A DNA stretch of 64,000 bases from Polynucleobacter sp. AP-Sving-400A-A2 (lineage in GTDB: Bacteria; Pseudomonadota; Gammaproteobacteria; Burkholderiales; Burkholderiaceae), in contig NZ_CP061312.1 of NCBI RefSeq assembly GCF_018688155.1, forward strand, positions 1,054,001 through 1,118,000, given 5' to 3'. The number at the start of each line of letters is the position of its first letter. Position 1 is the first letter of the stretch. A program made the translations under genes and the position numbers. The notes below the pieces were generated by a model. It saw only the letters and a list, made by a program, of their open reading frames with translations, did not search any database and had not been told where the DNA came from. Below are positions 1 through 64,000 of this stretch, piece after piece.

Positions 1-1
1 T

Positions 2-790
2 AATCTATCTGCCACAGATCCTTCGATACCCAATAGCTTGCAAGCGATTATTGAATCGCCAGAAGCTTTAAGTCGCGCTGCAGCAGCAATCAAAAATTCA
101 AAGGCAATTAAAGGAGAGATTGAAGCTATCACTTTTAGATCCCCTATTGAGAAACCTGGAAAAATTATCTGTATGGGCTTGAACTATGCTGACCATGCAA
201 AAGAAGGTGGCAACGCTAGACCTGAATACCCAAGCTTTTTTATGCGTGGTCCTAATTCATTAACAGCGCATTTAAGCCCCATCATTCGGCCTCGCGTTTC
301 CGATAAATTAGATTACGAAGCGGAACTCGCCTTTGTAGTTGGTAAAAAGGCGCGCCATCTGACATTGGATAATGCTTTGGAATATGTAGCAGGGTACAGC
401 ATTTTTAATGATGGCAGTCTTCGAGATTACCAACGTAAAACTACCCAATGGACCATTGGTAAAAACTTCGATCAAACTGGTGCTTTTGGGCCATGGCTCG
501 TGACCCCAGATGAACTTCCCCTTGGCTGTGATGGCTTGAGTATTCAGTCGCGCTTAAATGGTCAAGTGATGCAAAACGCTAATACCAAAGACTTTTTATG
601 GAACGTGGCAGAGACCATTGTCTTGATAACCGAGTGCATGACCTTGGAGCCTGGCGATCTGGTGATTACCGGAACCCCGGCTGGCGTTGGCTATGCAAGG
701 ACACCCCCTGTTTTTATGAAACCAGGGGATATTTGTGAAATTGAGATTGAATCCATTGGAATACTGCGCAACTCTATAGCGGATGAGTAA
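2..790 (+). CDS. Fumarylacetoacetate hydrolase (FAH) family protein, 5' end cut by the window
   Basis: This is an FAH-fold hydrolase or decarboxylase of the kind acting on acylpyruvates or ring-opened aromatic acids. The frame is open to the left edge of the window without a convincing start, so the true N terminus lies outside. Family features are a GLNYADHA motif, acidic metal-ligand segments (DYEAELAFV and FNDGSLRDYQ) and the C-terminal ITGTPAGVGYA loop that closes the active site. About 262 residues are visible; relatives have about 280. The substrate cannot be read from sequence. It sits 37 bp upstream of trhP in the same direction. The family call is firm and the exact reaction is unknown. 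Confidence 0.88.
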   Translation, partial: NLSATDPSIPNSLQAIIESPEALSRAAAAIKNSKAIKGEIEAITFRSPIEKPGKIICMGLNYADHAKEGGNARPEYPSFFMRGPNSLTAHLSPIIRPRVSDKLDYEAELAFVVGKKARHLTLDNALEYVAGYSIFNDGSLRDYQRKTTQWTIGKNFDQTGAFGPWLVTPDELPLGCDGLSIQSRLNGQVMQNANTKDFLWNVAETIVLITECMTLEPGDLVITGTPAGVGYARTPPVFMKPGDICEIEIESIGILRNSIADE

Positions 791-827
791 TCGAGCTAAA
801 GCTCTCAGTAGACCTTAAAATAGCGCT

Positions 828-2126
828 ATGACTAAGATTCCAGAACTTCTCGCCCCGGCCGGCAGCCTCTCCATGCTGCGTACTGCCTTTGACTTTGGTG
901 CTGACGCTATTTATGCTGGGCAGCCGCGTTATTCTCTGCGAGTACGTAATAACGACTTCGGCAAAATGGAGACGCTCAAAGAAGGTATTGATACTGCCCA
1001 TGCTTTAGGTAAGAAGTTTTACCTTGTGTCCAATCTACTGCCCCATGGAGGTAAGACCCGTACTTATATTAAAGACATGGATCCTGTAGTTGCCTTAAAG
1101 CCTGATGCGATGATCATGTCAGATCCCGGCCTCATCATGATGGCCAGAGAAGCTTGGCCAGATATGCCGATCCATTTATCGGTACAAGCCAATACGGTCA
1201 ATGGCGCTTCTGCAAAATTCTGGCGCTCTGTTGGCATCAGTCGAGTGATTTTGTCACGCGAGCTATCTTTTGATGAAATTGAAGAAGTTCGCCAAGACTG
1301 TCCAGAAATGGAATTAGAGGTATTCGTACATGGCGCTTTGTGTATCGCCTACTCTGGACGCTGCTTACTATCTGGCTACATGTCCCATCGCGACTCTAAC
1401 CAAGGTGCCTGCACTAACGCTTGTCGTTGGGATTACAAGGTAAAGCCTGGTCAACAAAATACCAGTGGTGATGTAGTTCTTCTTCAAGAGGCACGTCGCC
1501 CAGATGATTTAATGCCGATGGAAGAAGATGAGCACGGAACTTACATCATGAACTCCAAAGATTTGCGTGCCATTGAACATATCGAACGCTTGACCAGGAT
1601 GGGTGTGGACTCATTCAAGATTGAAGGTCGCACTAAGTCACCCTATTACGTTTCACGTACTTGCCAATCCTATCGCACTGCGATTGATGATGCGGTAGAG
1701 GGTCGCCCCATGAATATGTCCCTCATCGGAAATTTAGAGGGCCTTGCAAATCGTGGCTATACCGATGGCTTCTATGAGCGTCACCACGATAAAGAGTATC
1801 AACTCTATATGCGTGGCCACTCCCTCTCGGGTAGAAGTTTGTATGTTGGTGAGACATTGGAGATTGATGAAGCCTCAGGTCGCATCAAGGTAGATGTAAA
1901 GAACCGCTTCTCGATTGGTGATAAGTTAGAAATCATTGAACCCGAAGGTAATCAAGATATGGTCTTAGATGCCATGTGGAATCTCAAAGATGAGCCAATT
2001 GACGTTGCCCCTGGCTCAGGTCACTTTGTGTGGATTAAATTGCCACTCAAGAGTAAGCATGCATTTATTGCGCGCTACACCCAGGAACCAGCACCGGTTG
2101 AGGCTAGCTCTTGCAGTAACTGCTAA
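828..2126 (+). CDS. trhP: U32-family tRNA uridine-34 hydroxylase TrhP (YegQ)
   Basis: The 432-residue product matches the U32 'peptidase' family member YegQ/TrhP, which uses prephenate-derived chemistry to hydroxylate wobble uridine 34 in some tRNAs. Visible features are the N-terminal ELLAPAGSLSMLRTAFDFGADAIY barrel start (given here only as a family landmark), the SVQANTVN segment, and a cysteine cluster C172, C179, C195 and C199 inside SGRCLLSGYMSHRDSNQGAC, typical of the hydroxylase branch. The C terminus ends in CSNC, an extra cysteine pair. The start is the ATG that puts the LLAPAG motif at residue 7. Substrate specificity is assigned by family similarity. Confidence 0.88.
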   Translation: MTKIPELLAPAGSLSMLRTAFDFGADAIYAGQPRYSLRVRNNDFGKMETLKEGIDTAHALGKKFYLVSNLLPHGGKTRTYIKDMDPVVALKPDAMIMSDPGLIMMAREAWPDMPIHLSVQANTVNGASAKFWRSVGISRVILSRELSFDEIEEVRQDCPEMELEVFVHGALCIAYSGRCLLSGYMSHRDSNQGACTNACRWDYKVKPGQQNTSGDVVLLQEARRPDDLMPMEEDEHGTYIMNSKDLRAIEHIERLTRMGVDSFKIEGRTKSPYYVSRTCQSYRTAIDDAVEGRPMNMSLIGNLEGLANRGYTDGFYERHHDKEYQLYMRGHSLSGRSLYVGETLEIDEASGRIKVDVKNRFSIGDKLEIIEPEGNQDMVLDAMWNLKDEPIDVAPGSGHFVWIKLPLKSKHAFIARYTQEPAPVEASSCSNC

Positions 2127-2148
2127 TGAAATACTTCAGACAGTTTTT

Positions 2149-2685
2149 ATGAGCGCCTCGACACCCAACTCAGCCCCTGCCCATGGTTTTAAAGAAAAAG
2201 CCAAAGAAGAGTTCGTCAAAGCATTTCAGCTAACCATTTACTTTGGTTCTTGGTTTTGTGCTCTTGCTTTTTTAGCAGCAACATCATTGAATGAGAGACC
2301 GATTCCCTTATCCATCTTTGGCTTTGCTTTGTTCAAAGCGGCAATCTGTGCCAAATTTATGCTAATCGCTCAGGCTGCATATCCAATTAAAGTGAATAAA
2401 CAGCATGGCATCGTTAGCTCACTCCTCTTAGAATCCCTCGTTTATCTTCTGGTTGTTTTGGGCTTAAATTATTTAGAAGCTGGAGTGCATGGATTAATTC
2501 ATGGCAAAGCGTTTTTGGTCTCTATGACTGAATTTGGACAATCCAATCCCTTGCGCGTAGTGGCTATGTCGATTGTGTACTGGTTAATTGTGTGGCCTTA
2601 TTTACTCCTGACAGGGATGAGCATCATGCTTGGCGGCAACGCAACCATCAAGATTTTGTTTGGTGACAAATCCAATCCAAACTAA
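2149..2685 (+). CDS. Four-helix integral membrane protein of unknown function
   Basis: I do not recognise a named family. The 178-residue product has a short soluble N terminus followed by four hydrophobic segments at roughly residues 27-46, 54-78, 90-112 and 137-162, so it is probably an inner-membrane protein. The reading frame extends further upstream inside trhP, but that part is coding in another frame and the ATG at 2149 (22 bp after the trhP stop) gives a normal N terminus. It lies between trhP and an outer-membrane protein gene on the same strand, probably in one transcript. Confidence 0.7.
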   Translation: MSASTPNSAPAHGFKEKAKEEFVKAFQLTIYFGSWFCALAFLAATSLNERPIPLSIFGFALFKAAICAKFMLIAQAAYPIKVNKQHGIVSSLLLESLVYLLVVLGLNYLEAGVHGLIHGKAFLVSMTEFGQSNPLRVVAMSIVYWLIVWPYLLLTGMSIMLGGNATIKILFGDKSNPN

Positions 2686-2709
2686 TCAAACTTGAGTCAT
2701 ATAGCTCGG

Positions 2710-3618
2710 ATGATTAAGTTGCACTCCATTTCTCAAGGTCGGACTTTTGTAATAGGCGTTTGGCTACTTCTCATTACAGGCGCTTTACTACCAGATTTAT
2801 CTTATGCCCAAGAAATTGAAGCGCGAACTTATTCCAATGCACCCGTTGGGATTAACTTCATCAGCGCTGGGGTTGCACAAGCTAAGGCTGGTAATTACAC
2901 CCTGACAAGTGAAGTCATGGGTCTTACTCATATCTTTGATGCAGGGGGCCAATCCGGCAAGATCACTCTAGTACTTCCTTATGGCCAGCTGACTGGGTCG
3001 AGCACCATTGGTGGACGTACAGTCAATGCCAGTACCGAGGGATTATCAGATCCACTCATCAAAGCGGCAGTTAACCTTTATGGTGCTCCAGCATTAACTC
3101 TAGATCAATTTAAGAGCTATCAGCAAGATCTAATTATTGGTGTCAGTCTTGCAGCATCAGTGCCATGGGGCAAGTACAACGACAATCAACTCATTAATGT
3201 GGGAGCTAATCGTTGGTTTATCCAGCCGGGTCTTGGCGTATCTAAGGCACTTGGCTCTTGGAGATTTGAACTTGCTGGTGCTGGTATTTTCTACACTAGC
3301 AATACTGACTATATGGGCGGCAACTCGCTATCTCAGAACCCGGTTTACTCAACACAAACACATGGAATCTACTACTTTCAGAATACCGCCTGGATCTCAG
3401 TAGATGCCACTTACTTTATTGGCGGGCAATCATACCTAAATGGCAACCCGATTAGCGGCAGTCAAGAGAACTGGCGTTTTGGCACAACGATGTCCTACCC
3501 AGTAAATAAACATAATTCGATTCGTCTATCGGCGAGCACAGGTGCGTACTCAAGAACCAATAATAGCTATGACTTGTATGGAATTTCTTGGCAATACCGC
3601 TTTGGCGGTGGCTTATAG
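2710..3618 (+). CDS. Outer-membrane transporter-like protein (phenol MetA-pathway family type)
   Basis: The 302-residue protein has a signal peptide (basic start, hydrophobic stretch LLLITGALLPDL, cleavage near SYAQ-EI) and a body of alternating short beta segments ending in an aromatic strand (WQYRFGGGL), the usual end of an outer-membrane beta-barrel. Spacing and motifs resemble the 'transporter / MetA pathway of phenol degradation' family, whose members are proposed outer-membrane channels for hydrophobic compounds. A TTG at 2692 would add six residues; the ATG at 2710 was preferred because it gives a standard signal peptide. The solute is unknown. Confidence 0.65.
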   Translation: MIKLHSISQGRTFVIGVWLLLITGALLPDLSYAQEIEARTYSNAPVGINFISAGVAQAKAGNYTLTSEVMGLTHIFDAGGQSGKITLVLPYGQLTGSSTIGGRTVNASTEGLSDPLIKAAVNLYGAPALTLDQFKSYQQDLIIGVSLAASVPWGKYNDNQLINVGANRWFIQPGLGVSKALGSWRFELAGAGIFYTSNTDYMGGNSLSQNPVYSTQTHGIYYFQNTAWISVDATYFIGGQSYLNGNPISGSQENWRFGTTMSYPVNKHNSIRLSASTGAYSRTNNSYDLYGISWQYRFGGGL

Positions 3619-3638
3619 TTTTTTGTTTATTTGCTTAT

Positions 3639-5312
3639 TTATAGGTCGCGCAGATGACGGCGCAAGATTTTGCCCACATTAGACTTGGGCATTTCCTCAA
3701 TAAAAGCAATCTTTCTGGGACGTTTGTAACTGGTCATTTGCTCTTTGCAATACTGAATGACTTGAGTCTCACTTAACTCAGGCTTATCTTTGACGATATA
3801 GGCCTTGACGATCTCACCGAGCTTACGGTGTGACAGTCCAATAACAGCGCATTCTCTTACGCCAGGCATTTGAGAAATCACTTCCTCAATTTCATTAGGG
3901 AATACTTTATAGCCAGCAACGACGATCATGTCCTTCTTACGATCCACAATCTGGACAAAGCCATCGGAACTCATGATGCCGATGTCGCCAGACTTAAAAT
4001 ATCCCTCTGCCGTCATAGATTGCTCAGTCTCTTCAGGTCTATTCCAGTAACCCGCCATCACCTGTGGGCCCTTGATACAAATTTCTCCAGGTGTGCCGAA
4101 TGGAACCTCTACTCCGTCATCATCGAGTATCAATACATCCGTACCAGGAACTGGCATGCCAATGGATCCCGTAAATTCTTTTACAAATGGCGTGTTGACA
4201 CAAACCACTGGGGAAGTTTCCGATAGCCCATATCCTTGAGCAATCGGCACCCCCATCATTTTTTGCCAAAGTTCAGCCGTCTTCCTTTGGACCGCCATGC
4301 CACCGCCGATGGTAACTAAGAGATGGGGTAAACGTACATGCTTAAATTCTGGGCGATGTATCAGCGCATGAAAAAGCGTATTGACGCCTGGAAAAATATT
4401 GATATCAGGATGTTTCATCAGCAGCTTAATAAAGCCAGTGATATCACGGGGGTTGGCGACCAATAATAATTTGGCACCCTTACGCATTCCAAGCAAACCG
4501 CAGGCAGTTAACGCAAAGATATGGGTCATGGGTAAGGCACATAAAAACACTAATTGCTGCTGACGATTATTTAAAGCAGGCTCAAGCCAAGATTCAATCT
4601 GAATGATGTTGGACAAGATATTGCGGTGTAATAAAACTGCGCCTTTAGAAACCCCTGTAGTGCCGCCCGTGTATTGTAAAAAAGCAATATCATCCTGCCT
4701 GAGATTGGGTTTAGTAAAGCCATGGCCAGAGCCAATTTTGAGAGCTTGATTGAATTTGATACAAGGAAAGCTCCAATGCGGAATCAGCTTTTTAATATGG
4801 CGAGCAATCAAATTAATAATGACGCCTTTCGGCCCCAGAGTCTCACCTATGCTACTCACAATCACTTTCTTTACAAGCCCTTGATTGGAAATCTCTTGAT
4901 ATACGTGAGCAAAGTTTTCTAGCATCACCAAGATGGATGCACCACTATCTTGCAGCTGATGCTCTAGCTCACGAGCCGTATAGAGCGGATTCATATTGAC
5001 TACGACAAAGCCTGCACGAAGGGTGCCAAGCATTGCAATTAAGTATTGCGGCACATTCGGGAACATGATAGCGATACGCGAACCCGCTTCAAGACCTAAT
5101 GCTTGCAAATACGCAGCGAAGTCCTTAGACAGTATATCGAGTTGACGATAGTTAATGGAGTGACCCATCGACTCCATTGCAACGCGATTAGGATAATTCT
5201 TAAAAGATTCTTCTATTAAATCAACGATAGATGAATAGCCCGCTAAATCAATCTCATGGGGAACGCCCTCGAGATAGTTTTTAAGCCAAGGTTTTTGATT
5301 GTTCATTTGCAT
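3639..5312 (-). CDS. fadD: Long-chain fatty acid--CoA ligase
   Basis: This enzyme activates long-chain fatty acids to acyl-CoA with ATP. The 557-residue product contains the AMP-binding signature YTGGTTGVSKG, the adenylation core GYGLSETSP, the hinge motif DRKKDMIVVAGYKVFPNEIEE and the C-terminal PKSNVGKILRR lysine loop. Length and motif order match FadD. The start could be the ATG at 5312 or 5306, and neither has a clear Shine-Dalgarno sequence; a TTG at 5318 is less likely. It converges with the outer-membrane protein gene (20 bp apart). The ligase at 10992 is a different subgroup. Confidence 0.93.
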   Translation of the reverse strand: MQMNNQKPWLKNYLEGVPHEIDLAGYSSIVDLIEESFKNYPNRVAMESMGHSINYRQLDILSKDFAAYLQALGLEAGSRIAIMFPNVPQYLIAMLGTLRAGFVVVNMNPLYTARELEHQLQDSGASILVMLENFAHVYQEISNQGLVKKVIVSSIGETLGPKGVIINLIARHIKKLIPHWSFPCIKFNQALKIGSGHGFTKPNLRQDDIAFLQYTGGTTGVSKGAVLLHRNILSNIIQIESWLEPALNNRQQQLVFLCALPMTHIFALTACGLLGMRKGAKLLLVANPRDITGFIKLLMKHPDINIFPGVNTLFHALIHRPEFKHVRLPHLLVTIGGGMAVQRKTAELWQKMMGVPIAQGYGLSETSPVVCVNTPFVKEFTGSIGMPVPGTDVLILDDDGVEVPFGTPGEICIKGPQVMAGYWNRPEETEQSMTAEGYFKSGDIGIMSSDGFVQIVDRKKDMIVVAGYKVFPNEIEEVISQMPGVRECAVIGLSHRKLGEIVKAYIVKDKPELSETQVIQYCKEQMTSYKRPRKIAFIEEMPKSNVGKILRRHLRDL

Positions 5313-5342
5313 CAGCAATTAAGAGATTGGGTTGGGTGTGCC

Positions 5343-5906
5343 TTAGGCACTCAAAAGCTCTTTGAGCTTTTCTAGATAGAGTTCTTGGCCATGGTTTACG
5401 CGATGAGTCCACTCGTTTCCCGAATCAGCGTTGGCATCATCAGTCACATATTTAAATGATTGCCATGGAATATTTGATTGATAGGCAATACTCGCAATCG
5501 CAAATAATTCCATATCCACTACATCAATGCCCTGGGAGATTAACCAAGGATCATGCGCTGTCACAAAGCTATCTCCAGTGCCGCAAGTATGCTCACCCCC
5601 AAGAGAAAGGTAGTGGGATGGTTTAGGGCAAAAAGGGGTTTGGCCTCTAGGTGCCAAAGGAACCGCCATCATGTCTCGCTGCATTACTTTACCGATTTCT
5701 AATAAGCCTTGTAGAGCAGAGTTAATTTTTCCAACGGTGCCAAAGTTCACTATCCGCTTTGGCTGATATTCATGAATAGCCTGAATACTGGCCGCAGTTG
5801 CATTGATTTTGCCTACTCCAGAATACACAATATCGACACCCGCTGGTAACGCGCTTTTATCCAGCTCGGACTCTAATGCGGTAATAATGAGTAATTGTGT
5901 TTTCAT
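5343..5906 (-). CDS. Nucleosidase/phosphorylase of the MTA/SAH nucleosidase type
   Basis: The 187-residue protein has the purine nucleoside phosphorylase fold landmarks GVGKINA, GTVGKI and the VVDMELFAIA segment, in which the glutamate binds the ribose 2'/3' hydroxyls. This suggests hydrolysis of methylthioadenosine, S-adenosylhomocysteine or a related nucleoside. It is shorter than E. coli Mtn (232 residues), so exact activity is uncertain. The ATG at 5906 was chosen over a TTG at 5915. It is divergent from apt with only 11 bp between the two start codons, which fits a shared role in adenine salvage. Confidence 0.8.
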   Translation of the reverse strand: MKTQLLIITALESELDKSALPAGVDIVYSGVGKINATAASIQAIHEYQPKRIVNFGTVGKINSALQGLLEIGKVMQRDMMAVPLAPRGQTPFCPKPSHYLSLGGEHTCGTGDSFVTAHDPWLISQGIDVVDMELFAIASIAYQSNIPWQSFKYVTDDANADSGNEWTHRVNHGQELYLEKLKELLSA

Positions 5907-5917
5907 ATCAGCCAATA

Positions 5918-6436
5918 ATGAATTTATTAGATTATCTACCCGTAGTCCCCGACTTTCCTAAGCCAGGAATTCTCTTTAGGGATATCTCTCCTTTATTAGC
6001 TAATCCGAGTGCATTTAAGGAGGCTACACTGCAACTAGAGGCACTTGCACAGCAATTTGATTACAGTCATATTTTAGGAATTGAATCACGGGGCTTTATC
6101 TTTGGTAGCGCCCTCGCCTATCAGACTCATAAAGGCCTCGCTTTAGCACGCAAACCCAATAAGCTACCCTTGGCAAGCCATCGAGAATCCTATGGCTTAG
6201 AGTACGGCTCTGATTCCTTGGAAATTGCCCAATCTACTTTGCCGTCAGGCTCGCGGGTTTTGATTGTGGACGACGTACTAGCTACCGGCGGTACCATCAT
6301 CGCAGCCAGTAAATTACTCAAAAAGGCTGGCTTTAACGTTGCTGGTGCTCTCACGTTTTTAGAAATTGCTGGTTTACATGGTGGCGATATCCTCACCCAG
6401 AACGGAGTCGCCAATAAGACAGTCTTTATTGCCTAA
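5918..6436 (+). CDS. apt: Adenine phosphoribosyltransferase
   Basis: It converts adenine and PRPP to AMP in purine salvage. The 172-residue product shows FPKPGILFRDISPLL near the N terminus, the IESRGFIFG segment, and the PRPP-binding loop VLIVDDVLATGGTI. The ATG at 5918 gives the expected N terminus; an in-frame GTG at 5897 would overlap the divergent nucleosidase gene. No clear ribosome-binding site precedes the ATG. Pairing with a nucleosidase that releases adenine is functionally sensible. Confidence 0.95.
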   Translation: MNLLDYLPVVPDFPKPGILFRDISPLLANPSAFKEATLQLEALAQQFDYSHILGIESRGFIFGSALAYQTHKGLALARKPNKLPLASHRESYGLEYGSDSLEIAQSTLPSGSRVLIVDDVLATGGTIIAASKLLKKAGFNVAGALTFLEIAGLHGGDILTQNGVANKTVFIA

Positions 6437-6444
6437 TGCGGGTC

Positions 6445-6726
6445 TTACAAAAGACTTTTAGCGCCTTTGAGAAACTTGACAGTGCCCCAGCCTACTGCGA
6501 GTACTTTACTGGCAAGTTTGGGTTTGTAGTGCGCTAGTACTGCGAACGCACTCGTCCACAAGATCGGCGTACTCTTCATAAAATTAAATGCATCCATACC
6601 CTTATCAGCCCATGACAAGGGCTTTTCTATGGGCTCAAAATGCAAAGCAAAGTCAGCACGCTCTTGGGCTGCCCGCTCCTGCAGCACTTTTTGCCTTGCC
6701 TGAAGTTCAGCTAGTATTTTGCCCAT
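6445..6726 (-). CDS. YqjK-like small membrane-associated protein
   Basis: The 93-residue product has a charged helical N terminus (about residues 1-45) and a hydrophobic stretch near residues 53-66 before a basic tail. It is the last gene of a yqjD-yqjE-yqjK-like trio and its ATG overlaps the stop of the preceding gene by one base (TAATG), so translational coupling is likely. The name rests on position and general form more than on strong motifs. Its function is unknown. Confidence 0.6.
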   Translation of the reverse strand: MGKILAELQARQKVLQERAAQERADFALHFEPIEKPLSWADKGMDAFNFMKSTPILWTSAFAVLAHYKPKLASKVLAVGWGTVKFLKGAKSLL

Positions 6727-7094
6727 TATTTAGAGAGCTCCTGACGATCTTTAGCCAACTCAGCAATCGTTGCTTCGAATAGTTTGGGCATAGTTTTGAG
6801 CAAGCGCAAGACTACCAGCGCCAAAATGATGCCTACGGCTAAAAAACCACTGGTTAGCAAGCTTAGCGCCAAGACCCGATCAGTCTCCCAACTATAAATC
6901 ACAATAAGTAAAGCCAGCATCACCAAGCCAAAGAATAAGAAAAACAAGGTAAAGATCACAATCACTAAAAGACTCAAGAACTTAGTGCGCGCAATCTGCA
7001 CATCAGTAGAGATCAACTCCAGACGAGTCTGCGCAATAGATGCCCCCGTGGAGACGAGATTCTTCAGGGAGGATAAAAGGTTTTCTTGAGACAT
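6726..7094 (-). CDS. YqjE-type phage-holin-superfamily membrane protein
   Basis: The 122-residue protein carries two adjacent hydrophobic segments at about residues 37-67 and 78-103, with an N-terminal amphipathic region, as in YqjE and the 'holin superfamily' proteins found beside DUF883 genes. It is six bases downstream of the yqjD-like gene and overlaps the next gene, so the three form one operon. In E. coli the homologous trio is stress-related; that is family knowledge. A phage origin is not implied. Confidence 0.75.
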   Translation of the reverse strand: MSQENLLSSLKNLVSTGASIAQTRLELISTDVQIARTKFLSLLVIVIFTLFFLFFGLVMLALLIVIYSWETDRVLALSLLTSGFLAVGIILALVVLRLLKTMPKLFEATIAELAKDRQELSK

Positions 7095-7100
7095 GAATTC

Positions 7101-7436
7101 CTAGCGACGACGAATAAAAAGACCTACTAACAAGCCAATCCCAGCTGCAACACCTATTGCCTCCCAGGGATTTCGATGGACAAACTCATCAGTGCGCTCC
7201 GCAACGACTTTAGCTTTTTCAGTCACAGTACCCTCAACAGAGGATAGACTTTCTTTTGCGCTATTGAGCGTCTCCAAAGCCTTTGACCGAATTGCGCCAA
7301 GTGGGCCATCGTCATGGATTGCGGTTGCCTTGATGAGATCCTCAGCGTCTGCCATAAGCGCCTTGAAGTCACTTATCAAAACTTCTGAATGGATCTGAGC
7401 TTCTTCCTGCGTACTTGTTGGTTTTTTGGTAGTCAT
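7101..7436 (-). CDS. YqjD/ElaB-type DUF883 protein, possible ribosome-associated inner-membrane protein
   Basis: The 111-residue product has a long predicted amphipathic helix (residues 10-85) followed by the DUF883 hallmark: a basic/aromatic turn NPWEAIGVAAGIGLLVGLFI and a terminal RRR anchor. E. coli members (YqjD, ElaB) are tail-anchored and bind ribosomes in stationary phase. It is the first gene of the trio and the likely promoter-proximal one; the gap upstream to the Smr gene is 30 bp. The family call is strong, the physiological role inferred. Confidence 0.82.
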   Translation of the reverse strand: MTTKKPTSTQEEAQIHSEVLISDFKALMADAEDLIKATAIHDDGPLGAIRSKALETLNSAKESLSSVEGTVTEKAKVVAERTDEFVHRNPWEAIGVAAGIGLLVGLFIRRR

Positions 7437-7466
7437 CGTTCTATTCTAAGCAATTGATCCCAAAGA

Positions 7467-7907
7467 TCACAGTATTAATACCGTCATACCTGCATTGCCC
7501 TCCTTGAAGTGCTTTAGATAGGCTTTTAATCCAGGCCTTCTTCTCAAAAGCGCATGGTAAGCCTCGCTACCAAATGCGGTTTGCTCGCCAAAGTGATATT
7601 CATCAACACGGTCTGAGAAATAGTTATTCTCCAGAGCATCATGTACAGCCCATTTAATTTTGCCACCCTCACCGCTAGCCCCATAGCCATGTATCAAAAT
7701 GATTGCCTTGATACCTACTTCCGAAGCTCGGCGCAGCCCAATAGTTAATCTATCCAAAGCCTCCTGGGCACTTGGGCTATCAAACTTTAAATTCAGCACC
7801 ATCGTGTCGCTATGCGGAATAGGAAGCTCCTCACTTCCGCATTGACGACATTCCCCCATCATGCCCCTGGGGTTGCCACAGTCTAGACATTCAAATGAAT
7901 GGATCAT
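7467..7907 (-). CDS. Zinc-ribbon plus Smr-like domain protein
   Basis: The 146-residue protein starts with a four-cysteine zinc ribbon (C7, C10, C20, C23), followed by an Smr (MutS2 C-terminal) type domain: a VLNLKFDSPSAQEALDRL strand-helix unit replacing the usual LDLHG, then AIILIHGYGASGEGGKIK. Smr domains are nucleases or nucleic-acid binders in recombination and ribosome rescue. The canonical DLHG is altered here to NLKF, so nuclease activity is not assured. The ATG at 7907 was preferred over a TTG three bases upstream, with AAAGGCG as ribosome-binding site. The exact role is unknown. Confidence 0.62.
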   Translation of the reverse strand: MIHSFECLDCGNPRGMMGECRQCGSEELPIPHSDTMVLNLKFDSPSAQEALDRLTIGLRRASEVGIKAIILIHGYGASGEGGKIKWAVHDALENNYFSDRVDEYHFGEQTAFGSEAYHALLRRRPGLKAYLKHFKEGNAGMTVLIL

Positions 7908-7953
7908 CAAACGCCTTTACAGATGATTGGGTAATGACTCATTCATAACATTA

Positions 7954-8250
7954 TTAAGAACAATACTTTGCTTCTAAAGCAGATGTTGAATTGACCTGAT
8001 CATCAACCATCCGGTTTAGGGTCATTTGCGCTGCATCTTTATTCTCTTGAACTTTTAGATTTAAGTTAATCAATCCGGCTACATCCTTGCGAATCGAGGT
8101 ATTGCCGTAGCGTAAGCCCTTTAATGTAGAGACAGCTTCAGCAGAGATCTTGCATTGCTGGCTTAACAACTCGGAAGAATCCGATGAGGTATTTGCATAT
8201 GCCAAGGCAGCTACAGAGACTGAGACAACAGCCAATAGAGTCTTCTTCAT
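7954..8250 (-). CDS. Small exported protein of unknown function
   Basis: The 98-residue product begins with a signal peptide (MKKTLLAVVSVSVAALAYA, cleavage after AYA), leaving about 79 residues with two cysteines, one near the mature N terminus (in QQCK) and one at the end (KYCS), probably disulfide-bonded in the periplasm. No family is recognised. Its ribosome-binding site (AAGGA) lies inside the last codons of the small HTH/zinc gene upstream, whose stop codon is one base before this ATG. The two genes are therefore very probably co-transcribed and coupled. Confidence 0.7.
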   Translation of the reverse strand: MKKTLLAVVSVSVAALAYANTSSDSSELLSQQCKISAEAVSTLKGLRYGNTSIRKDVAGLINLNLKVQENKDAAQMTLNRMVDDQVNSTSALEAKYCS

Positions 8251-8251
8251 C

Positions 8252-8431
8252 TTATTTCCTTAATTTGTGACCACATGTTGGACAACAACCTAAATCTTTT
8301 GCTTTTGTTTTTCTTAAGGCGGCGTAGACGCTAGATTCTGAAATTTCCATCTTTCTAGCGGCCTGAGCTGCGGTCATTCCCTTCCCTATCCAATCTAAAG
8401 CTTGATGTGTTTTTGGTATCGCTCTTCTCAT
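8252..8431 (-). CDS. 59-residue helix-turn-helix protein with C-terminal zinc-knuckle-like cysteines
   Basis: Translation of the minus strand from the ATG at 8431 gives 59 residues ending at TAA (8252-8254). The start is well supported by AAAGGAGGTGAA directly upstream, the strongest ribosome-binding site seen in the window. Residues 10-42 read as a helix-turn-helix of the resolvase/Sigma-70-region-4 kind: GMTAAQAARKMEISESSVYAAL (split as GMTAAQAARKM then EISESSVYAAL), i.e. recognition-helix logic 'AAQAARKM - x - SESSVYAAL'. The C terminus has CCPTCGH, a CCxxCxH cluster that could bind a metal. It was not in conventional ORF lists because of its size. Function is unknown; a DNA-binding regulator is the natural guess. 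Confidence 0.75.
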   Translation of the reverse strand: MRRAIPKTHQALDWIGKGMTAAQAARKMEISESSVYAALRKTKAKDLGCCPTCGHKLRK

Positions 8432-8458
8432 TTCACCTCCTTTGGTAATACTATACTA

Positions 8459-8480
8459 CAGAAGTTGTGAAGTTGTGAAC
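8459..8480. repeat. Tandem octamer repeat upstream of the small HTH gene
   Basis: On the minus strand TTCACAAC occurs twice in direct tandem followed by a partial TTC. It lies about 30-50 bp upstream of the start codon of the small HTH gene, just behind an AT-rich -10-like region (TAGTATAGTATT). The place is right for an activator or repressor site, possibly autoregulation, but this is inference. Confidence 0.5.
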
Positions 8481-8588
8481 TTTAATTAATATGTTGTTTT
8501 TTGGATGCTGACTTAATGGCAGGCAAGCTATACATATGATCAGATGCGGTATAAAGGACTAAGGACTAAACAGAGACAGTGAATCACC

Positions 8589-9899
8589 ATGAAAATACAA
8601 AGTAGCCTTGTGCAAGCTTGCGAGCTCATCCAGAAGGAGCAGCTTTCGGTAGATGACTATTTAGGGCAATGCGTGGCGCTAGCAGATGCATTGGAGCCGA
8701 CATTAAAAGCTTTTACCGTCAGAGCTTCACTACCCACTCTGATACAACAATCAGGCTTGGGTCCGCTTAGGGGTATTCCAGTGGCAATTAAAGATCTGAT
8801 CGATACAAAAGATTTCGTAACAAGCTATGGATCTGCAATTTATAAAGATTTTGTACCTAGTGAGGATGCCGAAATAGTCAAAAAGATTCGCGCCTTAGGT
8901 GGCGTTATCTTTGGTAAAAGCGTCACAACCGAATTTGCGTGGCGTAATCCGGGAGCTACAAGCAATCCATGGAATAGTAATCACACTCCAGGAGGATCTT
9001 CAAGTGGCTCTGCAGCAGCGGTTGCAAGCGGGATTGTGCCGCTGGCGATAGGATCCCAAACTGCAGGGTCCATTATTAGACCGGCCTCATATTGTGGAAT
9101 CGTTGGATATAAGGCGAGTTATGGAGCAGTTCCCCGCAGCGGAGTCCATCCAGTTTCTGGCTCACTAGATCACATTGGTTTTTTTACCAGATCCGTTGCA
9201 GATGGAGTGTGTGCATTTAATTTTCTCAAAAATTCCACAACTGAAGAGGATTATTCAATTGTGATTCCTGAGCTTATTCTTAAACCAGTGAATGCAGTTT
9301 TAGATCAGCAGAAACCCCGTTTTGCAATTCTCAGTTCTCCATTCGATGAATTGTTAAGCCAAGAACAGATGGATATCTTAAAAAAGGCGGCGACATTATT
9401 AAAAGCCTCAGGCGCCAGCATTGAAGAATTATCGTTACCACAGACTTATTGGGATGGAATAGAAGCATTGGCGGTACTGATGTCATATGAGGCTGCAGTA
9501 GTACATAAAAAACATCTTGAACAATTTCCTGAAATGTTGGGCGCAGATATAAAAGAATTAATTGAAAAAGGAAATGCGTGTTCGGAAAGAGATTATCTGG
9601 AAGCTAAGAATCTGCAGATTGCCTTACGTAAGTCGATTGGTAAATATTTTGAGCGTTTTGATGCAATCTTGGCACCCCCTGCAACCGGCGAGGCACCAAA
9701 AGGTCTCAGCTTTACCGGAAATCCGATCTTTTGCTCTCTTTGGACTTTTATAGGCACTCCAGCCATCGCACTACCCGTAGGCAAATCCAGTAATGGACTT
9801 CCACTAGGCGTTCAGCTCATCGGTGCTTACTGTGAGGATGAAAAATTAGTCAATATGGCCGCGTTCGCCGAGGCAAGCTTTAAGACTCTAAACAACTAG
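8589..9899 (+). CDS. Amidase-signature hydrolase
   Basis: The 436-residue enzyme has the complete Ser-cisSer-Lys centre of the amidase signature family: K68 (in PVAIKDLID), the cis serine in PGGSSSGSAAAV (S137 or S138) and the nucleophile S161 (in TAGSIIRPA). It hydrolyses a carboxamide or related bond; GatA is excluded by context, since no gatC or gatB lies nearby. It is the first gene of a cluster with two Bug binding proteins, an acyl-CoA synthetase and oxidoreductases, so it may release an acid from an amide for later CoA activation. Its codon use looks somewhat richer in A and T than the next genes. Confidence 0.87.
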   Translation: MKIQSSLVQACELIQKEQLSVDDYLGQCVALADALEPTLKAFTVRASLPTLIQQSGLGPLRGIPVAIKDLIDTKDFVTSYGSAIYKDFVPSEDAEIVKKIRALGGVIFGKSVTTEFAWRNPGATSNPWNSNHTPGGSSSGSAAAVASGIVPLAIGSQTAGSIIRPASYCGIVGYKASYGAVPRSGVHPVSGSLDHIGFFTRSVADGVCAFNFLKNSTTEEDYSIVIPELILKPVNAVLDQQKPRFAILSSPFDELLSQEQMDILKKAATLLKASGASIEELSLPQTYWDGIEALAVLMSYEAAVVHKKHLEQFPEMLGADIKELIEKGNACSERDYLEAKNLQIALRKSIGKYFERFDAILAPPATGEAPKGLSFTGNPIFCSLWTFIGTPAIALPVGKSSNGLPLGVQLIGAYCEDEKLVNMAAFAEASFKTLNN

Positions 9900-9970
9900 C
9901 GGTGTTATAAATGAATCATGTCCAGATATGAATCTGGGATGTGTTGAAAACTGAATTTAGGAGAAGCGTA

Positions 9971-10963
9971 ATGTCCTTATCTTTTGAGAAGCGTAGAGGC
10001 TTACTTGTATTAATCACTGTCCTAGCCTGTTGTGCGGTAGGAGTAGCAAACGCTCAAACGAACGCAAGTTGGCCTGATAAGCCCATCAAGATCATTGTTG
10101 GCTACTCTGCTGGAGGGGCTACAGACATATTGGCACGTTTAGTTGCAGTAAAAATGGGCATTACCTTGGGTCAGACAGTGATTATTGAAAACAAGCCTGG
10201 CGCCAATAGCAATGTCGGCGCAGAAATCGTTGCACGGTCACCAGCTGATGGTTATACCCTTTATGCCTTCTCAATTGCCAACACCATCAATATGTCGCTT
10301 TATCCAAAACTTGGGTACGACGCACTCAAAGATTTAGATCCGATTGGCATGATTGCCAAGATCCCCAATATTTTGGTAGTCAATCCAAATCTTCCAATCA
10401 AAACAGTTGCGGACTATGTGCGCTACGCCAAAGAATCAAAAGATGGCGTGACTTTTGCTTCCTCCGGTAGCGGCTCATCTATTCATCTCTCCGGCGAAAT
10501 GTTTAAGATGCAATCGAAAATCCAAATGCTCCATATCCCTTACAAGGGGAGCGCTCCTGCCGTCACAGATTTACTAGGAGGTCAGGTAGATTCTATGTTT
10601 GATAACGCCCCTTCTGCAATGCCTCATATTCAAAGTGGAAAGCTGCGTGCAGTTGGCATTACCAGTGCGCAACGATCACCATTGCTGCCCGAAGTACCTA
10701 CACTTGCCGAGTCTGGTTACCCCAATTTTGACGTGCAGTCATGGTTTGCCTTGGCTGCTCCTGCTGGAACCCCGAAGCCGATCATTGAAAAGCTTAATGC
10801 AGCACTAAATAAAGCCCTCACTGCGCCAGATGTGCGTCAACGTCTGCAAGAGTTGGGAGCTACACCTGAACCTGGCTCGCCAGAGAAAATGCGTGACTTC
10901 GCAACAGCTGAGGTAAAACGCTGGCGTGAAGTAGTTAAAGCATCTGGCGCAAAAGCCGAATAA
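9971..10963 (+). CDS. Bug-family (tripartite tricarboxylate transporter) periplasmic binding protein
   Basis: The 330-residue protein has a signal peptide cleaved near ANAQ-TN and the Bug hallmarks WPDKPIKIIVGYSAGGATD, ENKPGANSNVGAE, the HIPYKGSAPAVTDLLGGQVD segment and LPEVPTLAE. Such proteins bind carboxylates or aromatic acids in the periplasm. No TctA or TctB membrane genes are in the window, so its transporter partner is encoded elsewhere or is shared. The ATG at 9971 is preceded by AGGAG; an in-frame TTG at 9941 is less likely. It lies 71 bp after the amidase gene. Confidence 0.92.
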   Translation: MSLSFEKRRGLLVLITVLACCAVGVANAQTNASWPDKPIKIIVGYSAGGATDILARLVAVKMGITLGQTVIIENKPGANSNVGAEIVARSPADGYTLYAFSIANTINMSLYPKLGYDALKDLDPIGMIAKIPNILVVNPNLPIKTVADYVRYAKESKDGVTFASSGSGSSIHLSGEMFKMQSKIQMLHIPYKGSAPAVTDLLGGQVDSMFDNAPSAMPHIQSGKLRAVGITSAQRSPLLPEVPTLAESGYPNFDVQSWFALAAPAGTPKPIIEKLNAALNKALTAPDVRQRLQELGATPEPGSPEKMRDFATAEVKRWREVVKASGAKAE

Positions 10964-10991
10964 AACACACCAGAAAGAAGGAAGTCCCCGC

Positions 10992-12512
10992 ATGTTTCCA
11001 ATCGACTTCTTTTGGCGAGCATCTTTGCGCTGGCCAAAGCGCACAGCCATTGACACCCCTACTGGCCCGATTAGCTATGAAGAGTTAGCCTCCAAAGTGA
11101 AGGCGCTTGCTAGCGCCCTTGTTGCATTGGACCCTCATCTTCAAAGCCGCGTGGCAATTTGCTCAGGCAATAGCGCGGAGCACATCATCGCCCTATTGGC
11201 GGTACTTGCCTCTGGCAAAGTATGGGTTCCGCTCAACCCTAAAAGTACTCGACCTGAAATACGACGCATCATCGACATCACAGAACCAAGCCTCATCATT
11301 CATGATCAAGCCTTAGGTGAATTGTTAACCGATGCCCCAGGTATTTTTATCCTAACCAGCATGGATGATGGGCAAACATCAAGCAAAACAATGGGTAGTC
11401 TGATCCAAGGTTACGATGGCGCCTCACTCCCATCATTTGACCTGCCTTTAGATGCCACTCAAGCGATCAAATTTACTGGCGGTACTACGGGCGCTCCAAA
11501 AGGAGTGATGCAACCCTATCGCGCCTGGCTGGCTAATATAACTAACCAGATTCAGTCGTGGGGCTTTGATGAACATGAGCGCTATATTGTCGCTGCGCCA
11601 ATTACTCATGGCACATCAACTTATATTTTGCCCATCCTAGCGCAAGGCGGATGCCATGTCATCCTAGATGGGGCTGGTGCTGAAGTTGTTCGCACAGCCT
11701 TTAGAGAGCGTGGTGGCACTGCCTCCTTTATGCCACCAACAATGCTATACATGTTGATGGCATTACCCAATGCCTCGCGCAAGGATTTTCCCAAGCTACG
11801 CAGACTGATATATGGTGGCGCACCAATGCCCGCTGAAAAAGTGCGTATTGTCCGTGAATTTTTTGGTCCCGTACTTTGCACTACTTATGGTCAAACTGAG
11901 GCCCCTCAAATATTAACCATTATGAAACCGGAGGATTTTGAAGATCCTCAAAATTGGGCTGCAGTTGGTTGCGCTACCTGGTTTAGTGATGTCGCAATCA
12001 TGGCGCCTGATGGAAGTTTCCTACCAACAGGCGAAATTGGTGAGGTAGTGGTACGCGGTGATCTTCTCATGACAGGCTACTGGCGTATGCCAGAAAAAAC
12101 TGCGGAAACGATCATTAATGGCTGGCTGCACACTGGAGATCGCGGTTTGATTGATCAGCGTGGTTACCTCTATCTAAAAGACCGCCTCAAGGATATCGTG
12201 ATTACCGGAGGATTTAATGTGTATCCAGTAGATGTTGAAAATGCTTTAACTCAACACCCCTCCGTTCACGAATGTCTGGTCTTTGGCGTTCCAGATGATA
12301 AGTGGGGAGAAAGCGTGCAAGCAGCAGTACAACTTCGCCCCGGCCAACAGGTTGATGAGGCAGCCCTCATTTCTTTTGTGCGCGAACTCTTGGGGCCGGT
12401 TCAGACACCAAAACGTATCCACTTTTATGAGAGTTTGCCTCGCTCTAATGTGGGCAAATTACTCAAGAGCGCCGTCCTCCAAAATATTCTTAACCCTTCA
12501 ACACATTCTTAA
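10992..12512 (+). CDS. AMP-forming acyl-CoA synthetase (class I adenylate-forming)
   Basis: The 506-residue enzyme activates a carboxylic acid to its CoA thioester. Motifs in order: FTGGTTGAPKGVM (P-loop), TTYGQTEAPQ, TGDRGLIDQRGYLYLKDR split around the catalytic aspartate, DIVITGGFNVYP hinge, and LPRSNVGKLLK with the catalytic lysine. It is not FadD: identity in the acyl-pocket region looks low, and the protein is 50 residues shorter. Position between a Bug receptor gene (28 bp upstream) and a citrate-synthase-fold gene (10 bp downstream) suggests it activates the acid taken up by this system. The substrate is not predictable from motifs. Confidence 0.9.
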   Translation: MFPIDFFWRASLRWPKRTAIDTPTGPISYEELASKVKALASALVALDPHLQSRVAICSGNSAEHIIALLAVLASGKVWVPLNPKSTRPEIRRIIDITEPSLIIHDQALGELLTDAPGIFILTSMDDGQTSSKTMGSLIQGYDGASLPSFDLPLDATQAIKFTGGTTGAPKGVMQPYRAWLANITNQIQSWGFDEHERYIVAAPITHGTSTYILPILAQGGCHVILDGAGAEVVRTAFRERGGTASFMPPTMLYMLMALPNASRKDFPKLRRLIYGGAPMPAEKVRIVREFFGPVLCTTYGQTEAPQILTIMKPEDFEDPQNWAAVGCATWFSDVAIMAPDGSFLPTGEIGEVVVRGDLLMTGYWRMPEKTAETIINGWLHTGDRGLIDQRGYLYLKDRLKDIVITGGFNVYPVDVENALTQHPSVHECLVFGVPDDKWGESVQAAVQLRPGQQVDEAALISFVRELLGPVQTPKRIHFYESLPRSNVGKLLKSAVLQNILNPSTHS

Positions 12513-12522
12513 TTAAGCCATC

Positions 12523-13308
12523 ATGACTAATTCATCCAACAAAACGCCAGTAACTAGTTTGTGCACCCATACTCTTACCAGTCTGCACTATCGCGATGCA
12601 GACCTTGTCGAAGACTTGATGGGTAAAAAAACGTTTACCGAAGTGATGTTGATGCAAATCTTAGGAAGAACTCCACGACCTGTAGATATCCGAATCACAG
12701 ACGTTGTACTCATTGTTCTCATGGAACATGGCCTCACACCCAGTGCCATTGCAACGCGATTGATTTACATGAGTGCACCAGAAAATCTTCAAGGAGCCGT
12801 ATCAGCTGGCTTGCTGGCTGTTGGTAGTTCTTTCATTGGCACCATGGAAAATTGTTCCGGCTTATTAGATCGCATTACAGCGGCGAGTAATCCTGAGGCA
12901 GAAGCGCTCGAGATAGCGCAACATTACAAAGTAATCAAGGCAGCAGTTCCGGGATTTGGGCATCACCTTCATAAACCAGTAGACCCACGAGCATACAAAC
13001 TATTAGAAATGGGTCGGGCTGAACCAGACCTCAAGGGCGATAAGATCCGAGCACTGGAAATTCTATCGAAAGCCGTTGATACGGTAGCTGGTCGCCCGAT
13101 TACGATCAATGCTACTGGTGCAGTAGCTGCACTGCTGGGTGAGATCGGCATTCCGACTGCAGTCATGCGTGGCTTTGCTGTTATCTCACGCTCAGCAGGT
13201 TTGGTAGCCCATATTGTTGAAGAGCAACAAAGTCCCTCTGGCCGTTTTATTTGGGATACCGTTGAACATGCCATTCCCTTTGTGGATGGCGCCAATAAGA
13301 TTGGCTAA
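12523..13308 (+). CDS. Citrate-synthase-fold protein, citryl-CoA-lyase-like
   Basis: The 261-residue product is far shorter than citrate synthase (about 430) and resembles the catalytic C-terminal lyase domain of ATP-citrate lyase. Recognisable parts: H69 in MEHGLTPS, H147 in PGFGHHLHKPVDPRAYK, and R223/H230 in ISRSAGLVAHIVEEQ. The position of the catalytic aspartate of this fold (normally in an NVDG or NVDFYSG element) reads INATG, so that residue seems to be absent. A carbon-carbon bond lyase or condensing enzyme on an acyl-CoA is inferred from the ligase upstream. Two bases separate it from the next gene. Confidence 0.75.
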   Translation: MTNSSNKTPVTSLCTHTLTSLHYRDADLVEDLMGKKTFTEVMLMQILGRTPRPVDIRITDVVLIVLMEHGLTPSAIATRLIYMSAPENLQGAVSAGLLAVGSSFIGTMENCSGLLDRITAASNPEAEALEIAQHYKVIKAAVPGFGHHLHKPVDPRAYKLLEMGRAEPDLKGDKIRALEILSKAVDTVAGRPITINATGAVAALLGEIGIPTAVMRGFAVISRSAGLVAHIVEEQQSPSGRFIWDTVEHAIPFVDGANKIG

Positions 13309-13310
13309 GC

Positions 13311-14051
13311 ATGGGTACTCAAACTCAATTAGCGAGAGAATGCGTATTGATTACAGGTGCTAGCCGCGGTATCGGGCGAGCAATTGCTGAGCGTTTGATT
13401 GCCGATGGGATGCACGTCATTAACTTTGACAAAATAGCCCCTCAAGAAAGTTCACCTCATGAGAGTTTCTATGAGGTCGATGTATCAAATGAAACTGCAT
13501 TGCGAAGTACGCTAATAAAGGCGATATCAAAGTATCCCATTACCCGCTTAGTCAATAATGCGGGTATTGTGCGCCCTGCCACAATAGAAAAAACCAGCAT
13601 TGAAGATTTTTATGCAGTGATGAATGTGAATGTTGCCGCAGTCATTATTTGTGTACAGGAACTTCTCCCCACCATGCAAGCAGCTCACTTTGGACGGATT
13701 GTGAATATCTCTAGTCGCGCCGCTTTGGGTAAAGAAGAGCGTATTGCGTATGCCACTTCTAAAGCAGGCTTACTAGGACTAACGCGTACATTGGCCTTAG
13801 AGCTTGCGGCTGATGGCATCACTGTGAACGCTATTGGACCTGGCCCTATTGCAACAGAGCTCTTTCAGAGTGCAAACCCTCTAGGTACACCTGCTACACA
13901 ACGTATTCTTGATAGCATACCCTTGGGTCGCATTGGTCAACCAGAAGAAGTAGCACATATCGTTGCTTCACTACTAGATCAACGCGCTGGATTTACTACC
14001 GGCCAAGTAGTGTATGTTTGTGGTGGCATGACTGTAGGACTACATCAATAA
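13311..14051 (+). CDS. Short-chain dehydrogenase/reductase (FabG-like)
   Basis: The 246-residue enzyme has TGASRGIG for NAD(P) binding (residues 15-22), NNAG near 82-85, S134 and the catalytic pair Y147 and K151 in YATSK. It would oxidise a hydroxyl or reduce a keto group, possibly on a CoA ester formed by the ligase in this operon. The start ATG is two bases after the stop of the citrate-synthase-fold gene and the stop codon directly touches the next ATG. The substrate is unknown. Confidence 0.9.
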   Translation: MGTQTQLARECVLITGASRGIGRAIAERLIADGMHVINFDKIAPQESSPHESFYEVDVSNETALRSTLIKAISKYPITRLVNNAGIVRPATIEKTSIEDFYAVMNVNVAAVIICVQELLPTMQAAHFGRIVNISSRAALGKEERIAYATSKAGLLGLTRTLALELAADGITVNAIGPGPIATELFQSANPLGTPATQRILDSIPLGRIGQPEEVAHIVASLLDQRAGFTTGQVVYVCGGMTVGLHQ

Positions 14052-14879
14052 ATGAACTCAACTTCACATCCTCCCGGCTTACCAACCGATCTAACTGGTC
14101 GCACTATTTTAGTCTCTGGCGGCGGCTCGGCTGGACCGGGCTGGAGTATTGGTAGAGCATCTTGTGTCACTTACGCCAGACTGGGCGCCAATGTCTGCGT
14201 AGTTGATCGAGATGCGGCCTCCGCAGAAGAAACCACGAAGATTATTGTGCAGGAAGGTGGTATTGCAAAGACTTTTATTGGAGATGTTTCTGAAGAAGAT
14301 GAAGTGAAGCGACTCTTCTTTGAGGCTCGTAATCAATTTGGCCCTATCGATGTTTTGCATCACAACGTGGGCATCGGTAAAGTTGGTGGCCCTATGGAAA
14401 CGAGTGCCGAAGATTTTGATCGCATTCATAAAGTGAATGTTCGTAGCCTCTTGCTGGCAGCCCAGGAGGTTTTGCCTGAGATGGCATCCAGAGGCACAGG
14501 AAATATCATCGCTATTTCATCGGTAGCGGGTATGCGCTATTTAGGCTACCCGCATTTGGCCTATAGCGTCACTAAGGCAGCCAACACCCAATTTATTCGG
14601 ATGATTGCCCAACAATACGCAAGCCAAGGCATTCGTGCCAATACAGTGGTGCCCGGTTTAATCGATACCCCACGCATTGCCAACACGGTAGCAAAGATTT
14701 TCTCTGAAAATAGTCTAGATGAGGCTCGTGCCGCTAGGGATAAGCAAGTTCCTATGGGTAGATCAGGAACAGCATGGGATGTGGCTCATGCCTGCGCCTT
14801 CCTGGTATCAGATGCAGCAGCCTACATTACCGGAACAGAACTGGTAGTGGATGGGGGCATTACCGGTAAATATACCTAA
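14052..14879 (+). CDS. Short-chain dehydrogenase/reductase with an extended glycine loop
   Basis: The 275-residue enzyme is a second SDR immediately after the first. Its cofactor loop is SGGGSAGPGWSIGRA (residues 22-36), longer than the usual TGxxxGxG, as in some SDRs of aromatic and terpenoid degradation. The catalytic residues S156 or S157, Y171 and K175 are present, and the NNAG motif is changed to HHNVG. The C-terminal VSDAAAYITGTELVVDGG is typical. Two SDRs in tandem could carry out successive or stereospecific oxidations; this is inference from order. Confidence 0.88.
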   Translation: MNSTSHPPGLPTDLTGRTILVSGGGSAGPGWSIGRASCVTYARLGANVCVVDRDAASAEETTKIIVQEGGIAKTFIGDVSEEDEVKRLFFEARNQFGPIDVLHHNVGIGKVGGPMETSAEDFDRIHKVNVRSLLLAAQEVLPEMASRGTGNIIAISSVAGMRYLGYPHLAYSVTKAANTQFIRMIAQQYASQGIRANTVVPGLIDTPRIANTVAKIFSENSLDEARAARDKQVPMGRSGTAWDVAHACAFLVSDAAAYITGTELVVDGGITGKYT

Positions 14880-14961
14880 CAAAACTAAGGGTCAGCACCC
14901 ATTTCCCTACTGGATCATATTGAGGTATTTTTTAACCTTACTCCAAATTAAAGAGACTCTA

Positions 14962-15924
14962 ATGAACCGCTTCCTGCAATTAGGACTCCTGACTTGTTTC
15001 TGCTTGTTTTGTAGTTTAGCAACTGCCTATCCGTATAAACCAATCACCATTATTGTTCCCCAAGCACCAGGTGGAACAAATGACATTGTGGGTCGAGTAG
15101 TTGCACAGCGGCTCGGAGAGCAAATCAAAGCCTCCGTGGTTGTCGAGAATAAACCGGGTGCTGGCGGCAATATTGGCACTCAGTTTGTTGCCAATGCCCC
15201 GAAGGACGGTCACACACTTTTAATGACAATTAGTAGTGCTCAAGCTATTAATCCCGCCCTCTATAAGAATCCAGGTTTTGATCCAGTCAATGACTTTATT
15301 CCCCTGGCCATGGTTGGATCAGTTCCAAATGTTCTAGTTGTAAATGCTAATTTTCCGGCCAAGAATCTAGATGATTTTTTAAAGTTAGTTAAATCAAAGC
15401 CCCCGGAGACTTACCAATTTGCATCAGCTGGTAATGGGACGCTAAATCACCTCTTAGGTGAAATGCTTAATCAAAGCTATGGGATATCGTTGCAACATAT
15501 TCCCTATAAAGGAGTTGCACCCGCACTCAATGATCTCTTGGGTGGGCAAATTCAAATTGCTTTTGCTAGCTTGCCATCCGTTTTGCAATACATTAATACT
15601 CAAAAATTAGTTGCCCTGGGTGTGAGCTCTTCAAGGCGCTCCCCCCTACTGCCCGAGGTCCCATCCATATCAGAAAAGATTCCAGGCTTTTCTGGAACTC
15701 TTTGGATAGGTTTATTCGCACCTAAAGGCACGCCTAAGCCAGTCATCGATAAATTGCAAAAGGAGATGCAGTTAACCCTGACCAATCCCGAGTTGAGAGA
15801 AAAACTGCAGGCCACTGGAGTAGAGCTTGCAAACATGACTCCAGCAGAATTTGCTAAACAGCTTCAAGAAGACATTACACGCTGGGCGAAGATCGTTAAA
15901 GCATCGGGCGCCTCTCTTGACTAA
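14962..15924 (+). CDS. Second Bug-family periplasmic binding protein
   Basis: The 320-residue protein begins with a signal peptide (hydrophobic LGLLTCFCLFCSLATA, cleavage before YPYKP) and has PITIIVPQAPGGTNDIVGR, ENKPGAGGNIGT, HIPYKGVAPALNDLLGGQI and LLPEVPSISE. It is clearly a paralogue of the protein at 9971 but not a recent duplicate. The ATG at 14962 gives a standard signal peptide; the frame extends further upstream only through the end of the SDR gene. It is 82 bp from the SDR gene and closes the cluster. Confidence 0.92.
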   Translation: MNRFLQLGLLTCFCLFCSLATAYPYKPITIIVPQAPGGTNDIVGRVVAQRLGEQIKASVVVENKPGAGGNIGTQFVANAPKDGHTLLMTISSAQAINPALYKNPGFDPVNDFIPLAMVGSVPNVLVVNANFPAKNLDDFLKLVKSKPPETYQFASAGNGTLNHLLGEMLNQSYGISLQHIPYKGVAPALNDLLGGQIQIAFASLPSVLQYINTQKLVALGVSSSRRSPLLPEVPSISEKIPGFSGTLWIGLFAPKGTPKPVIDKLQKEMQLTLTNPELREKLQATGVELANMTPAEFAKQLQEDITRWAKIVKASGASLD

Positions 15925-15948
15925 ACCCTGTATTCAATGTCATAGGGC

Positions 15949-15978
15949 AAAAAAATAGAGCCCCGTGGTAGGGGCTCT
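15949..15978 (-). terminator. Rho-independent terminator downstream of tRNA-Ser
   Basis: Arms AGAGCCCC (15957-15964) and GGGGCTCT (15971-15978) form an eight-pair stem with a six-base loop. On the minus strand it is followed by TATTTTTTT, so it terminates the tRNA-Ser transcript. On the plus strand no T-run follows. Confidence 0.85.
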
Positions 15979-15989
15979 TCTATAGCACT

Positions 15990-16084
15990 TGGCGGAGACG
16001 AGAGGATTCGAACCTCCGATCAGAGTTTTAGCCCCGATGCTCCCTTAGCAGGGGAGTGCCTTCGACCAGCTCGGCCACGTCTCC
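15990..16084 (-). tRNA. tRNA-Ser(GCU)
   Basis: Read on the minus strand, the 95-nt sequence has acceptor arms GGAGACG and CGTCTCC, an encoded CCA end (15990-15992), the TpsiC arm with GGTTCGAATCC, a long variable arm (GCATCGGGGC region) typical of serine, and an anticodon loop CTGCTAA with anticodon GCT. It is read toward the catabolic cluster, so its 3' end faces that cluster. Confidence 0.96.
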
Positions 16085-16145
16085 GTATTTCATACTAGTA
16101 CAACGAACCATAGTGTAACGGATAACCGCTACCCAGAGGTTTCTT

Positions 16146-17396
16146 TTACTTCTGGTCTAACTCAAATACCTTATGCAGAGCACGCACAGCCAGCTCCATG
16201 TACTTCTCGTCGATCACTACTGAAATCTTGATTTCGCTAGTAGAAATCATGAGGATATTGATACCCTCTTCCGACAATGTGCGGAACATTTTGCTTGCAA
16301 CACCTACATGGGAGCGCATGCCGACACCAACTACAGATACTTTAGAGACCTTGGGATCGCCATTAATTTCTTTTGCTTCAATATGGGCCTGCACATTCTT
16401 CTTGAGCAAGTCCAATGCTTTTTGGTAATCAGCGCGTGGCACTGTAAAAGTAAAGTCTGTCTTACCCTCAAATGATTGATTCTGAATAATCATGTCCACA
16501 TCAATATTGGCATCCGCAATCGGACCCAAGATTTGATAGGCGATACCTGGGCGATCAGGAACTCCCAGAACGGTAATTTTTGCTTCATCACGCGCAAAGG
16601 CGATGCCGGAAATAACTGCGGCTTCCATAGTGCTGTCCTCTTCAAATGTAATCAAGGTGCCCGACTTCATCTCTTGGTCTAAAGGCATCAACGGATCTGT
16701 CAGTGATGACAGAACACGGGTTTTAACTTTGTACTTACCAGCAAACTCCACTGAACGAATCTGCAATACCTTTGACCCTAGACTTGCCATCTCTAGCATC
16801 TCTTCAAAAGTAATTTTATCCAAGCGACGCGCATCTTCACAAACACGCGGATCTGTCGTGTAGACACCATCTACGTCGGTATAGATCAAGCACTCATCCG
16901 CTCTCAATGCTGCAGCCATGGCAACAGCAGATGTATCAGAACCACCGCGACCTAAGGTAGTGATATTGCCATTGGGATCAACACCCTGAAAACCTGTTAC
17001 TACTACCGCACGCCCTGCATTGAGATCAGCCAGGATTTTTTTGTCATCAATACTCTTGATGCGCGCTTTAGTAAATGAGGAGTCTGTATGGACGGTTACC
17101 TGCCAACCTGCATAGCTCACTGCATCAACGCCCTCACGCAACAATGCCAGGGCTAATAAGCCAGAGCTGACTTGCTCACCTGTAGAGGCAATTTGATCGA
17201 GTTCGCGAGGATTGGCATCAGGATTGATATCTTTTGCCAAGCCAAGCAAACGATTGGTTTCGCCGGACATCGCTGAAGGCACCACAACCACCTGGTGACC
17301 TGCACGCATCCACTTGGCAACGCGTTTAGCGACATTCTGAATGCGCTCAACCGAGCCCATTGAGGTGCCACCATACTTATGAACGATAAGAGCCAT
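16146..17396 (-). CDS. lysC: Aspartate kinase
   Basis: It phosphorylates aspartate in the first step of lysine, threonine and methionine synthesis. The 416-residue protein has the kinase entry KYGGTSMGS, the GRGGSDTSAVA loop and the IYTDVDGVYTTDPR segment, and two C-terminal ACT domains (about residues 265-410) that usually mediate feedback control by lysine or threonine. This is the single-function, beta-proteobacterial form. No clear ribosome-binding site precedes the ATG, and an inverted repeat lies 26-42 bp upstream. tRNA-Ser follows downstream in the same direction. Confidence 0.96.
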   Translation of the reverse strand: MALIVHKYGGTSMGSVERIQNVAKRVAKWMRAGHQVVVVPSAMSGETNRLLGLAKDINPDANPRELDQIASTGEQVSSGLLALALLREGVDAVSYAGWQVTVHTDSSFTKARIKSIDDKKILADLNAGRAVVVTGFQGVDPNGNITTLGRGGSDTSAVAMAAALRADECLIYTDVDGVYTTDPRVCEDARRLDKITFEEMLEMASLGSKVLQIRSVEFAGKYKVKTRVLSSLTDPLMPLDQEMKSGTLITFEEDSTMEAAVISGIAFARDEAKITVLGVPDRPGIAYQILGPIADANIDVDMIIQNQSFEGKTDFTFTVPRADYQKALDLLKKNVQAHIEAKEINGDPKVSKVSVVGVGMRSHVGVASKMFRTLSEEGINILMISTSEIKISVVIDEKYMELAVRALHKVFELDQK

Positions 17397-17421
17397 AAAA
17401 ACCGTTGTATTTTCTATTTAC

Positions 17422-17438
17422 AGGGAATTACATTCCCT
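17422..17438. repeat. Perfect inverted repeat in the lysC leader
   Basis: Arms AGGGAAT and ATTCCCT with the three-base loop TAC lie 26-42 bp upstream of the lysC start. It could be an operator or an RNA hairpin in the lysC leader; there is no adjacent T-run, so it is not a standard terminator. Confidence 0.5.
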
Positions 17439-17492
17439 AGGGTCTAAAAGGGGCTTATTTTACAGGGTTTTTATCGCCCAAAACTAAGGTGA

Positions 17493-17521
17493 TTGACAGT
17501 AGATCAATCTGACTATACGAT
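17493..17521 (+). promoter_or_regulatory. Sigma-70-type promoter of the toxin-antitoxin operon
   Basis: A perfect -35 box TTGACA (17493-17498) is separated by 17 bp from the -10-like TACGAT (17516-17521). The predicted start of transcription near 17528 falls inside the palindromic operator, an arrangement expected for autorepression by the antitoxin. Confidence 0.75.
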
Positions 17522-17523
17522 TT

Positions 17524-17543
17524 GGTGTTACCTAAGTAACACC
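17524..17543. promoter_or_regulatory. Palindromic operator of the toxin-antitoxin operon
   Basis: The arms GGTGTTAC and GTAACACC are perfect inverted repeats separated by CTAA. The site overlaps the predicted transcription start and ends 12 bp before the antitoxin ATG. Ribbon-helix-helix antitoxins typically bind such sites; binding here is inferred. Confidence 0.75.
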
Positions 17544-17555
17544 AGGAGACCGATT

Positions 17556-17840
17556 ATGAGCATTGTCACCACAACCTCTCTAAAGCTTACAGAAGAAATT
17601 AAGCTGCAAGCTGCGAATGCAGCTAAAGAACTGGGGATGACTCCCCATGCATTTATGGTGGAAGCAATCAAGCAAGCCAGCATCAATGCAGAAATACGCA
17701 GAAACTTCATTCAGCAAGCCAGCATTGCTCGCGAAGGGGTTATGAAGAATGGTAAGGTCTTCGAATCAGATAAAGTTTTCGAGGCTATGAAAGCCCGAAT
17801 CGCTGGGAAAAAAGCTACATTAAAGGTTAGTAATTGTTAA
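17556..17840 (+). CDS. Ribbon-helix-helix type antitoxin
   Basis: The 94-residue protein starts with a beta strand (TTTSLKLTEEIKLQ) followed by two helices containing KELGMTPHAFMVEAI, the pattern of CopG/RHH DNA-binding antitoxins. The C-terminal half (about residues 50-94) is charged and helical and probably wraps the toxin. The ATG at 17556 has AGGAG upstream (in CCAGGAGACC); the frame extends further upstream only through the promoter. Its last codons overlap the toxin start by seven bases. Confidence 0.8.
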   Translation: MSIVTTTSLKLTEEIKLQAANAAKELGMTPHAFMVEAIKQASINAEIRRNFIQQASIAREGVMKNGKVFESDKVFEAMKARIAGKKATLKVSNC

Positions 17841-18127
17841 GAATTGTTTTTGCACCGCAAGCACTTGAAGATTTAGAAAGGCTTACTGACTTCCTAATTG
17901 AAAATGATAAAAATGCTGCTCTTCGCACTATCGAGCTCATTGAAGAAGCGATTCAAATCCCAGCGAAACATCCTCTAGTAGGACGCCTTTGCGATACCCA
18001 CCTGAGGGAGCTGGTAATTTCACGGGGAAAGAGTGGCTATGTCGCCCTATATAGTTTCGAAGAATCAAAAAATATGATTCTCATCAATGCCATTCGTCAC
18101 CAAAAAGAATCTGGCGGGCTTTACTAA
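17834..18127 (+). CDS. RelE/ParE-family toxin
   Basis: The 97-residue protein has the ParE/RelE pattern: an N-terminal FAPQALEDLERLTDFLIEND helix pair (the landmark is the first 15 residues), a central LRELVISRGKSGYVALY strand and a C-terminal ILINAIRHQKESG strand. It starts at a TTG at 17834 overlapping the antitoxin end, so its synthesis is probably coupled and lower than that of the antitoxin. Whether it targets gyrase (ParE) or mRNA (RelE) is not decidable; the sequence looks closer to ParE. Only one base separates its stop from the convergent tilS stop. Confidence 0.82.
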   Translation: MLRIVFAPQALEDLERLTDFLIENDKNAALRTIELIEEAIQIPAKHPLVGRLCDTHLRELVISRGKSGYVALYSFEESKNMILINAIRHQKESGGLY

Positions 18128-18128
18128 G

Positions 18129-19439
18129 TTAGAGCAACTCCCAAGAGGGCAAAACTCTTTTTCCTGATGAGACTAAATGCGGGTAGCTCGTCCCTACCCC
18201 AGCAACGGCAACGAGTTGGTCGTTGATATATAGGAGTGGCGCCTGTCGCTCCCAAGGTGGCGTATCTGATTCTTGAAAGAGGTTCTTGAGCGTTTTGCGT
18301 GGAGAATTGGGTTTGATTTGAATCTTTTCTGCCCCCTGGCGCAGTCTTTCCTCAATCAAGCCTTGCTCTTGAGCTGTATTGACCCAATCAGCAGGCAAAC
18401 CAAGCGACCTACTTCGTACAGTCACATTTTGGAAAGCCCACCGCCCTGCCTTACGATAAGTAACCTGCAAAACGCTGCGCCACAAATAAATACTCGCCTC
18501 ATCATGCTGCCACTCCAAGTTCGAGCCTGGTTTTACAGCTTTCAGGTCTTTCCACCAAGACTCAAGACGCTCCTGGGATGGCATAGATAGATCATTTAAC
18601 TTCAACCAGTAACGTATCAAATTATTGGCGGCGGGTTGATCTGTCTTGGCAAGCGCTAAAAGAGGCCCTAGCTTTAGCTTATAACCTTCAAGAATATCTT
18701 TTCCATCTTGCTTAGCTAGGCGATCGAGTAAGACTTGGGATTGAGCTAGTAAAGTAGCGCTGCGAGCTAAGTTGGCAATTGCGCCAGGCTGAATTTTCTC
18801 CAGCCTCGGAATAATATCTTTACGAATAGCATTACGACGATAGCGTGTATTTTGATTGCTAGGATCTTCCACCCATTTGAGCTTGTGCTCTTTGGCATAG
18901 GCCTCTAAATCTACCCTGCTTTGATTTAGCAATGGGCGCCACAGAGTAATTGGGTCTCCCTGGATTGCGTTGGCACGATGAAGTGGCATGCCAGACAGAC
19001 CGGCTACGCCAGAGCCACGTAAGAGTTGCAAAAGCACAGTTTCAGCTTGGTCGTTTTGATGGTGCGCAAGCAGCAAATCTTCAATGCCATGCTCTAGACA
19101 TAAATCAGTCAAGGCATCGTAGCGCTCCGCCCTTGCTCGGGCTTCAATATTGCCCTGAGATAGATCAGCAAAGTGCAGAAGACGGAAATCAAAATGCACT
19201 TGGTATTTTTTGGCTAACTTTTCACAAAACTCTAGCCATTGATCAGCAGGCTTTTGTAAGCCATGGTGAATGTGAAATACCCAAACCTCAGTTGAGTCAT
19301 TGGCATTTGCTTTGACTGCCTTACAAACAGTATCAAGTAACACAACGGAATCGAGCCCACCGCTTAAGGCAAGCCCAATTCGTTTGGCCGCTGGTGAAGC
19401 CGCCTTAAGACTTGGCTTCGATTTCCCTGAACTTGCCAT
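18129..19439 (-). CDS. tilS: tRNA(Ile)-lysidine synthase
   Basis: It modifies C34 of tRNA-Ile(CAU) to lysidine. The 436-residue protein has the ATP pyrophosphatase P-loop SGGLDS (residues 26-31), the downstream [20 protein letters not shown] motif (key residues HHQNDQAET) and the C-terminal lysidine-synthase domain. The gene overlaps the end of accA by 35 bp, so the two are co-transcribed. The start at 19439 is the ATG giving about 20 residues before the P-loop strand. Confidence 0.95.
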
Positions 19440-20376
19440 AGCTCATCAAGCGTTCATGGCGACGCTCTAGCAGCGCATCCACCTTCATTCCATCGAAAGT
19501 CTTGAGTGACTCAGCCAAAGCTTTGCGCATATTGTTCATCATCGTATCGTAATCACGATGTGCGCCGCCAGTAGGCTCAGCAACAATCTTATCGATCAAG
19601 CCAATCGCTTTTAAACGTTGTGCAGTCAAGCCTAATTGCTCAGCAGCTTCAGGTGCTTTATCCGCAGTCTTCCAAAGAATAGATGCACATCCTTCGGGTG
19701 AAATTACCGAGTAAGTTGAGTTTTGCAACATCAACACAACATCACCCATTGCAATTGCCAATGCACCACCGGAACCACCCTCACCAATAATAGTGGCGAT
19801 GATCGGCACTTCTAGTTCTGCTTGAACATACAGGTTGTGACCAATGGCTTCTGATTGGTTACGCTCTTCTGCATCAATCCCCGGAAATGCGCCCGGCGTA
19901 TCGACAAAGGTAAACACCGGTAATTTAAATTTTTCTGCTAAGCGCATAACGCGCTTTGCTTTTCGATAACCCTCAGGGCGACTCATACCAAAGTTTCTTA
20001 AGGCACGCTCTTTTGTATCGCGGCCTTTTTGGTGGCCAATGACCATGCAGGGCTGATTCTGAAAACGAGCTAAGCCAGTAATAATGGATTGGTCGTCTGC
20101 AAAATTACGATCACCATGCAGCTCATGAAAATCGGTGAATAAGGCAGCAACGTAATCTAAGGTGTAAGGACGTTGAGGATGACGCGCCACTTGAGAAACT
20201 TGCCATGGGCTTAAATTGGCATAGACATCTTTGGTAAGTTGCTGACTTTTTTCAGTCAGCGTTTTGATCTCATCAGAAATATCTACCGATGATTCATCTT
20301 GCACAAATTGCAGCTCTTCAATCTTTGACTCTAGTTCAGCGATTGACTGCTCAAAATCCAGGAAAGTCGTTTTCAT
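19405..20376 (-). CDS. accA: Acetyl-CoA carboxylase carboxyltransferase subunit alpha
   Basis: This is one half of the carboxyltransferase that makes malonyl-CoA for fatty acid synthesis. The 323-residue protein shows the coiled N terminus ([16 protein letters not shown]), the [10 protein letters not shown] entry, [10 protein letters not shown] and [12 protein letters not shown] motifs in the expected order. Length equals that of E. coli AccA. The partner subunit gene accD is not in the window. Confidence 0.97.
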
Positions 20377-20385
20377 AGTCTGATT

Positions 20386-21042
20386 TTAATATTCAACTGG
20401 CTTGGGGTCGATACTTCTCCACATATACCAAGTGGCTACCGTTCGCCAAGGGGCCCAATTTGCAGCCACTTCACGGGCTTCATGCCTGCTCACAGGCTCA
20501 CCACTGAAATAATTGACGGAAATAGCCTTAATCAGTCCGGCATCGTCTAAAGGGAGAATATTGGGCCTACTCATATTGAAAATCAGGAACATTTCAGCTG
20601 TCCAGCGGCCAATTCCCCGAATCCCACACAATTCTTTGATGATGGCCTCATCTTCCATGCCCTTCCACTGATTGGCATGTAAACGACCAGAATCAAAGTG
20701 TTCAGCCAAATCACGGATGTATTCCACCTTGCGACCCGATAATCCTGCTGCACGCAAATCATCAACGCTTAGGGTCAGAATATTTTTAGGAATTACTTTA
20801 TTTTTAGATGCTAGCAAAACCTTAGACCAAACAGACTGAGCTGCAGCAACCGAAATTTGCTGGCCAACGATCGATCTTGCTAGAGTAGTAAATGCATCAC
20901 CACGTGTCCGCAAAAAACCTGCGCCATATTTTGGAATCAGTTTTTTTAAAATGCGATCGTGCTTCATCAGCTCTGCACAAGCTTCCTCCCAATAATCGGG
21001 AGCAATTTCTTCAATGAGGACTTGCTGTGCAACTTTACTCAA
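20386..21042 (-). CDS. DNA-3-methyladenine glycosylase II-type (AlkA-like) HhH-GPD protein
   Basis: The 218-residue protein has a helix-hairpin-helix GIRGIGRWTAEMFLIF followed by LPLDDAGLIKAI, in which the aspartate would be the catalytic residue of the HhH-GPD superfamily. It lacks the N-terminal domain of E. coli AlkA and so belongs to the compact form. It removes alkylated bases from DNA in base-excision repair. It lies between accA (9 bp) and cysS (16 bp) in one direction, as in other Burkholderiaceae. Confidence 0.88.
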   Translation of the reverse strand: MSKVAQQVLIEEIAPDYWEEACAELMKHDRILKKLIPKYGAGFLRTRGDAFTTLARSIVGQQISVAAAQSVWSKVLLASKNKVIPKNILTLSVDDLRAAGLSGRKVEYIRDLAEHFDSGRLHANQWKGMEDEAIIKELCGIRGIGRWTAEMFLIFNMSRPNILPLDDAGLIKAISVNYFSGEPVSRHEAREVAANWAPWRTVATWYMWRSIDPKPVEY

Positions 21043-21058
21043 AATAAATATTCTTCAA

Positions 21059-22480
21059 TTAACTTTTTCGCCATTCGGTAATACCACCGGGCTTATCTTC
21101 CAATACTACGCCTTGATCTAATAAAGTCTTGCGAATTAAATCAGCTTTAGCAAAATCTTTAGCTAGCTTTGCAGCGACTCGTGCCGCAATCTGCTCTTCA
21201 ATAGCAGTAGCAGATAAGCTTGCATTGCCCCCTCGGGATCCTTCTTGTAAAAATACGATTGGGTCACGTTGCAAGAAATTGAGAGTTTTAGCCAACTCCT
21301 TAAGCGTCTGAGCTAACTGCACTTTTTCTTCGCCCTGCGTACGGTTCACTTCGGTGGCTAAATCAAACAGGGCTGCGATTGCCTCTGGTGTATTAAAGTC
21401 ATCATTCATCGCATCAGTAAAGCGCTGAGACCATACTGAATTGGGGTCTACAGGTTTATCGCTTAAGGGCACTTGCGCTAAAGCCGTATAAAGACGAACC
21501 AGTCCAGCACGAGCCTCTTCAAGCTGTGCATCACTATAGTTAATTGGGCTGCGATAGTGGGCACGCAGCATAAAGAAACGCAAGACCTCAGGATCAAAAC
21601 TCTTCAAGACATCGCGAATGAGGAAAAAATTACCCAGTGACTTGGACATCTTTTCTTCATTTACCCGAATATGCCCGTTATGCATCCAGTAATTTACAAA
21701 AGGCGCATCGCTAGCCTGGTGATCTTGACCGTAAAGAGCTCCTTCGCTCTGGGCAATCTCATTCTCATGATGCGGAAACTGCAAATCTGCACCACCACCA
21801 TGAATATCAAAATGTTCACCTAATAAGTCGCATGACATGGCAGAGCATTCAATATGCCATCCAGGGCGACCTTCACCCCAGGGAGATTTCCAACGCGTAT
21901 CTGCAGGCTCTTCTGGTTTAGCGCTCTTCCATAGAACAAAATCCAAAGGATCCCGTTTACCGCCGCCAACAGCGACACGCTCACCGGCATTTAATTCATC
22001 TAGGGATTTGCCGGAAAGACGACCGTATTCTGGAAACAAGCGAACGGCGAAATTGACATCGCCATCTTCACCTTGATAGGCTAATTCCTTTTCAATCAAG
22101 CGGCCAATAATGCCCTGCATTTGCCCGATGTAATCAGTGGCACGAGGCTCATGATCGGGGTGCATCAAGCCCAATTCATTTGAGTCGGCATGCATCGCGT
22201 CAATAAAACGCTGTGTCAAAGCGGAAATAGGCTCACCATTTTCAATCGCTCGATTGATGATCTTGTCATCAATGTCGGTAATATTGCGTACATAAACAAC
22301 CTCATAGCCACACGCACGCAGCCAGCGCACTACCATGTCAAAAACAATCATCACTCGGGCATGACCAATGTGGCAAAAGTCATAAACCGTCATTCCGCAG
22401 ACATACATCTTCACCTTGCCCGGCTCAATGGGTTTAAAGGCCTGCTTAGAACGACTGAGGGTGTTATAGATTTGCAGCAT
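21059..22480 (-). CDS. cysS: Cysteinyl-tRNA synthetase
   Basis: It charges tRNA-Cys. The 473-residue protein starts [10 protein letters not shown], has zinc ligand C28 and the HIGH motif (HIGH at 37-40), the conserved [15 protein letters not shown] block and KMSKS. The ATG at 22480 matches the family start; a TTG at 22501 would add seven residues without family support. A TPR lipoprotein gene is divergent, 60 bp away. Confidence 0.97.
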
Positions 22481-22540
22481 AGGGGCTATAAAGGTGGGCA
22501 AGTAGCGCCAATTTGTTAGACTGAGCGCTGAGTATATCGA

Positions 22541-23362
22541 ATGAGCCCGTTTTTCACTCCAAATCCTATGTCAGCTAACCATATTTCACTACGTCCAGCC
22601 CAGCTAGGTCGCTTGTACGCCATTTTTGCTGTTTTACTCCTTGTGGGCTGCAGCACCCCTGGGCAACAGTTAGCAGAGGCTGAAATTAAGGCACTTAATA
22701 GCGCCCCCGCTGGTACTCAAGGTACACAAGCACCCTATCTAGGATCTTATGGCCCGAATGACCCCCCAAGACTAGCTGGCAATGAGGCTAGCTACGATCA
22801 ATTTAATGCTGAACTATCAGATTCTGTTGCTGTTCCGTTTTTATCCTTTTTAATTATTGAGCCTGATCCTGTAACTAAAAATGGAGTTCCGTCTGATATT
22901 GAAAAGTTGGTCAAAGCCAAAAAATATCCTGAAGCCATCGATAGCATTAATAAGCAGCTCAAGAAAACACCAGGCAATGTTCAATTACGTTACGTCAAAG
23001 CGCGTATGCAGATTGAAATGCGCCAGTGGGCAGAAGCCAAAAAGACCTTGGTTGAAATTACCCAGCAATTTCCGGAGCTACCAGAGCCTTACAACAACTT
23101 GGCTGCACTAGCAGCGAATCAAGGTAATTGGATTGAAGCAAGAGACTATTTAGAGCTCGCCTTAAAATTGCGCCCGAGCTATACAGTTGCCTCTGCTAAC
23201 TTAGGCGAGGTCTATATTCGTCTTGCTACCCAGGCCTATGACAATGCCGCAAAGGATGCAGCCCTAAATCAGCGTCAATATACCAATCGTGCAAAAGCAT
23301 TGATGGAGATACTGAAACCACCTAAAAAGCTGACTGCACCAATGGCACCCGCTCCAAAATAA
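22541..23362 (+). CDS. TPR-repeat lipoprotein
   Basis: The 273-residue protein has a lipoprotein signal (hydrophobic [12 protein letters not shown] then the lipobox cysteine near residue 37) and tetratricopeptide repeats in the C-terminal half (segments around [35 protein letters not shown] and [17 protein letters not shown], each shorter than 20 residues). It is probably an outer-membrane lipoprotein for protein-protein contact. An alternative ATG at 22568 would shorten the signal region. The function is unknown; it precedes ppiB. Confidence 0.8.
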
Positions 23363-23408
23363 TTTTTCTAGTATTTTTATCCACTAACACATAGAAAGTG
23401 AATTCATC

Positions 23409-23912
23409 ATGACCAAAGTTCTGCTCAAAACCAATAAGGGTGATATCACCCTCACGCTAGATGCTGCTAAAGCACCAAAGACCGTTGCTAATTTTGTGCA
23501 GTACGTCGAAAGTGGTCACTACGATGGCACGATTTTCCATCGCGTGATTGATAACTTTATGGTTCAAGGTGGCGGCATGACTACTGGCCTGAAAGAAAAA
23601 AAATCTGGTGAACAAATTGAGAATGAAGCTAACAATGGCCTCAAGAACGACCGTGGCACAGTAGCCATGGCCCGCACAAGCGACCCGCACTCTGCGACAG
23701 CACAATTTTTTATTAACGTCAATGACAATGACTTCTTAAACCACACAGCTCCTAATGCTCAAGGTTGGGGTTATGCTGTTTTTGGCAAAGTTACCGATGG
23801 CCTTGATGTGGTTGACGCCATTCGTAAAGTCAAAACAGGTAATGCCGGCTTTCATCAAGATGTTCCTGCAGAAGATATCGTCCTTGAAAAGGCAAGCGTT
23901 CTCGAGGAATGA
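23409..23912 (+). CDS. ppiB: Cyclophilin-type peptidyl-prolyl isomerase
   Basis: The 167-residue cytoplasmic cyclophilin shows [14 protein letters not shown], the MART and [17 protein letters not shown] segments and AVFGKVTDG. No signal peptide is present, so it is PpiB rather than PpiA. Its stop overlaps the lpxH start by four bases (ATGA), so the two are coupled. Confidence 0.95.
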
Positions 23913-24697
23913 TTCCGCAATACGCGAGCGCGCTGCTCATTTCTGATTTACATCTCACACCGTCAATGCCCTTGACGGCGCAACGCTTCTTTGATTTTTG
24001 CGAAAAAGATGCCCCCAAGGTAGAGGCTGTATTGATCTTGGGCGACCTATTTGAGTATTGGGTTGGGGATGATGCCACTCTGTATTCACCTTTTCAACAA
24101 GAGATAAAAAAAGCGCTTGCAACACTATCCACCAAAGTAAAAACCTATTATCTTCACGGTAATAGGGACTTTTTAGTTGGCAAGCATTTTTTAAGTAAAA
24201 CCGGCATGACCCTCTTGTCTGATCCTAGCAAGATCAATATTGCAGGCTCTGAATATGTTCTCTGTCACGGTGACTCACTTTGCACGGCAGATATTGGTTA
24301 CCAAGTTTTCCGTAGCTGGGTTCGTAAACCCTGGATCCAAAAACTATTCTTGAGATTACCTTTGAGTTGGCGCCGCTCGATTGCCAATCACCTGCGCAGC
24401 AATAGTGGTGTGCAATATCAACGATCAATGCAATCTTCAGCCGAGGGTACGCAAGCTAAAACAAACGTCACTTTAGATGCCTGCGCAGCAGTGCTCAGAG
24501 ATCAGTCCGGCAATCAATTGATACATGGTCACACCCACCTGCCAAAACACCATCAAGAGCATCTACAAGATCAGGAATGGCAACGCTGGGTCCTATCAGA
24601 CTGGGATTTAGATCATCCCGAGAGTGGGCGACCACGCGCAAGCGCCCTACTCATTAATCAAGACGGCGTAAGTTACGCCGACCTGATTAAAACTTAA
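23909..24697 (+). CDS. lpxH: UDP-2,3-diacylglucosamine diphosphatase
   Basis: It hydrolyses UDP-2,3-diacylglucosamine to lipid X in lipid A synthesis at the inner membrane. The 262-residue metallophosphoesterase has ISDLHL (D13, H15), [20 protein letters not shown], a CHGDSLC block and HGHTHLP as metal-binding motifs. The start ATG lies within the ppiB stop overlap. Near the end the coding sequence contains an eight-base inverted repeat (CGGCGTAA, one-base loop, TTACGCCG), which may help end transcription before the convergent suhB. Confidence 0.95.
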
Positions 24698-24710
24698 TAC
24701 TGCCACCAAA

Positions 24711-25499
24711 TTAACAGGTGGAATATTTGGATAAGCACTGCACCATCTGAGCAAAAATGCGGGGATTTGCGCACATCACTTCACCACTTTGCAGGAAGCC
24801 TTCTTCACCGCGGTAGTTGCCGACAAGTCCACCAGACTCAGTAATCAATAAAGCACCTGCGGCCATATCCCATGGCTTGAGATCGCTCTCAAAAAATCCA
24901 TCGTAACGACCAGCAGCAACATAAGCTAGATCAAGAGATGCAGCACCAGGACGACGCAGACCAGCACACTGGCGGGACATATCTGCAAAGATTTTTAAAT
25001 ATTTTTCTAAGTCCTGATCTTCGCGATAAGGAAAACCAGTGCCCAATAGGGAATTGGCTAAACGATCTTGCGAGGCAACGCGTAAACGCCGACGATCTAA
25101 ATAAGCACCTGCACCACGCGTAGCAGTGAATAACTCATCACGAGTTGGGTCATACACCACTGCTTGTTGGGTTACCCCATTTACAGACAGTGCGATAGAA
25201 ACTGCGTATTGCGGAAAGCCATGAATAAAGTTGGTTGTGCCATCGAGCGGATCAATGATCCAAACGTTTTCAGCATCGGTGTTTTGGGCACCAGTTTCCT
25301 CGGCTAAGAATCCGTGCGAAGGATAGGCCTCGCTGAGCGTTTCAATAATGGCCGCTTCAGCCTGTCTGTCCACCTCAGTTACGAAATCATTATGTTGTTT
25401 GCGGTCAACCTGAAGTCGCTCTAGATTTAGAGAGGCTCTATTAATCACGGTTCCGGCACGACGGGCAGCCTTAACGGCCACATTTAACATGGGATGCAT
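24711..25499 (-). CDS. suhB: Inositol-1-monophosphatase family protein SuhB
   Basis: The 262-residue protein has the EETG metal site and the [14 protein letters not shown] motif, plus the C-terminal [17 protein letters not shown] block. E. coli SuhB acts with the Nus factors in rRNA transcription besides having phosphatase activity. The ATG at 25499 matches the usual [16 protein letters not shown] start; an upstream extension has no support. It is divergent from trmJ, as in E. coli. Confidence 0.95.
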
Positions 25500-25629
25500 A
25501 GTATTGATGGACAAATTAAATAAGAACAAGCTCACCAGATTGCAAACTGCGGGACAATAAGGAGCTAACACTCTGATTCTAAACGATTGCTACATTGAAC
25601 TCCCAAGCCACCAGAGAATTCTCTTTGAT

Positions 25630-26376
25630 ATGAATGCCTCACAAGCACAGTTACTCCGCTGGGTTTTAGTCGAAACCAGCCACCCAGGAAACGTGGGGTC
25701 GGCAGCTCGTGCACTAAAAACCATGGGGTTTAGTGATCTGCACCTGATTGCACCGAAGATTGCAGAAGTTGCCCAGACACCTGAGGCCATTGCTCTTGCT
25801 AGCGGTGCGGTGGATGTCCTGGAATCAAGCCAAGAAACTTCGTCTTTGGAGTCAGCTGTTCAGGGTTGCACTCTTGTTTTAGGGCTCACGAGTCGTGATC
25901 GCGAATTCGGACCACCAGCATTAAATTGGCAAGACGCTCGCCCATTAGTTAAGGCAGCTATCGCAGGTAATCAGCAAGTTGCCCTCCTCTTTGGGCCAGA
26001 GCGCACTGGGCTAGATAACCACCACCTCTCACTGTGCACGCATCGTGTATGGCTTGATGCGAACCCAGTCTACCCCTCACTAAACCTAGCCCAAGCCATC
26101 ATGGTTTGCGCCTTCACCCTTAGAGAATCTCTAGCGGAGGATTTAGAGCTTGCGCCCTTAGGCTCGACTGAGCCGGTAGATTATGCGGATCCTGCAGCTG
26201 TAGCTGCCATGCTGGAGCACTGGCGCGAGGGGCTTGAAGCCATTGGCTACCTTGATCCCGCCAACCCCAAGAAGCTCATGCCCCGCTTACAAGCGCTGTT
26301 TGCCAGAACACGTCTCCATAAGGAAGAAATCGACCTGCTCCGGGGTATCGCTAAGCAGATGCTCCTGAAAAAATAG
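25630..26376 (+). CDS. trmJ: tRNA (cytidine/uridine-2'-O-)-methyltransferase TrmJ
   Basis: It methylates the 2'-O of residue 32 in tRNAs. The 248-residue SPOUT enzyme has VETSHPGNVGSAARALKTMG (motif 1 ends at residue 31), GLTSRDRE, LLFGPERTGL and the LNLAQAIMVCAFTL knot motif. The divergent arrangement with suhB matches that of E. coli. The annotated start puts the family motif near residue 13, as expected. Confidence 0.94.
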   Translation: MNASQAQLLRWVLVETSHPGNVGSAARALKTMGFSDLHLIAPKIAEVAQTPEAIALASGAVDVLESSQETSSLESAVQGCTLVLGLTSRDREFGPPALNWQDARPLVKAAIAGNQQVALLFGPERTGLDNHHLSLCTHRVWLDANPVYPSLNLAQAIMVCAFTLRESLAEDLELAPLGSTEPVDYADPAAVAAMLEHWREGLEAIGYLDPANPKKLMPRLQALFARTRLHKEEIDLLRGIAKQMLLKK

Positions 26377-26404
26377 ATTGGACTTTACCCGTTAAAATCA
26401 ACTG

Positions 26405-27172
26405 ATGTTTAATTCGCTCTTCGACCAAGTCGACTCCATTATTGTTCGTGACCCTGCCGCAAGAAATCGCCTTGAGGTCATTACCTGCTACCCAGGCTTA
26501 CATGCTGTTTGGATACACCGGGCATCACATGGTCTATGGAACTTGGGTTTGAAGTGGATTGCGCGCCTGCTATCGATGCTGGCCCGTTTCATTACCGGTA
26601 TTGAAATTCATCCTGGGGCCAAGATCGGTCGCAGGGTATTTTTAGATCATGGTCTTGGCATTGTGATTGGAGAGACTACTGAAATTGGTGATGACTGCAC
26701 CATCTATCAAGGCGTTACCTTGGGCGGGACCTCTCTATATAAAGGTGTAAAGCGTCATCCCACACTAGGCAAAGGCGTAGTCATCAGTGCAGGAGCTAAA
26801 GTTCTTGGGGGCTTTACCGTAGGTGATGGCGCTCGCGTTGGATCTAATGCGGTTGTGCTTAAAGAAATCCCGGCTGGTGCAACTGCCGTAGGAATTCCTG
26901 CGCGCATCTTGCATCCTGATTTGCCTCAGGCCAGCTCGCCAGACAGTAAGGCTAAAGAATATTTCTCAGCCTATGGCGTCACACCAAACGTAGATGATCC
27001 AGTTTCGATGGCACTAAAAGGTTTAATTGATGCCACCTTGGAACAAGAAGCCAAAATCGCTGCACTTGAAAAAGCGCTGGCAAAGTTGAGTAATTCGCCC
27101 TCAACACTGAGCGATGAAGCTAGTGATACCAAGCGTGATCTTGGAGCTCTAAAAGAGTGGCTTAAAGAGTAG
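26405..27172 (+). CDS. cysE: Serine O-acetyltransferase
   Basis: It makes O-acetylserine for cysteine synthesis. The 255-residue protein has a left-handed beta-helix with hexapeptide repeats and the catalytic [22 protein letters not shown] region (key H of DHGLG), then [18 protein letters not shown]. It is shorter at the N terminus than E. coli CysE, like the compact beta-proteobacterial form. A coiled tail (about residues 205-255) is extra. It converges with slyD. Confidence 0.93.
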
Positions 27173-27181
27173 CCTCTGGTT

Positions 27182-27769
27182 TTAGTGCAGAGTTGGTGAT
27201 GGGCTGCCAGGGGGAGAGATTCGGCCAGCAGGGTCATCCTCGCTGTCATCTGAATCATCAGGCATTCCAAAGGTAAATGCTTCACCGCCCTCAGGCTGTT
27301 GATTTTCGATCTCTTCATCCGTAGCAGTTCGGATATCTTCCACATGAACCCAAAAGCGTAAAGCCATACCAGCGAGTGGATGATTCCCATCTAAAACGAC
27401 TTGGCTATCAGCCACATCAGTAACGGTGTAGATCAAGGGGTCTTCATCTTCTTCATCAGAGTCTTCTCCTTCTTCATCAGGAACACCCTCAAACTGCATA
27501 CCGACTTCCAAAGGCTCAGGAAAGCGTGCGCGTGGCTCAATCTTGAGTAACTCGGGGTCATACTCTCCAAAGGCCTCGCTAGGTTCAAGCTGAATGCTGG
27601 CCTCATAGCCCACATCCTGACCGTCCAATAAAGTTTCAATTTTAGGAAAAGTGCCCTCATATCCACCATGCAGGTATACCATCGGAGAGTCAGGTTCCTC
27701 GATAATATTATTTTGCGCATCAGTTAATTTGTAGCGCAGGGATACAACGGTATTTTTTTCGATCTTCAT
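27182..27769 (-). CDS. slyD: SlyD-like FKBP-type peptidyl-prolyl isomerase with acidic insert and tail
   Basis: The 195-residue protein begins with the SlyD FKBP strand (MKIEKNTVVSLRYKLTDA), has YLHGGYEGTFPKIE and the insert-in-flap chaperone domain with DGNHPLAGMALRF. The usual histidine-rich metal tail is absent; the tail and an insert (about residues 103-114) are instead rich in aspartate and glutamate. Nickel binding is therefore doubtful. The ATG at 27769 matches the family start; an ATG 18 bp upstream has no better ribosome-binding site. Confidence 0.85.
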   Translation of the reverse strand: MKIEKNTVVSLRYKLTDAQNNIIEEPDSPMVYLHGGYEGTFPKIETLLDGQDVGYEASIQLEPSEAFGEYDPELLKIEPRARFPEPLEVGMQFEGVPDEEGEDSDEEDEDPLIYTVTDVADSQVVLDGNHPLAGMALRFWVHVEDIRTATDEEIENQQPEGGEAFTFGMPDDSDDSEDDPAGRISPPGSPSPTLH

Positions 27770-27813
27770 GCGTAATTCATTCAACATTGTGTTTTAAACA
27801 GCTTCTTACTGAT

Positions 27814-29040
27814 ATGACAGCATTTTACTTGAGCAAGGCCTACGATCCACCACAGGCACCCCAAAACCTCCCGCTGGATCGCCCCTGGGCTCTTCTGGGG
27901 GGCAATAGCCCTCAGCAGTTCATGAAATTCTATTGGCAAAAGAAGCCGCTGCTAGTGCGAGGTGCTATCCCCGCCTTTGAGCTTGCCAAACAAATAGGTG
28001 ACCCCTTGGGTAGCGCGATATCACCTGAAGAATTGTTCAAAATAGCGGCTGATGATGCGGTGGAGTCTAGATTAATTAAGGCAAAGCCTTGGACTTTTAC
28101 AAACGGTCCATTTAAAAAGAAATTGATTCCCTCCATTGAGAAGTCTGATTGGACGCTACTCCTTCAAGGCATGGAGACCAAACACCCTGCAGCTGCAAAA
28201 GTACTTTCCTGGTTTCGCTTTATTCCGGATGCGCGCCTAGATGATTTGATGATTAGTATCGCCGGTCCTGGCGGCGGCGTAGGCCCCCACTTTGATTCTT
28301 ATGATGTCTTTTTAATTCAGATGTCAGGACGTAGACGTTGGCGTATTTCTGAGCAAAAGGATTTAACCCTGAATCCAAATCTACCTATGAAAATTCTGCA
28401 GGACTTTAGAGAGGAGCAGGAGTGGGATCTGGAGCCAGGCGATATGCTTTACCTGCCACCCCATGTTGCTCATGATGGCATTGCTTTAGATGCAGGCTGC
28501 CAAACTTGGTCAGTTGGCTTTAGATCGCAAAGCTATAAAGAAATCTTGCAAGAGGGCCTCTGGCGTTTAGCTGAATCACTGGAAGATATTCCTGAACTCA
28601 ATAAGCACTTTGCAGATCCCAAGCAAACGGCAACCGATTGTGCAGAGCAACTACCAGCAGAAATCATTATGCAAGTAGCGCAAAAATTAAAAAGTTTGCA
28701 ACTCGATCGCGTAGAAACATTTCTCCCTGGTATCGCCGCTTATCTTAGCGAACCAAAACCACAGGCCTACTTTGATGGCATGGCCAATAAACTCTCCCCC
28801 GAACAATTTGGACGCCAACTTACCAAGCAATCTTTAAAAGCACACCCCTATACAAGGCTTCTCGCTTTGGGCACAAGAATTTACTGCAATGGCGAAGAAA
28901 TGACCAACGGTCAACCCGCCTCTGTTCAAGTGGCTTGGCGCTCACTGGCAAGTAGCAAACAGTTCAAGGGATCATTAGGAAAAATTGGGTTAAATAACAG
29001 CCTTTTTGAGGCTTTTGAAGCCGGATGGCTGCTTTTTTAA
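27814..29040 (+). CDS. roxA: Cupin-type ribosomal protein uL16 hydroxylase RoxA
   Basis: The 408-residue 2-oxoglutarate/Fe(II) oxygenase has the iron triad H159 and D161 in GPHFDSYDVFLIQ and H220 in PPHVAHDGIA, plus SGRRRWRIS, the RoxA/YcfD pattern. It is thought to hydroxylate an arginine of ribosomal protein uL16. The last third is a winged-helix dimerisation part. The ATG at 27814 was preferred over a GTG at 27787 because it avoids overlap with slyD's start; both are without a strong ribosome-binding site. Confidence 0.87.
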   Translation: MTAFYLSKAYDPPQAPQNLPLDRPWALLGGNSPQQFMKFYWQKKPLLVRGAIPAFELAKQIGDPLGSAISPEELFKIAADDAVESRLIKAKPWTFTNGPFKKKLIPSIEKSDWTLLLQGMETKHPAAAKVLSWFRFIPDARLDDLMISIAGPGGGVGPHFDSYDVFLIQMSGRRRWRISEQKDLTLNPNLPMKILQDFREEQEWDLEPGDMLYLPPHVAHDGIALDAGCQTWSVGFRSQSYKEILQEGLWRLAESLEDIPELNKHFADPKQTATDCAEQLPAEIIMQVAQKLKSLQLDRVETFLPGIAAYLSEPKPQAYFDGMANKLSPEQFGRQLTKQSLKAHPYTRLLALGTRIYCNGEEMTNGQPASVQVAWRSLASSKQFKGSLGKIGLNNSLFEAFEAGWLLF

Positions 29041-29059
29041 GGCTCAATTAGTAGATGGC

Positions 29060-29065
29060 TATAAT
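29060..29065 (+). promoter_or_regulatory. -10 element upstream of the Ala/Pro lipoprotein
   Basis: A perfect TATAAT lies 90 bp upstream of the ATG at 29155; the -35 region is weak (TTAAGG at a 17-bp distance). Transcription from here would give a leader of about 80 bases containing two hairpins (29084-29096 and 29110-29129). Confidence 0.55.
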
Positions 29066-29109
29066 GCATACAGGAAAGTACTTAGGGTCTAACCCTGTAT
29101 CTTCCAAGT

Positions 29110-29129
29110 ATTAATAACCGGTTATTAAT
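29110..29129. repeat. 20-bp perfect palindrome in the lipoprotein leader
   Basis: ATTAATAACC followed directly by its reverse complement GGTTATTAAT forms a 20-bp perfect palindrome 25 bp upstream of the start codon. Either it is an operator for a dimeric regulator or, as RNA, a hairpin close to the ribosome-binding site AGAGGA. Confidence 0.65.
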
Positions 29130-29154
29130 GATATTTTTTAAGAGGAAATCACAA

Positions 29155-29346
29155 ATGAAGAAGTCCCTAGCACTCGTAGCAATGTTGGCAATCGCTTTGG
29201 CCGCTTGCGGTAAAAAAGAAGAAGCAAAACCTGTTGAAGCCGCTCCTGCTGCTCCTGCTGCCGCTCCAGCTGCTGACGCTCCTGCTGCTGCTCCAGCTGC
29301 TCCTGCTGCTGCTCCTGCTGCACCTGCTGCTGACGCTAAGAAGTAA
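29155..29346 (+). CDS. Small Ala/Pro-rich lipoprotein
   Basis: The 63-residue product has a lipoprotein signal (MKKSLALVAMLAIALAAC, with the lipobox cysteine at residue 18), a short lysine/glutamate segment, and an Ala/Pro repeat to the end (AAPAAP-like units with two ADA breaks). Such proteins are common, abundant and poorly defined in Burkholderiales. The ATG at 29155 has AAGAGGAAATC upstream; the in-frame longer reading from 29128 lacks a site. A strong terminator follows. The function is unknown. Confidence 0.82.
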   Translation: MKKSLALVAMLAIALAACGKKEEAKPVEAAPAAPAAAPAADAPAAAPAAPAAAPAAPAADAKK

Positions 29347-29360
29347 TCTTCTTCTTGAAG

Positions 29361-29390
29361 AAAAAAAGCCGCTGAGAAGCGGCTTTTTTA
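29361..29390. terminator. Bidirectional rho-independent terminator
   Basis: AAAAAGCCGCT and AGCGGCTTTTT form an 11-pair stem with a four-base loop between the convergent lipoprotein gene and bamC. T-runs follow on both strands, so it can serve both genes. Confidence 0.9.
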
Positions 29391-29417
29391 TTAACTCAGT
29401 TTTCTTAGCTTCAATAC

Positions 29418-30566
29418 CTATCTAGCCATTTGCTCCGTCAGCAGCGTTAAGAGTTGTAATCCAGCAGGAGTATTTTCAGGCTTACCATCTGCGTTCTGAA
29501 CGTACACACTTGACGAATTATCACCGGTCGATTTAACCACCACGAGGTATTTCTTAGCCTTCAAGCTTGAGTCGTCTTTGCTACTAAACAAGTTAGTGAA
29601 AAATCCTTTGGTATCGCCCAAATCTTTAGGATTCACATAACGTACGTAGTAAACGCCATTCGCACGATTGCGATCTTCAACGGTAAAGTTCGAACGATCC
29701 AAGGCAAGTCCAGTGTCACGCCATACGCGATCAAAGCCGGCTGCCATCTCAATATGGGCGGTATTTACGCCCTCTTGAACTAATTTCGCCTTAGGTGTCT
29801 TTGGACCCAGTGGTGCTGCAACCTGAGCCTTCGCCATTTCTTGGGTCATACCCAAGCGCTCCATCAAACGAGCCAAAAATGCTGCTTCAAGTTCAGGATC
29901 ATTTGGGCGTGCAGTCCATATAGTCGATATACAAGCACCAGTACCATCTGTTGTACATTTTTCAATGGCACCACGTTGAGTAATATAAATTTCTGTTTCG
30001 CTAGGCTTGCTGGCTTCAAGACGAGTCTTGTATTTATCGCGCTCACCAGTATCGTAGAGAGAATCTAATGCACCGCCGATTGCAGAGCGAATAAAGTCTT
30101 GTGCGATCTTAGCGCGGTTCTCGGCCCAGTCGGTTTCCATGATGCCGGTAGAGGGTGAGTCAATCACCAATAGGAAGCCATTCTCTTGCCAGAAATCTTT
30201 AATTTGCGGATAGAGCTCTGGTGCTGGCTTTTCTACAACCAACCAACGACGCTCACCATCACGAGCAATACGCATACCCGGAATACCAGTCATGACGTTC
30301 TTGCGGGTCTGTACCGATTTTTTTACCGCAGCGTTGTACTCAGACATGGTGGCAGAACCATCCTGAACAATGTAACGACGATCAGCTTGAGCGGTAATCA
30401 GATCAGGCGGATAAGATAAATTAGGCCCACGCACAGCACCAGCAGATTTGTAGTCAACCGTGTCATTCGTTGTTACGGATTTACAGCCAAGCAAAACAAT
30501 GCTTACTAAAGAGAGCATTAGTAGAGTTGCACAGTGTTGGCGCAGGAGTTGCATCGAATTCATCAT
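29418..30566 (-). CDS. bamC: Outer-membrane protein assembly factor BamC
   Basis: The 382-residue lipoprotein (lipobox LLGC, cysteine 28) has the BamC architecture: an unstructured [17 protein letters not shown] segment that contacts BamD, and two helix-grip domains. It is part of the Bam complex that inserts outer-membrane proteins. Its start overlaps the dapA stop by four bases (ATGATGA), the dapA-bamC coupling seen in many proteobacteria. A second in-frame ATG directly follows the first. Confidence 0.9.
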
Positions 30567-31519
30567 AGTAAGCCAGCCTGTTTTAATGCAGTCTTCAAAG
30601 GTTCGCGCAAGGCAACGCTCAAAGGGGTTAAAGGTAATCGAATACCTGGGCTTACTTTACCCATTTGATGCAGGGCCCATTTCACAGGAATCGGATTTGC
30701 CTCAGTAAACATAGCTTTATGCACAGCCAGTAATTGATATTGAATCGCACGCGTCTTGACGACATCATCGGACATTGCAGCCTGACAGAGCTCATGCATT
30801 AAGCGAGGGGCAATATTAGCCGTTACAGAAATATTACCCTTGCCGCCCATGAGCATCAGCATTGCTGCACTAAGATCATCACCAGAAAATACGGAAAAAT
30901 CTTGATGCCCAGCACGCTGAAGATCGGCTAGCAACACAGTGCCGCGCTCAATACTTCCGGTGGCATCTTTGATACCGATAATGCCTGGAACTCCTGCTAG
31001 GCGAACAGTGGTCTCACCGGCAAGATCAGCTACGGTTCTACCGGGAACGTTATACAGAATTACAGGCAGATCAACTGACTCTGCAATCTTCTTAAAGTGG
31101 GCATACATACCCTCTTGAGTTGGCTTGTTGTAATAAGGCACCACCTGCAGGCTGGCATCAGCACCAACCGACTTGGCAAAGTTCGTTAACTCAATTGCCT
31201 CAGTAGTGGAATTGCCACCAGTACCAGCGATCACTGGGATACGCCCAGCAACATGATCTACTGTCACCTTAATCAGCTCACAATGCTCTTCTACAGATAC
31301 CGTGGGAGACTCTCCGCTGGTACCAACAATAACAATGCCATCAGAACCTTCGGCAACATGCCAATCGAGCAAGGAACGTAAAGCCGGAAAATCCAGGCTT
31401 CCATCCTCGAACATCGGCGTCACAATGGCAGGCATACTGCCTGCAATAGGCTTTTTACTGACTTTGGATTGAGTTGTATTAGTCACTGAATGTGTCTGAT
31501 TTTTCTGAATGTTAACCAT
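30563..31519 (-). CDS. dapA: 4-hydroxy-tetrahydrodipicolinate synthase
   Basis: It condenses pyruvate with aspartate semialdehyde in lysine and peptidoglycan synthesis. The 318-residue protein has [25 protein letters not shown] and the Schiff-base lysine in [10 protein letters not shown]. The N terminus carries about 25 residues beyond the usual family start, which begins at the internal PAIVTPM. The ATG at 31519 overlaps the methyltransferase stop by eight bases. A start at the internal methionine (before PAIVTPM) is possible. Confidence 0.93.
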
Positions 31520-32075
31520 CAAATTGTAACGGAATGCACCCTTTTAAATGCCCTTTTACGGCACAAATCCGCTGAACCATGGCTGGTTTAGGTTGATCGA
31601 GGTAAATATCCTCGTAGGCAATCACTTTCAGACCTGAACGCTGTGCCAAAGCCAGCAATTCCCCTGGATTTAGCAAGAAATTGGGGTTTGAAGGTTTACC
31701 GAATACCGCATTCCCCTCAGCAAAGGTCTCGTAGATGAGAGCGCCACCTTCAGATAGCATTTTTGGCAATTCTTCTAAAAATGGTCGATAAAGATAGTTT
31801 GTCACCACAATTCCTGAAAACCGCTGGCCTACTAAAGGCCAATCTAAACCTTCTAGATCGAGTTTTTGGGTTTGGACAACATCACTTTTCAGGGGCTCAA
31901 TAGCCGAAATATCTTGATCAACCGCCAGAATACGATGGCCTAAAGAAGCTAACAAGCTAGTATGCCGACCGGAGCCACAGGCCAGGTCAAGAACTACCCC
32001 ATCAGTTGGAATTGCTGCAGCAAAACGCTTCACCCAAGGCGAAGCATTTGAAATTGCATCATGTATTGCAGTCAA
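31512..32075 (-). CDS. Class I SAM-dependent methyltransferase
   Basis: The 187-residue product has the SAM-binding motif [20 protein letters not shown] and the acidic residue two strands on (AVDQD), then VVTNYLYRP as motif IV. A TTG at 32075 is the best start: it is preceded by GAGG at a five-base distance and follows the trpS stop by seven bases. An ATG start upstream would run through 110 bp of trpS coding sequence. The substrate is unknown; it is coupled with dapA (eight-base overlap). Confidence 0.75.
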
Positions 32076-32082
32076 GATTGCC

Positions 32083-33285
32083 TCAGTCGTAAGCCAAGCC
32101 CATAGACTCTCGGACCTCGCGCATGGTTTCTTGAGCAACCTTACGCGCTTTATCGGAACCATCAGCAATGATGGAGCGCAATAAGCTTGGATCATCTAAG
32201 TATTTCTGGGCACGCTCAAACATGGGCTGCTGTTCAGCAAGAATGGAATCAATTACAGGTTGCTTGCACTCTAAGCAGCCTATACCCGCAGATTGACATT
32301 CTTTTTGAACCCAAGTTTTAGTATCTTCGCTCGAATACACCGTATGAAGTTGCCACACAGGACAACGCGCAGGATCACCTGGATCAGTTCTACGCACCCT
32401 GGCAGGATCAGTTGGCATAGTGCGAATTGAGCGAATCACTTCTTCAGGTTTTTCGCGAATGCTAATCGTATTACCGTAAGACTTGGACATCTTCTGCCCA
32501 TCAATACCCGGCATGCGGGATGCCGTAGTTAACAAAGCTTGTGGCTCTGGCAGAATAATTTTGCGTGCTCCCTCTAAGAAACCAAACAGTCTTTCGCGAT
32601 CAGCCATCGACAAACTTTGCGCTTCTTGTAATAGTGCTTGAGCTTGCTCTAGAGCCTCTTCATCACCCCGCTCCTGAAAAGCGATACGCAATTCAGCATA
32701 CATTTTGGCGCGCTTACTACCCAATTTTTTAACTGCCTCCAAGGCTTTCTCTTCAAAGCCAGGCTCGCGTCCATAGAGATAGTTAAAACGACGCGCTACT
32801 TCACGAGTCATCTCCACGTGCGGCACTTGATCTTCGCCCACCGGCACAAACTGAGCGCGGTACATCAAAATATCAGCAGCTTGCAGCAAGGGGTAACCCA
32901 AGAAACCGTAAGTCTGCAAATCTTTCTCTTTGAGTTTTTCGATTTGATCTTTATACGTTGGCACGCGCTCTAACCAACCCAAAGGAGTACCCATCGCCAA
33001 CAATAGAAATAGCTCTGCATGCTCAGGCACTTTGCTCTGAATAAATAAAGTCGCTTGGTTTGGATCAACACCGCATGCCAACCAGTCAATCACCATATCC
33101 CATACCGATTTCTCGATCACATCTGGAGTTTCATAGTGAGTCGTTAAGGCGTGCCAGTCTGCGACAAAAAAGTAGCAGGGATACTCAGATTGCAAGCGAA
33201 CCCAGTTCTTTAAAACACCATGGTAATGGCCGAGGTGCAAGCTACCAGTTGGTCGCATGCCAGAGAGAACGCGTTCTGCAAACAT
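32083..33285 (-). CDS. trpS: Tryptophanyl-tRNA synthetase
   Basis: It charges tRNA-Trp. The 400-residue class I synthetase has the HIGH equivalent HLGH (residues 17-20), the YPLLQAADILMY block and KMSKS. The length is that of the longer form (with an insert of about 60 residues) common in beta-proteobacteria. Downstream are the methyltransferase, dapA and bamC on the same strand. Confidence 0.96.
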   Translation of the reverse strand: MFAERVLSGMRPTGSLHLGHYHGVLKNWVRLQSEYPCYFFVADWHALTTHYETPDVIEKSVWDMVIDWLACGVDPNQATLFIQSKVPEHAELFLLLAMGTPLGWLERVPTYKDQIEKLKEKDLQTYGFLGYPLLQAADILMYRAQFVPVGEDQVPHVEMTREVARRFNYLYGREPGFEEKALEAVKKLGSKRAKMYAELRIAFQERGDEEALEQAQALLQEAQSLSMADRERLFGFLEGARKIILPEPQALLTTASRMPGIDGQKMSKSYGNTISIREKPEEVIRSIRTMPTDPARVRRTDPGDPARCPVWQLHTVYSSEDTKTWVQKECQSAGIGCLECKQPVIDSILAEQQPMFERAQKYLDDPSLLRSIIADGSDKARKVAQETMREVRESMGLAYD

Positions 33286-33335
33286 CTTGATCTTTATTCT
33301 TTAAGGGTAATTAAATAGGTTGAGTGTGAGGCCGC

Positions 33336-34184
33336 TTAATGAAACAGCGACCATACTGGAGTCAAATGATCTGGCAAATGAGGCAAGGTGCCAAGGTCAA
33401 TATAACTTTCCTCTGGGTCATGAAAATCGGATCCACGAGAAGCTAAAAATCCATAATGCTGAGCAATCTTGCCATAGGTTTGATATTGATTCGGACTATG
33501 ACTGCCAGTAATGACCTCGATAGCCATGCCACCGATTTCTTTAAAATGCTTGTAGAGTTCATCCATCTGCATAGCACTCAGCTTGTAACGACCAGGATGG
33601 GCAATCACAGCAGCACCCCCCGCCCCTTTAATCCAGGCGACCGCATCATCTAGTGTTGCCCAGAGATGCGGTACGTAACCCGGCTTGTCTTCAACCAGAT
33701 ATCTTTTAAAGACCTGGTCAGTATCTTTGCAAATACCCTGCTCCACCAGAAAGCGCGCGAAGTGTGTGCGAGAAATCAGCTCTTGGTTGCCAGCAAAATG
33801 TAATGCGCCTTCATAGGCGCCAGGTATCCCAGCTTTCAATAATTGTTCAGCCATCTGCTTTGCGCGATTACCGCGACCTTCACGAGTGCGGCGCAAGCCC
33901 TCTAGAATTCCTGCATGGGCAGCGTCAATTCCTAAGCCAACGATATGGATGGTTTGCCCCATCCAAGTTACTGAAATCTCGACCCCAGGTAGATAGTCCA
34001 TACCCAGTGTGCTTGCAGCAATCTGCGCCCTCGCTTGGCCACCAAGCTCATCGTGATCGGTCAATGCCCATAAACGTACGCCGTTAGCATAGGCACGTTC
34101 AGCCAACTGCTCAGGCGTGAGCGTTCCATCAGAAACAACGGAATGGCAGTGTAAATCTGCGTTTAGGCTGGAATTGCTAGTCAT
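33336..34184 (-). CDS. rnm: PHP-domain 3',5'-nucleoside bisphosphate phosphatase / RNase AM
   Basis: The 282-residue PHP-fold protein has DLHCHSVVSDG (H12, H14), ALTDHDELGG, the GVEIS motif and AHPGRY, followed by GSDFHD, the full set of PHP metal ligands. E. coli YciV (Rnm) hydrolyses pAp and trims 5' ends of RNA. The name is by similarity and the activity unverified. It lies nine bases from the zapE stop and 50 bp upstream of trpS. Confidence 0.88.
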   Translation of the reverse strand: MTSNSSLNADLHCHSVVSDGTLTPEQLAERAYANGVRLWALTDHDELGGQARAQIAASTLGMDYLPGVEISVTWMGQTIHIVGLGIDAAHAGILEGLRRTREGRGNRAKQMAEQLLKAGIPGAYEGALHFAGNQELISRTHFARFLVEQGICKDTDQVFKRYLVEDKPGYVPHLWATLDDAVAWIKGAGGAAVIAHPGRYKLSAMQMDELYKHFKEIGGMAIEVITGSHSPNQYQTYGKIAQHYGFLASRGSDFHDPEESYIDLGTLPHLPDHLTPVWSLFH

Positions 34185-34193
34185 GACCCTATT

Positions 34194-35297
34194 TTAGGTC
34201 AAGCTGGTATCAATTACCCGGCGAGGTGCATCCAGGTAATCACGAGACTGCATCTCAATTAAACGAGAAACCGTTCTGGAGAACTCACTGGTAATCTGGC
34301 CCTCAGTGTATAAATCGACCGCCGGAACCTCTGCAGAGATGATTAGTTTGATTTTATGGTCATAGAGGACGTCAATCAGCCAAATAAAGCGGCGGGCTTC
34401 ATTAGTCATTCTAGGGGGCATATAAGGCACCCCAGACAAGATTACCGTATGAAACTGCTTGGCAATCTCCAAATAGTCGTTTTGTGACCTTGGACCACAG
34501 CATAGGGTTTGAAAATCAAACCAAACTACCCCTTCAGCCATATGCAAAGGCCTTAGCTCACGGGACTCAATGCGTAACACCGGACGGACAGTCTCTTTTT
34601 GATTGCCAATTAAGCCTTTAAACATCTGCATCAAGATCGCATGAGTTGCGGCGTTCACTGGAGTGAGGTAGGCCTGAACTTGAGCCATTTGTATACGCCG
34701 ATAGTCATGTCCATCATCAACATTCATCACATCGAGCTGCTCTTCCAACAGCTTAATGGCTGGCAGCAAGCGATCACGATGTAAGCCGTTGGGATAAAGC
34801 TGGTCAGGCTGATAATTAGAGGTCATCACAAACTGGACGCGATCTTCAAAGAGTGCGCTCAGCAAGCGATACAAAATCATGGCATCGGCAATGTCATTAA
34901 TATGGAACTCATCAAAACAGATGAGCCGGTATCTATTGGCAATTCTTTTGGCAAGTTCATCCAGTGGATCTGCCATACCAGAGAGCTCATGAAGTTCACG
35001 ATGCACTTCTCGCATAAATTCATGAAAATGAATGCGGATCTTTTTCTCTAGGGGAGATGCAGCAAAAAAGATATCCATCAAAAAGGATTTGCCGCGACCG
35101 ACTCCGCCCCATAAGTAGACGCCACGAGGGAGTTTTGGTTTAAAGAGTTTCTTTTTTAAACCGCTGTTGCGAATTTCTTTGTAAGCAACCCACTCATCTT
35201 CGCAGCGCTGCAAGCGCTCAATAGCAGCAAGCTGCGCGGGATCGCTTTGATACCCGCGCGCCTTTAACTCTTGATGGTAATACTCTAATGCTTTCAA
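34194..35297 (-). CDS. zapE: Cell division protein ZapE (AFG1-like ATPase)
   Basis: The 367-residue ATPase has Walker A GGVGRGKS (residues 64-71), Walker B LICFDEFH and the second ATPase core TSNYQPDQLY with LPAI. ZapE contributes to Z-ring stability under stress. It starts with a TTG that directly follows the lpdA stop (TAA TTG). There is no better start, and the N-terminal YYHQELKARG is family-like. It is the last gene in the sucA-odhB-lpdA cluster. Confidence 0.92.
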   Translation of the reverse strand: MKALEYYHQELKARGYQSDPAQLAAIERLQRCEDEWVAYKEIRNSGLKKKLFKPKLPRGVYLWGGVGRGKSFLMDIFFAASPLEKKIRIHFHEFMREVHRELHELSGMADPLDELAKRIANRYRLICFDEFHINDIADAMILYRLLSALFEDRVQFVMTSNYQPDQLYPNGLHRDRLLPAIKLLEEQLDVMNVDDGHDYRRIQMAQVQAYLTPVNAATHAILMQMFKGLIGNQKETVRPVLRIESRELRPLHMAEGVVWFDFQTLCCGPRSQNDYLEIAKQFHTVILSGVPYMPPRMTNEARRFIWLIDVLYDHKIKLIISAEVPAVDLYTEGQITSEFSRTVSRLIEMQSRDYLDAPRRVIDTSLT

Positions 35298-36734
35298 TTA
35301 CATGTTTAATGCACGTTTATCCGTCGCCAATGCTGCCTCGCGAACCACTTCCGATAGACTTGGATGTGGATGACAGATACGTGCAATATCTTCAGCTGCT
35401 GCTTTAAATTCCATTGCTACGGCCGCCTCAGCAATTAAGTCAGAAGCATTTGGTCCAATGATGTGAACACCTAAAATTTCATCTGTTTTTTCATCTGCTA
35501 ATACCTTGACGAAACCATCGGCACGATCCATGCCTAAGGCGCGGCCGTTAGCTGCAAATGGGAACTGACCTGCTTTGTAAGCAATACCAGCCTGTTTAAG
35601 CTGCTCTTCAGTTCTACCAACCCAAGCAATTTCAGGATCGGTGTAGATCACCCAAGGAATACAGTTGTAATCAATATGTGGTTTTTGACCGGCAATCGTT
35701 TCAGCAACGAGCACACCTTCATCTTCAGCCTTATGGGCCAACATCGGTCCGCGTACCACGTCACCCACAGCGTAAACGCCAGGGGCCGCTGTTGCACAAG
35801 TATGGTCATCAACTGGAATAAACCCACGCTCATCCACTTTTAGGCCGATCTTATCGAGACCTAGTTTGTCCGTATTAGGAACCCGGCCAACAGAAACGAT
35901 TAAACGATCGCACTCTAATTTTTGAGCCTTGCCTTCACTATCGGTGTAGTTCACTACAACACCTTTTTTATCTACCTTCACTTCACCAATCTTGACGCCC
36001 ATATTGATTTTGAGACCTTGCTTGGTGAAGATCTTATGAGCCTCTTTTGCAATACCTTGATCGCAGGCACCCAAGAAAGTAGGGAGCGCCTCCAGAATCG
36101 TCACATCAGAACCAACACGGCGCCAAACTGATCCGAGCTCTAGGCCGATTACACCAGCGCCAATGACACCAAGCTTCTTCGGTATAGAATCAAACTTGAG
36201 ACCACCTTCGTTATCGCTAATCAAAACGTTATCAACAGGAATACCTGGCAAATGACGTGCCTTAGATCCAGTAGCAATGATCACGTTTTTAGCTGTGACT
36301 ACTTCTTTATCTTTACCGTCAATTTTGACTTGATAACCATCAGCACCCTTACCTTCAAAAGACGCATGGCCTTTTAACAAGGTGATTTTATTTTTACGAA
36401 ACAAGAACTGAATACCAGCAGTCATCTTGGTCACAATTGCATCTTTACGAGCGATCATCTTGCCGGAGTCTAGCTTCACCGATCCAACGGTAATACCGTG
36501 ATCGGCTACATGATGGCTAATCTTCTCAAACTCTTCAGAAGAAGCCAGCAAAGCTTTAGACGGAATGCAACCGACGTTCAAGCAAGTTCCGCCAAGGCGT
36601 ATTTCACCCTTTGGATCGTCAAAAGAATTTGATTCAGCGCAGGCAACTTTAAAACCGAGTTGCGCCGCACGAATCGCAGCGATATAGCCACCAGGGCCAC
36701 CGCCGATTACTACTACGTCAAATGATTGGCTCAT
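35298..36734 (-). CDS. lpdA: Dihydrolipoyl dehydrogenase (E3)
   Basis: The 478-residue flavoprotein reoxidises the lipoamide of the 2-oxoglutarate dehydrogenase complex. It has the FAD motif GGGPGGY, the redox-active disulfide C51 and C56 in GGTCLNVGCIPSK, the NAD-binding GAGVIGLELGSVW and a C-terminal HPHPSLSE acid-base pair. It follows odhB by 11 bp and is the third gene of the operon. Confidence 0.95.
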   Translation of the reverse strand: MSQSFDVVVIGGGPGGYIAAIRAAQLGFKVACAESNSFDDPKGEIRLGGTCLNVGCIPSKALLASSEEFEKISHHVADHGITVGSVKLDSGKMIARKDAIVTKMTAGIQFLFRKNKITLLKGHASFEGKGADGYQVKIDGKDKEVVTAKNVIIATGSKARHLPGIPVDNVLISDNEGGLKFDSIPKKLGVIGAGVIGLELGSVWRRVGSDVTILEALPTFLGACDQGIAKEAHKIFTKQGLKINMGVKIGEVKVDKKGVVVNYTDSEGKAQKLECDRLIVSVGRVPNTDKLGLDKIGLKVDERGFIPVDDHTCATAAPGVYAVGDVVRGPMLAHKAEDEGVLVAETIAGQKPHIDYNCIPWVIYTDPEIAWVGRTEEQLKQAGIAYKAGQFPFAANGRALGMDRADGFVKVLADEKTDEILGVHIIGPNASDLIAEAAVAMEFKAAAEDIARICHPHPSLSEVVREAALATDKRALNM

Positions 36735-36745
36735 GCTCTTCTCTC

Positions 36746-37954
36746 TTAAAGGTCAAGGAGAAGGCGTGAAGGATCTTCCAATGCATCCTTCATAGCGACT
36801 AAACCAAGCACTGCCTCACGACCGTCAATAATGCGGTGGTCATATGACAAAGCTAGGTAGTTAATCGGACGAATCACAATTTGGCCGTTCTCAACTACTG
36901 CACGCTCTTTAGTTGCATGAATACCCAAGATCGCAGACTGCGGAGGATTAATAATTGGAGTAGACAGCATCGAACCAAACACACCGCCATTAGAGATGGA
37001 GAATGTGCCGCCGGTTAAATCTTCCAATGACAACTTACCTTCGCGAGCTTTTATACCAAACTCCGCAATCTTTTTCTCGATGTCAGCCAAATTCATTTGA
37101 TCCACATCACGCAGAATGGGAACCACCAAACCACGTGGTGAGCTCACTGCAATACCAATGTCAAAGTAACCGTGATACACGATATCATTGCCATCAACCG
37201 ATGCGTTCAATAATGGGAACTTCTTCAAAGCATGGGTAGCCGCTTTAACGAAGAAGGACATGAAGCCTAACTTCACACCGTGAACTTTTTCAAACTGATC
37301 TTTGTACTTATTACGCATAGCAATTACTGGGGCCATATTGACTTCATTAAAGGTAGTCAAGATGGCGTTGTTTGCTTGAGACTCCAGCAGACGCTCAGCA
37401 ATACGGGCACGCAAGCGGCTCATTGGCACGCGCTCTTCTGGACGGTTGCCCGACGGAATTGGTGTACTAGGTAATGCAGCAGGGGCTGCACTTCCAGCAA
37501 CAGCATTGAGCGCATCACCTTTTGTCACGCGACCATCACGACCAGAGCCTGTAACTTGACCTGTGGTCATATTGTTCTCAGCCAAAATTTTTGCTGCAGA
37601 AGGTGCAGCCGCAGCGCCACTTGATTTTGCTGCGGGCGCAGCTTTAGCTGATGCAGCAGCTGGAGCGGCTGCAGGTGCTGGTGCAGCTGCCACAGGAGCT
37701 GCAGCAGCAACAGCGGTGCTATCAATCTTCGCAATCAACTGCTCAGCAATTACTGTGCCACCATCAGCAATCAGGATTTCTGTGATGACACCAGCAGACG
37801 GTGAAGGAACTTCCAGCACAACTTTGTCAGTTTCAATTTCAATCAAAATCTCATCTTGACCGACAGCATCGCCAACTGTCTTTTTCCATTGCAACAAAGT
37901 AGCTTCTGCTACTGACTCTGAGAGCTGGGGAACTTTAACTTCAAAAATAGCCAT
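36746..37954 (-). CDS. odhB: 2-oxoglutarate dehydrogenase E2, dihydrolipoyl succinyltransferase
   Basis: The 402-residue E2 has one N-terminal lipoyl domain (lysine K44 in [11 protein letters not shown]), an Ala/Pro-rich linker (about 85-115), a peripheral-subunit-binding domain ([14 protein letters not shown] and [10 protein letters not shown]), and the catalytic domain ending in [12 protein letters not shown]. It transfers succinyl groups to CoA. Linker length is usual. It is between sucA (42 bp) and lpdA (11 bp). Confidence 0.95.
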
Positions 37955-37996
37955 GATTAATCCTGTTTAGTATTTATATGTGAGTGAGGTCTACGA

Positions 37997-40852
37997 TTAC
38001 TTCGTAATGACATAACCCTTTAGTTTTGCGAATGCTGCATTCAGAAGTGACTTCTGTTGTTCTTGATGGAGGTGAGCGTAGCCACAAGCTGGTGAAGCAG
38101 AAGCTGGGCGGCCCGCATAGGACAACTTCATCCCCTCAGACATATTCTCCAAGATATTGTGCTGAACAAAGAACCAAGCGCCTTGGTTTTGTGGCTCGTC
38201 TTGACACCACACCACCTCTTCCAAGTTTGGATATTTCTTTAACTCAACAGTCAACGCTTTGTGCGGGAATGGATAGAGCTGCTCCAAACGAATAATCGCT
38301 ACATCCTCTAGTTTTTTCTCGGTACGTGCTTTGGCTAAGTCGTAATAGACTTTGCCAGAACACATGATTAATCGAGTTACCTTTTTGCCATCGATGCTCT
38401 CATCGCGCTCCCCAAGAATGGTATGAAAACCACCCTTTGTAAACTCAGACAATGGCGAAGCAGCTTCTTTATTACGCAACAATGATTTTGGTGTCATCAA
38501 GATCAGCGGCTTGCGGAACTGACGAATCATTTGGCGACGCAAGACGTGGAAGATCTGCGATGCAGTCGTTGGCTGAATCACTTGCATATTAGTGTCAGCA
38601 CATAACTGCATGAAGCGCTCTAAACGTGCGGATGAGTGTTCGGGACCTTGGCCCTCATAGCCGTGAGGTAACATCATGACCAAGCCGTTTGCACGACCCC
38701 ACTTCACTTCTCCTGAAGCGATAAATTGGTCGATCACCACTTGAGCACCATTTGCAAAGTCGCCGAACTGAGCCTCCCAAATAGTTAGGGTATTTGGCTC
38801 TGCTGCAGCGTAACCATACTCAAAACCAAGCACAGCCTCTTCGGAGAGGATGGAATCAATTACCAAAAAAGGAGCTTGATCTTTGGCGATATGGCGCAGG
38901 GGAATGTAGACCCCGGTATCCCATTTTTCGCGGTTTTGATTATGCAAAACAGCATGACGATGAGTGAAGGTGCCGCGGCCACTATCCTCGCCTGATAAGC
39001 GAACTGGATAACCGCTCGCCACTAGAGATGCGAAAGCCATATGCTCACCCATGCCCCAATCAACATTGGTTTCTCCGCGGCCCATGGCGGCACGATCTTT
39101 TAAGACCTTTTCAACCAGTGGGTGCACCTTGAATCCCTCTCGAGCAGTAGACACTCGCTCGGCTAATCGCTTCCACTCGGTCAAAGGGATGGCAGTATCG
39201 GCTTCATCAGTCCAACGCTTATTGAGGAATGGAGACCAGTCAACCGCAAACTTACCTTTGAAGTTACTAAGGACAGGGTCAGAAGTCTGCTTACCAGCAT
39301 CCATGGCCGCACGATACTCTTTCACCATTAATTCACCGGTGCCGGCAGGCAATACACCTTGAGCTTCTAATTTATCTGCATACAACTTGCGTGTACCCGG
39401 ATGAGCCGCGATGATTTTGTACATCAATGGTTGCGTCATTGCTGGGGTATCTTGCTCGTTATGACCCAGCTTTCTGAAGCAAACAATATCAATCGCAACA
39501 TCTTTGTGGAACTGTGTGCGGAACTCAACAGCTAGCTTGGTAGCCAGAACAACCGCTTCAGGATCATCGCCATTCACATGCAATACAGGCGCATCAATCA
39601 CCTTCATGATGTCTGTGCAATACAAGCTAGAACGCAAATCACGAGGATCGGATGTAGTGAAACCAATCTGATTATTAATCACGATATGAATCGTGCCGCC
39701 AGTGTAGTAACCGCGCACCTCTGCCATTGCTAAGGTTTCTTGCATCACGCCTTGACCTGCAATAGCGGCATCTCCATGCACTAATACTGGCAATACCTGC
39801 TCGCCCACCATATCACCACGGCGCTCCATACGAGCGCGTGCAGACCCTTCTACTACTGGGTTCACGATTTCTAAATGGGAGGGGTTAAATGCAAGCGATA
39901 GATGAACGGGTCCGGCTGGAGTAGAAATATCGCTCGAGAAACCTTGGTGATATTTCACATCACCCGCAGGCAATGTTTCTGGACCTTTGTGCTCAAACTC
40001 AGCAAAAAGATCTGAAGGCATTTTTCCTAAGACGTTCACCAGCACATTGAGTCGGCCACGATGGGCCATACCAATCACAATCTCTTGAACGCCTTTAGAG
40101 CCGGACTCACGAATCAATTCGTCCATACAAGCGATAAAACTCTCACCACCCTCAAGAGAGAAACGCTTTTGACCAACATACTTTGCTTGAAGATAACGCT
40201 CCAAACCCTCTGCTGAAGTCACGCGATCTAAAATATGGCGCTTCTCGTCCATATTAAATCTAGGAGTTGAACGAATCGACTCTAATTTTTCTTGCCACCA
40301 TTTCTTGATGGTCTGGTCAGCAATAAACATGTACTCAGCACCCAAGGTGCCGCAGTAAGTTTGACGCAATGCTTGCAGTAAATCACGCAAGGTCATTTCG
40401 TTACGACCAAAGAAAGTGTTACTAGTATTGAAGACGATATCCATATCGCCGTCAGTGAAACCATAAAAAGCAGGATCTAACTCTGGAATATCCTTGCGCT
40501 CAATTCGCTTCAAGGGATCAATATCGGCCCAGCGATTACCCACGTTACGATATGCGGCGATTAACTGCTGAACGGCAACGCGTTTGCGCCCCATCTCAGA
40601 GTCAGCCGAATCAGAAACTGTTCTGATAGGGCCTTGCTTAGCTCGCTCAGCAAAGGAAGCAACGATAGGTCCATGGGCAACGTCTGATCTAGAAGAGCCA
40701 TCTACTGCTGGGACTTGCTTCACATTATCAAAATAATCTCGCCAATGGTCAGCTACAGAGCCTGGATCGTGCAAATAGGATTCGTAGAGTTCCTCTACGT
40801 AAGGGGCGTTTCCACCGAAGAGATAGGAGCTATCTCTTTGATCTTGCATCAT
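37997..40852 (-). CDS. sucA: 2-oxoglutarate dehydrogenase E1
   Basis: The 951-residue thiamine-diphosphate enzyme decarboxylates 2-oxoglutarate in the TCA cycle. It has the family start YLFGGNAPYVEELYESYL (first 15 residues shown as landmark), GMAHRGRLNVL, the ThDP fold GDAAIAGQGV with VINNQIGFTTS and the C-terminal DEPQNQGAW. The ATG at 40852 has AAAGGTGAG at good distance; a GTG at 40861 overlaps that ribosome-binding site. It is the first gene of the sucA-odhB-lpdA operon. Confidence 0.96.
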   Translation of the reverse strand: MMQDQRDSSYLFGGNAPYVEELYESYLHDPGSVADHWRDYFDNVKQVPAVDGSSRSDVAHGPIVASFAERAKQGPIRTVSDSADSEMGRKRVAVQQLIAAYRNVGNRWADIDPLKRIERKDIPELDPAFYGFTDGDMDIVFNTSNTFFGRNEMTLRDLLQALRQTYCGTLGAEYMFIADQTIKKWWQEKLESIRSTPRFNMDEKRHILDRVTSAEGLERYLQAKYVGQKRFSLEGGESFIACMDELIRESGSKGVQEIVIGMAHRGRLNVLVNVLGKMPSDLFAEFEHKGPETLPAGDVKYHQGFSSDISTPAGPVHLSLAFNPSHLEIVNPVVEGSARARMERRGDMVGEQVLPVLVHGDAAIAGQGVMQETLAMAEVRGYYTGGTIHIVINNQIGFTTSDPRDLRSSLYCTDIMKVIDAPVLHVNGDDPEAVVLATKLAVEFRTQFHKDVAIDIVCFRKLGHNEQDTPAMTQPLMYKIIAAHPGTRKLYADKLEAQGVLPAGTGELMVKEYRAAMDAGKQTSDPVLSNFKGKFAVDWSPFLNKRWTDEADTAIPLTEWKRLAERVSTAREGFKVHPLVEKVLKDRAAMGRGETNVDWGMGEHMAFASLVASGYPVRLSGEDSGRGTFTHRHAVLHNQNREKWDTGVYIPLRHIAKDQAPFLVIDSILSEEAVLGFEYGYAAAEPNTLTIWEAQFGDFANGAQVVIDQFIASGEVKWGRANGLVMMLPHGYEGQGPEHSSARLERFMQLCADTNMQVIQPTTASQIFHVLRRQMIRQFRKPLILMTPKSLLRNKEAASPLSEFTKGGFHTILGERDESIDGKKVTRLIMCSGKVYYDLAKARTEKKLEDVAIIRLEQLYPFPHKALTVELKKYPNLEEVVWCQDEPQNQGAWFFVQHNILENMSEGMKLSYAGRPASASPACGYAHLHQEQQKSLLNAAFAKLKGYVITK

Positions 40853-40861
40853 GATGCTCAC

Positions 40862-40990
40862 CTTTCATCGGGTTTCCCGAATAAAGACTGTGGTTAAAAC
40901 CATTCGCTCTGCGGCTAAACCGCTTTACGAATTGATCTGTGCGAATACTCTTACACGCTAATTTAACACGACTACCCATTGATTCATAAA
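40862..40990 (-). ncRNA. Structured sucA leader, candidate sucA RNA motif
   Basis: The bases upstream of sucA on the minus strand contain several stems: TCGGG-AAA-CCCGA (40868-40880), GGTT-TT-AACC (about 40892-40901) and GCGG-TTTAG-CCGC (40911-40923). The first stem ends five bases before the AAAGGTGAG ribosome-binding site, so alternative pairing could hide that site. A conserved 'sucA' RNA motif is known in Burkholderiales upstream of this gene; I identify it by place and stems only. The 5' end is approximate. Confidence 0.5.
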
Positions 40991-41147
40991 GGACTTTCCC
41001 TTATTAAAGGGGCTTTCAATGCAATCCTCACTGTTTAAGGGCTGAATAAGAATTTTCCTACTTTGATTTAAACCATGCCTGACAGATTCCCCCAGACTTG
41101 ATTCGTATTCTCTAAATCTCCAAATAAATTAATGAGATTAGGGACAT

Positions 41148-41849
41148 ATGAAAGCGATTACCCCAGAATTGGAATATCTAAGCACCCGTCAAAGCGCAAA
41201 AGTGCTGCAGGTATCACTTGGCACGGTCCAGAAAATGGTTGAATTAGGTGAATTAATCGCCTGGAAGACGCGTGGTGGTCACCGGCGCATCTTGGCAAGC
41301 TCTTTAGATCAACAGTTAGCACGTCGCAAAAGAGCAATGCGCCAAAAAACTACCCAAAACTGCATTGCCATGGGGATATTCAGAAGGGCTGAAAATAGCC
41401 ATGAATTAATCGAATCTATACAATGCTGGCAGCTAAAAGTGGATATGGAAGTATCTGTTGATAGCCTTGAGGGTCTGATGAAGGCCGTTTCAATTTCCCC
41501 CGACCTCATATTCCTAGATGCACTGATTCCACCAGTTGAGCAGGTACACCTAATCCATTACTTGAGCAAAAACAGGGACACGCAGCGCATTCCCATTTTG
41601 GTAGACGAGGGATTTATTCGCCTTCATCCTGGGGTTATCAGCCTGGCTGATGAAAATACGGTTGGAGTAAAGTCACGCTACCCTGAAGTACTTCAAGAGG
41701 AGCTTGAAAACGGCCTAATTGACCAAAATCCTTTGATTATTGGCTATCCAGCTACTAATCCTGAACTTGAAAACACCGTGGGAGATAAAAATCGCCACGA
41801 ACTCTTAGAGCCTATATTTATTCAGGCGCTCAATAGAAAGTGTGCATAG
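41148..41849 (+). CDS. Excisionase-type HTH protein with a degenerate receiver-like domain
   Basis: The 233-residue protein has an N-terminal MerR/excisionase helix-turn-helix (residues 10-48: STRQSAKVLQVSLGTVQKM then GELIAWKTRGGHRRI). A second domain (about 72-165) resembles a response-regulator receiver: SPDLIFLDALIPP with D124 at the phosphoacceptor position, but lacking the usual acidic pair at the first strand. It could bind DNA without phosphorylation. It is divergent from the sucA operon (295 bp apart), so it may regulate TCA-cycle genes; this is inference. The tail from residue 165 has no recognisable motif. Confidence 0.75.
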   Translation: MKAITPELEYLSTRQSAKVLQVSLGTVQKMVELGELIAWKTRGGHRRILASSLDQQLARRKRAMRQKTTQNCIAMGIFRRAENSHELIESIQCWQLKVDMEVSVDSLEGLMKAVSISPDLIFLDALIPPVEQVHLIHYLSKNRDTQRIPILVDEGFIRLHPGVISLADENTVGVKSRYPEVLQEELENGLIDQNPLIIGYPATNPELENTVGDKNRHELLEPIFIQALNRKCA

Positions 41850-41871
41850 AGTCTCAAGGTTCAAAAAACAT

Positions 41872-41904
41872 AAAAGCCGCTCAATCTTGCTATGAGCGGC
41901 TTTT
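41872..41904. terminator. Bidirectional terminator between the HTH gene and hns
   Basis: AAAAGCCGCTCA (41872-41883) and TGAGCGGCTTTT (41893-41904) form a perfect 12-pair stem with a nine-base loop, with T-runs on both strands. It serves the convergent HTH gene and H-NS gene. Confidence 0.92.
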
Positions 41905-41934
41905 TTAAATAAAATTTCTATTTAAATCAATGGT

Positions 41935-42219
41935 TTAGATTAAGAAGTTACTGCGATCTCTACCTTCAATCCATTTTGGCGCCTTACCGCGACCAGTCCA
42001 GGTATCACCAGTAGAGGGATTACGGTACTTTGGGGCAACCTTAGCGCCAGAACTGCGAACGCCAGCTTTACGACTAAATAAGTCTGAAGCTGTCAAATCA
42101 TATTGCTCAATGATGAGCTTGGCTTTAGCAATGCCGTCGGCCTTTTCACGTAAAACTGCTTCTTTAATTTGTTTATCTAACTGTTCGCGCTGGGCTAAAA
42201 GCTCTTTATAAGATGACAT
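41935..42219 (-). CDS. H-NS family nucleoid protein
   Basis: The 94-residue protein has an N-terminal coiled-coil oligomerisation region (residues 1-45) and the C-terminal DNA-binding motif YRNPSTGDTWTGRGKAPKWI (key W-T-G-R-G-K-x-P-x-W), which inserts in the minor groove of AT-rich DNA. It belongs to the short beta-proteobacterial H-NS/Bv3F-like group. GGAGA is the ribosome-binding site. The unusually AT-rich upstream DNA suggests autoregulation, but that is inference. Confidence 0.92.
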   Translation of the reverse strand: MSSYKELLAQREQLDKQIKEAVLREKADGIAKAKLIIEQYDLTASDLFSRKAGVRSSGAKVAPKYRNPSTGDTWTGRGKAPKWIEGRDRSNFLI

Positions 42220-42281
42220 TTAGTAATTTCTCCGAATATTAGTTACGAGATAATCATAAGATAATTATTTCTAAGTCTAAG

Positions 42282-42287
42282 ATTATA
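42282..42287 (-). promoter_or_regulatory. -10 element of the hns gene
   Basis: On the minus strand TATAAT (GCGTATAATCTT) lies 63-68 bp upstream of the hns ATG. No good -35 box is seen at 17 bp. The surrounding 200 bases are markedly AT-rich. Confidence 0.55.
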
Positions 42288-42373
42288 CGCTTAATATTAA
42301 CTAGATAGAAATCTAAGTAAATAAACCATAAAACCTGTATAGGTTATTGATTTTAGTATTAATGTTGGAATTA

Positions 42374-42406
42374 TTAAAAAATCATTATAAATATTATATT
42401 TATAAT
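42374..42406 (-). terminator. AT-only hairpin after the thioesterase gene, probable weak terminator
   Basis: ATTATAAAT (42384-42392) and ATTTATAAT (42398-42406) are perfect inverted repeats with a five-base loop, 14 bp past the thioesterase stop; on the minus strand a TTTTTT run follows. The stem has no G or C pairs, so termination strength is doubtful. Confidence 0.45.
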
Positions 42407-42419
42407 AAATGAATTAAGA

Positions 42420-42821
42420 TTATCTTCTCAGCATAAATGTACCACTAGATTTAGCAGTAATTTCACCAGCCTCATTTAAAACTACCGCTTCACAGTAATG
42501 AATCGTTTTACCAAATTTCAGAACACTACCCTCCACCACAATCTTGCCAATACTTGGGCGCAGGAAGCTGACGTTCATGTCAATGGTCATAGCGCCAAGT
42601 TGTTGGTTCACGGTACTGCGAGCTGCTGCCCCCATCGCAAAGTCTAGGAGGGTCATGACGACACCGCCATGAGCAATCTGAAAGCTATTCTCAAATTCTG
42701 GTTTGATGACCAGGCTAATGCGCGACTTACCCCCTTCGGCATACTCAGGAACAACCCCTAAGTGAGCTAAAAACGGGATGGTCAATCCAAAATACGTAGT
42801 GTTATTTGAGTTTGATGTCAT
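42420..42821 (-). CDS. PaaI-type hotdog thioesterase
   Basis: The 133-residue protein has the hotdog-fold landmarks [18 protein letters not shown] (H-G-G and the D of LLDFA) and [14 protein letters not shown], as in PaaI-type acyl-CoA thioesterases. It hydrolyses an acyl- or phenylacetyl-CoA-like ester in the cytoplasm. It lies between hns and tRNA-Pro. The substrate is unknown. Confidence 0.85.
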
Positions 42822-42843
42822 AGGAAGAGGATGCGAAGTTGAA

Positions 42844-42920
<77 letters not shown>

Positions 42921-42945
42921 ACGGGAAAAGAAATTGTATCAGTAA

Positions 42946-43296
42946 CTATTTAGAGAGAATTTGCAGGACAGCTTGCAACTCATCGCGCAAGCGAAGCTCA
43001 CCACGAGCCTCATCAAGACGATTGCGGGCGCCGCTGATCGTGAAGCCCTCTTCATATAAGAGCGTCCTAATCTTGCGAATTAAGACAACTTCATGGTGCT
43101 GATAGTAGCGACGGTTACCGCGACGCTTTTGTGGACTTAATTGGGTGAACTCTTGCTCCCAATAGCGCAATACATGAGAACGAACGGCACAAAGATCGGA
43201 TACCTCACCGATAGTGAAATAACGCTTAGAAGGAATTGGGGGAAGCTGCGAACTCAGCAGCACCGACCCAGCGTCAAATGCTGTTTTCTCGAGCAT
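42946..43296 (-). CDS. MerR-family transcriptional regulator of the ihfA operon
   Basis: The 116-residue protein has a MerR winged helix: [19 protein letters not shown] and [22 protein letters not shown], then a coiled-coil dimerisation helix. No C-terminal effector domain or metal ligands are visible. The ATG at 43296 overlaps ihfA by 23 bp. This gene regularly follows ihfA in Burkholderiales; its target is unknown. Confidence 0.88.
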
Positions 43297-43597
43297 GAGA
43301 CTCAACTACGTCCTTGAGCTTTTGACTTGCATGAAATGTCACAACGCGACGGGCTGCAATTGGAATCATTTGCCCAGTTTTTGGATTACGGCCTGGACGG
43401 GCAGATTTATTGCGTAACTGGAAATTACCAAATCCAGAAATCTTAACCTCAACGCCCGTCTCCAGAGATTTTCCAATACGGTCAAAGAAGGCGTCAATCA
43501 TATCCTTGGCTTCGCGCTTATTTAAGCCAACTTGATCAAAGAGAGCTTCCGAGAGCTCATTCTTGGTAACGGTATCGTTGCTAACTAAATCATTCAT
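43274..43597 (-). CDS. ihfA: Integration host factor subunit alpha
   Basis: The 107-residue HU-fold protein has [24 protein letters not shown], whose beta arm carries the DNA-bending proline ([10 protein letters not shown]). The C-terminal helix ends KLKDVV. Together with IHF-beta it bends DNA for recombination and transcription. It follows pheT by 42 bp, as in E. coli. Confidence 0.96.
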
Positions 43598-43639
43598 GGC
43601 GAAAGTCTCTTCTTACTAGATCTGTTGCTAATATTAAAC

Positions 43640-46099
43640 CTAGCGCAGACGGGCTGCGCAATTTTTTTCAAGTGTCGCTAATAAAGCATTCATTACCGCT
43701 TCAATTTGTGCATCCTGTAGCGTTTCCTGTGGATTGAGCAAAGTCACACGGTAAGCCAAGCTCTTCTCATCATCAGCCATACTGCTAGAGCCAGCTTTTG
43801 GCTTGAACTCATCAAAGAGCTCAATTGCCTTAACAAAGTTTTGCTTCTTCGCATTCATTGCATCTAGCAAAGTCTGTGAGGAAACGCTCTGCTTTACCAC
43901 TACCGCCAAATCACGCTGCACTGCAGGGAATTTACTCAACTCTTCTGGCTGCGGAATATCTAAATTGCGAACAGCCTCTAAATCCATTTCAAAGAGCACT
44001 GGTGCTTGTGGCAACTCGTAAGCTTGCTGCAAGCCCGGATGTAATTCACCAATCCAGCCAATATTGAGCTTGCCCGTTGGTGTCATTAACTGAATTTGTG
44101 CACTGCGGCCAGGATGGAGCGCTGGATGAACGGCTGCCTCAGTTTCGAAGTGTAAGGGATCGAGCACACGCTCCAAATCACCCTTAACGTCAAAGAAATC
44201 GACTGCACGATCAGCACTTGCCCACTGCTCCGCTACAAATGAGCCGTAAGCCAAGCCACCAAGCTGCTGCGGCTGATGAAAGCCTGCAACTTTGCCAGCC
44301 TCTTCCTGCACGCTAGCATCACGCTTAAATACACGACCCGTCTCGAATAGGCGGACACGGCCAGCACCACGATTCAGATTTGACTTGAGAGTACCCAGTA
44401 AGCCACCCCATAGATTGCTGCGCATGACGCCATATTGATTGGCAATCGGGTTAAGTACGGGAATAAGATCTTTTTCAGTAGCTGCAGCTAAACGCTGCTC
44501 ACTCTCAAGATCGGTAAATCCAAAGTTCACCGCCTCTTGATAGCCTTGTAGAGCTAAACGCTGGCGCAATAAATGCACCCCGCGCTTTGACTCAGCCCTA
44601 GCGCTCATTTTTAAGGAGGAGACTGGCGGTACATCAGGAATATTTTCAAAGCCGTACATGCGTGCGACTTCTTCGATTAAATCTTCTTCAATTTCAATAT
44701 CAAAGCGATAGCTTGGTGGTGTCACCACAAATACATCACCTGCTTCTTGTTTGAACTCAAAACCAAGGCGCTTGAACACATCAGCAACAATTTCAGTGGT
44801 GAGTGGGATACCGATGACTTTCATAGCGCGAGCTAAACGCATATTGACTGGCTTGCGCTCAGGAATAGCCAATACTTGATCATCCATTGGGCCAACTTGA
44901 CCACCACATACCTCAACAATCAGAGCAGTTAAATATTCCAGACAGTTAGCTGTATTTTGCGGATCAACACCACGCTCAAAGCGATGCGCCGCATCGGTAC
45001 TGAAATTAAAACGACGAGCACGACCCTGAATAGCCGAAGGCTGCCAGTAAGCGGCTTCAATATAAATATTTTTAGTGTCATCAGTCACGGCGCAATGATT
45101 GCCGCCCATAATCCCAGCTAACGCTACAGGACCATTTTGATCGGCAACCACACCAGCATCTTGAATCTTGCCTGCAGAATCTGGGCCTTGCAAAACAACT
45201 GTCTGGCCATTCAATAACTCAAGGTTTTCACCAGACTTTGCCCAACGAACCGATAAGTCACCAGTCAATTTATTTATATCAAATACATGGGTCGGCTGAC
45301 CCATTTCTAACATCACATAATTAGACAAATCAACTAAAGGAGAAATACTCCTTTGACCAGCACGAGATAAACGCTGCACAATCCAATCCGGAGTTTTAGA
45401 TTTTGGATTAACGCCACGAATCACGCGACCAGCAAAACGTCCGCAAAGATCAGTGTTTTCAACGGTCACTTTGAGCTTATCGGCAATAGTGACGTTTACT
45501 GGCGTCCACTTGGGTGCACACAAGGCAGCACCTGTAATGGCCGACACTTCACGTGCCATACCTATCAGAGATAAACAATCAGCCTTATTGGGTGTTAACT
45601 TGATAACAAAGATCTGGTCATCTAGGTTTAAGTATTTACGAATATCCTCACCCACTGGTGCATCTGCAGGCAACTCCAAAATACCTTCGTGGTCATCACC
45701 CAAGCCCAGCTCGCGACCAGAGCACAACATGCCTTGGCTTTCTACGCCGCGTAGCTTGCCAATCTTAATCATGAAAGGCTGGCCACCGGCTTCTGCTGGC
45801 GGCAGTTCTGCTCCAACCATAGCGCAAGGGATTTTGATGCCAGCACGCGCATTCGGTGCACCACATACTATTTGTAATTCTTGGCCAGTTCCTGCGTCAA
45901 CTTTGCAAACACGCAAGCGGTCTGCATCAGGATGCTGCTCAGCTGAAAGAATTTGAGCAACTACAATTTTCGTGAATGCAGGGGCTACTGAACGCTGCTC
46001 TTCGACCTCAAGGCCAGCCATCGTCATGACATGACCTAATGCACTGCTATCCAGCGAAGGGTTTACATATTGACGTAACCAAGATTCAGAAAATTGCAT
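43640..46099 (-). CDS. pheT: Phenylalanyl-tRNA synthetase beta subunit
   Basis: The 819-residue subunit starts with MQFSESWLRQYVNPSL, has the EMAP-type tRNA-binding domain (around residues 40-150, with the HPDADRLRVCKVDAG motif), the B3/B4 editing domain, the B5 domain and a ferredoxin-like anticodon-binding domain at the end. It forms the alpha2beta2 enzyme with PheS, which precedes it by 31 bp. Confidence 0.97.
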   Translation of the reverse strand: MQFSESWLRQYVNPSLDSSALGHVMTMAGLEVEEQRSVAPAFTKIVVAQILSAEQHPDADRLRVCKVDAGTGQELQIVCGAPNARAGIKIPCAMVGAELPPAEAGGQPFMIKIGKLRGVESQGMLCSGRELGLGDDHEGILELPADAPVGEDIRKYLNLDDQIFVIKLTPNKADCLSLIGMAREVSAITGAALCAPKWTPVNVTIADKLKVTVENTDLCGRFAGRVIRGVNPKSKTPDWIVQRLSRAGQRSISPLVDLSNYVMLEMGQPTHVFDINKLTGDLSVRWAKSGENLELLNGQTVVLQGPDSAGKIQDAGVVADQNGPVALAGIMGGNHCAVTDDTKNIYIEAAYWQPSAIQGRARRFNFSTDAAHRFERGVDPQNTANCLEYLTALIVEVCGGQVGPMDDQVLAIPERKPVNMRLARAMKVIGIPLTTEIVADVFKRLGFEFKQEAGDVFVVTPPSYRFDIEIEEDLIEEVARMYGFENIPDVPPVSSLKMSARAESKRGVHLLRQRLALQGYQEAVNFGFTDLESEQRLAAATEKDLIPVLNPIANQYGVMRSNLWGGLLGTLKSNLNRGAGRVRLFETGRVFKRDASVQEEAGKVAGFHQPQQLGGLAYGSFVAEQWASADRAVDFFDVKGDLERVLDPLHFETEAAVHPALHPGRSAQIQLMTPTGKLNIGWIGELHPGLQQAYELPQAPVLFEMDLEAVRNLDIPQPEELSKFPAVQRDLAVVVKQSVSSQTLLDAMNAKKQNFVKAIELFDEFKPKAGSSSMADDEKSLAYRVTLLNPQETLQDAQIEAVMNALLATLEKNCAARLR

Positions 46100-46130
46100 A
46101 TGCGCTATCTACTATTAGAGGGTTGGCGAG

Positions 46131-47177
46131 TTAAGCCGGAAATTGCGCTAAGAAACGGAGGTCGTTCTCAAAGAAAAGGCGTAAATCATCAACACCGTAA
46201 CGTAACATCGTTAAACGCTCTAAGCCAGAGCCAAAAGCAAAACCGGTATAGCGTTCTGGATCAATACCCATATTGCGCAATACATTTGGATGAACCTGCC
46301 CTGCTCCAGAAATCTCTAACCAACGGCCGGCTAACTTGCCGCTACCGAAGGCCATATCGATTTCAGCTGAAGGCTCAGTGAATGGGAAATACGATGGGCG
46401 GAAACGAACTTGCAGTTCATTTGTCTCGAAAAAAGTTCTTAAGAAATCGGTGTACACACCTTTTAAATCAGCAAAGGAAACACTTTCTGCAATCCACAAA
46501 CCTTCAACCTGATGAAACATCGGCGAATGGGTTGCATCGCTATCCACGCGATAGGTTCTGCCAGGGGCAATTACCTTGATTGGTGGCATCACATCGGCAT
46601 GGGCGTATTTCTTGACATGCTCACTCGCATAACGAACCTGAATTGGGCTGGTATGAGTACGCAATAGCAAAGGCTTTCCACTGGAATCTTTGCCATCGAT
46701 ATAGAAGGTATCCTGCATTGAACGAGCAGGATGATTCTCAGGACTATTTAAGGCGGTGAAATTAAACCAATCGGTTTCAATTTCAGGGCCGTCAGCTACA
46801 TCAAAACCAACGGAACGGAAGATCTCTTCAACACGTTCCCAGGTACGCATCACTGGATGTAGGCTACCTACTGCTTGGCCACGGCCAGGCAAGGAAACGT
46901 CAATGGATTCCGCCGCAAGACGTTGCAGCAATACGGCATCAGCCAATGCTTGGCGACGCTCTTGTAATGCAGCTTCTACTTGGGTTTTGATTTGATTAAT
47001 CTGGGCGCCAGCACTCTTACGCTCATCAGGCGACATTCCACCAAGCGCTTTTAAACGCTCAGTGAGAACACCTGACTTACCGAGATACTTGGCTTTCGCG
47101 TCTTCAAGAGCTGCCGAATCGGCAGCTCCGAGGAAATCACGTTTAGCATCCTCGACAATGTGGTCGAGAGAAACCAT
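46131..47177 (-). CDS. pheS: Phenylalanyl-tRNA synthetase alpha subunit
   Basis: The 348-residue class II synthetase subunit has the N-terminal coiled coil, [13 protein letters not shown], motif 2 around FHQVEGLW, and the class II motif 3 [14 protein letters not shown]. Length and motif order match PheS. The gene lies between rplT and pheT. Confidence 0.97.
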
Positions 47178-47205
47178 TGCAGCTTAGTTTTTTATGAACT
47201 AAGAA

Positions 47206-47571
47206 TTAAGCTGCAGCGCTTACTACGGATTTGATCCGAGTAACCAAAGCAGCGAAAGCCGCCTTGTCAGCAATGGCCATATCAGAAAGCACTTTGCGGT
47301 CGAGTTCGATCGCAGCTTTCTTCATACCATTCATGAATACGCTATAGGTCATGTCATGCTGACGAACTGCCGCGTTGATACGAGCAATCCACAATGCGCG
47401 GAATACACGTTTCTTATTACGACGGTCGCGGTATGCATATTGACCAGCACGCATAACTGCTTGCTTAGCAATACGGAATACGTTTTTACGACGTCCACGA
47501 TAGCCTGTTGCGGCATCGGTGATTTTCTTATGACGGGCTCTTGCTGTAACCCCACGTTTGACTCTTGGCAT
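47206..47571 (-). CDS. rplT: 50S ribosomal protein L20
   Basis: The 121-residue protein starts [15 protein letters not shown] (after M) and has [14 protein letters not shown], the L20 core. In E. coli L20 represses the infC-rpmI-rplT operon by binding the leader before rpmI; here a 151-bp gap before rpmI could serve the same end. It is the third gene after infC and rpmI. Confidence 0.97.
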
Positions 47572-47597
47572 TTAAATTCTCCTAATCTAGTCTGAGG

Positions 47598-47795
47598 TTA
47601 AGCGTATGGAAGCATGGAGCGAATTGACTTAACGTCTGCCTTCGCAACTTCAGTAGTACCACGTAGGTGACGCTTATTCTTTGTGGTCTTCTTGGTGAGG
47701 ATGTGGCGTTTGAAGGCCTGACCTCGTTTGATCGTTCCGCCTGCGCGAACCGTGAAGCGCTTTTTGGCGCTACTCTTACTCTTCATCTTGGGCAT
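47598..47795 (-). CDS. rpmI: 50S ribosomal protein L35
   Basis: The 65-residue protein begins [14 protein letters not shown], the family start, and ends in the usual [14 protein letters not shown]. An upstream in-frame ATG (five codons earlier) has no family support. It sits between infC (151 bp away) and rplT (26 bp away). Confidence 0.97.
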
Positions 47796-47946
47796 AAAGC
47801 ACCCCTTCAATTACTTGTGCAACATAGGTGGTAACCGACGGTTACGCTTCCTGTACCTAGAAGCACTTCTAACTACCAGAGCCCTTATTAATTCTTAGGG
47901 ACTCCTCCCTACTTAAACAACAAACCCCATCTTGCGATTGGATTTA
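47796..47946 (-). promoter_or_regulatory. infC-rpmI intercistronic leader, possible L20 control region
   Basis: The 151-bp gap on the minus strand contains a short palindrome, GTAACCG-T-CGGTTAC, plus GGAGGAGT-like and GGGCTCT stretches that could pair. In E. coli the rpmI leader is bound by L20. No conserved L20-binding sequence could be verified by eye; the call rests on place and gap length. Confidence 0.35.
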
Positions 47947-48471
47947 TTACTTAGCCTTACGAATGGGGGCCAATACCATCACCATCTGGCGACCTTCCAT
48001 CTTTGGAAATTGTTCTACTTGACCATGCTCAATCAGGTCTGACTTCAAACGTTCCAACATTCTGACTCCGATTTCTTGGTGAGCCATTTCACGACCCCGA
48101 AACCGCAGCGTAATCTTTGTCTTATCGCCATCTTCCAAAAAGCGGATTAGATTGCGTAGCTTCACACCATAGTCACCATCATCTGTGCCGGGACGGAACT
48201 TCACTTCCTTCACCTGAATCACCTTTTGCTTGAGCTTAGCTTCATGCAAACGTTTGGCTTCTTGGTACTTGAATTTGCCGAAGTCCATGATCCGGACTAC
48301 AGGTGGCACAGCTGTCGGAGCAATTTCAACCAAATCGGTCTCTTTCTCTTCTGCTAAAGCCAGGGCTTCACTCAACTTAACTACACCGATGGGTTCTCCA
48401 TCCAGTCCAATCAGACGCACTTCAGGAGCAGTAATCTCCCGATTTATGCGCTGCGATTTATCAGTAGCGAT
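47947..48471 (-). CDS. infC: Translation initiation factor IF-3, non-AUG start
   Basis: The 174-residue product has [20 protein letters not shown] at the N terminus and [19 protein letters not shown] and [12 protein letters not shown] in the body. The usual start region contains no ATG. The best candidate is ATC at 48471, with AAAGGA nine bases upstream; ATT at 48480 is also possible. In other bacteria infC uses AUU or AUC as a built-in autoregulatory start. It follows thrS by 42 bp. Confidence 0.93.
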
Positions 48472-48513
48472 CTTCTTAATTCCTTTAAAAAAACAATAAA
48501 AACCATTCCACCC

Positions 48514-50436
48514 CTAGCTAAGCTCGGGTCCGACTTTCTGAGAAATATCCTGCTGGAGTCGGGCAACGAAGGCATCAAGAGGCATTACCCCTAAATCCAC
48601 TCCGCCACGGGCACGAACGGCCACCGAATTACTTTCTGCTTCTTTGTCCCCTACAACTAACAAAAATGGGAGCTTCTGTAATGCGTGCTCGCGTATTTTA
48701 TACGTAATTTTCTCATTTCGCAAATCCGATTCGACTCTAAACCCTTGTTTTTTCAGAGATTGCTGGACTTTTTGAGCATATGCAGCAGAATTATCCGAGA
48801 TATTGAGGACTACAGCCTGAGTCGGAGCAAGCCAAACTGGCATATTTCCAGCGTGGTTTTCGATCAAAATACCGATAAAACGCTCTAAAGAGCCCACAAT
48901 TGCCCTATGAAGCATCACTGGGGCCTTACGGGTGTTCTCTTCGGTCACATATTCAGCGCCTAAACGGGCTGGCATTGAGAAATCCACCTGAATCGTGCCG
49001 CACTGCCAAGTACGCCCGATGGAGTCCTTGAGGTGATATTCGATCTTCGGACCATAAAAAGCACCCTCACCTGGCAATTCTTCCCATTCTTGGCCTGAAG
49101 CGGTCAAGGCGCCACGTAAGGCAGCCTCCGCTTTATCCCAAATAGCATCATCACCAACGCGCTTTATTGGGCGCAAGGCGAGCTTTACAGCGACTTCAGT
49201 AAAACCAAAGTCTTGGTAAACCTCACGAACCGCTTTATCGAATGCAGCTACTTCAGACTGAATTTGATCTTCAGTACAGAAAATATGACCATCATCTTGT
49301 GTGAAACCGCGGACGCGCATCAAACCATGCAATGCACCAGACGGTTCGTTACGGTGACACTGACCAAACTCGCCGTAGCGTAATGGCAATTCACGATAGC
49401 TGTGTAATCCTGAATTAAAAATCTGTACATGTCCCGGGCAGTTCATCGGCTTTAATGCATAAGCACGATTCTCCGACTCCGTTGTAAACATGTTTTCCTT
49501 GTAGTTATCCCAGTGGCCAGACTTTTCCCAAAGGCCGCGATCCAAAATTTGCGGGGCCTTGACCTCTTGGTAGCCTTCGCGCTGATAAACGCGGCGCATG
49601 TACTGTTCAACTTCTTGCCAAATAGACCAGCCTTTTGGATGCCAGAAAATTAAACCAGGTGCTTCAGCTTGAAAGTGAAATAAATCTAAGAACTTACCGA
49701 GGCGACGGTGGTCACGCTTCTCAGCTTCTTCGAGCATATGCAAATGCGCATCTTGATCTTCTTTTTTCAACCAAGCCGTGCCGTAGATCCGTTGCAGCAT
49801 CTCATTCTTGCTATCGCCACGCCAGTAAGCACCAGCAACACTCAGAAGCTTGAAGACCTTGAGCTTGCCAGTAGATGGCACATGGGGTCCGCGGCATAAG
49901 TCAGTAAACTTGCCCTCAGCATACAAAGACACATCTTCACCCTGCGGGATGCTAAAAATAATCTCTGCTTTGTAATTTTCGCCTTGATCTTTAAAGAACT
50001 TCACGGCTTCATCACGCGGCATTACTGTACGAATCACTGGCTCATCTTTTTTAGCCAGCTCAGCCATTTTCTTCTCAATTGTCACCAAATCTTCAGGCGT
50101 AAACGCACGATGAAATGAGAAGTCGTAATAAAAACCGTTTTCGATTACTGGGCCAATCGTGACTTGTGCCTCTGGGAATAACTCTTTAACGGCATAGGCC
50201 AATAAGTGGGCAGTGGAATGACGCACAATCTCCAGCGCTTCTGGGCTTTTGTCCGTGATGATGGCTAATTGACTATCTTTGTCGATCACAAAGCTAGCAT
50301 CAACCATCTTCCCATCAACAATGCCGCCGAGGGCAGCTTTGGCAAGGCCGCTTCCAATGCTTTGGGCAACATCAAGAACGCGTACGGGAGCTTCGAACTC
50401 ACGTTTAGATCCATCTGGCAGGGTAACTACAAGCAT
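48514..50436 (-). CDS. thrS: Threonyl-tRNA synthetase
   Basis: The 640-residue class II synthetase has a TGS domain (residues 1-61), an editing domain with [11 protein letters not shown] and the zinc ligands (HDGH-like in FTQDDGHIF), the catalytic core with [10 protein letters not shown] and the C-terminal anticodon-binding domain. It is the first gene of the thrS-infC-rpmI-rplT-pheST-ihfA operon. tRNA-Val and its terminator lie upstream. Confidence 0.97.
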
Positions 50437-50493
50437 GACCGCTCCATCTTATTAAGATTCAGCCGAAAGACTGATTTACTGCACAACATCCAC

Positions 50494-50534
50494 CAAAAAG
50501 AAAGCGCGGGAGCTTTTGGGCAACCGCGCACTTT
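50494..50534 (-). terminator. Rho-independent terminator of tRNA-Val
   Basis: On the minus strand GCGCGG and CCGCGC form the stem core with a 14-base loop, followed by TTTCTTTTT. It separates tRNA-Val from thrS. Confidence 0.72.
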
Positions 50535-50549
50535 TGGGTCATTATTCGT

Positions 50550-50626
50550 TGGTAGGCTCGATTGGACTCGAACCAACGACCCCCACCATGTCAAGGTGGT
50601 GCTCTAACCAGCTGAGCTACGAGCCT
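50550..50626 (-). tRNA. tRNA-Val(GAC)
   Basis: The 77-nt minus-strand gene has acceptor arms AGGCTCG/CGAGCCT, encoded CCA (50550-50552), the D arm GCTCAGCTGGTTAGAGC, anticodon loop TTGACAT with anticodon GAC and the T arm GGTTCGAGTCC. It lies 19 bp after the relA stop. Confidence 0.96.
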
Positions 50627-50645
50627 ATATAAGCCATAGAGTTTA

Positions 50646-52667
50646 TCACCGGCGGCGCACTTGGGTCACCCCTTTGACTTCTTCCAGGGCATTTTGGGTA
50701 AGTCTCAAGGCTTCCGAGTCTTTAATCTCCACCGTCAACAGTATTTGCGCAAGACCCCGCTTGGCAGATTTGCGAAGATCAATCACATGGATACCCTGCC
50801 TTGTCAGAATCTCAAACAGCTCGCGCATCAGCTCAGGGCGGTCTAGCCCGGTTACGGCTAAATCCGCAGGAAATACACGCTTAGGATCATTTCCGGCAGT
50901 TATTTCAGACCCAGAATCATTCCAGGCGGTTTGGATGACGCGCTCGGGAGCTCGCTCCAATAAACCTCTAAATGTTTTGCATGAGCGTCGATGAATGGAT
51001 ACGCCACGACCTTGGGTCACAAAACCTGCAATCGCATCGGGTGGTACCGGCCGGCAACACCGCGCCAACTGAGTCATCAAGGAATCCACCCCAACTACCA
51101 AAACATCACCTGCCTGACCCTGCTTACGAGTGCTTTGTTTAAGAACAATTTCTGGGGCTGGAGTAATTGCTTTCGTCTCCGTCTTTTGTTCCACCTTAGT
51201 GTCAGCGGACTTAGACCCCGCCTCTTCATCATCCAAAGCATTAAACCAAGCGCGTACACGTGTGCGAGCACGCTGTGAACGCAAGTAATTGCGACTCGGA
51301 CTAATCCAATCGCGTGAGGGACCACCATGTTTTACAGCAATGATTTCAATAGTCTGGCCATTTTGCAATGGCGTATCTAAAGGCACCATCGCACCATCTA
51401 CTCGAGCGCCACGACAACGGTGACCCAGGTCGGTATGAACTGCATATGCAAAGTCGATGGGCGATGAACCCTTCTCCAATGAAATGACTTTTCCTAATGG
51501 AGTGAGTACATAAATATGGTCATCGATCTCATGGTGCTTGAGTTGCTCCCAAGCATCTTCTTTCCAGGAGATGAGTTGCCTTGCCCAAGCAATTTGGCGC
51601 TCATAGGCAACTGCCGCACTATGGGTACCAGTTTGATAACTGGAATTTGTGTCATTGGATTTATTTCTAGGCGGAGTTGCAGTACCAATATAAGCACCCT
51701 CTTTGTAACGCCAGTGCGCAGCTAAGCCATACTCAGCCTGTTGATGCATTTCATGAGTACGCACCTGAATCTCAAATGCCGTCCCATGTTCATCCATTAC
51801 TACAGTATGTAAAGATTGATAGCCGTTTGGTTTTGGTCTGGCAATGTAGTCATCAAATTCACGTGGCACAGGCTGCCAGACGTTATGCACTATTCCTAAA
51901 ATAGCGTAACAAGATTTAACGTCATCTACTAGGACTCTAAACGCCCTGACGTCATAGAGATTGGCGAAGTCGATTGACTTACCCTGCATCTTTTTCCAAA
52001 TACTGTAGATGTGCTTTGGGCGACCTTGAACCTCACCTTCAATATGGGTGGCATTTAATTCCTCTTTCAGCTTACTCACAATCTGATGAATAAAAGATTC
52101 ACGCTCAATACGCTTGCCATCCAACATCTTAGCGATGTCGCGGTAGATCTCTGGAGAGAGAACTCGAAATGCCAAGTCCTCCATCTCCCATTTCATTTGC
52201 CAAATACCAAGGCGATTAGCAAGCGATGCATCAATATTGAGAATCTCTTGTGCCCAAGCTTTTGGCATCTCGATTTTTTCTTGATTGATCCAACGCAGCG
52301 TTTGTAAGCGCGAAGCAAGATAAATCAAAACGACGCGCAAGTCATCTCCAAAAGCGAGCAGCATCTTTCTGAGCATTTCTTCTTGCCCAGAAATACTCAG
52401 ACCGCCATCATTGCGAACCAGCTTAGCTTGAGCTTGCCGTAGGCCACGGTAACCAATCAGTAGTCTCGCCGACTCATCGCCAATGAGTTTGGTGAGTGAT
52501 TCTTTGCCGTGAGTGCGGGCAATATGATGTGCAGCTGTGAGTGTTGCCTCATCTAAGTGAAGCAGCTTCAGTATGCCGAGAACGCCAGCGGTATGATTTT
52601 CAGAAGGCTCACCATACCAGCCATCAATAATTTTGATGCTCTCAGATGCAGAAGAAGCATTTGACAT
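50646..52667 (-). CDS. relA: RelA-type (p)ppGpp synthetase
   Basis: The 673-residue protein makes (p)ppGpp on stalled ribosomes. The synthetase domain has EFDDYIARPKPNGYQSLH (E270 to H287), that is, the EXDD motif of RelA rather than the RXKD of bifunctional SpoT/Rel. The HD hydrolase motif is missing from the N-terminal region (residues 30-180). A TGS domain (about 395-455) and a C-terminal ACT domain (about 600-673) follow. This suggests a synthetase-only enzyme. Confidence 0.93.
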   Translation of the reverse strand: MSNASSASESIKIIDGWYGEPSENHTAGVLGILKLLHLDEATLTAAHHIARTHGKESLTKLIGDESARLLIGYRGLRQAQAKLVRNDGGLSISGQEEMLRKMLLAFGDDLRVVLIYLASRLQTLRWINQEKIEMPKAWAQEILNIDASLANRLGIWQMKWEMEDLAFRVLSPEIYRDIAKMLDGKRIERESFIHQIVSKLKEELNATHIEGEVQGRPKHIYSIWKKMQGKSIDFANLYDVRAFRVLVDDVKSCYAILGIVHNVWQPVPREFDDYIARPKPNGYQSLHTVVMDEHGTAFEIQVRTHEMHQQAEYGLAAHWRYKEGAYIGTATPPRNKSNDTNSSYQTGTHSAAVAYERQIAWARQLISWKEDAWEQLKHHEIDDHIYVLTPLGKVISLEKGSSPIDFAYAVHTDLGHRCRGARVDGAMVPLDTPLQNGQTIEIIAVKHGGPSRDWISPSRNYLRSQRARTRVRAWFNALDDEEAGSKSADTKVEQKTETKAITPAPEIVLKQSTRKQGQAGDVLVVGVDSLMTQLARCCRPVPPDAIAGFVTQGRGVSIHRRSCKTFRGLLERAPERVIQTAWNDSGSEITAGNDPKRVFPADLAVTGLDRPELMRELFEILTRQGIHVIDLRKSAKRGLAQILLTVEIKDSEALRLTQNALEEVKGVTQVRRR

Positions 52668-52682
52668 GGGTGACTGAAATCC

Positions 52683-54503
52683 TTAACTAAAGAATTCTTT
52701 TGCTAAAGCCACTTGTTCTGATTTCACAAAGGCAGGTGCATGACCAACCTCTGGAATTTCAATACTCCGAATGTAGGGGTTAACTTTGCACATCTCGGCT
52801 ACAGTTTTTGCTGAAAGCAAATCGGATTCCCCGCCACGCACAATCAACATCGGGATATGGATTTGCTTGAAGGCATGCCACATCGCCATCTCTCCCGCCT
52901 TTGCCATAATTGGATTAACCGATGCAAACGGCACAGAGATATCCGGGTCGTAATGCATTACCCAAAGACCCTCTTTTTGCACGAGCATGGGGCCGTTATA
53001 AATCTCCCACTCTTCTGGAGTGTGACTGCCAAAAGATGTGCAGATCTCATTGAGGCGCTGCAAAGCATCGGTACGATTAGAAAAGCTAAAAGGCTGGCCA
53101 ACATATGAGCCTAAACGCTTGATAGCTTCAGGCTCAATGCGTGGACCCACATCATTAATTAACATCCTGCGAATTGGACTCTTGGGCATTGCGGCATAGA
53201 CCATGCCAATCAAACCACCCATAGAGGTTCCAAACCAATTCACTTGTGTAAGGTTAAGCTGTTTAATCAAGCTCGCCATGTCTGCAACGTACTGAGGAAC
53301 GCCATAGTGCATAGGGTTCTTGAGTCGATCAGAATCACCTCGTCCCACTACATCTGGACACACAACGTAATAGTCCTGATTCATTGCCTCAGCCAGGGTT
53401 TTGAAATCACTCCCCCTGCGCGTCAGTCCATGAACACACACTAATACCTTCGAGTTATTAGGATTACCCCAGGCGTGGTAGGCTATGCGATGAGGACCGT
53501 CAGGACTAGTGCAAGTCACAAAGAAGGTATCACCACGATGAAGGACATTCGACTTTTGAATCTCATTATTCAGGTGTGCGTCATGCGTATGCTCATCTGC
53601 TATGCCAGGAACCTCTGGCTGCAAGGTAACATGATCAATTCCGTGTTTATCAAATAGCATCTGATTGATACGCGCCATGATTTCAGGCCATTCGCCAATA
53701 CGCTCAATTTCAATATGGCCAATCAGTGCTGGGAAGCTGGGCGTCATCTCCCAAACATGCAGATCATGCACCGCCAAAACACCTGGCACCTTTTTTAAAT
53801 CTTGACCGACCTGTAAATAGTCGATATGTAGTGGCACCCCTTCCATGAGGAAGTGATACGACTCCTTCAAAATTGAAATGGTAGATTTTAAGATTAAGAG
53901 AGAGACCAAGATAGATAAGATGGCATCAATCGGCATCCATCCAGTAAGCTGAATCACAATACCTGCAATCAGAGCAGCTATAGATCCCAGCAAGTCACCC
54001 ATGACATGAACCAAGGCGGCGCGGGTATTGACACTCTTTTTATCGCGCGACAGCACCCATGCCACCACAATATTCATTACCAAACCAATGGCAGCCACTA
54101 TCGTGACAGTTAAGCCATCCACTTTATGCGGGTCATAGAATCGACTCACTGCCTCAAACATAATCCATGCAACTAATGCCAGCATTGCAATGCTATTGAC
54201 AAAAGCCGCTAAGGCCTCGGCTCTGCCGAATCCAAACGAATGTTTTGCTGATGGTGGACGACGGGAAATGATTTGAGCTAGCAATGCTAAACCCAGTGCG
54301 GCAGCATCGGTCACCATATGACCCGCATCCGATATTAGCGCTAAAGAATTTGCAAAGTAAGCAGCAGCACCCTCAACTCCTGAAAAACCCAGTGTAAGCA
54401 CCAAGGCAATCAGCAGGAGATTCTGGTTAGAGACTTCCTTGCTATGGGTATGCTTAGCATCACCCTGCTTGTGTGCGTGAAGTGAATGATCTACAACGCT
54501 CAT
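52683..54503 (-). CDS. Cation-diffusion-facilitator transporter fused to an alpha/beta hydrolase
   Basis: The 606-residue protein combines two unrelated domains in one uninterrupted frame. Residues 1-300 are a CDF cation-efflux protein: histidine-rich N terminus, six hydrophobic segments, the metal-site pairs H62/D66 and H166/D170, and a C-terminal cytoplasmic domain. Residues 325-606 are an alpha/beta hydrolase with HG at 358-359, the nucleophile S427 in GTSMGG, D561 and H588. The linker has HTHDAH. No internal ATG with a ribosome-binding site precedes the hydrolase. It is probably a zinc-class exporter, but the hydrolase's substrate and any coupling are unknown. It lies 15 bp upstream of relA on the same strand. 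Confidence 0.85.
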   Translation of the reverse strand: MSVVDHSLHAHKQGDAKHTHSKEVSNQNLLLIALVLTLGFSGVEGAAAYFANSLALISDAGHMVTDAAALGLALLAQIISRRPPSAKHSFGFGRAEALAAFVNSIAMLALVAWIMFEAVSRFYDPHKVDGLTVTIVAAIGLVMNIVVAWVLSRDKKSVNTRAALVHVMGDLLGSIAALIAGIVIQLTGWMPIDAILSILVSLLILKSTISILKESYHFLMEGVPLHIDYLQVGQDLKKVPGVLAVHDLHVWEMTPSFPALIGHIEIERIGEWPEIMARINQMLFDKHGIDHVTLQPEVPGIADEHTHDAHLNNEIQKSNVLHRGDTFFVTCTSPDGPHRIAYHAWGNPNNSKVLVCVHGLTRRGSDFKTLAEAMNQDYYVVCPDVVGRGDSDRLKNPMHYGVPQYVADMASLIKQLNLTQVNWFGTSMGGLIGMVYAAMPKSPIRRMLINDVGPRIEPEAIKRLGSYVGQPFSFSNRTDALQRLNEICTSFGSHTPEEWEIYNGPMLVQKEGLWVMHYDPDISVPFASVNPIMAKAGEMAMWHAFKQIHIPMLIVRGGESDLLSAKTVAEMCKVNPYIRSIEIPEVGHAPAFVKSEQVALAKEFFS

Positions 54504-54568
54504 AAAGGAATCTTTAAAAAAGAAAATGGGGTCATTAACCTCATTATTTCACTATCTATAAAAAAGAC

Positions 54569-57500
54569 CTAACGCAAGCTAGCCAAGACCTTTTCTAGGC
54601 GCTTTAAGGACATTGGGCTTGGGGTCTTTAACTCTTGGGCATATAGAGCCACTCTCAATTCCTCGAGTTGCCAACGAAAGTCCGCTAAAGCCTGATCTTC
54701 ATTAGTAGTATATGCAGCAGAGCCATGGCCAGCCTGAACGAGTTTTTGCCATGGTCTGGCAACCGACTCCCAATCTTTTTGGCACTGTGAATCACGGCTA
54801 GGGTTAGCACGCAATTTATCAATGCGCATGGCAATAGCCTTGAGATAGCGAGGGAAATGTACTAACTGGCTATATGGCGTATCTGAAACAAATTTAGGAA
54901 ATATGAGCCCCTGGACCTGATTCTGAATATCCACATGAGCAGTAGCTGAGGCAGCCTTGGCTTGAGACAATTTCTTTTGAAGATCCGCATAAGCCTGCAA
55001 GGCCGCCAAGGCATGCTTTGAAATCTCCTGTGCAATCAGAGCTAAACGAGGCTTGCCTGCTTGCAAACGCTCTGCAAATTGCTCGGCATTTACTGGTAGT
55101 GGGTCATTCATAAATGCCCGCTCTAATGCAAGATTCAGAATTTGCTCAATTAAGCTATCAACAGACCCAATATTAATAAAGAGCAAACCAAGCTCCCGAA
55201 TTCCAGGGAGTTGTTTTTGTAGTGCCTTGAGTGTGTCTTTATTCGATAGTGCGAATAATCTGCGCAATCCTTGCCAATGATGTTTTCTAGCTTCCAATAA
55301 ATCATCAAACACTTCAAGATCACATGCTTCGGTACGATCGACCAAGGCGGGATAGCCAAATAAAGTGCGATTGCCTTTCTGAATTTCTAGAGTCTCGGGC
55401 AGTTCACCAAAGTCCCAGCTTCGATAACCACCCTGCTCGACCGTTTTTACTAAAGATGCATTAGCGCTTTGATTGGTTTTACCAATAGGCGCTAAATTAT
55501 TTACTGGGGTAGCACTCCCGAGCTCATCATGAACTGCTTGCTGCGCTATGGCCTGGAAGGCTGTGCGAGCAGTCTCTCCATACTCAGCTCGCAATCGGGA
55601 TAAATTACGTTCCAACTCTAATTGGCGGCCGTGCTCATCCACCAGACGAAAATTCATTGAAGAATGTAAAGGTAAGGATTCTGGCCTGAAATCAGTACGC
55701 TTAATTTCTAAGCCACGTTCTTTACGAATATCGGTAATGAGGGTGTCTAAAAAATCACCTACCCCAAACTGCTTGCTTGATAACATCCGCTCTAAAAACG
55801 ATTTTGCATACTCGGGCAGTGGGAGGCAGTGGCGACGTAATTTCTGAGGAAGTGATTTGAGTAATAACCCAATTTTTTCTTCACACATGCCTGGCACCAA
55901 CCAATCACATCGACGACCATCAACCTGATTCAATAGAGTTAAAGGCACTACCAGCGTTACTCCATCTTTGGGACTGCCGGGCTCAAAATGATAAGTCAAA
56001 CTCAGTTCGCTACCACCAACCATCATCTTTTTTGGATAGCGATCTACCGTAATGCCGGCAGCCTCGTGGCGCATTAAATCTGCTTTAGCTAGGCGCAAAA
56101 GACTGTCAGGACTCTCCTCGGCAACGCCTTTGTTTGCCAATGTCTTTAGCAACCAGGCTTTCATACTTTCCCTACTTAGAACATCTTCAGGAATGCGTGA
56201 ATCATAAAAAGCAAAAAGGAGATCATCATCCACCAACACATCGGGACGTCGTGAGCGATGCTCTAAAGCTTCAATCTCCTTAATCAGTCTGCGGTTATGC
56301 CAAAAGAATTCAAAAGTCCCAGGATATTTTTTTCTAGCATCGGCTTCGGTCTCTCGCATTAATGCAGGGCTATCCATACGGCCAAACATCTCTTCTTGAA
56401 CTAAGGCCTGGGTAATAAACAAGTTACGAGCATCTTTTGGATTGTGAGGCTCATAACGCACGCGACGACCGTGATAAATTGGCAGGCCATATAGAGTGCC
56501 GCGCTCAAAGGCCATGACCTCTCCTTGTCGGCTATCCCAGAATGGCTCACTCAAAGATTTAATCAGACGGTGGGCTGCAACCTTCTCAACCCACCCAGGC
56601 TCGATTTTGGCAATCGTGCGAGCGTACATGCGATTAGTTTCTTGCAGTTCGCCAGCCAAAATCCAAGCGCCGGCTTTTTTGCCAATCGTTGAACCCGGCC
56701 AAATAAAGGGACGAATACCGCGAGCACCCATATAGCTGCCCGTCTTACTACCACGCTCTTGAGATTTTTCATCCTCTTCTTTTTTAGCTACATAACCTAA
56801 GAGGCCAGTTAATAGTGAAAGATGAACTTGTTCGTAAGTAGCAGCAGATGGATTTTCTCTCCAACCCTTTTCAGCCAACATGGTGTGCAGTTGAGCATGA
56901 ACATCGCGCCATTCACGCAGACGTCTTGGTGACAAAAACTTACTACGACATAGATTCTCTAATTGTCGATTGCTATGCTTGTGCTTTAGGGCATCTTGAT
57001 GCCAATCCCACAATTTGACGAAACTCAGAAACTCGGAACGCTCATCAGCAAACTGCAAATGCGCTTGGTCAGCGGCAGCTGCTTGATCCATGGGTCGATC
57101 ACGAGGATCTTGTGTAGCCAAAGCGGAGGCAATGATAGTGACCTCACGTAATGCGTTGTGCTCCTTAGCTGCTAATAGCATTCGACCAATCCGAGGATCT
57201 AATGGCAGATCTGCTAACTGCTTACCAATAGAGGTGAGCTTGAATCTGCTGTTGCTATCTGTATCGTTATTGATGGTGACATCGTCATAGACGATGGCGC
57301 CCAACTCATCTAGAAGCTGTACCCCGTCGGCAATCGCGCGACCCAAGGGTTTATCAATAAATGGAAATTCTTGTATACGAGGTAAACGTAGAGAGCTCAT
57401 GCGAAGCAAGACCGCCGCTAATGAGCTGCGCAAAATTTCTGGATCAGTAAATTTGGGACGACTTAAATAATCTTGCTCGCTATAGAGACGAATACAAATA

Positions 57501-58651
57501 CCATCTGACACACGACCACAACGACCTGCTCGCTGATTGGCTGCCGCCTGTGAAATTGACTCGATTTGCAGTTGCTCTACTTTATTGCGATAGGAATAAC
57601 GCTTGACTCGTGCCAAACCGCTATCGACCACATAACGAATATTGGGAACTGTTAATGAGGTCTCGGCAACGTTAGTCGTCAAAATAATTCGTCGACCGTT
57701 ACCAGGATTAAATACACGCTCTTGCTCTGCAACCGATTGCCGAGCAAAAAGACTCAAAATCTCCGGATGGAAACGCTGCTGAATTACATGGTCTTTTCTG
57801 AGCGTTTCAGCACAATCCCGAATCTCCCGCTCACCGGGTAGGAAGACCAGCACATCGCCCGCACCAGATACGCCTTCACGCCATACTTTTGCAATTGCTT
57901 CTGTTACTGCGTCCGAAAGCTCCTTGGCCTCTTTAGATTCTTTTTTTCCGTCAGGCTTCACATCAGGCTCTAGTGGTTCGTAACGTTGCTCAACCGGGAA
58001 AAGTCGCCCACTCACCTCAATTACCGGAGCAGACTTGCCATTTAATGAGAAATGATCTGAAAAACGCTTTGCATCAATAGTCGCTGAAGTAATGATCAAC
58101 TTGAGGTCTGGGCGCTTGGGGAGCAACTGCCGCAGATAGCCTAATAGAAAATCAATATTGAGGCTACGTTCATGAGCCTCATCGATAATGAGAGTGTCGT
58201 AGGCACGCAGCTGAGGGTCTCGCTGCGTTTCTGCTAGCAAGATGCCGTCGGTCATTAACTTGATGGAAGCGCCCTGACTGGTCTTATCAGCAAAGCGCAC
58301 TTGGTAGCCGACGTCTTGACCAATTGGGGTTCCCAACTCCTGGGCGATACGCTTTGCAGTGGCTGTAGCAGCAATGCGACGAGGTTGTGTGTGCCCAATG
58401 AGGCGACCACCGTTCATAGTGCCCCTGCCCAGATCTAAACAGATTTTGGGTAATTGGGTTGTTTTACCAGAACCAGTCTCACCACAGACGATCACAACCT
58501 GATGAGAACTCAAGGCATCTTTGATGATTTGACGTTGACCAGATACCGGCAACTCCTCCGGAAAGCGAATCTCTAGCCGTCGGGAGGTGTTGGAAGCAGG
58601 CACAGTCTCAGGGCTTGCTTTGGGTTTTTGTTGGTTTAATGGCTCTTGCAC
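54569..58651 (-). CDS. hrpA: ATP-dependent RNA helicase HrpA
   Basis: The 1360-residue DEAH-box helicase has GETGSGKTTQ (residues 57-66), the IIDEAHERS box, SATI, FLPGEREI and the QRAGRCGR motif VI, followed by the HA2/OB region and the long DUF3418 C-terminal part typical of HrpA. E. coli HrpA helps to rescue or split stalled ribosomes. It is divergent from argA with 17 bp between the start codons, so its promoter must lie within argA. Confidence 0.95.
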   Translation of the reverse strand: MQEPLNQQKPKASPETVPASNTSRRLEIRFPEELPVSGQRQIIKDALSSHQVVIVCGETGSGKTTQLPKICLDLGRGTMNGGRLIGHTQPRRIAATATAKRIAQELGTPIGQDVGYQVRFADKTSQGASIKLMTDGILLAETQRDPQLRAYDTLIIDEAHERSLNIDFLLGYLRQLLPKRPDLKLIITSATIDAKRFSDHFSLNGKSAPVIEVSGRLFPVEQRYEPLEPDVKPDGKKESKEAKELSDAVTEAIAKVWREGVSGAGDVLVFLPGEREIRDCAETLRKDHVIQQRFHPEILSLFARQSVAEQERVFNPGNGRRIILTTNVAETSLTVPNIRYVVDSGLARVKRYSYRNKVEQLQIESISQAAANQRAGRCGRVSDGICIRLYSEQDYLSRPKFTDPEILRSSLAAVLLRMSSLRLPRIQEFPFIDKPLGRAIADGVQLLDELGAIVYDDVTINNDTDSNSRFKLTSIGKQLADLPLDPRIGRMLLAAKEHNALREVTIIASALATQDPRDRPMDQAAAADQAHLQFADERSEFLSFVKLWDWHQDALKHKHSNRQLENLCRSKFLSPRRLREWRDVHAQLHTMLAEKGWRENPSAATYEQVHLSLLTGLLGYVAKKEEDEKSQERGSKTGSYMGARGIRPFIWPGSTIGKKAGAWILAGELQETNRMYARTIAKIEPGWVEKVAAHRLIKSLSEPFWDSRQGEVMAFERGTLYGLPIYHGRRVRYEPHNPKDARNLFITQALVQEEMFGRMDSPALMRETEADARKKYPGTFEFFWHNRRLIKEIEALEHRSRRPDVLVDDDLLFAFYDSRIPEDVLSRESMKAWLLKTLANKGVAEESPDSLLRLAKADLMRHEAAGITVDRYPKKMMVGGSELSLTYHFEPGSPKDGVTLVVPLTLLNQVDGRRCDWLVPGMCEEKIGLLLKSLPQKLRRHCLPLPEYAKSFLERMLSSKQFGVGDFLDTLITDIRKERGLEIKRTDFRPESLPLHSSMNFRLVDEHGRQLELERNLSRLRAEYGETARTAFQAIAQQAVHDELGSATPVNNLAPIGKTNQSANASLVKTVEQGGYRSWDFGELPETLEIQKGNRTLFGYPALVDRTEACDLEVFDDLLEARKHHWQGLRRLFALSNKDTLKALQKQLPGIRELGLLFINIGSVDSLIEQILNLALERAFMNDPLPVNAEQFAERLQAGKPRLALIAQEISKHALAALQAYADLQKKLSQAKAASATAHVDIQNQVQGLIFPKFVSDTPYSQLVHFPRYLKAIAMRIDKLRANPSRDSQCQKDWESVARPWQKLVQAGHGSAAYTTNEDQALADFRWQLEELRVALYAQELKTPSPMSLKRLEKVLASLR

Positions 58652-58659
58652 CCTATAAT
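58631..58659 (+). promoter_or_regulatory. argA promoter, near-leaderless
   Basis: A perfect -10 TATAAT (58654-58659) is 17 bp from TTGGTT (58631-58636). Transcription would start near 58666, about three bases before the argA ATG at 58669. No Shine-Dalgarno sequence precedes this ATG. The promoter overlaps the first codons of hrpA. Confidence 0.65.
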
Positions 58660-58668
58660 TTTCTCACT

Positions 58669-60033
58669 ATGCCAACAAATGCACCGAATCCCGGCTCAAA
58701 TGCCGAAGAATCCAGCTCTAACTTTCCATTTGTAGGATGGCTGCGTGATGTTGCACCCTATATCCATAGCTTCCGTGAGAAGACCTTTGTTATCGCCTTT
58801 GCTGGCGAACTAGTCCAAGAGATCGGCCTTGAGAATCTGATTGAAGATATCGCCATGTTGCATGCCATGGGCATGCGAATTGTTTTGGTACACGGTATTC
58901 GCCCGCAAATTGAAGAGCAACTCATGCTTCGCAATATTAAAAGTCAATTTGGTCAAAGCGCAATGCACAGCTACCGGATTACCGATGCAGCTGCCCTAGA
59001 GTGTGTCAAAGAAGCTGCTGGTGAATTACGTCTCGATATCGAAGCAGCATTCAGTCGGGGCTTGCCCAACACACCGATGGCAGGCTCACGAATCTCCGTT
59101 ATCTCGGGCAACTTTATTACTGCAATGCCTGTCGGTGTAGTTGAGGGGATTGATTACATTCATACTGGCTTGGTGCGTAAAGTAGACTCTACCTCTATCA
59201 AACTTTCGCTCGATAGCAATAAGATCGTACTGCTCTCGCCTTTGGGTTTCTCGCCAACTGGTCAAGCATTTAATCTCGCCTTTGAGGATGTAGCTGCATC
59301 TACTGCTGTGGCACTCAAAGCGGATAAGTTAATTTTCTTAAGTCCCTATACCGGCTTGAAAGATGAGGAAGATGACTTCATCACCGAACTCTCAATGCCC
59401 CAGCTTCAAGAATATGTAGCCCAACATCCGGAACTCGACCTAGGCATGAAAAGTTTGTTGAATATTTCTGGCAGGGCTATTCGTGCTGGCGTCAGTCGAG
59501 TGCACTTCTTGCCTTGCAACCGAGATGGAGCACTCCTGGAGGAGCTCTTTACCCATGATGGCATTGGCATGATGCTGGCCTCATCCGATATTGAGAATCT
59601 ACGTGAAGCTAATCAGGATGACGTTGGTGGCATTTTGCAACTCACCAGCCCGCTCGAAGATGAGGGTATTTTGGCTGCGCGGGGTCAGGATGTCATTGAG
59701 CGTGATATTCAGCGCTTCTCTGTGATTGAGCATGACCGGGTTCTCTTTGGATGCGCAGCCCTCTTTCCATTCCCGAATGGCGTAGGTGAGCTTGCTTGCC
59801 TCGCGGTAGATCCTGATGTTCAAGGCTCAGGCGATGGAGAGCGTTTACTTAAGCGCGTTGAAATGCGCGCAAAACAGGAGGGCATCAAGAAGCTTTTCGT
59901 CTTGACTACTAGAACAGAACATTGGTTTTTGAAGCGTGGCTTTAAGCGCGCGTCGGTAGATGATCTTCCAGAAGAAAGAAAGCAAATTTACAACTGGGAT
60001 CGTAAATCGATGGTTCTAACCAAAGATCTTTAA
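58669..60033 (+). CDS. argA: Amino-acid N-acetyltransferase (N-acetylglutamate synthase)
   Basis: It makes N-acetylglutamate, the first step of arginine synthesis. The 454-residue protein has an amino-acid kinase-like domain (FVIAFAGELVQE, VLVHGIRPQIEEQL, residues about 40-285) that binds arginine in homologues, and a C-terminal GNAT domain (LACLAVDPDVQGSGDGERLL and RTEHWFLKRGF). The ATG at 58669 gives a normal N terminus; the frame extends upstream only through hrpA. Feedback inhibition by arginine is family knowledge. Confidence 0.95.
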   Translation: MPTNAPNPGSNAEESSSNFPFVGWLRDVAPYIHSFREKTFVIAFAGELVQEIGLENLIEDIAMLHAMGMRIVLVHGIRPQIEEQLMLRNIKSQFGQSAMHSYRITDAAALECVKEAAGELRLDIEAAFSRGLPNTPMAGSRISVISGNFITAMPVGVVEGIDYIHTGLVRKVDSTSIKLSLDSNKIVLLSPLGFSPTGQAFNLAFEDVAASTAVALKADKLIFLSPYTGLKDEEDDFITELSMPQLQEYVAQHPELDLGMKSLLNISGRAIRAGVSRVHFLPCNRDGALLEELFTHDGIGMMLASSDIENLREANQDDVGGILQLTSPLEDEGILAARGQDVIERDIQRFSVIEHDRVLFGCAALFPFPNGVGELACLAVDPDVQGSGDGERLLKRVEMRAKQEGIKKLFVLTTRTEHWFLKRGFKRASVDDLPEERKQIYNWDRKSMVLTKDL

Positions 60034-60089
60034 TAAGTTATTCGTTTTATATTTTCTCTTTAGCACACCGTATTTGAAAGGCAACACAA

Positions 60090-60362
60090 ATGGCACGCAT
60101 GGTTCAATGCATCAAACTGAATAAAGAAGCTGAAGGCATGGACTTCGCACCACTACCTGGCGACCTCGGTAAGAAAGTTTGGAATCAAGTCTCCAAAGAG
60201 GCTTGGGCTGCTTGGTTGAAACACCAAACCATGCTCATTAATGAGAATCGTCTGAATATGGCTGACCCTCGTGCTCGTCAGTACCTTCTCAAGCAAGTTG
60301 AAAAATACTTCTTTGAAGGTGGTGCAGACATGGCTCAGGGCTATGTACCACCAGCTGAATAA
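60090..60362 (+). CDS. Fe(II)-trafficking / oxidative damage protection protein YggX
   Basis: The 90-residue protein has [21 protein letters not shown] at the start (cysteine 7) and [19 protein letters not shown], the YggX pattern. It protects Fe-S clusters and may carry iron. AAGG is the ribosome-binding site. It lies 56 bp after argA and 52 bp before the small RNA candidate. Confidence 0.94.
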
Positions 60363-60379
60363 TTCTTTTTGAATATCTC

Positions 60380-60408
60380 TTGACGAGTCAAATTCAGAAG
60401 CATAGGAT
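60380..60408 (+). promoter_or_regulatory. Promoter of the candidate small RNA
   Basis: TTGACG (60380-60385) and TAGGAT (60403-60408) are separated by exactly 17 bp. The predicted transcript start is near 60414-60416. Confidence 0.65.
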
Positions 60409-60414
60409 GAAATC

Positions 60415-60581
60415 GTAGTCAGTCAGTTTGTGTGATCGGCTACATTGGCGAAAGCCACTACTTGTAAGCATATCTATGTGCTTATGGGCATTGGGAACAT
60501 CAATTCTTCCCTTTGCCTGCGCCATGAATCATCATGGCAAACTAACCCGATGGATCAGCTCGCTGCCCCGTCGGGTTTTTT
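60415..60581 (+). ncRNA. Candidate structured small RNA, about 167 nt
   Basis: Between yggX and rpiA there is a promoter, no gene-sized reading frame, and a row of stems: GTAGTC with GGCTAC (60415-60420 and 60438-60443, one G-U pair), TGGC-GAAA-GCCA with a GNRA loop (60446-60457), TAAGCATA with TGTGCTTA (60465-60472 and 60477-60484), GGGAA with TTCCC (60493-60497 and 60507-60511), and GCCATGA with TCATGGC (60521-60527 and 60532-60538). A terminator ends it. I could not match it to 6S, 4.5S, tmRNA or RNase P by eye. Confidence 0.6.
60545..60581 (+). terminator. Terminator of the small RNA candidate
   Basis: ACCCGATGG pairs with CCGTCGGGT (one G-U pair) around a loop with an inner CAG-CTCG-CTG stem, followed by TTTTTT. 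It also lies just after the convergent rpiA stop, but the minus strand lacks a good T-run. Confidence 0.82.
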
Positions 60582-60583
60582 AA

Positions 60584-61294
60584 TTAAAAAGTAATTCTGC
60601 TCACGCCAGAGGCATTGCTTACCAGCAAAATATTGGCCTTCTCTTTTGCGAATAAACCTACGGTGATTACGCCGGCGATTTGATTAATTTGCGCTTCAAG
60701 AGCGATGGGATTAGCGATTTTTAAACCAGCGACATCCAAAATCCAGCCACCGTTATCTGTCACAAAAGGCTGACTTGGAGTCTGACCTAAGTCTGTTCGT
60801 GTTTCTTTGCTCATTCTGACTGTGACTGTGCCGCCTAACTTAGCCAGTTCTTGAGTAACAATGCCTTTTGATATGGGAATGATTTCCACAGGCAATGCAA
60901 AATTACCCAATACTGGAACCTGCTTTGAGGCATCGCAGATGCAGATAAATTGCTTGGCCATAGAGGCAATAATCTTTTCGCGGGTCAAAGCACCGCCGCC
61001 GCCTTTAATCATATGGCCAGCAGGATCGATTTCATCAGCGCCATCCACATAGGCAGGTAGATGATCCACCTCATTGGGATCCAACACCTTAAAACCGTGT
61101 TTTAACAAGCGTTCAGTCGTGGCATTGGAGCTAGATACCGTTCCAGCGAAATGCTCCTTGTGGGATGCTAAGGCATCAATGAAGTAATTGGCGGTAGAGC
61201 CCGTCCCGACACCCAAGATCTGCCCTGGGGGTAGCTTTAATACCTCATCCCGAGCCGCTTCACCCACCAATTGCTTTAGTTGATCTTGATTCAT
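60584..61294 (-). CDS. rpiA: Ribose-5-phosphate isomerase A
   Basis: It interconverts ribose 5-phosphate and ribulose 5-phosphate in the pentose phosphate pathway. The 236-residue protein has LGVGTGSTANYFIDAL, YVDGADEID and KGGGGALTREKI, the active-site loops of RpiA. The ATG at 61294 has GGGC upstream; a TTG at 61306 is less likely. It is divergent from tal, another enzyme of the same pathway. Confidence 0.96.
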   Translation of the reverse strand: MNQDQLKQLVGEAARDEVLKLPPGQILGVGTGSTANYFIDALASHKEHFAGTVSSSNATTERLLKHGFKVLDPNEVDHLPAYVDGADEIDPAGHMIKGGGGALTREKIIASMAKQFICICDASKQVPVLGNFALPVEIIPISKGIVTQELAKLGGTVTVRMSKETRTDLGQTPSQPFVTDNGGWILDVAGLKIANPIALEAQINQIAGVITVGLFAKEKANILLVSNASGVSRITF

Positions 61295-61404
61295 GATCTT
61301 GCCCAATATCCTTGTCTGAACTGGAACAGCCTTATTTATCCATCTATCATATGATATTCAATCTATATCACCTGATTAATTCATCGAGAGTATTGCCAAT
61401 AGCC

Positions 61405-62373
61405 ATGACATCACCTGCAAGCGCACTGAGCCAACTCAAGCAATTTACTACCGTCGTGGCCGATACCGGCGACTTTGAGCGTATGCAGGAATACCAACCG
61501 CAAGACGCGACTACTAACCCCTCCCTAATCCTAAAAGCTGCCCAGCAAGCCAACTATCAGGCTTTGGTAAATCAAGTCAAATCTGCGCATCCTGGCCTAA
61601 AATCCGTCGATTTAGTCGACCATATCCTGGTAGCTTTTGGTCTGGAGATCTTGAAGATCGTCCCAGGAAGGGTTTCGACTGAAGTTGATGCCCGCCTCTC
61701 CTTTGATACTCAGGCAACAATTCAGAAGGCCAAGCATCTCATCTCGCTGTATCAATCACATGGGATTGACCGTAAACGCGTCTTGATTAAGCTGGCTGGC
61801 ACATGGGAAGGAATTGAGGCAGCAAGAGCTTTAGAGGCTGAAGGCATTCACTGCAATATGACACTCCTGTTCTCTTTAGTACAAGCGGCAGCTTGTGGTG
61901 CAGTCAATGCAAAATTGATTTCCCCTTTTGTAGGGCGCATCACCGATTGGCATAAAACAAAACTTGGCAGTAATTGGAGTGATGAAAACAATGGCGGAGC
62001 AAATGATCCTGGCGTTACCTCAGTCAAGCGTATCTTCCACTACTACAAACACTTCGGTATCAGCACCGAAATCATGGGGGCCAGCTTTCGTAATACCAGT
62101 CAAATATTAGAGCTAGCCGGATGTGACTTATTAACTATCAGCCCAGAGCTATTGGGCGATCTGCAGAATAGTTCTGCAGCAGTTGAGAAAAAACTAAATG
62201 CTAGTAATGCAGCTAGCGCGCTTGCCAGCGAAAATATCCTCGCACTCAAGCTAGATGAATCAAACTTTAGATTGCAGTTAAATAATGATGCCATGGCTAC
62301 TGAAAAACTAGCCGAAGGAATTAGAAATTTCTGTATCGATACTGAGAAACTCGAAGTGCTCTTAAGTCACTAA
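61405..62373 (+). CDS. tal: Transaldolase
   Basis: It transfers a dihydroxyacetone unit in the pentose phosphate pathway. The 322-residue TalB-type protein has [26 protein letters not shown] and the Schiff-base lysine K129 in [10 protein letters not shown]. The ATG at 61405 gives the family start ([15 protein letters not shown]); an upstream in-frame ATG at 61312 adds 31 unsupported residues. It is divergent from rpiA. Confidence 0.95.
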
Positions 62374-62403
62374 TTCTGTAAATTGCCATATTGAGGAGTC
62401 AAG

Positions 62404-62826
62404 ATGATTATTCATTGCCCGCATTGCAATAAAGGGAACCGTGTTCCTGCTGAAAAACTCAATCAAACGCCTGTCTGCGGAGCTTGTCAACAAGAACTCC
62501 TATCGCTCCCGATTAATGCCACAGCAGCTAACTTTAGCGAACTCGTCACTCAATCTACGCTGCCAGTGATAGTCGATTTCTGGGCACCATGGTGCGGGCC
62601 CTGCAAGATGTTTGGACCCATTTTTCAGGGAAGTGCCATTGCCCATGCAAATCAAGTTTTGTTTGTAAAAGTAAACACCGAAGCAGAGCAGCTACTTGGG
62701 TCGCAATGGAATATCCGCTCAATCCCAACCCTGGCGGCATTTAAGGGTGGCAAAGAAGTGCACCGTGCTAGTGGTGCTCTACCGCCAGCCGAACTAGAGC
62801 AATTTGTTAAGCAGTTGACTATTTAG
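62404..62826 (+). CDS. trxC: Thioredoxin 2 (TrxC type)
   Basis: The 140-residue protein has an N-terminal zinc finger with C5, C8, C25 and C28, followed by a thioredoxin domain with the active site WCGPC (C64, C67). TrxC-type thioredoxins are induced by oxidative stress in other bacteria. GAGGAG-like sequence (TGAGGAGTCAAG) precedes the ATG. Its last eight bases overlap the convergent rlmB stop. Confidence 0.95.
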   Translation: MIIHCPHCNKGNRVPAEKLNQTPVCGACQQELLSLPINATAANFSELVTQSTLPVIVDFWAPWCGPCKMFGPIFQGSAIAHANQVLFVKVNTEAEQLLGSQWNIRSIPTLAAFKGGKEVHRASGALPPAELEQFVKQLTI

Positions 62827-63574
62827 ACTCTTTAGATAAACGCTGTCTTAGCGCCTCATACAAACAGACGCCACTGGCAACGGATACGTTCAGACTCTCT
62901 ACAACACCCTTCATCGGAATACGTACCAACTCATCACAAGTCTCACGGGTTAAGCGGCGCATGCCCTCACCCTCTGCACCCATAACAATACCTATGGGGC
63001 CAGTCAGATCTAAATCATAGATCGATTTTTCAGCTTCATCATCGGTGCCGATGAGCCAAACACCCGCTTCTTGCATTTCTTTCATGCTTCGAACCAGATT
63101 GGTGACGGTAATGACAGGCATTACCTCAGAAGCGCCGCTCGATACTTTACTCACAGTAGCATTAATTGAGGCCGAACGATCTTTAGGAATCACTATAGCA
63201 TCTACACCAGCACCATCAGCCACGCGCAAGCATGCACCAAAGTTATGAGGATCGGTTACACCATCCAAGACCAAGAACATTACCTTGCTTTGATTGCTTT
63301 CTGCATCCTCTACTACCTCAGTAATGGTCCTAGCAATGGTCATCTTCTCGGCCAGTGCAACCACCCCTTGATGGCGATCATGACCTGCGAGTTTGTGAAG
63401 ACGTTCTGCATCGGCGGCATGTAATCTTTCACCTAGAATTTCTTCGGCTTGCTTAAGAAAATCACCCATACGGCGATCACGCCGGCTAGGATCAAAATAA
63501 ACTGACTTCAGACTTGCTGCATCCACTCGTAAGCGCGCTTGTACTGCATGAAAACCAACTAATATTTGCTTCAT
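62819..63574 (-). CDS. rlmB: 23S rRNA (guanosine-2251-2'-O)-methyltransferase RlmB
   Basis: The 251-residue SPOUT enzyme has LVLDGVTDPHNFGACLR, VIPKDRSASINATVSKVSSGA, the IGIVMGAEGEGM motif and the knot segment LNVSVASGVCLYEALRQR. The N-terminal domain (residues 1-75) binds RNA. It follows rnr by 29 bp, the rnr-rlmB arrangement seen in many proteobacteria. Confidence 0.96.
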   Translation of the reverse strand: MKQILVGFHAVQARLRVDAASLKSVYFDPSRRDRRMGDFLKQAEEILGERLHAADAERLHKLAGHDRHQGVVALAEKMTIARTITEVVEDAESNQSKVMFLVLDGVTDPHNFGACLRVADGAGVDAIVIPKDRSASINATVSKVSSGASEVMPVITVTNLVRSMKEMQEAGVWLIGTDDEAEKSIYDLDLTGPIGIVMGAEGEGMRRLTRETCDELVRIPMKGVVESLNVSVASGVCLYEALRQRLSKESK

Positions 63575-63603
63575 ATTTACTTATCTCGATCTGATATTGA
63601 TAC

Positions 63604-64000
63604 TTATTTACGACGCGCTTTAGTGCTGCGAACAGGTGGTTTTGTGCCTGCCGGTTTGCCGGCAGGTCTTGTGGGCTTCCCAGACTTCGCAACTTTACTT
63701 GCGGTTCGTCCAGCTTGATTCTTGGATTGATTTGCGCCAAGATTACCAGCAGATTTGGCGGCATTTACATTTAAACCAGAATGCTTCTGCGGTTCCTTGC
63801 TACCAGAGCGACCTTTTTTAGAGGCAGCTTTTTTATTGGGTCTACCGGTATCGCTTGCCAACACAATTTGGCGACGATTAGTAGTGCCACCTGGCTCTAA
63901 GCCAACCGATTTGACCAAACTAAATTCAATTTTACGCGCATCTAAGTCCACTCGACTGACCAATACATGAACCCGGTCACCTAAGCGATACCGAATACCC
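63604..64000 (-). CDS. rnr: Ribonuclease R, C-terminal part (cut by the window)
   Basis: The minus-strand frame is open to the right edge and carries the last strand of an S1 domain (YRLGDRVHVLVSRVD and ARKIEFSLV) followed by a basic, lysine-rich, low-complexity tail of about 95 residues. Both features are characteristic of RNase R, a 3'-to-5' exoribonuclease. Only about 132 residues are visible. Adjacency to rlmB supports the call. Confidence 0.85.
   Translation of the reverse strand, partial: GIRYRLGDRVHVLVSRVDLDARKIEFSLVKSVGLEPGGTTNRRQIVLASDTGRPNKKAASKKGRSGSKEPQKHSGLNVNAAKSAGNLGANQSKNQAGRTASKVAKSGKPTRPAGKPAGTKPPVRSTKARRK

Follow-up and report, generated by a model that had tools for sequence, protein, structure and literature searches.

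A CDF metal exporter fused to a putative 3-hydroxybutyrate-oligomer hydrolase in the genus Polynucleobacter

Zinc-type CDF metal exporters typically carry an HDHD metal site, and a cytoplasmic C-terminal position fits the topology of the family. Among alpha/beta hydrolases, PhaY2 (H16_A1335) is listed as a 3-hydroxybutyrate (3HB) oligomer hydrolase in PMC3430594, and PMC3734047 counts phaY2 (H16_A1335) among a pair of hydroxybutyrate oligomer hydrolases. A published table assigns an 870-base alpha/beta hydrolase gene to phaY2 and a 2253-base gene to phaY1 (PMC11767486), and PhaZb/PhaZc (PhaY) are described as cleaving 3HB oligomers during mobilisation (PMC3556143). The original prediction for the DNA studied here knew of no standard fusion of a CDF protein with such a hydrolase. 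The two families are indeed normally separate, but one protein of this kind has been in print since 2010: a passage of PMC2894845 notes one CDF protein of Polynucleobacter sp. QLW-P1DMWA-1 (printed there as QLW-PIDMWA-1) as a fusion, with an additional domain called homologous to MhpC. The fusion as such was therefore already in print through this passage, the one report of a CDF-enzyme fusion found in our searches of open-licence literature. Its spread, its single clade and origin, its PhaY2-like identity and its gene context were not found in those searches.

The window, the whole stretch of 64,000 nucleotides analysed here, comes from Polynucleobacter sp. AP-Sving-400A-A2, whose genome comprises 2.03 Mb in one contig. 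The fused gene (52683..54503, minus strand) is a single open frame of 606 codons running from ATG to stop with zero internal stops, and encodes a protein of 606 aa with a calculated mass of 66.6 kDa. The computed probability of a random frame of this length staying open at this GC is ~6e-15. Pfam searches revealed a Cation_efflux transmembrane domain (PF01545) at residues 30-220 (53844..54416, minus strand; 150.4 bits, cut-off 26.6), followed by the CDF C-terminal domain ZT_dimer (PF16916) at residues 226-297 (53613..53828, minus strand; 40.3 bits, cut-off 26.7). A variable, His- and acid-rich linker (residues 298-326; 53526..53612, minus strand), set apart by its dN/dS and composition, leads into a PhaY2-like alpha/beta hydrolase domain (residues 327-606; 52686..53525, minus strand). 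The hydrolase domain was recognised by Abhydrolase_1 (PF00561; residues 353-452, 60.9 bits, cut-off 25.8), by Abhydrolase_6 (PF12697; residues 354-598, 53.1 bits, cut-off 26.3) and by identity to the C. necator proteins P0213 and P0223. With 606 codons free of stops and the domains of both halves above their Pfam cut-offs, the earlier claims of one continuous frame and of a fusion between two normally separate families were borne out. Checking of codons on the minus strand placed the metal-site residues H62 (54318-54320), D66 (54306-54308), H166 (54006-54008) and D170 (53994-53996), and the triad residues S427 (53223-53225), D561 (52821-52823) and H588 (52740-52742), exactly where the original prediction had put them. 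Its statement that no internal start divides the halves was correct for the linker, as the sole ATG/GTG/TTG codon in residues 296-352 is a GTG at residue 329, at the start of the alignable hydrolase domain. The strand, the PhaY2-like identity and the ketone-body/PHB neighbourhood were absent from it. A crude hydropathy scan confined the hydrophobic stretches to residues 24-215 and did not resolve them into six transmembrane segments.

The CDF half passed TIGR01297 (266 bits, cut-off 82.35) and scored 261.7 of the 408 bits set for the ZitB equivalog NF002923. The fused gene was the only PF01545 match in the window genome. H62 and D66 were present in 231/231 fused rows, and H166 and D170 in 230 of them; a few genomes are counted twice among these rows and among the 45 linker rows described below (e.g. 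L005/L044, L025/L041, window/L001). The full fused frame was obtained from 44 of 46 loci, as L021 (broken) and L024 (cut by a contig start) gave none. We take the pairs H62/D66 and H166/D170 to be the TM2/TM5 metal site of the CDF half and the HDHD site of the fused protein to be of the zinc type.

A search of 186 Polynucleobacter genomes identified the full-length fusion in 135. A further seven carried copies disrupted by stops or frameshifts (G017, G023, G085, G087, G088, G089 and G101), and inspection of contig ends showed the fusion cut or spread by them in six. Separate CDF and hydrolase genes, checked by their open frames, were found in 27 genomes; the genes were adjacent in 13/186 and separated by BDH, in the order CDF-BDH-hydrolase, in 14/186. 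Three genomes (G150, G180 and G188) gave partial matches only and eight, with a completeness of 56-85%, gave no match. Both domains were present in 120/120 database clusters among the matches listed, and the named database relatives of the fused protein were Polynucleobacter, save one named 'Pseudomonadota bacterium' twice over. Outside the genus, none of the matches listed spanned both halves, whether among 300 genomes of the order or among 369 of the class, and when 11 one-half matches in long open frames were opened, 0/11 frames held both halves. In another family of the order, a 631-codon open frame of L233 (G331) encoded a CDF at residues 45-333; the ~300 codons after the CDF had no hydrolase match, and are either open by chance or a further C-terminal extension. 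The fusion is real and long-kept, in many Polynucleobacter species.

Analysis of the gene neighbourhood identified two conserved neighbours by synteny, a downstream RelA/SpoT-like gene (50646..52667, minus strand; TIGR00691 475.8 bits, just below the subfamily cut-off of 499.2) and thrS (48514..50436, minus strand; TIGR00418 728.3 bits, cut-off 383.65). On the other side, HrpA (54569-58651) lies upstream of the fused gene in the window genome in place of CtfAB; CtfA/CtfB have moved away and lie ~237 kb from the fused gene (C1:869609-870256). HrpA was ~225-243 kb from the fused gene and on the opposite strand in 5/5 relatives checked, a distance and orientation that point to an inversion with its breakpoint at or just upstream of the stretch 54504-54568. 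This short upstream stretch (54504..54568, minus strand) carries the TGAAATAATG motif common to relatives and is a candidate promoter region; an AATAATG motif was present upstream of the fused gene in 12/13 relatives and in the window. In the nearest relatives the stretch also holds a GC-rich palindrome with a T-run behind it, a pattern that is imperfect in the window. The motif and palindrome are candidates for a promoter, terminator or attenuator. Because a consensus scan of 54504-54568 returned zero sigma-70-type matches and no promoter-like site, with the AATAATG motif and the palindrome unreported by the scan, we only infer a promoter function for 54504..54568.

The same set of CtfA, CtfB, hydrolase and RelA was found in Polynucleobacter relatives and in other Burkholderiales. 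In one relative (L037) CtfA, CtfB and BDH passed TIGR02429, TIGR02428 and TIGR01963, respectively. Among 80 named Burkholderiales loci from Cupriavidus, Ralstonia, Paraburkholderia, Pandoraea and others, which were the top 80 of a larger set, the four genes occurred together in 76, the hydrolase had BDH as its neighbour in 35, and a CDF was found in 0/80 within the stretches examined. In L107-L110, four genomes from a different family within the order, a CDF adjoined thrS. In the alignment the CDF of one of these outgroups, L107, has Asn rather than His at the H166 position. Judged from this synteny, the hydrolase descends from a CoA-transferase-hydrolase-RelA-ThrS cluster. The simplest history would have a CDF gene entering the CtfA-CtfB-(BDH)-hydrolase-RelA-ThrS cluster in Polynucleobacter, between CtfB and the hydrolase.

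Phylogenetic analysis grouped the fused genes. In a RelA+CtfA+CtfB tree of 45 rows, 18/18 fused rows formed one clade (support 100/100), nine three-gene rows a second and nine adjacent-gene rows a third; support for placing either of the latter two as sister to the fused clade was not firm (93/72). The hydrolase tree agreed, with the fused rows grouped at SH-aLRT 96, and the CDF tree grouped them too, with a support of 12. From the RelA+CtfA+CtfB tree we omitted L035 and L100, whose stretches lack RelA, and L040, whose genes are broken; L046-L050, L110 and the broken copies of L045 and L082-L086 were omitted from all three trees. Repeated independent fusion was considered and is not supported, as the divergent 64-68% group (L077-L080) fell inside the single fused clade in the RelA+CtfA+CtfB and hydrolase trees; the CDF tree joins this group to the other fused rows with a support of 12. 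Most likely, then, the fusion arose once, after the CDF gene had entered the cluster, in one lineage inside Polynucleobacter. Gene arrangements like its necessary precursors survive in sister species. In unfused species the spacing between CDF and hydrolase was -4 (overlap), 0, 11, 51-53 or 217-269 nt, and in L201 the hydrolase ATG comes immediately after the CDF stop codon and in frame with it. The suggestion that loss of a stop joined two neighbours is supported only to the extent that relatives keep the genes adjacent or separated by BDH.

An N-terminal extension that opens with basic and hydrophobic residues distinguishes the unfused Polynucleobacter hydrolases from the fused form, where this segment is missing. 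The segments were weakly amphipathic (combined p ~0.03 for seven chosen rows), with many rows indistinguishable from shuffles and low p values in some rows only. Among the outgroup hydrolases, L111 likewise has a hydrophobic N-terminus, and the start site is uncertain in several of them. Under one explanation the fusion is neutral: operon neighbours were joined once by chance and have been kept since each half works, the tethering bringing no benefit. A single origin, as in the trees, would be enough for this, the CDF already adjoined the hydrolase, and sister lineages keep the genes separate, either with an intervening BDH or at spacings running from an overlap of 4 nt, or 0 nt, up to 269 nt. 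However, re-splitting within the fused clade was seen only as degraded copies, and the absence of the N-terminal extension from the fused form may mean functional substitution. On balance we regard a neutral fusion as rather unlikely, and prefer the reading in which tethering serves the hydrolase.

To what substrate the hydrolase half is directed was assessed by comparison with C. necator. The hydrolase was 52% identical over 283 positions (4 gap positions) to both P0213, named '3-hydroxybutyrate-oligomer hydrolase', and P0223 of strain H16, named 'poly(3-hydroxybutyrate) depolymerase'. The length of the C. necator protein, 293 aa, fits PhaY2 and not PhaY1. We take P0223 to be the H16_A1335 product from its name, length and neighbourhood rather than from an accession match. 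The Ser-Asp-His triad (S427/D561/H588) was retained in 231/231 fused rows and in 8/8 rows of alignment A1. No hydrolase model exceeded its NCBIfam cut-off for the fused protein among the best 25 of 31 matches, and no listed hydrolase model reached the cut-off for P0223; the intracellular PHA depolymerase model NF050089 (i-nPHAscl) gave 53 of 300 bits, below its equivalog cut-off. The window genome also encodes PhaC, BDH, PhaZ and CtfB, and the core of the PHB cycle therefore looks present.

The specificity of an alpha/beta hydrolase is hard to infer at 52% identity, and the domain might act on another substrate, splitting a C-C bond as in MhpC or another ester. The general alpha/beta hydrolase similarity to MenH, PcaD, RutD and others is consistent with such an activity, as is the homology to MhpC asserted in the PMC2894845 passage. 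Against it, the listed hydrolase matches were far under their curated cut-offs, the proteins at 52% identity are named for 3HB oligomers, and the neighbours are a 3-oxoacid CoA-transferase and, in some relatives, a 3-hydroxybutyrate dehydrogenase. A different substrate is thus unlikely in our view, and the hydrolase half is best read as a putative PhaY2-type 3HB-oligomer hydrolase.

Selection on the fused gene was measured as dN/dS in 15 non-independent pairs that passed dS limits. The median was 0.51 in the linker, compared with 0.026 in the CDF half and 0.057 in the hydrolase. Purifying selection acts on both halves and to a far smaller degree on the linker. Linker length varied widely among fused rows and no conserved motif was seen in these linkers. 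In 45 fused rows, the linker had a median His content of 13% compared with 5% for whole proteins and an acidic residue content of 20.5% compared with 9.6%, and 30/45 linkers contained at least three His. In contrast, 25 unfused CDF tails were 5-17 residues long with 0-2 His; these tails were picked by a motif, which found them in all of the 27 split genomes except L207 and L209. Of the seven broken copies, five had kept the CDF frame with a broken hydrolase, one showed the reverse and one was broken in both. In G101, where the CDF frame was kept, a stretch near residues 230-262 was divergent or missing. These few cases are suggestive at most, and hint that the halves can decay apart. CtfA was also truncated, split or odd in four broken-copy genomes (L040, L045, L082 and L086), RelA and PhaC were also in pieces in G017 (L040), and in L106 the fused gene was intact and the CtfA and CtfB frames were broken. 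From their size and gene decay, we would guess that the seven genomes with broken copies are endosymbionts.

The fusion had also been proposed to link hydrolysis with metal flux, a proposal that gained no direct support, the linker being fast-evolving and variable in length. Functional coupling could take two forms: metal at the CDF or the His-rich linker would regulate the hydrolase, or hydrolysis close to the exporter would affect transport. Either way, a single molecule would co-regulate PHB mobilisation and zinc efflux. The retention of an intact fusion across most of the genus, the exporter's place as the only PF01545 match in the genome and the His enrichment of the linker relative to unfused CDF tails are consistent with coupling, of which the His-rich linker is the one hint. 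The relaxed selection, variable length and absence of a visible conserved motif in that linker argue against coupling, as does the one-sided decay of the broken copies, five against one, though the numbers are few. Neither the CDF nor the alpha/beta hydrolase family is known to depend on the other. Coupling is therefore distinctly unlikely. Its boldest form, to which we give slightly less credence still, is a metal-responsive PHB enzyme in which zinc bound to the exporter or to the His-rich linker would gate the 3HB-oligomer hydrolase, as a Polynucleobacter-specific transporter-hydrolase 'transceptor'; if true, zinc export and carbon-store breakdown would be coupled in one membrane protein. 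Finally, nothing was found to favour an assembly artefact or missed stop, whose probability is vanishingly small, and assembly error, recent stop loss or a sequencing error at 53.5 kb, as raised with the original prediction, were ruled out by the same intact frame in 135/186 genus genomes, both domains in all 120 database clusters among the matches listed, the single fused clade and the absence of the hydrolase N-terminal extension.

Taken together, our best reading of the whole, held with moderate confidence, is a bifunctional membrane protein that joins a membrane-tethered PHB-mobilisation enzyme to the genome's only CDF exporter. Residues 1-297 would form a CDF-type metal/proton exporter with an HDHD site, presumably a homodimer through the ZT_dimer domain. 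Residues 327-606 would be tethered on the cytoplasmic side by the flexible His-rich linker and act as a PhaY2-type (R)-3-hydroxybutyrate-oligomer hydrolase. This domain is predicted to split 3HB oligomers that PhaZ releases from PHB; the resulting 3HB would be oxidised by BDH and then activated by the 3-oxoacid CoA-transferase CtfAB. The fusion would supply the hydrolase with a permanent membrane anchor and with 1:1 co-expression with the exporter, and the anchor perhaps takes over from the N-terminal segment, basic and hydrophobic, that the unfused Polynucleobacter hydrolases carry. This replacement step is tentative because of the weak amphipathicity of those segments and the hydrophobic N-terminus of L111. 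Metal export and hydrolysis most likely run independently. If true, this reading would locate PHB-oligomer hydrolysis to the inner membrane and sharpen the loose published label 'MhpC'. As a naturally occurring, stable fusion between a metal exporter and a probable storage-polymer hydrolase, retained in 135/186 genomes of a freshwater genus, the protein offers a clean test case for what preserves fusions of unrelated functions: physical tethering, co-regulation or chance.

Compared with known systems, the protein resembles CDF metal/proton exporters (TIGR01297; ZitB, CzcD and SLC30 types) in its Cation_efflux and ZT_dimer domains, both above cut-off, and in its HDHD residues; it differs in scoring below the ZitB cut-off and in ending in a 280-residue hydrolase. 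The PMC2894845 passage concerns one protein, with only 6-TMS CDFs analysed further, and does not give the extent, origin or gene context of the fusion. The hydrolase half resembles PhaY2 (H16_A1335) in its 52% identity, its triad and, in Burkholderiales relatives, its neighbourhood of CtfA-CtfB, RelA and ThrS, often with BDH. In contrast, the C. necator proteins of PhaY2 type are separate polypeptides of ~293 aa that match from residue 9 and carry no transporter domain.
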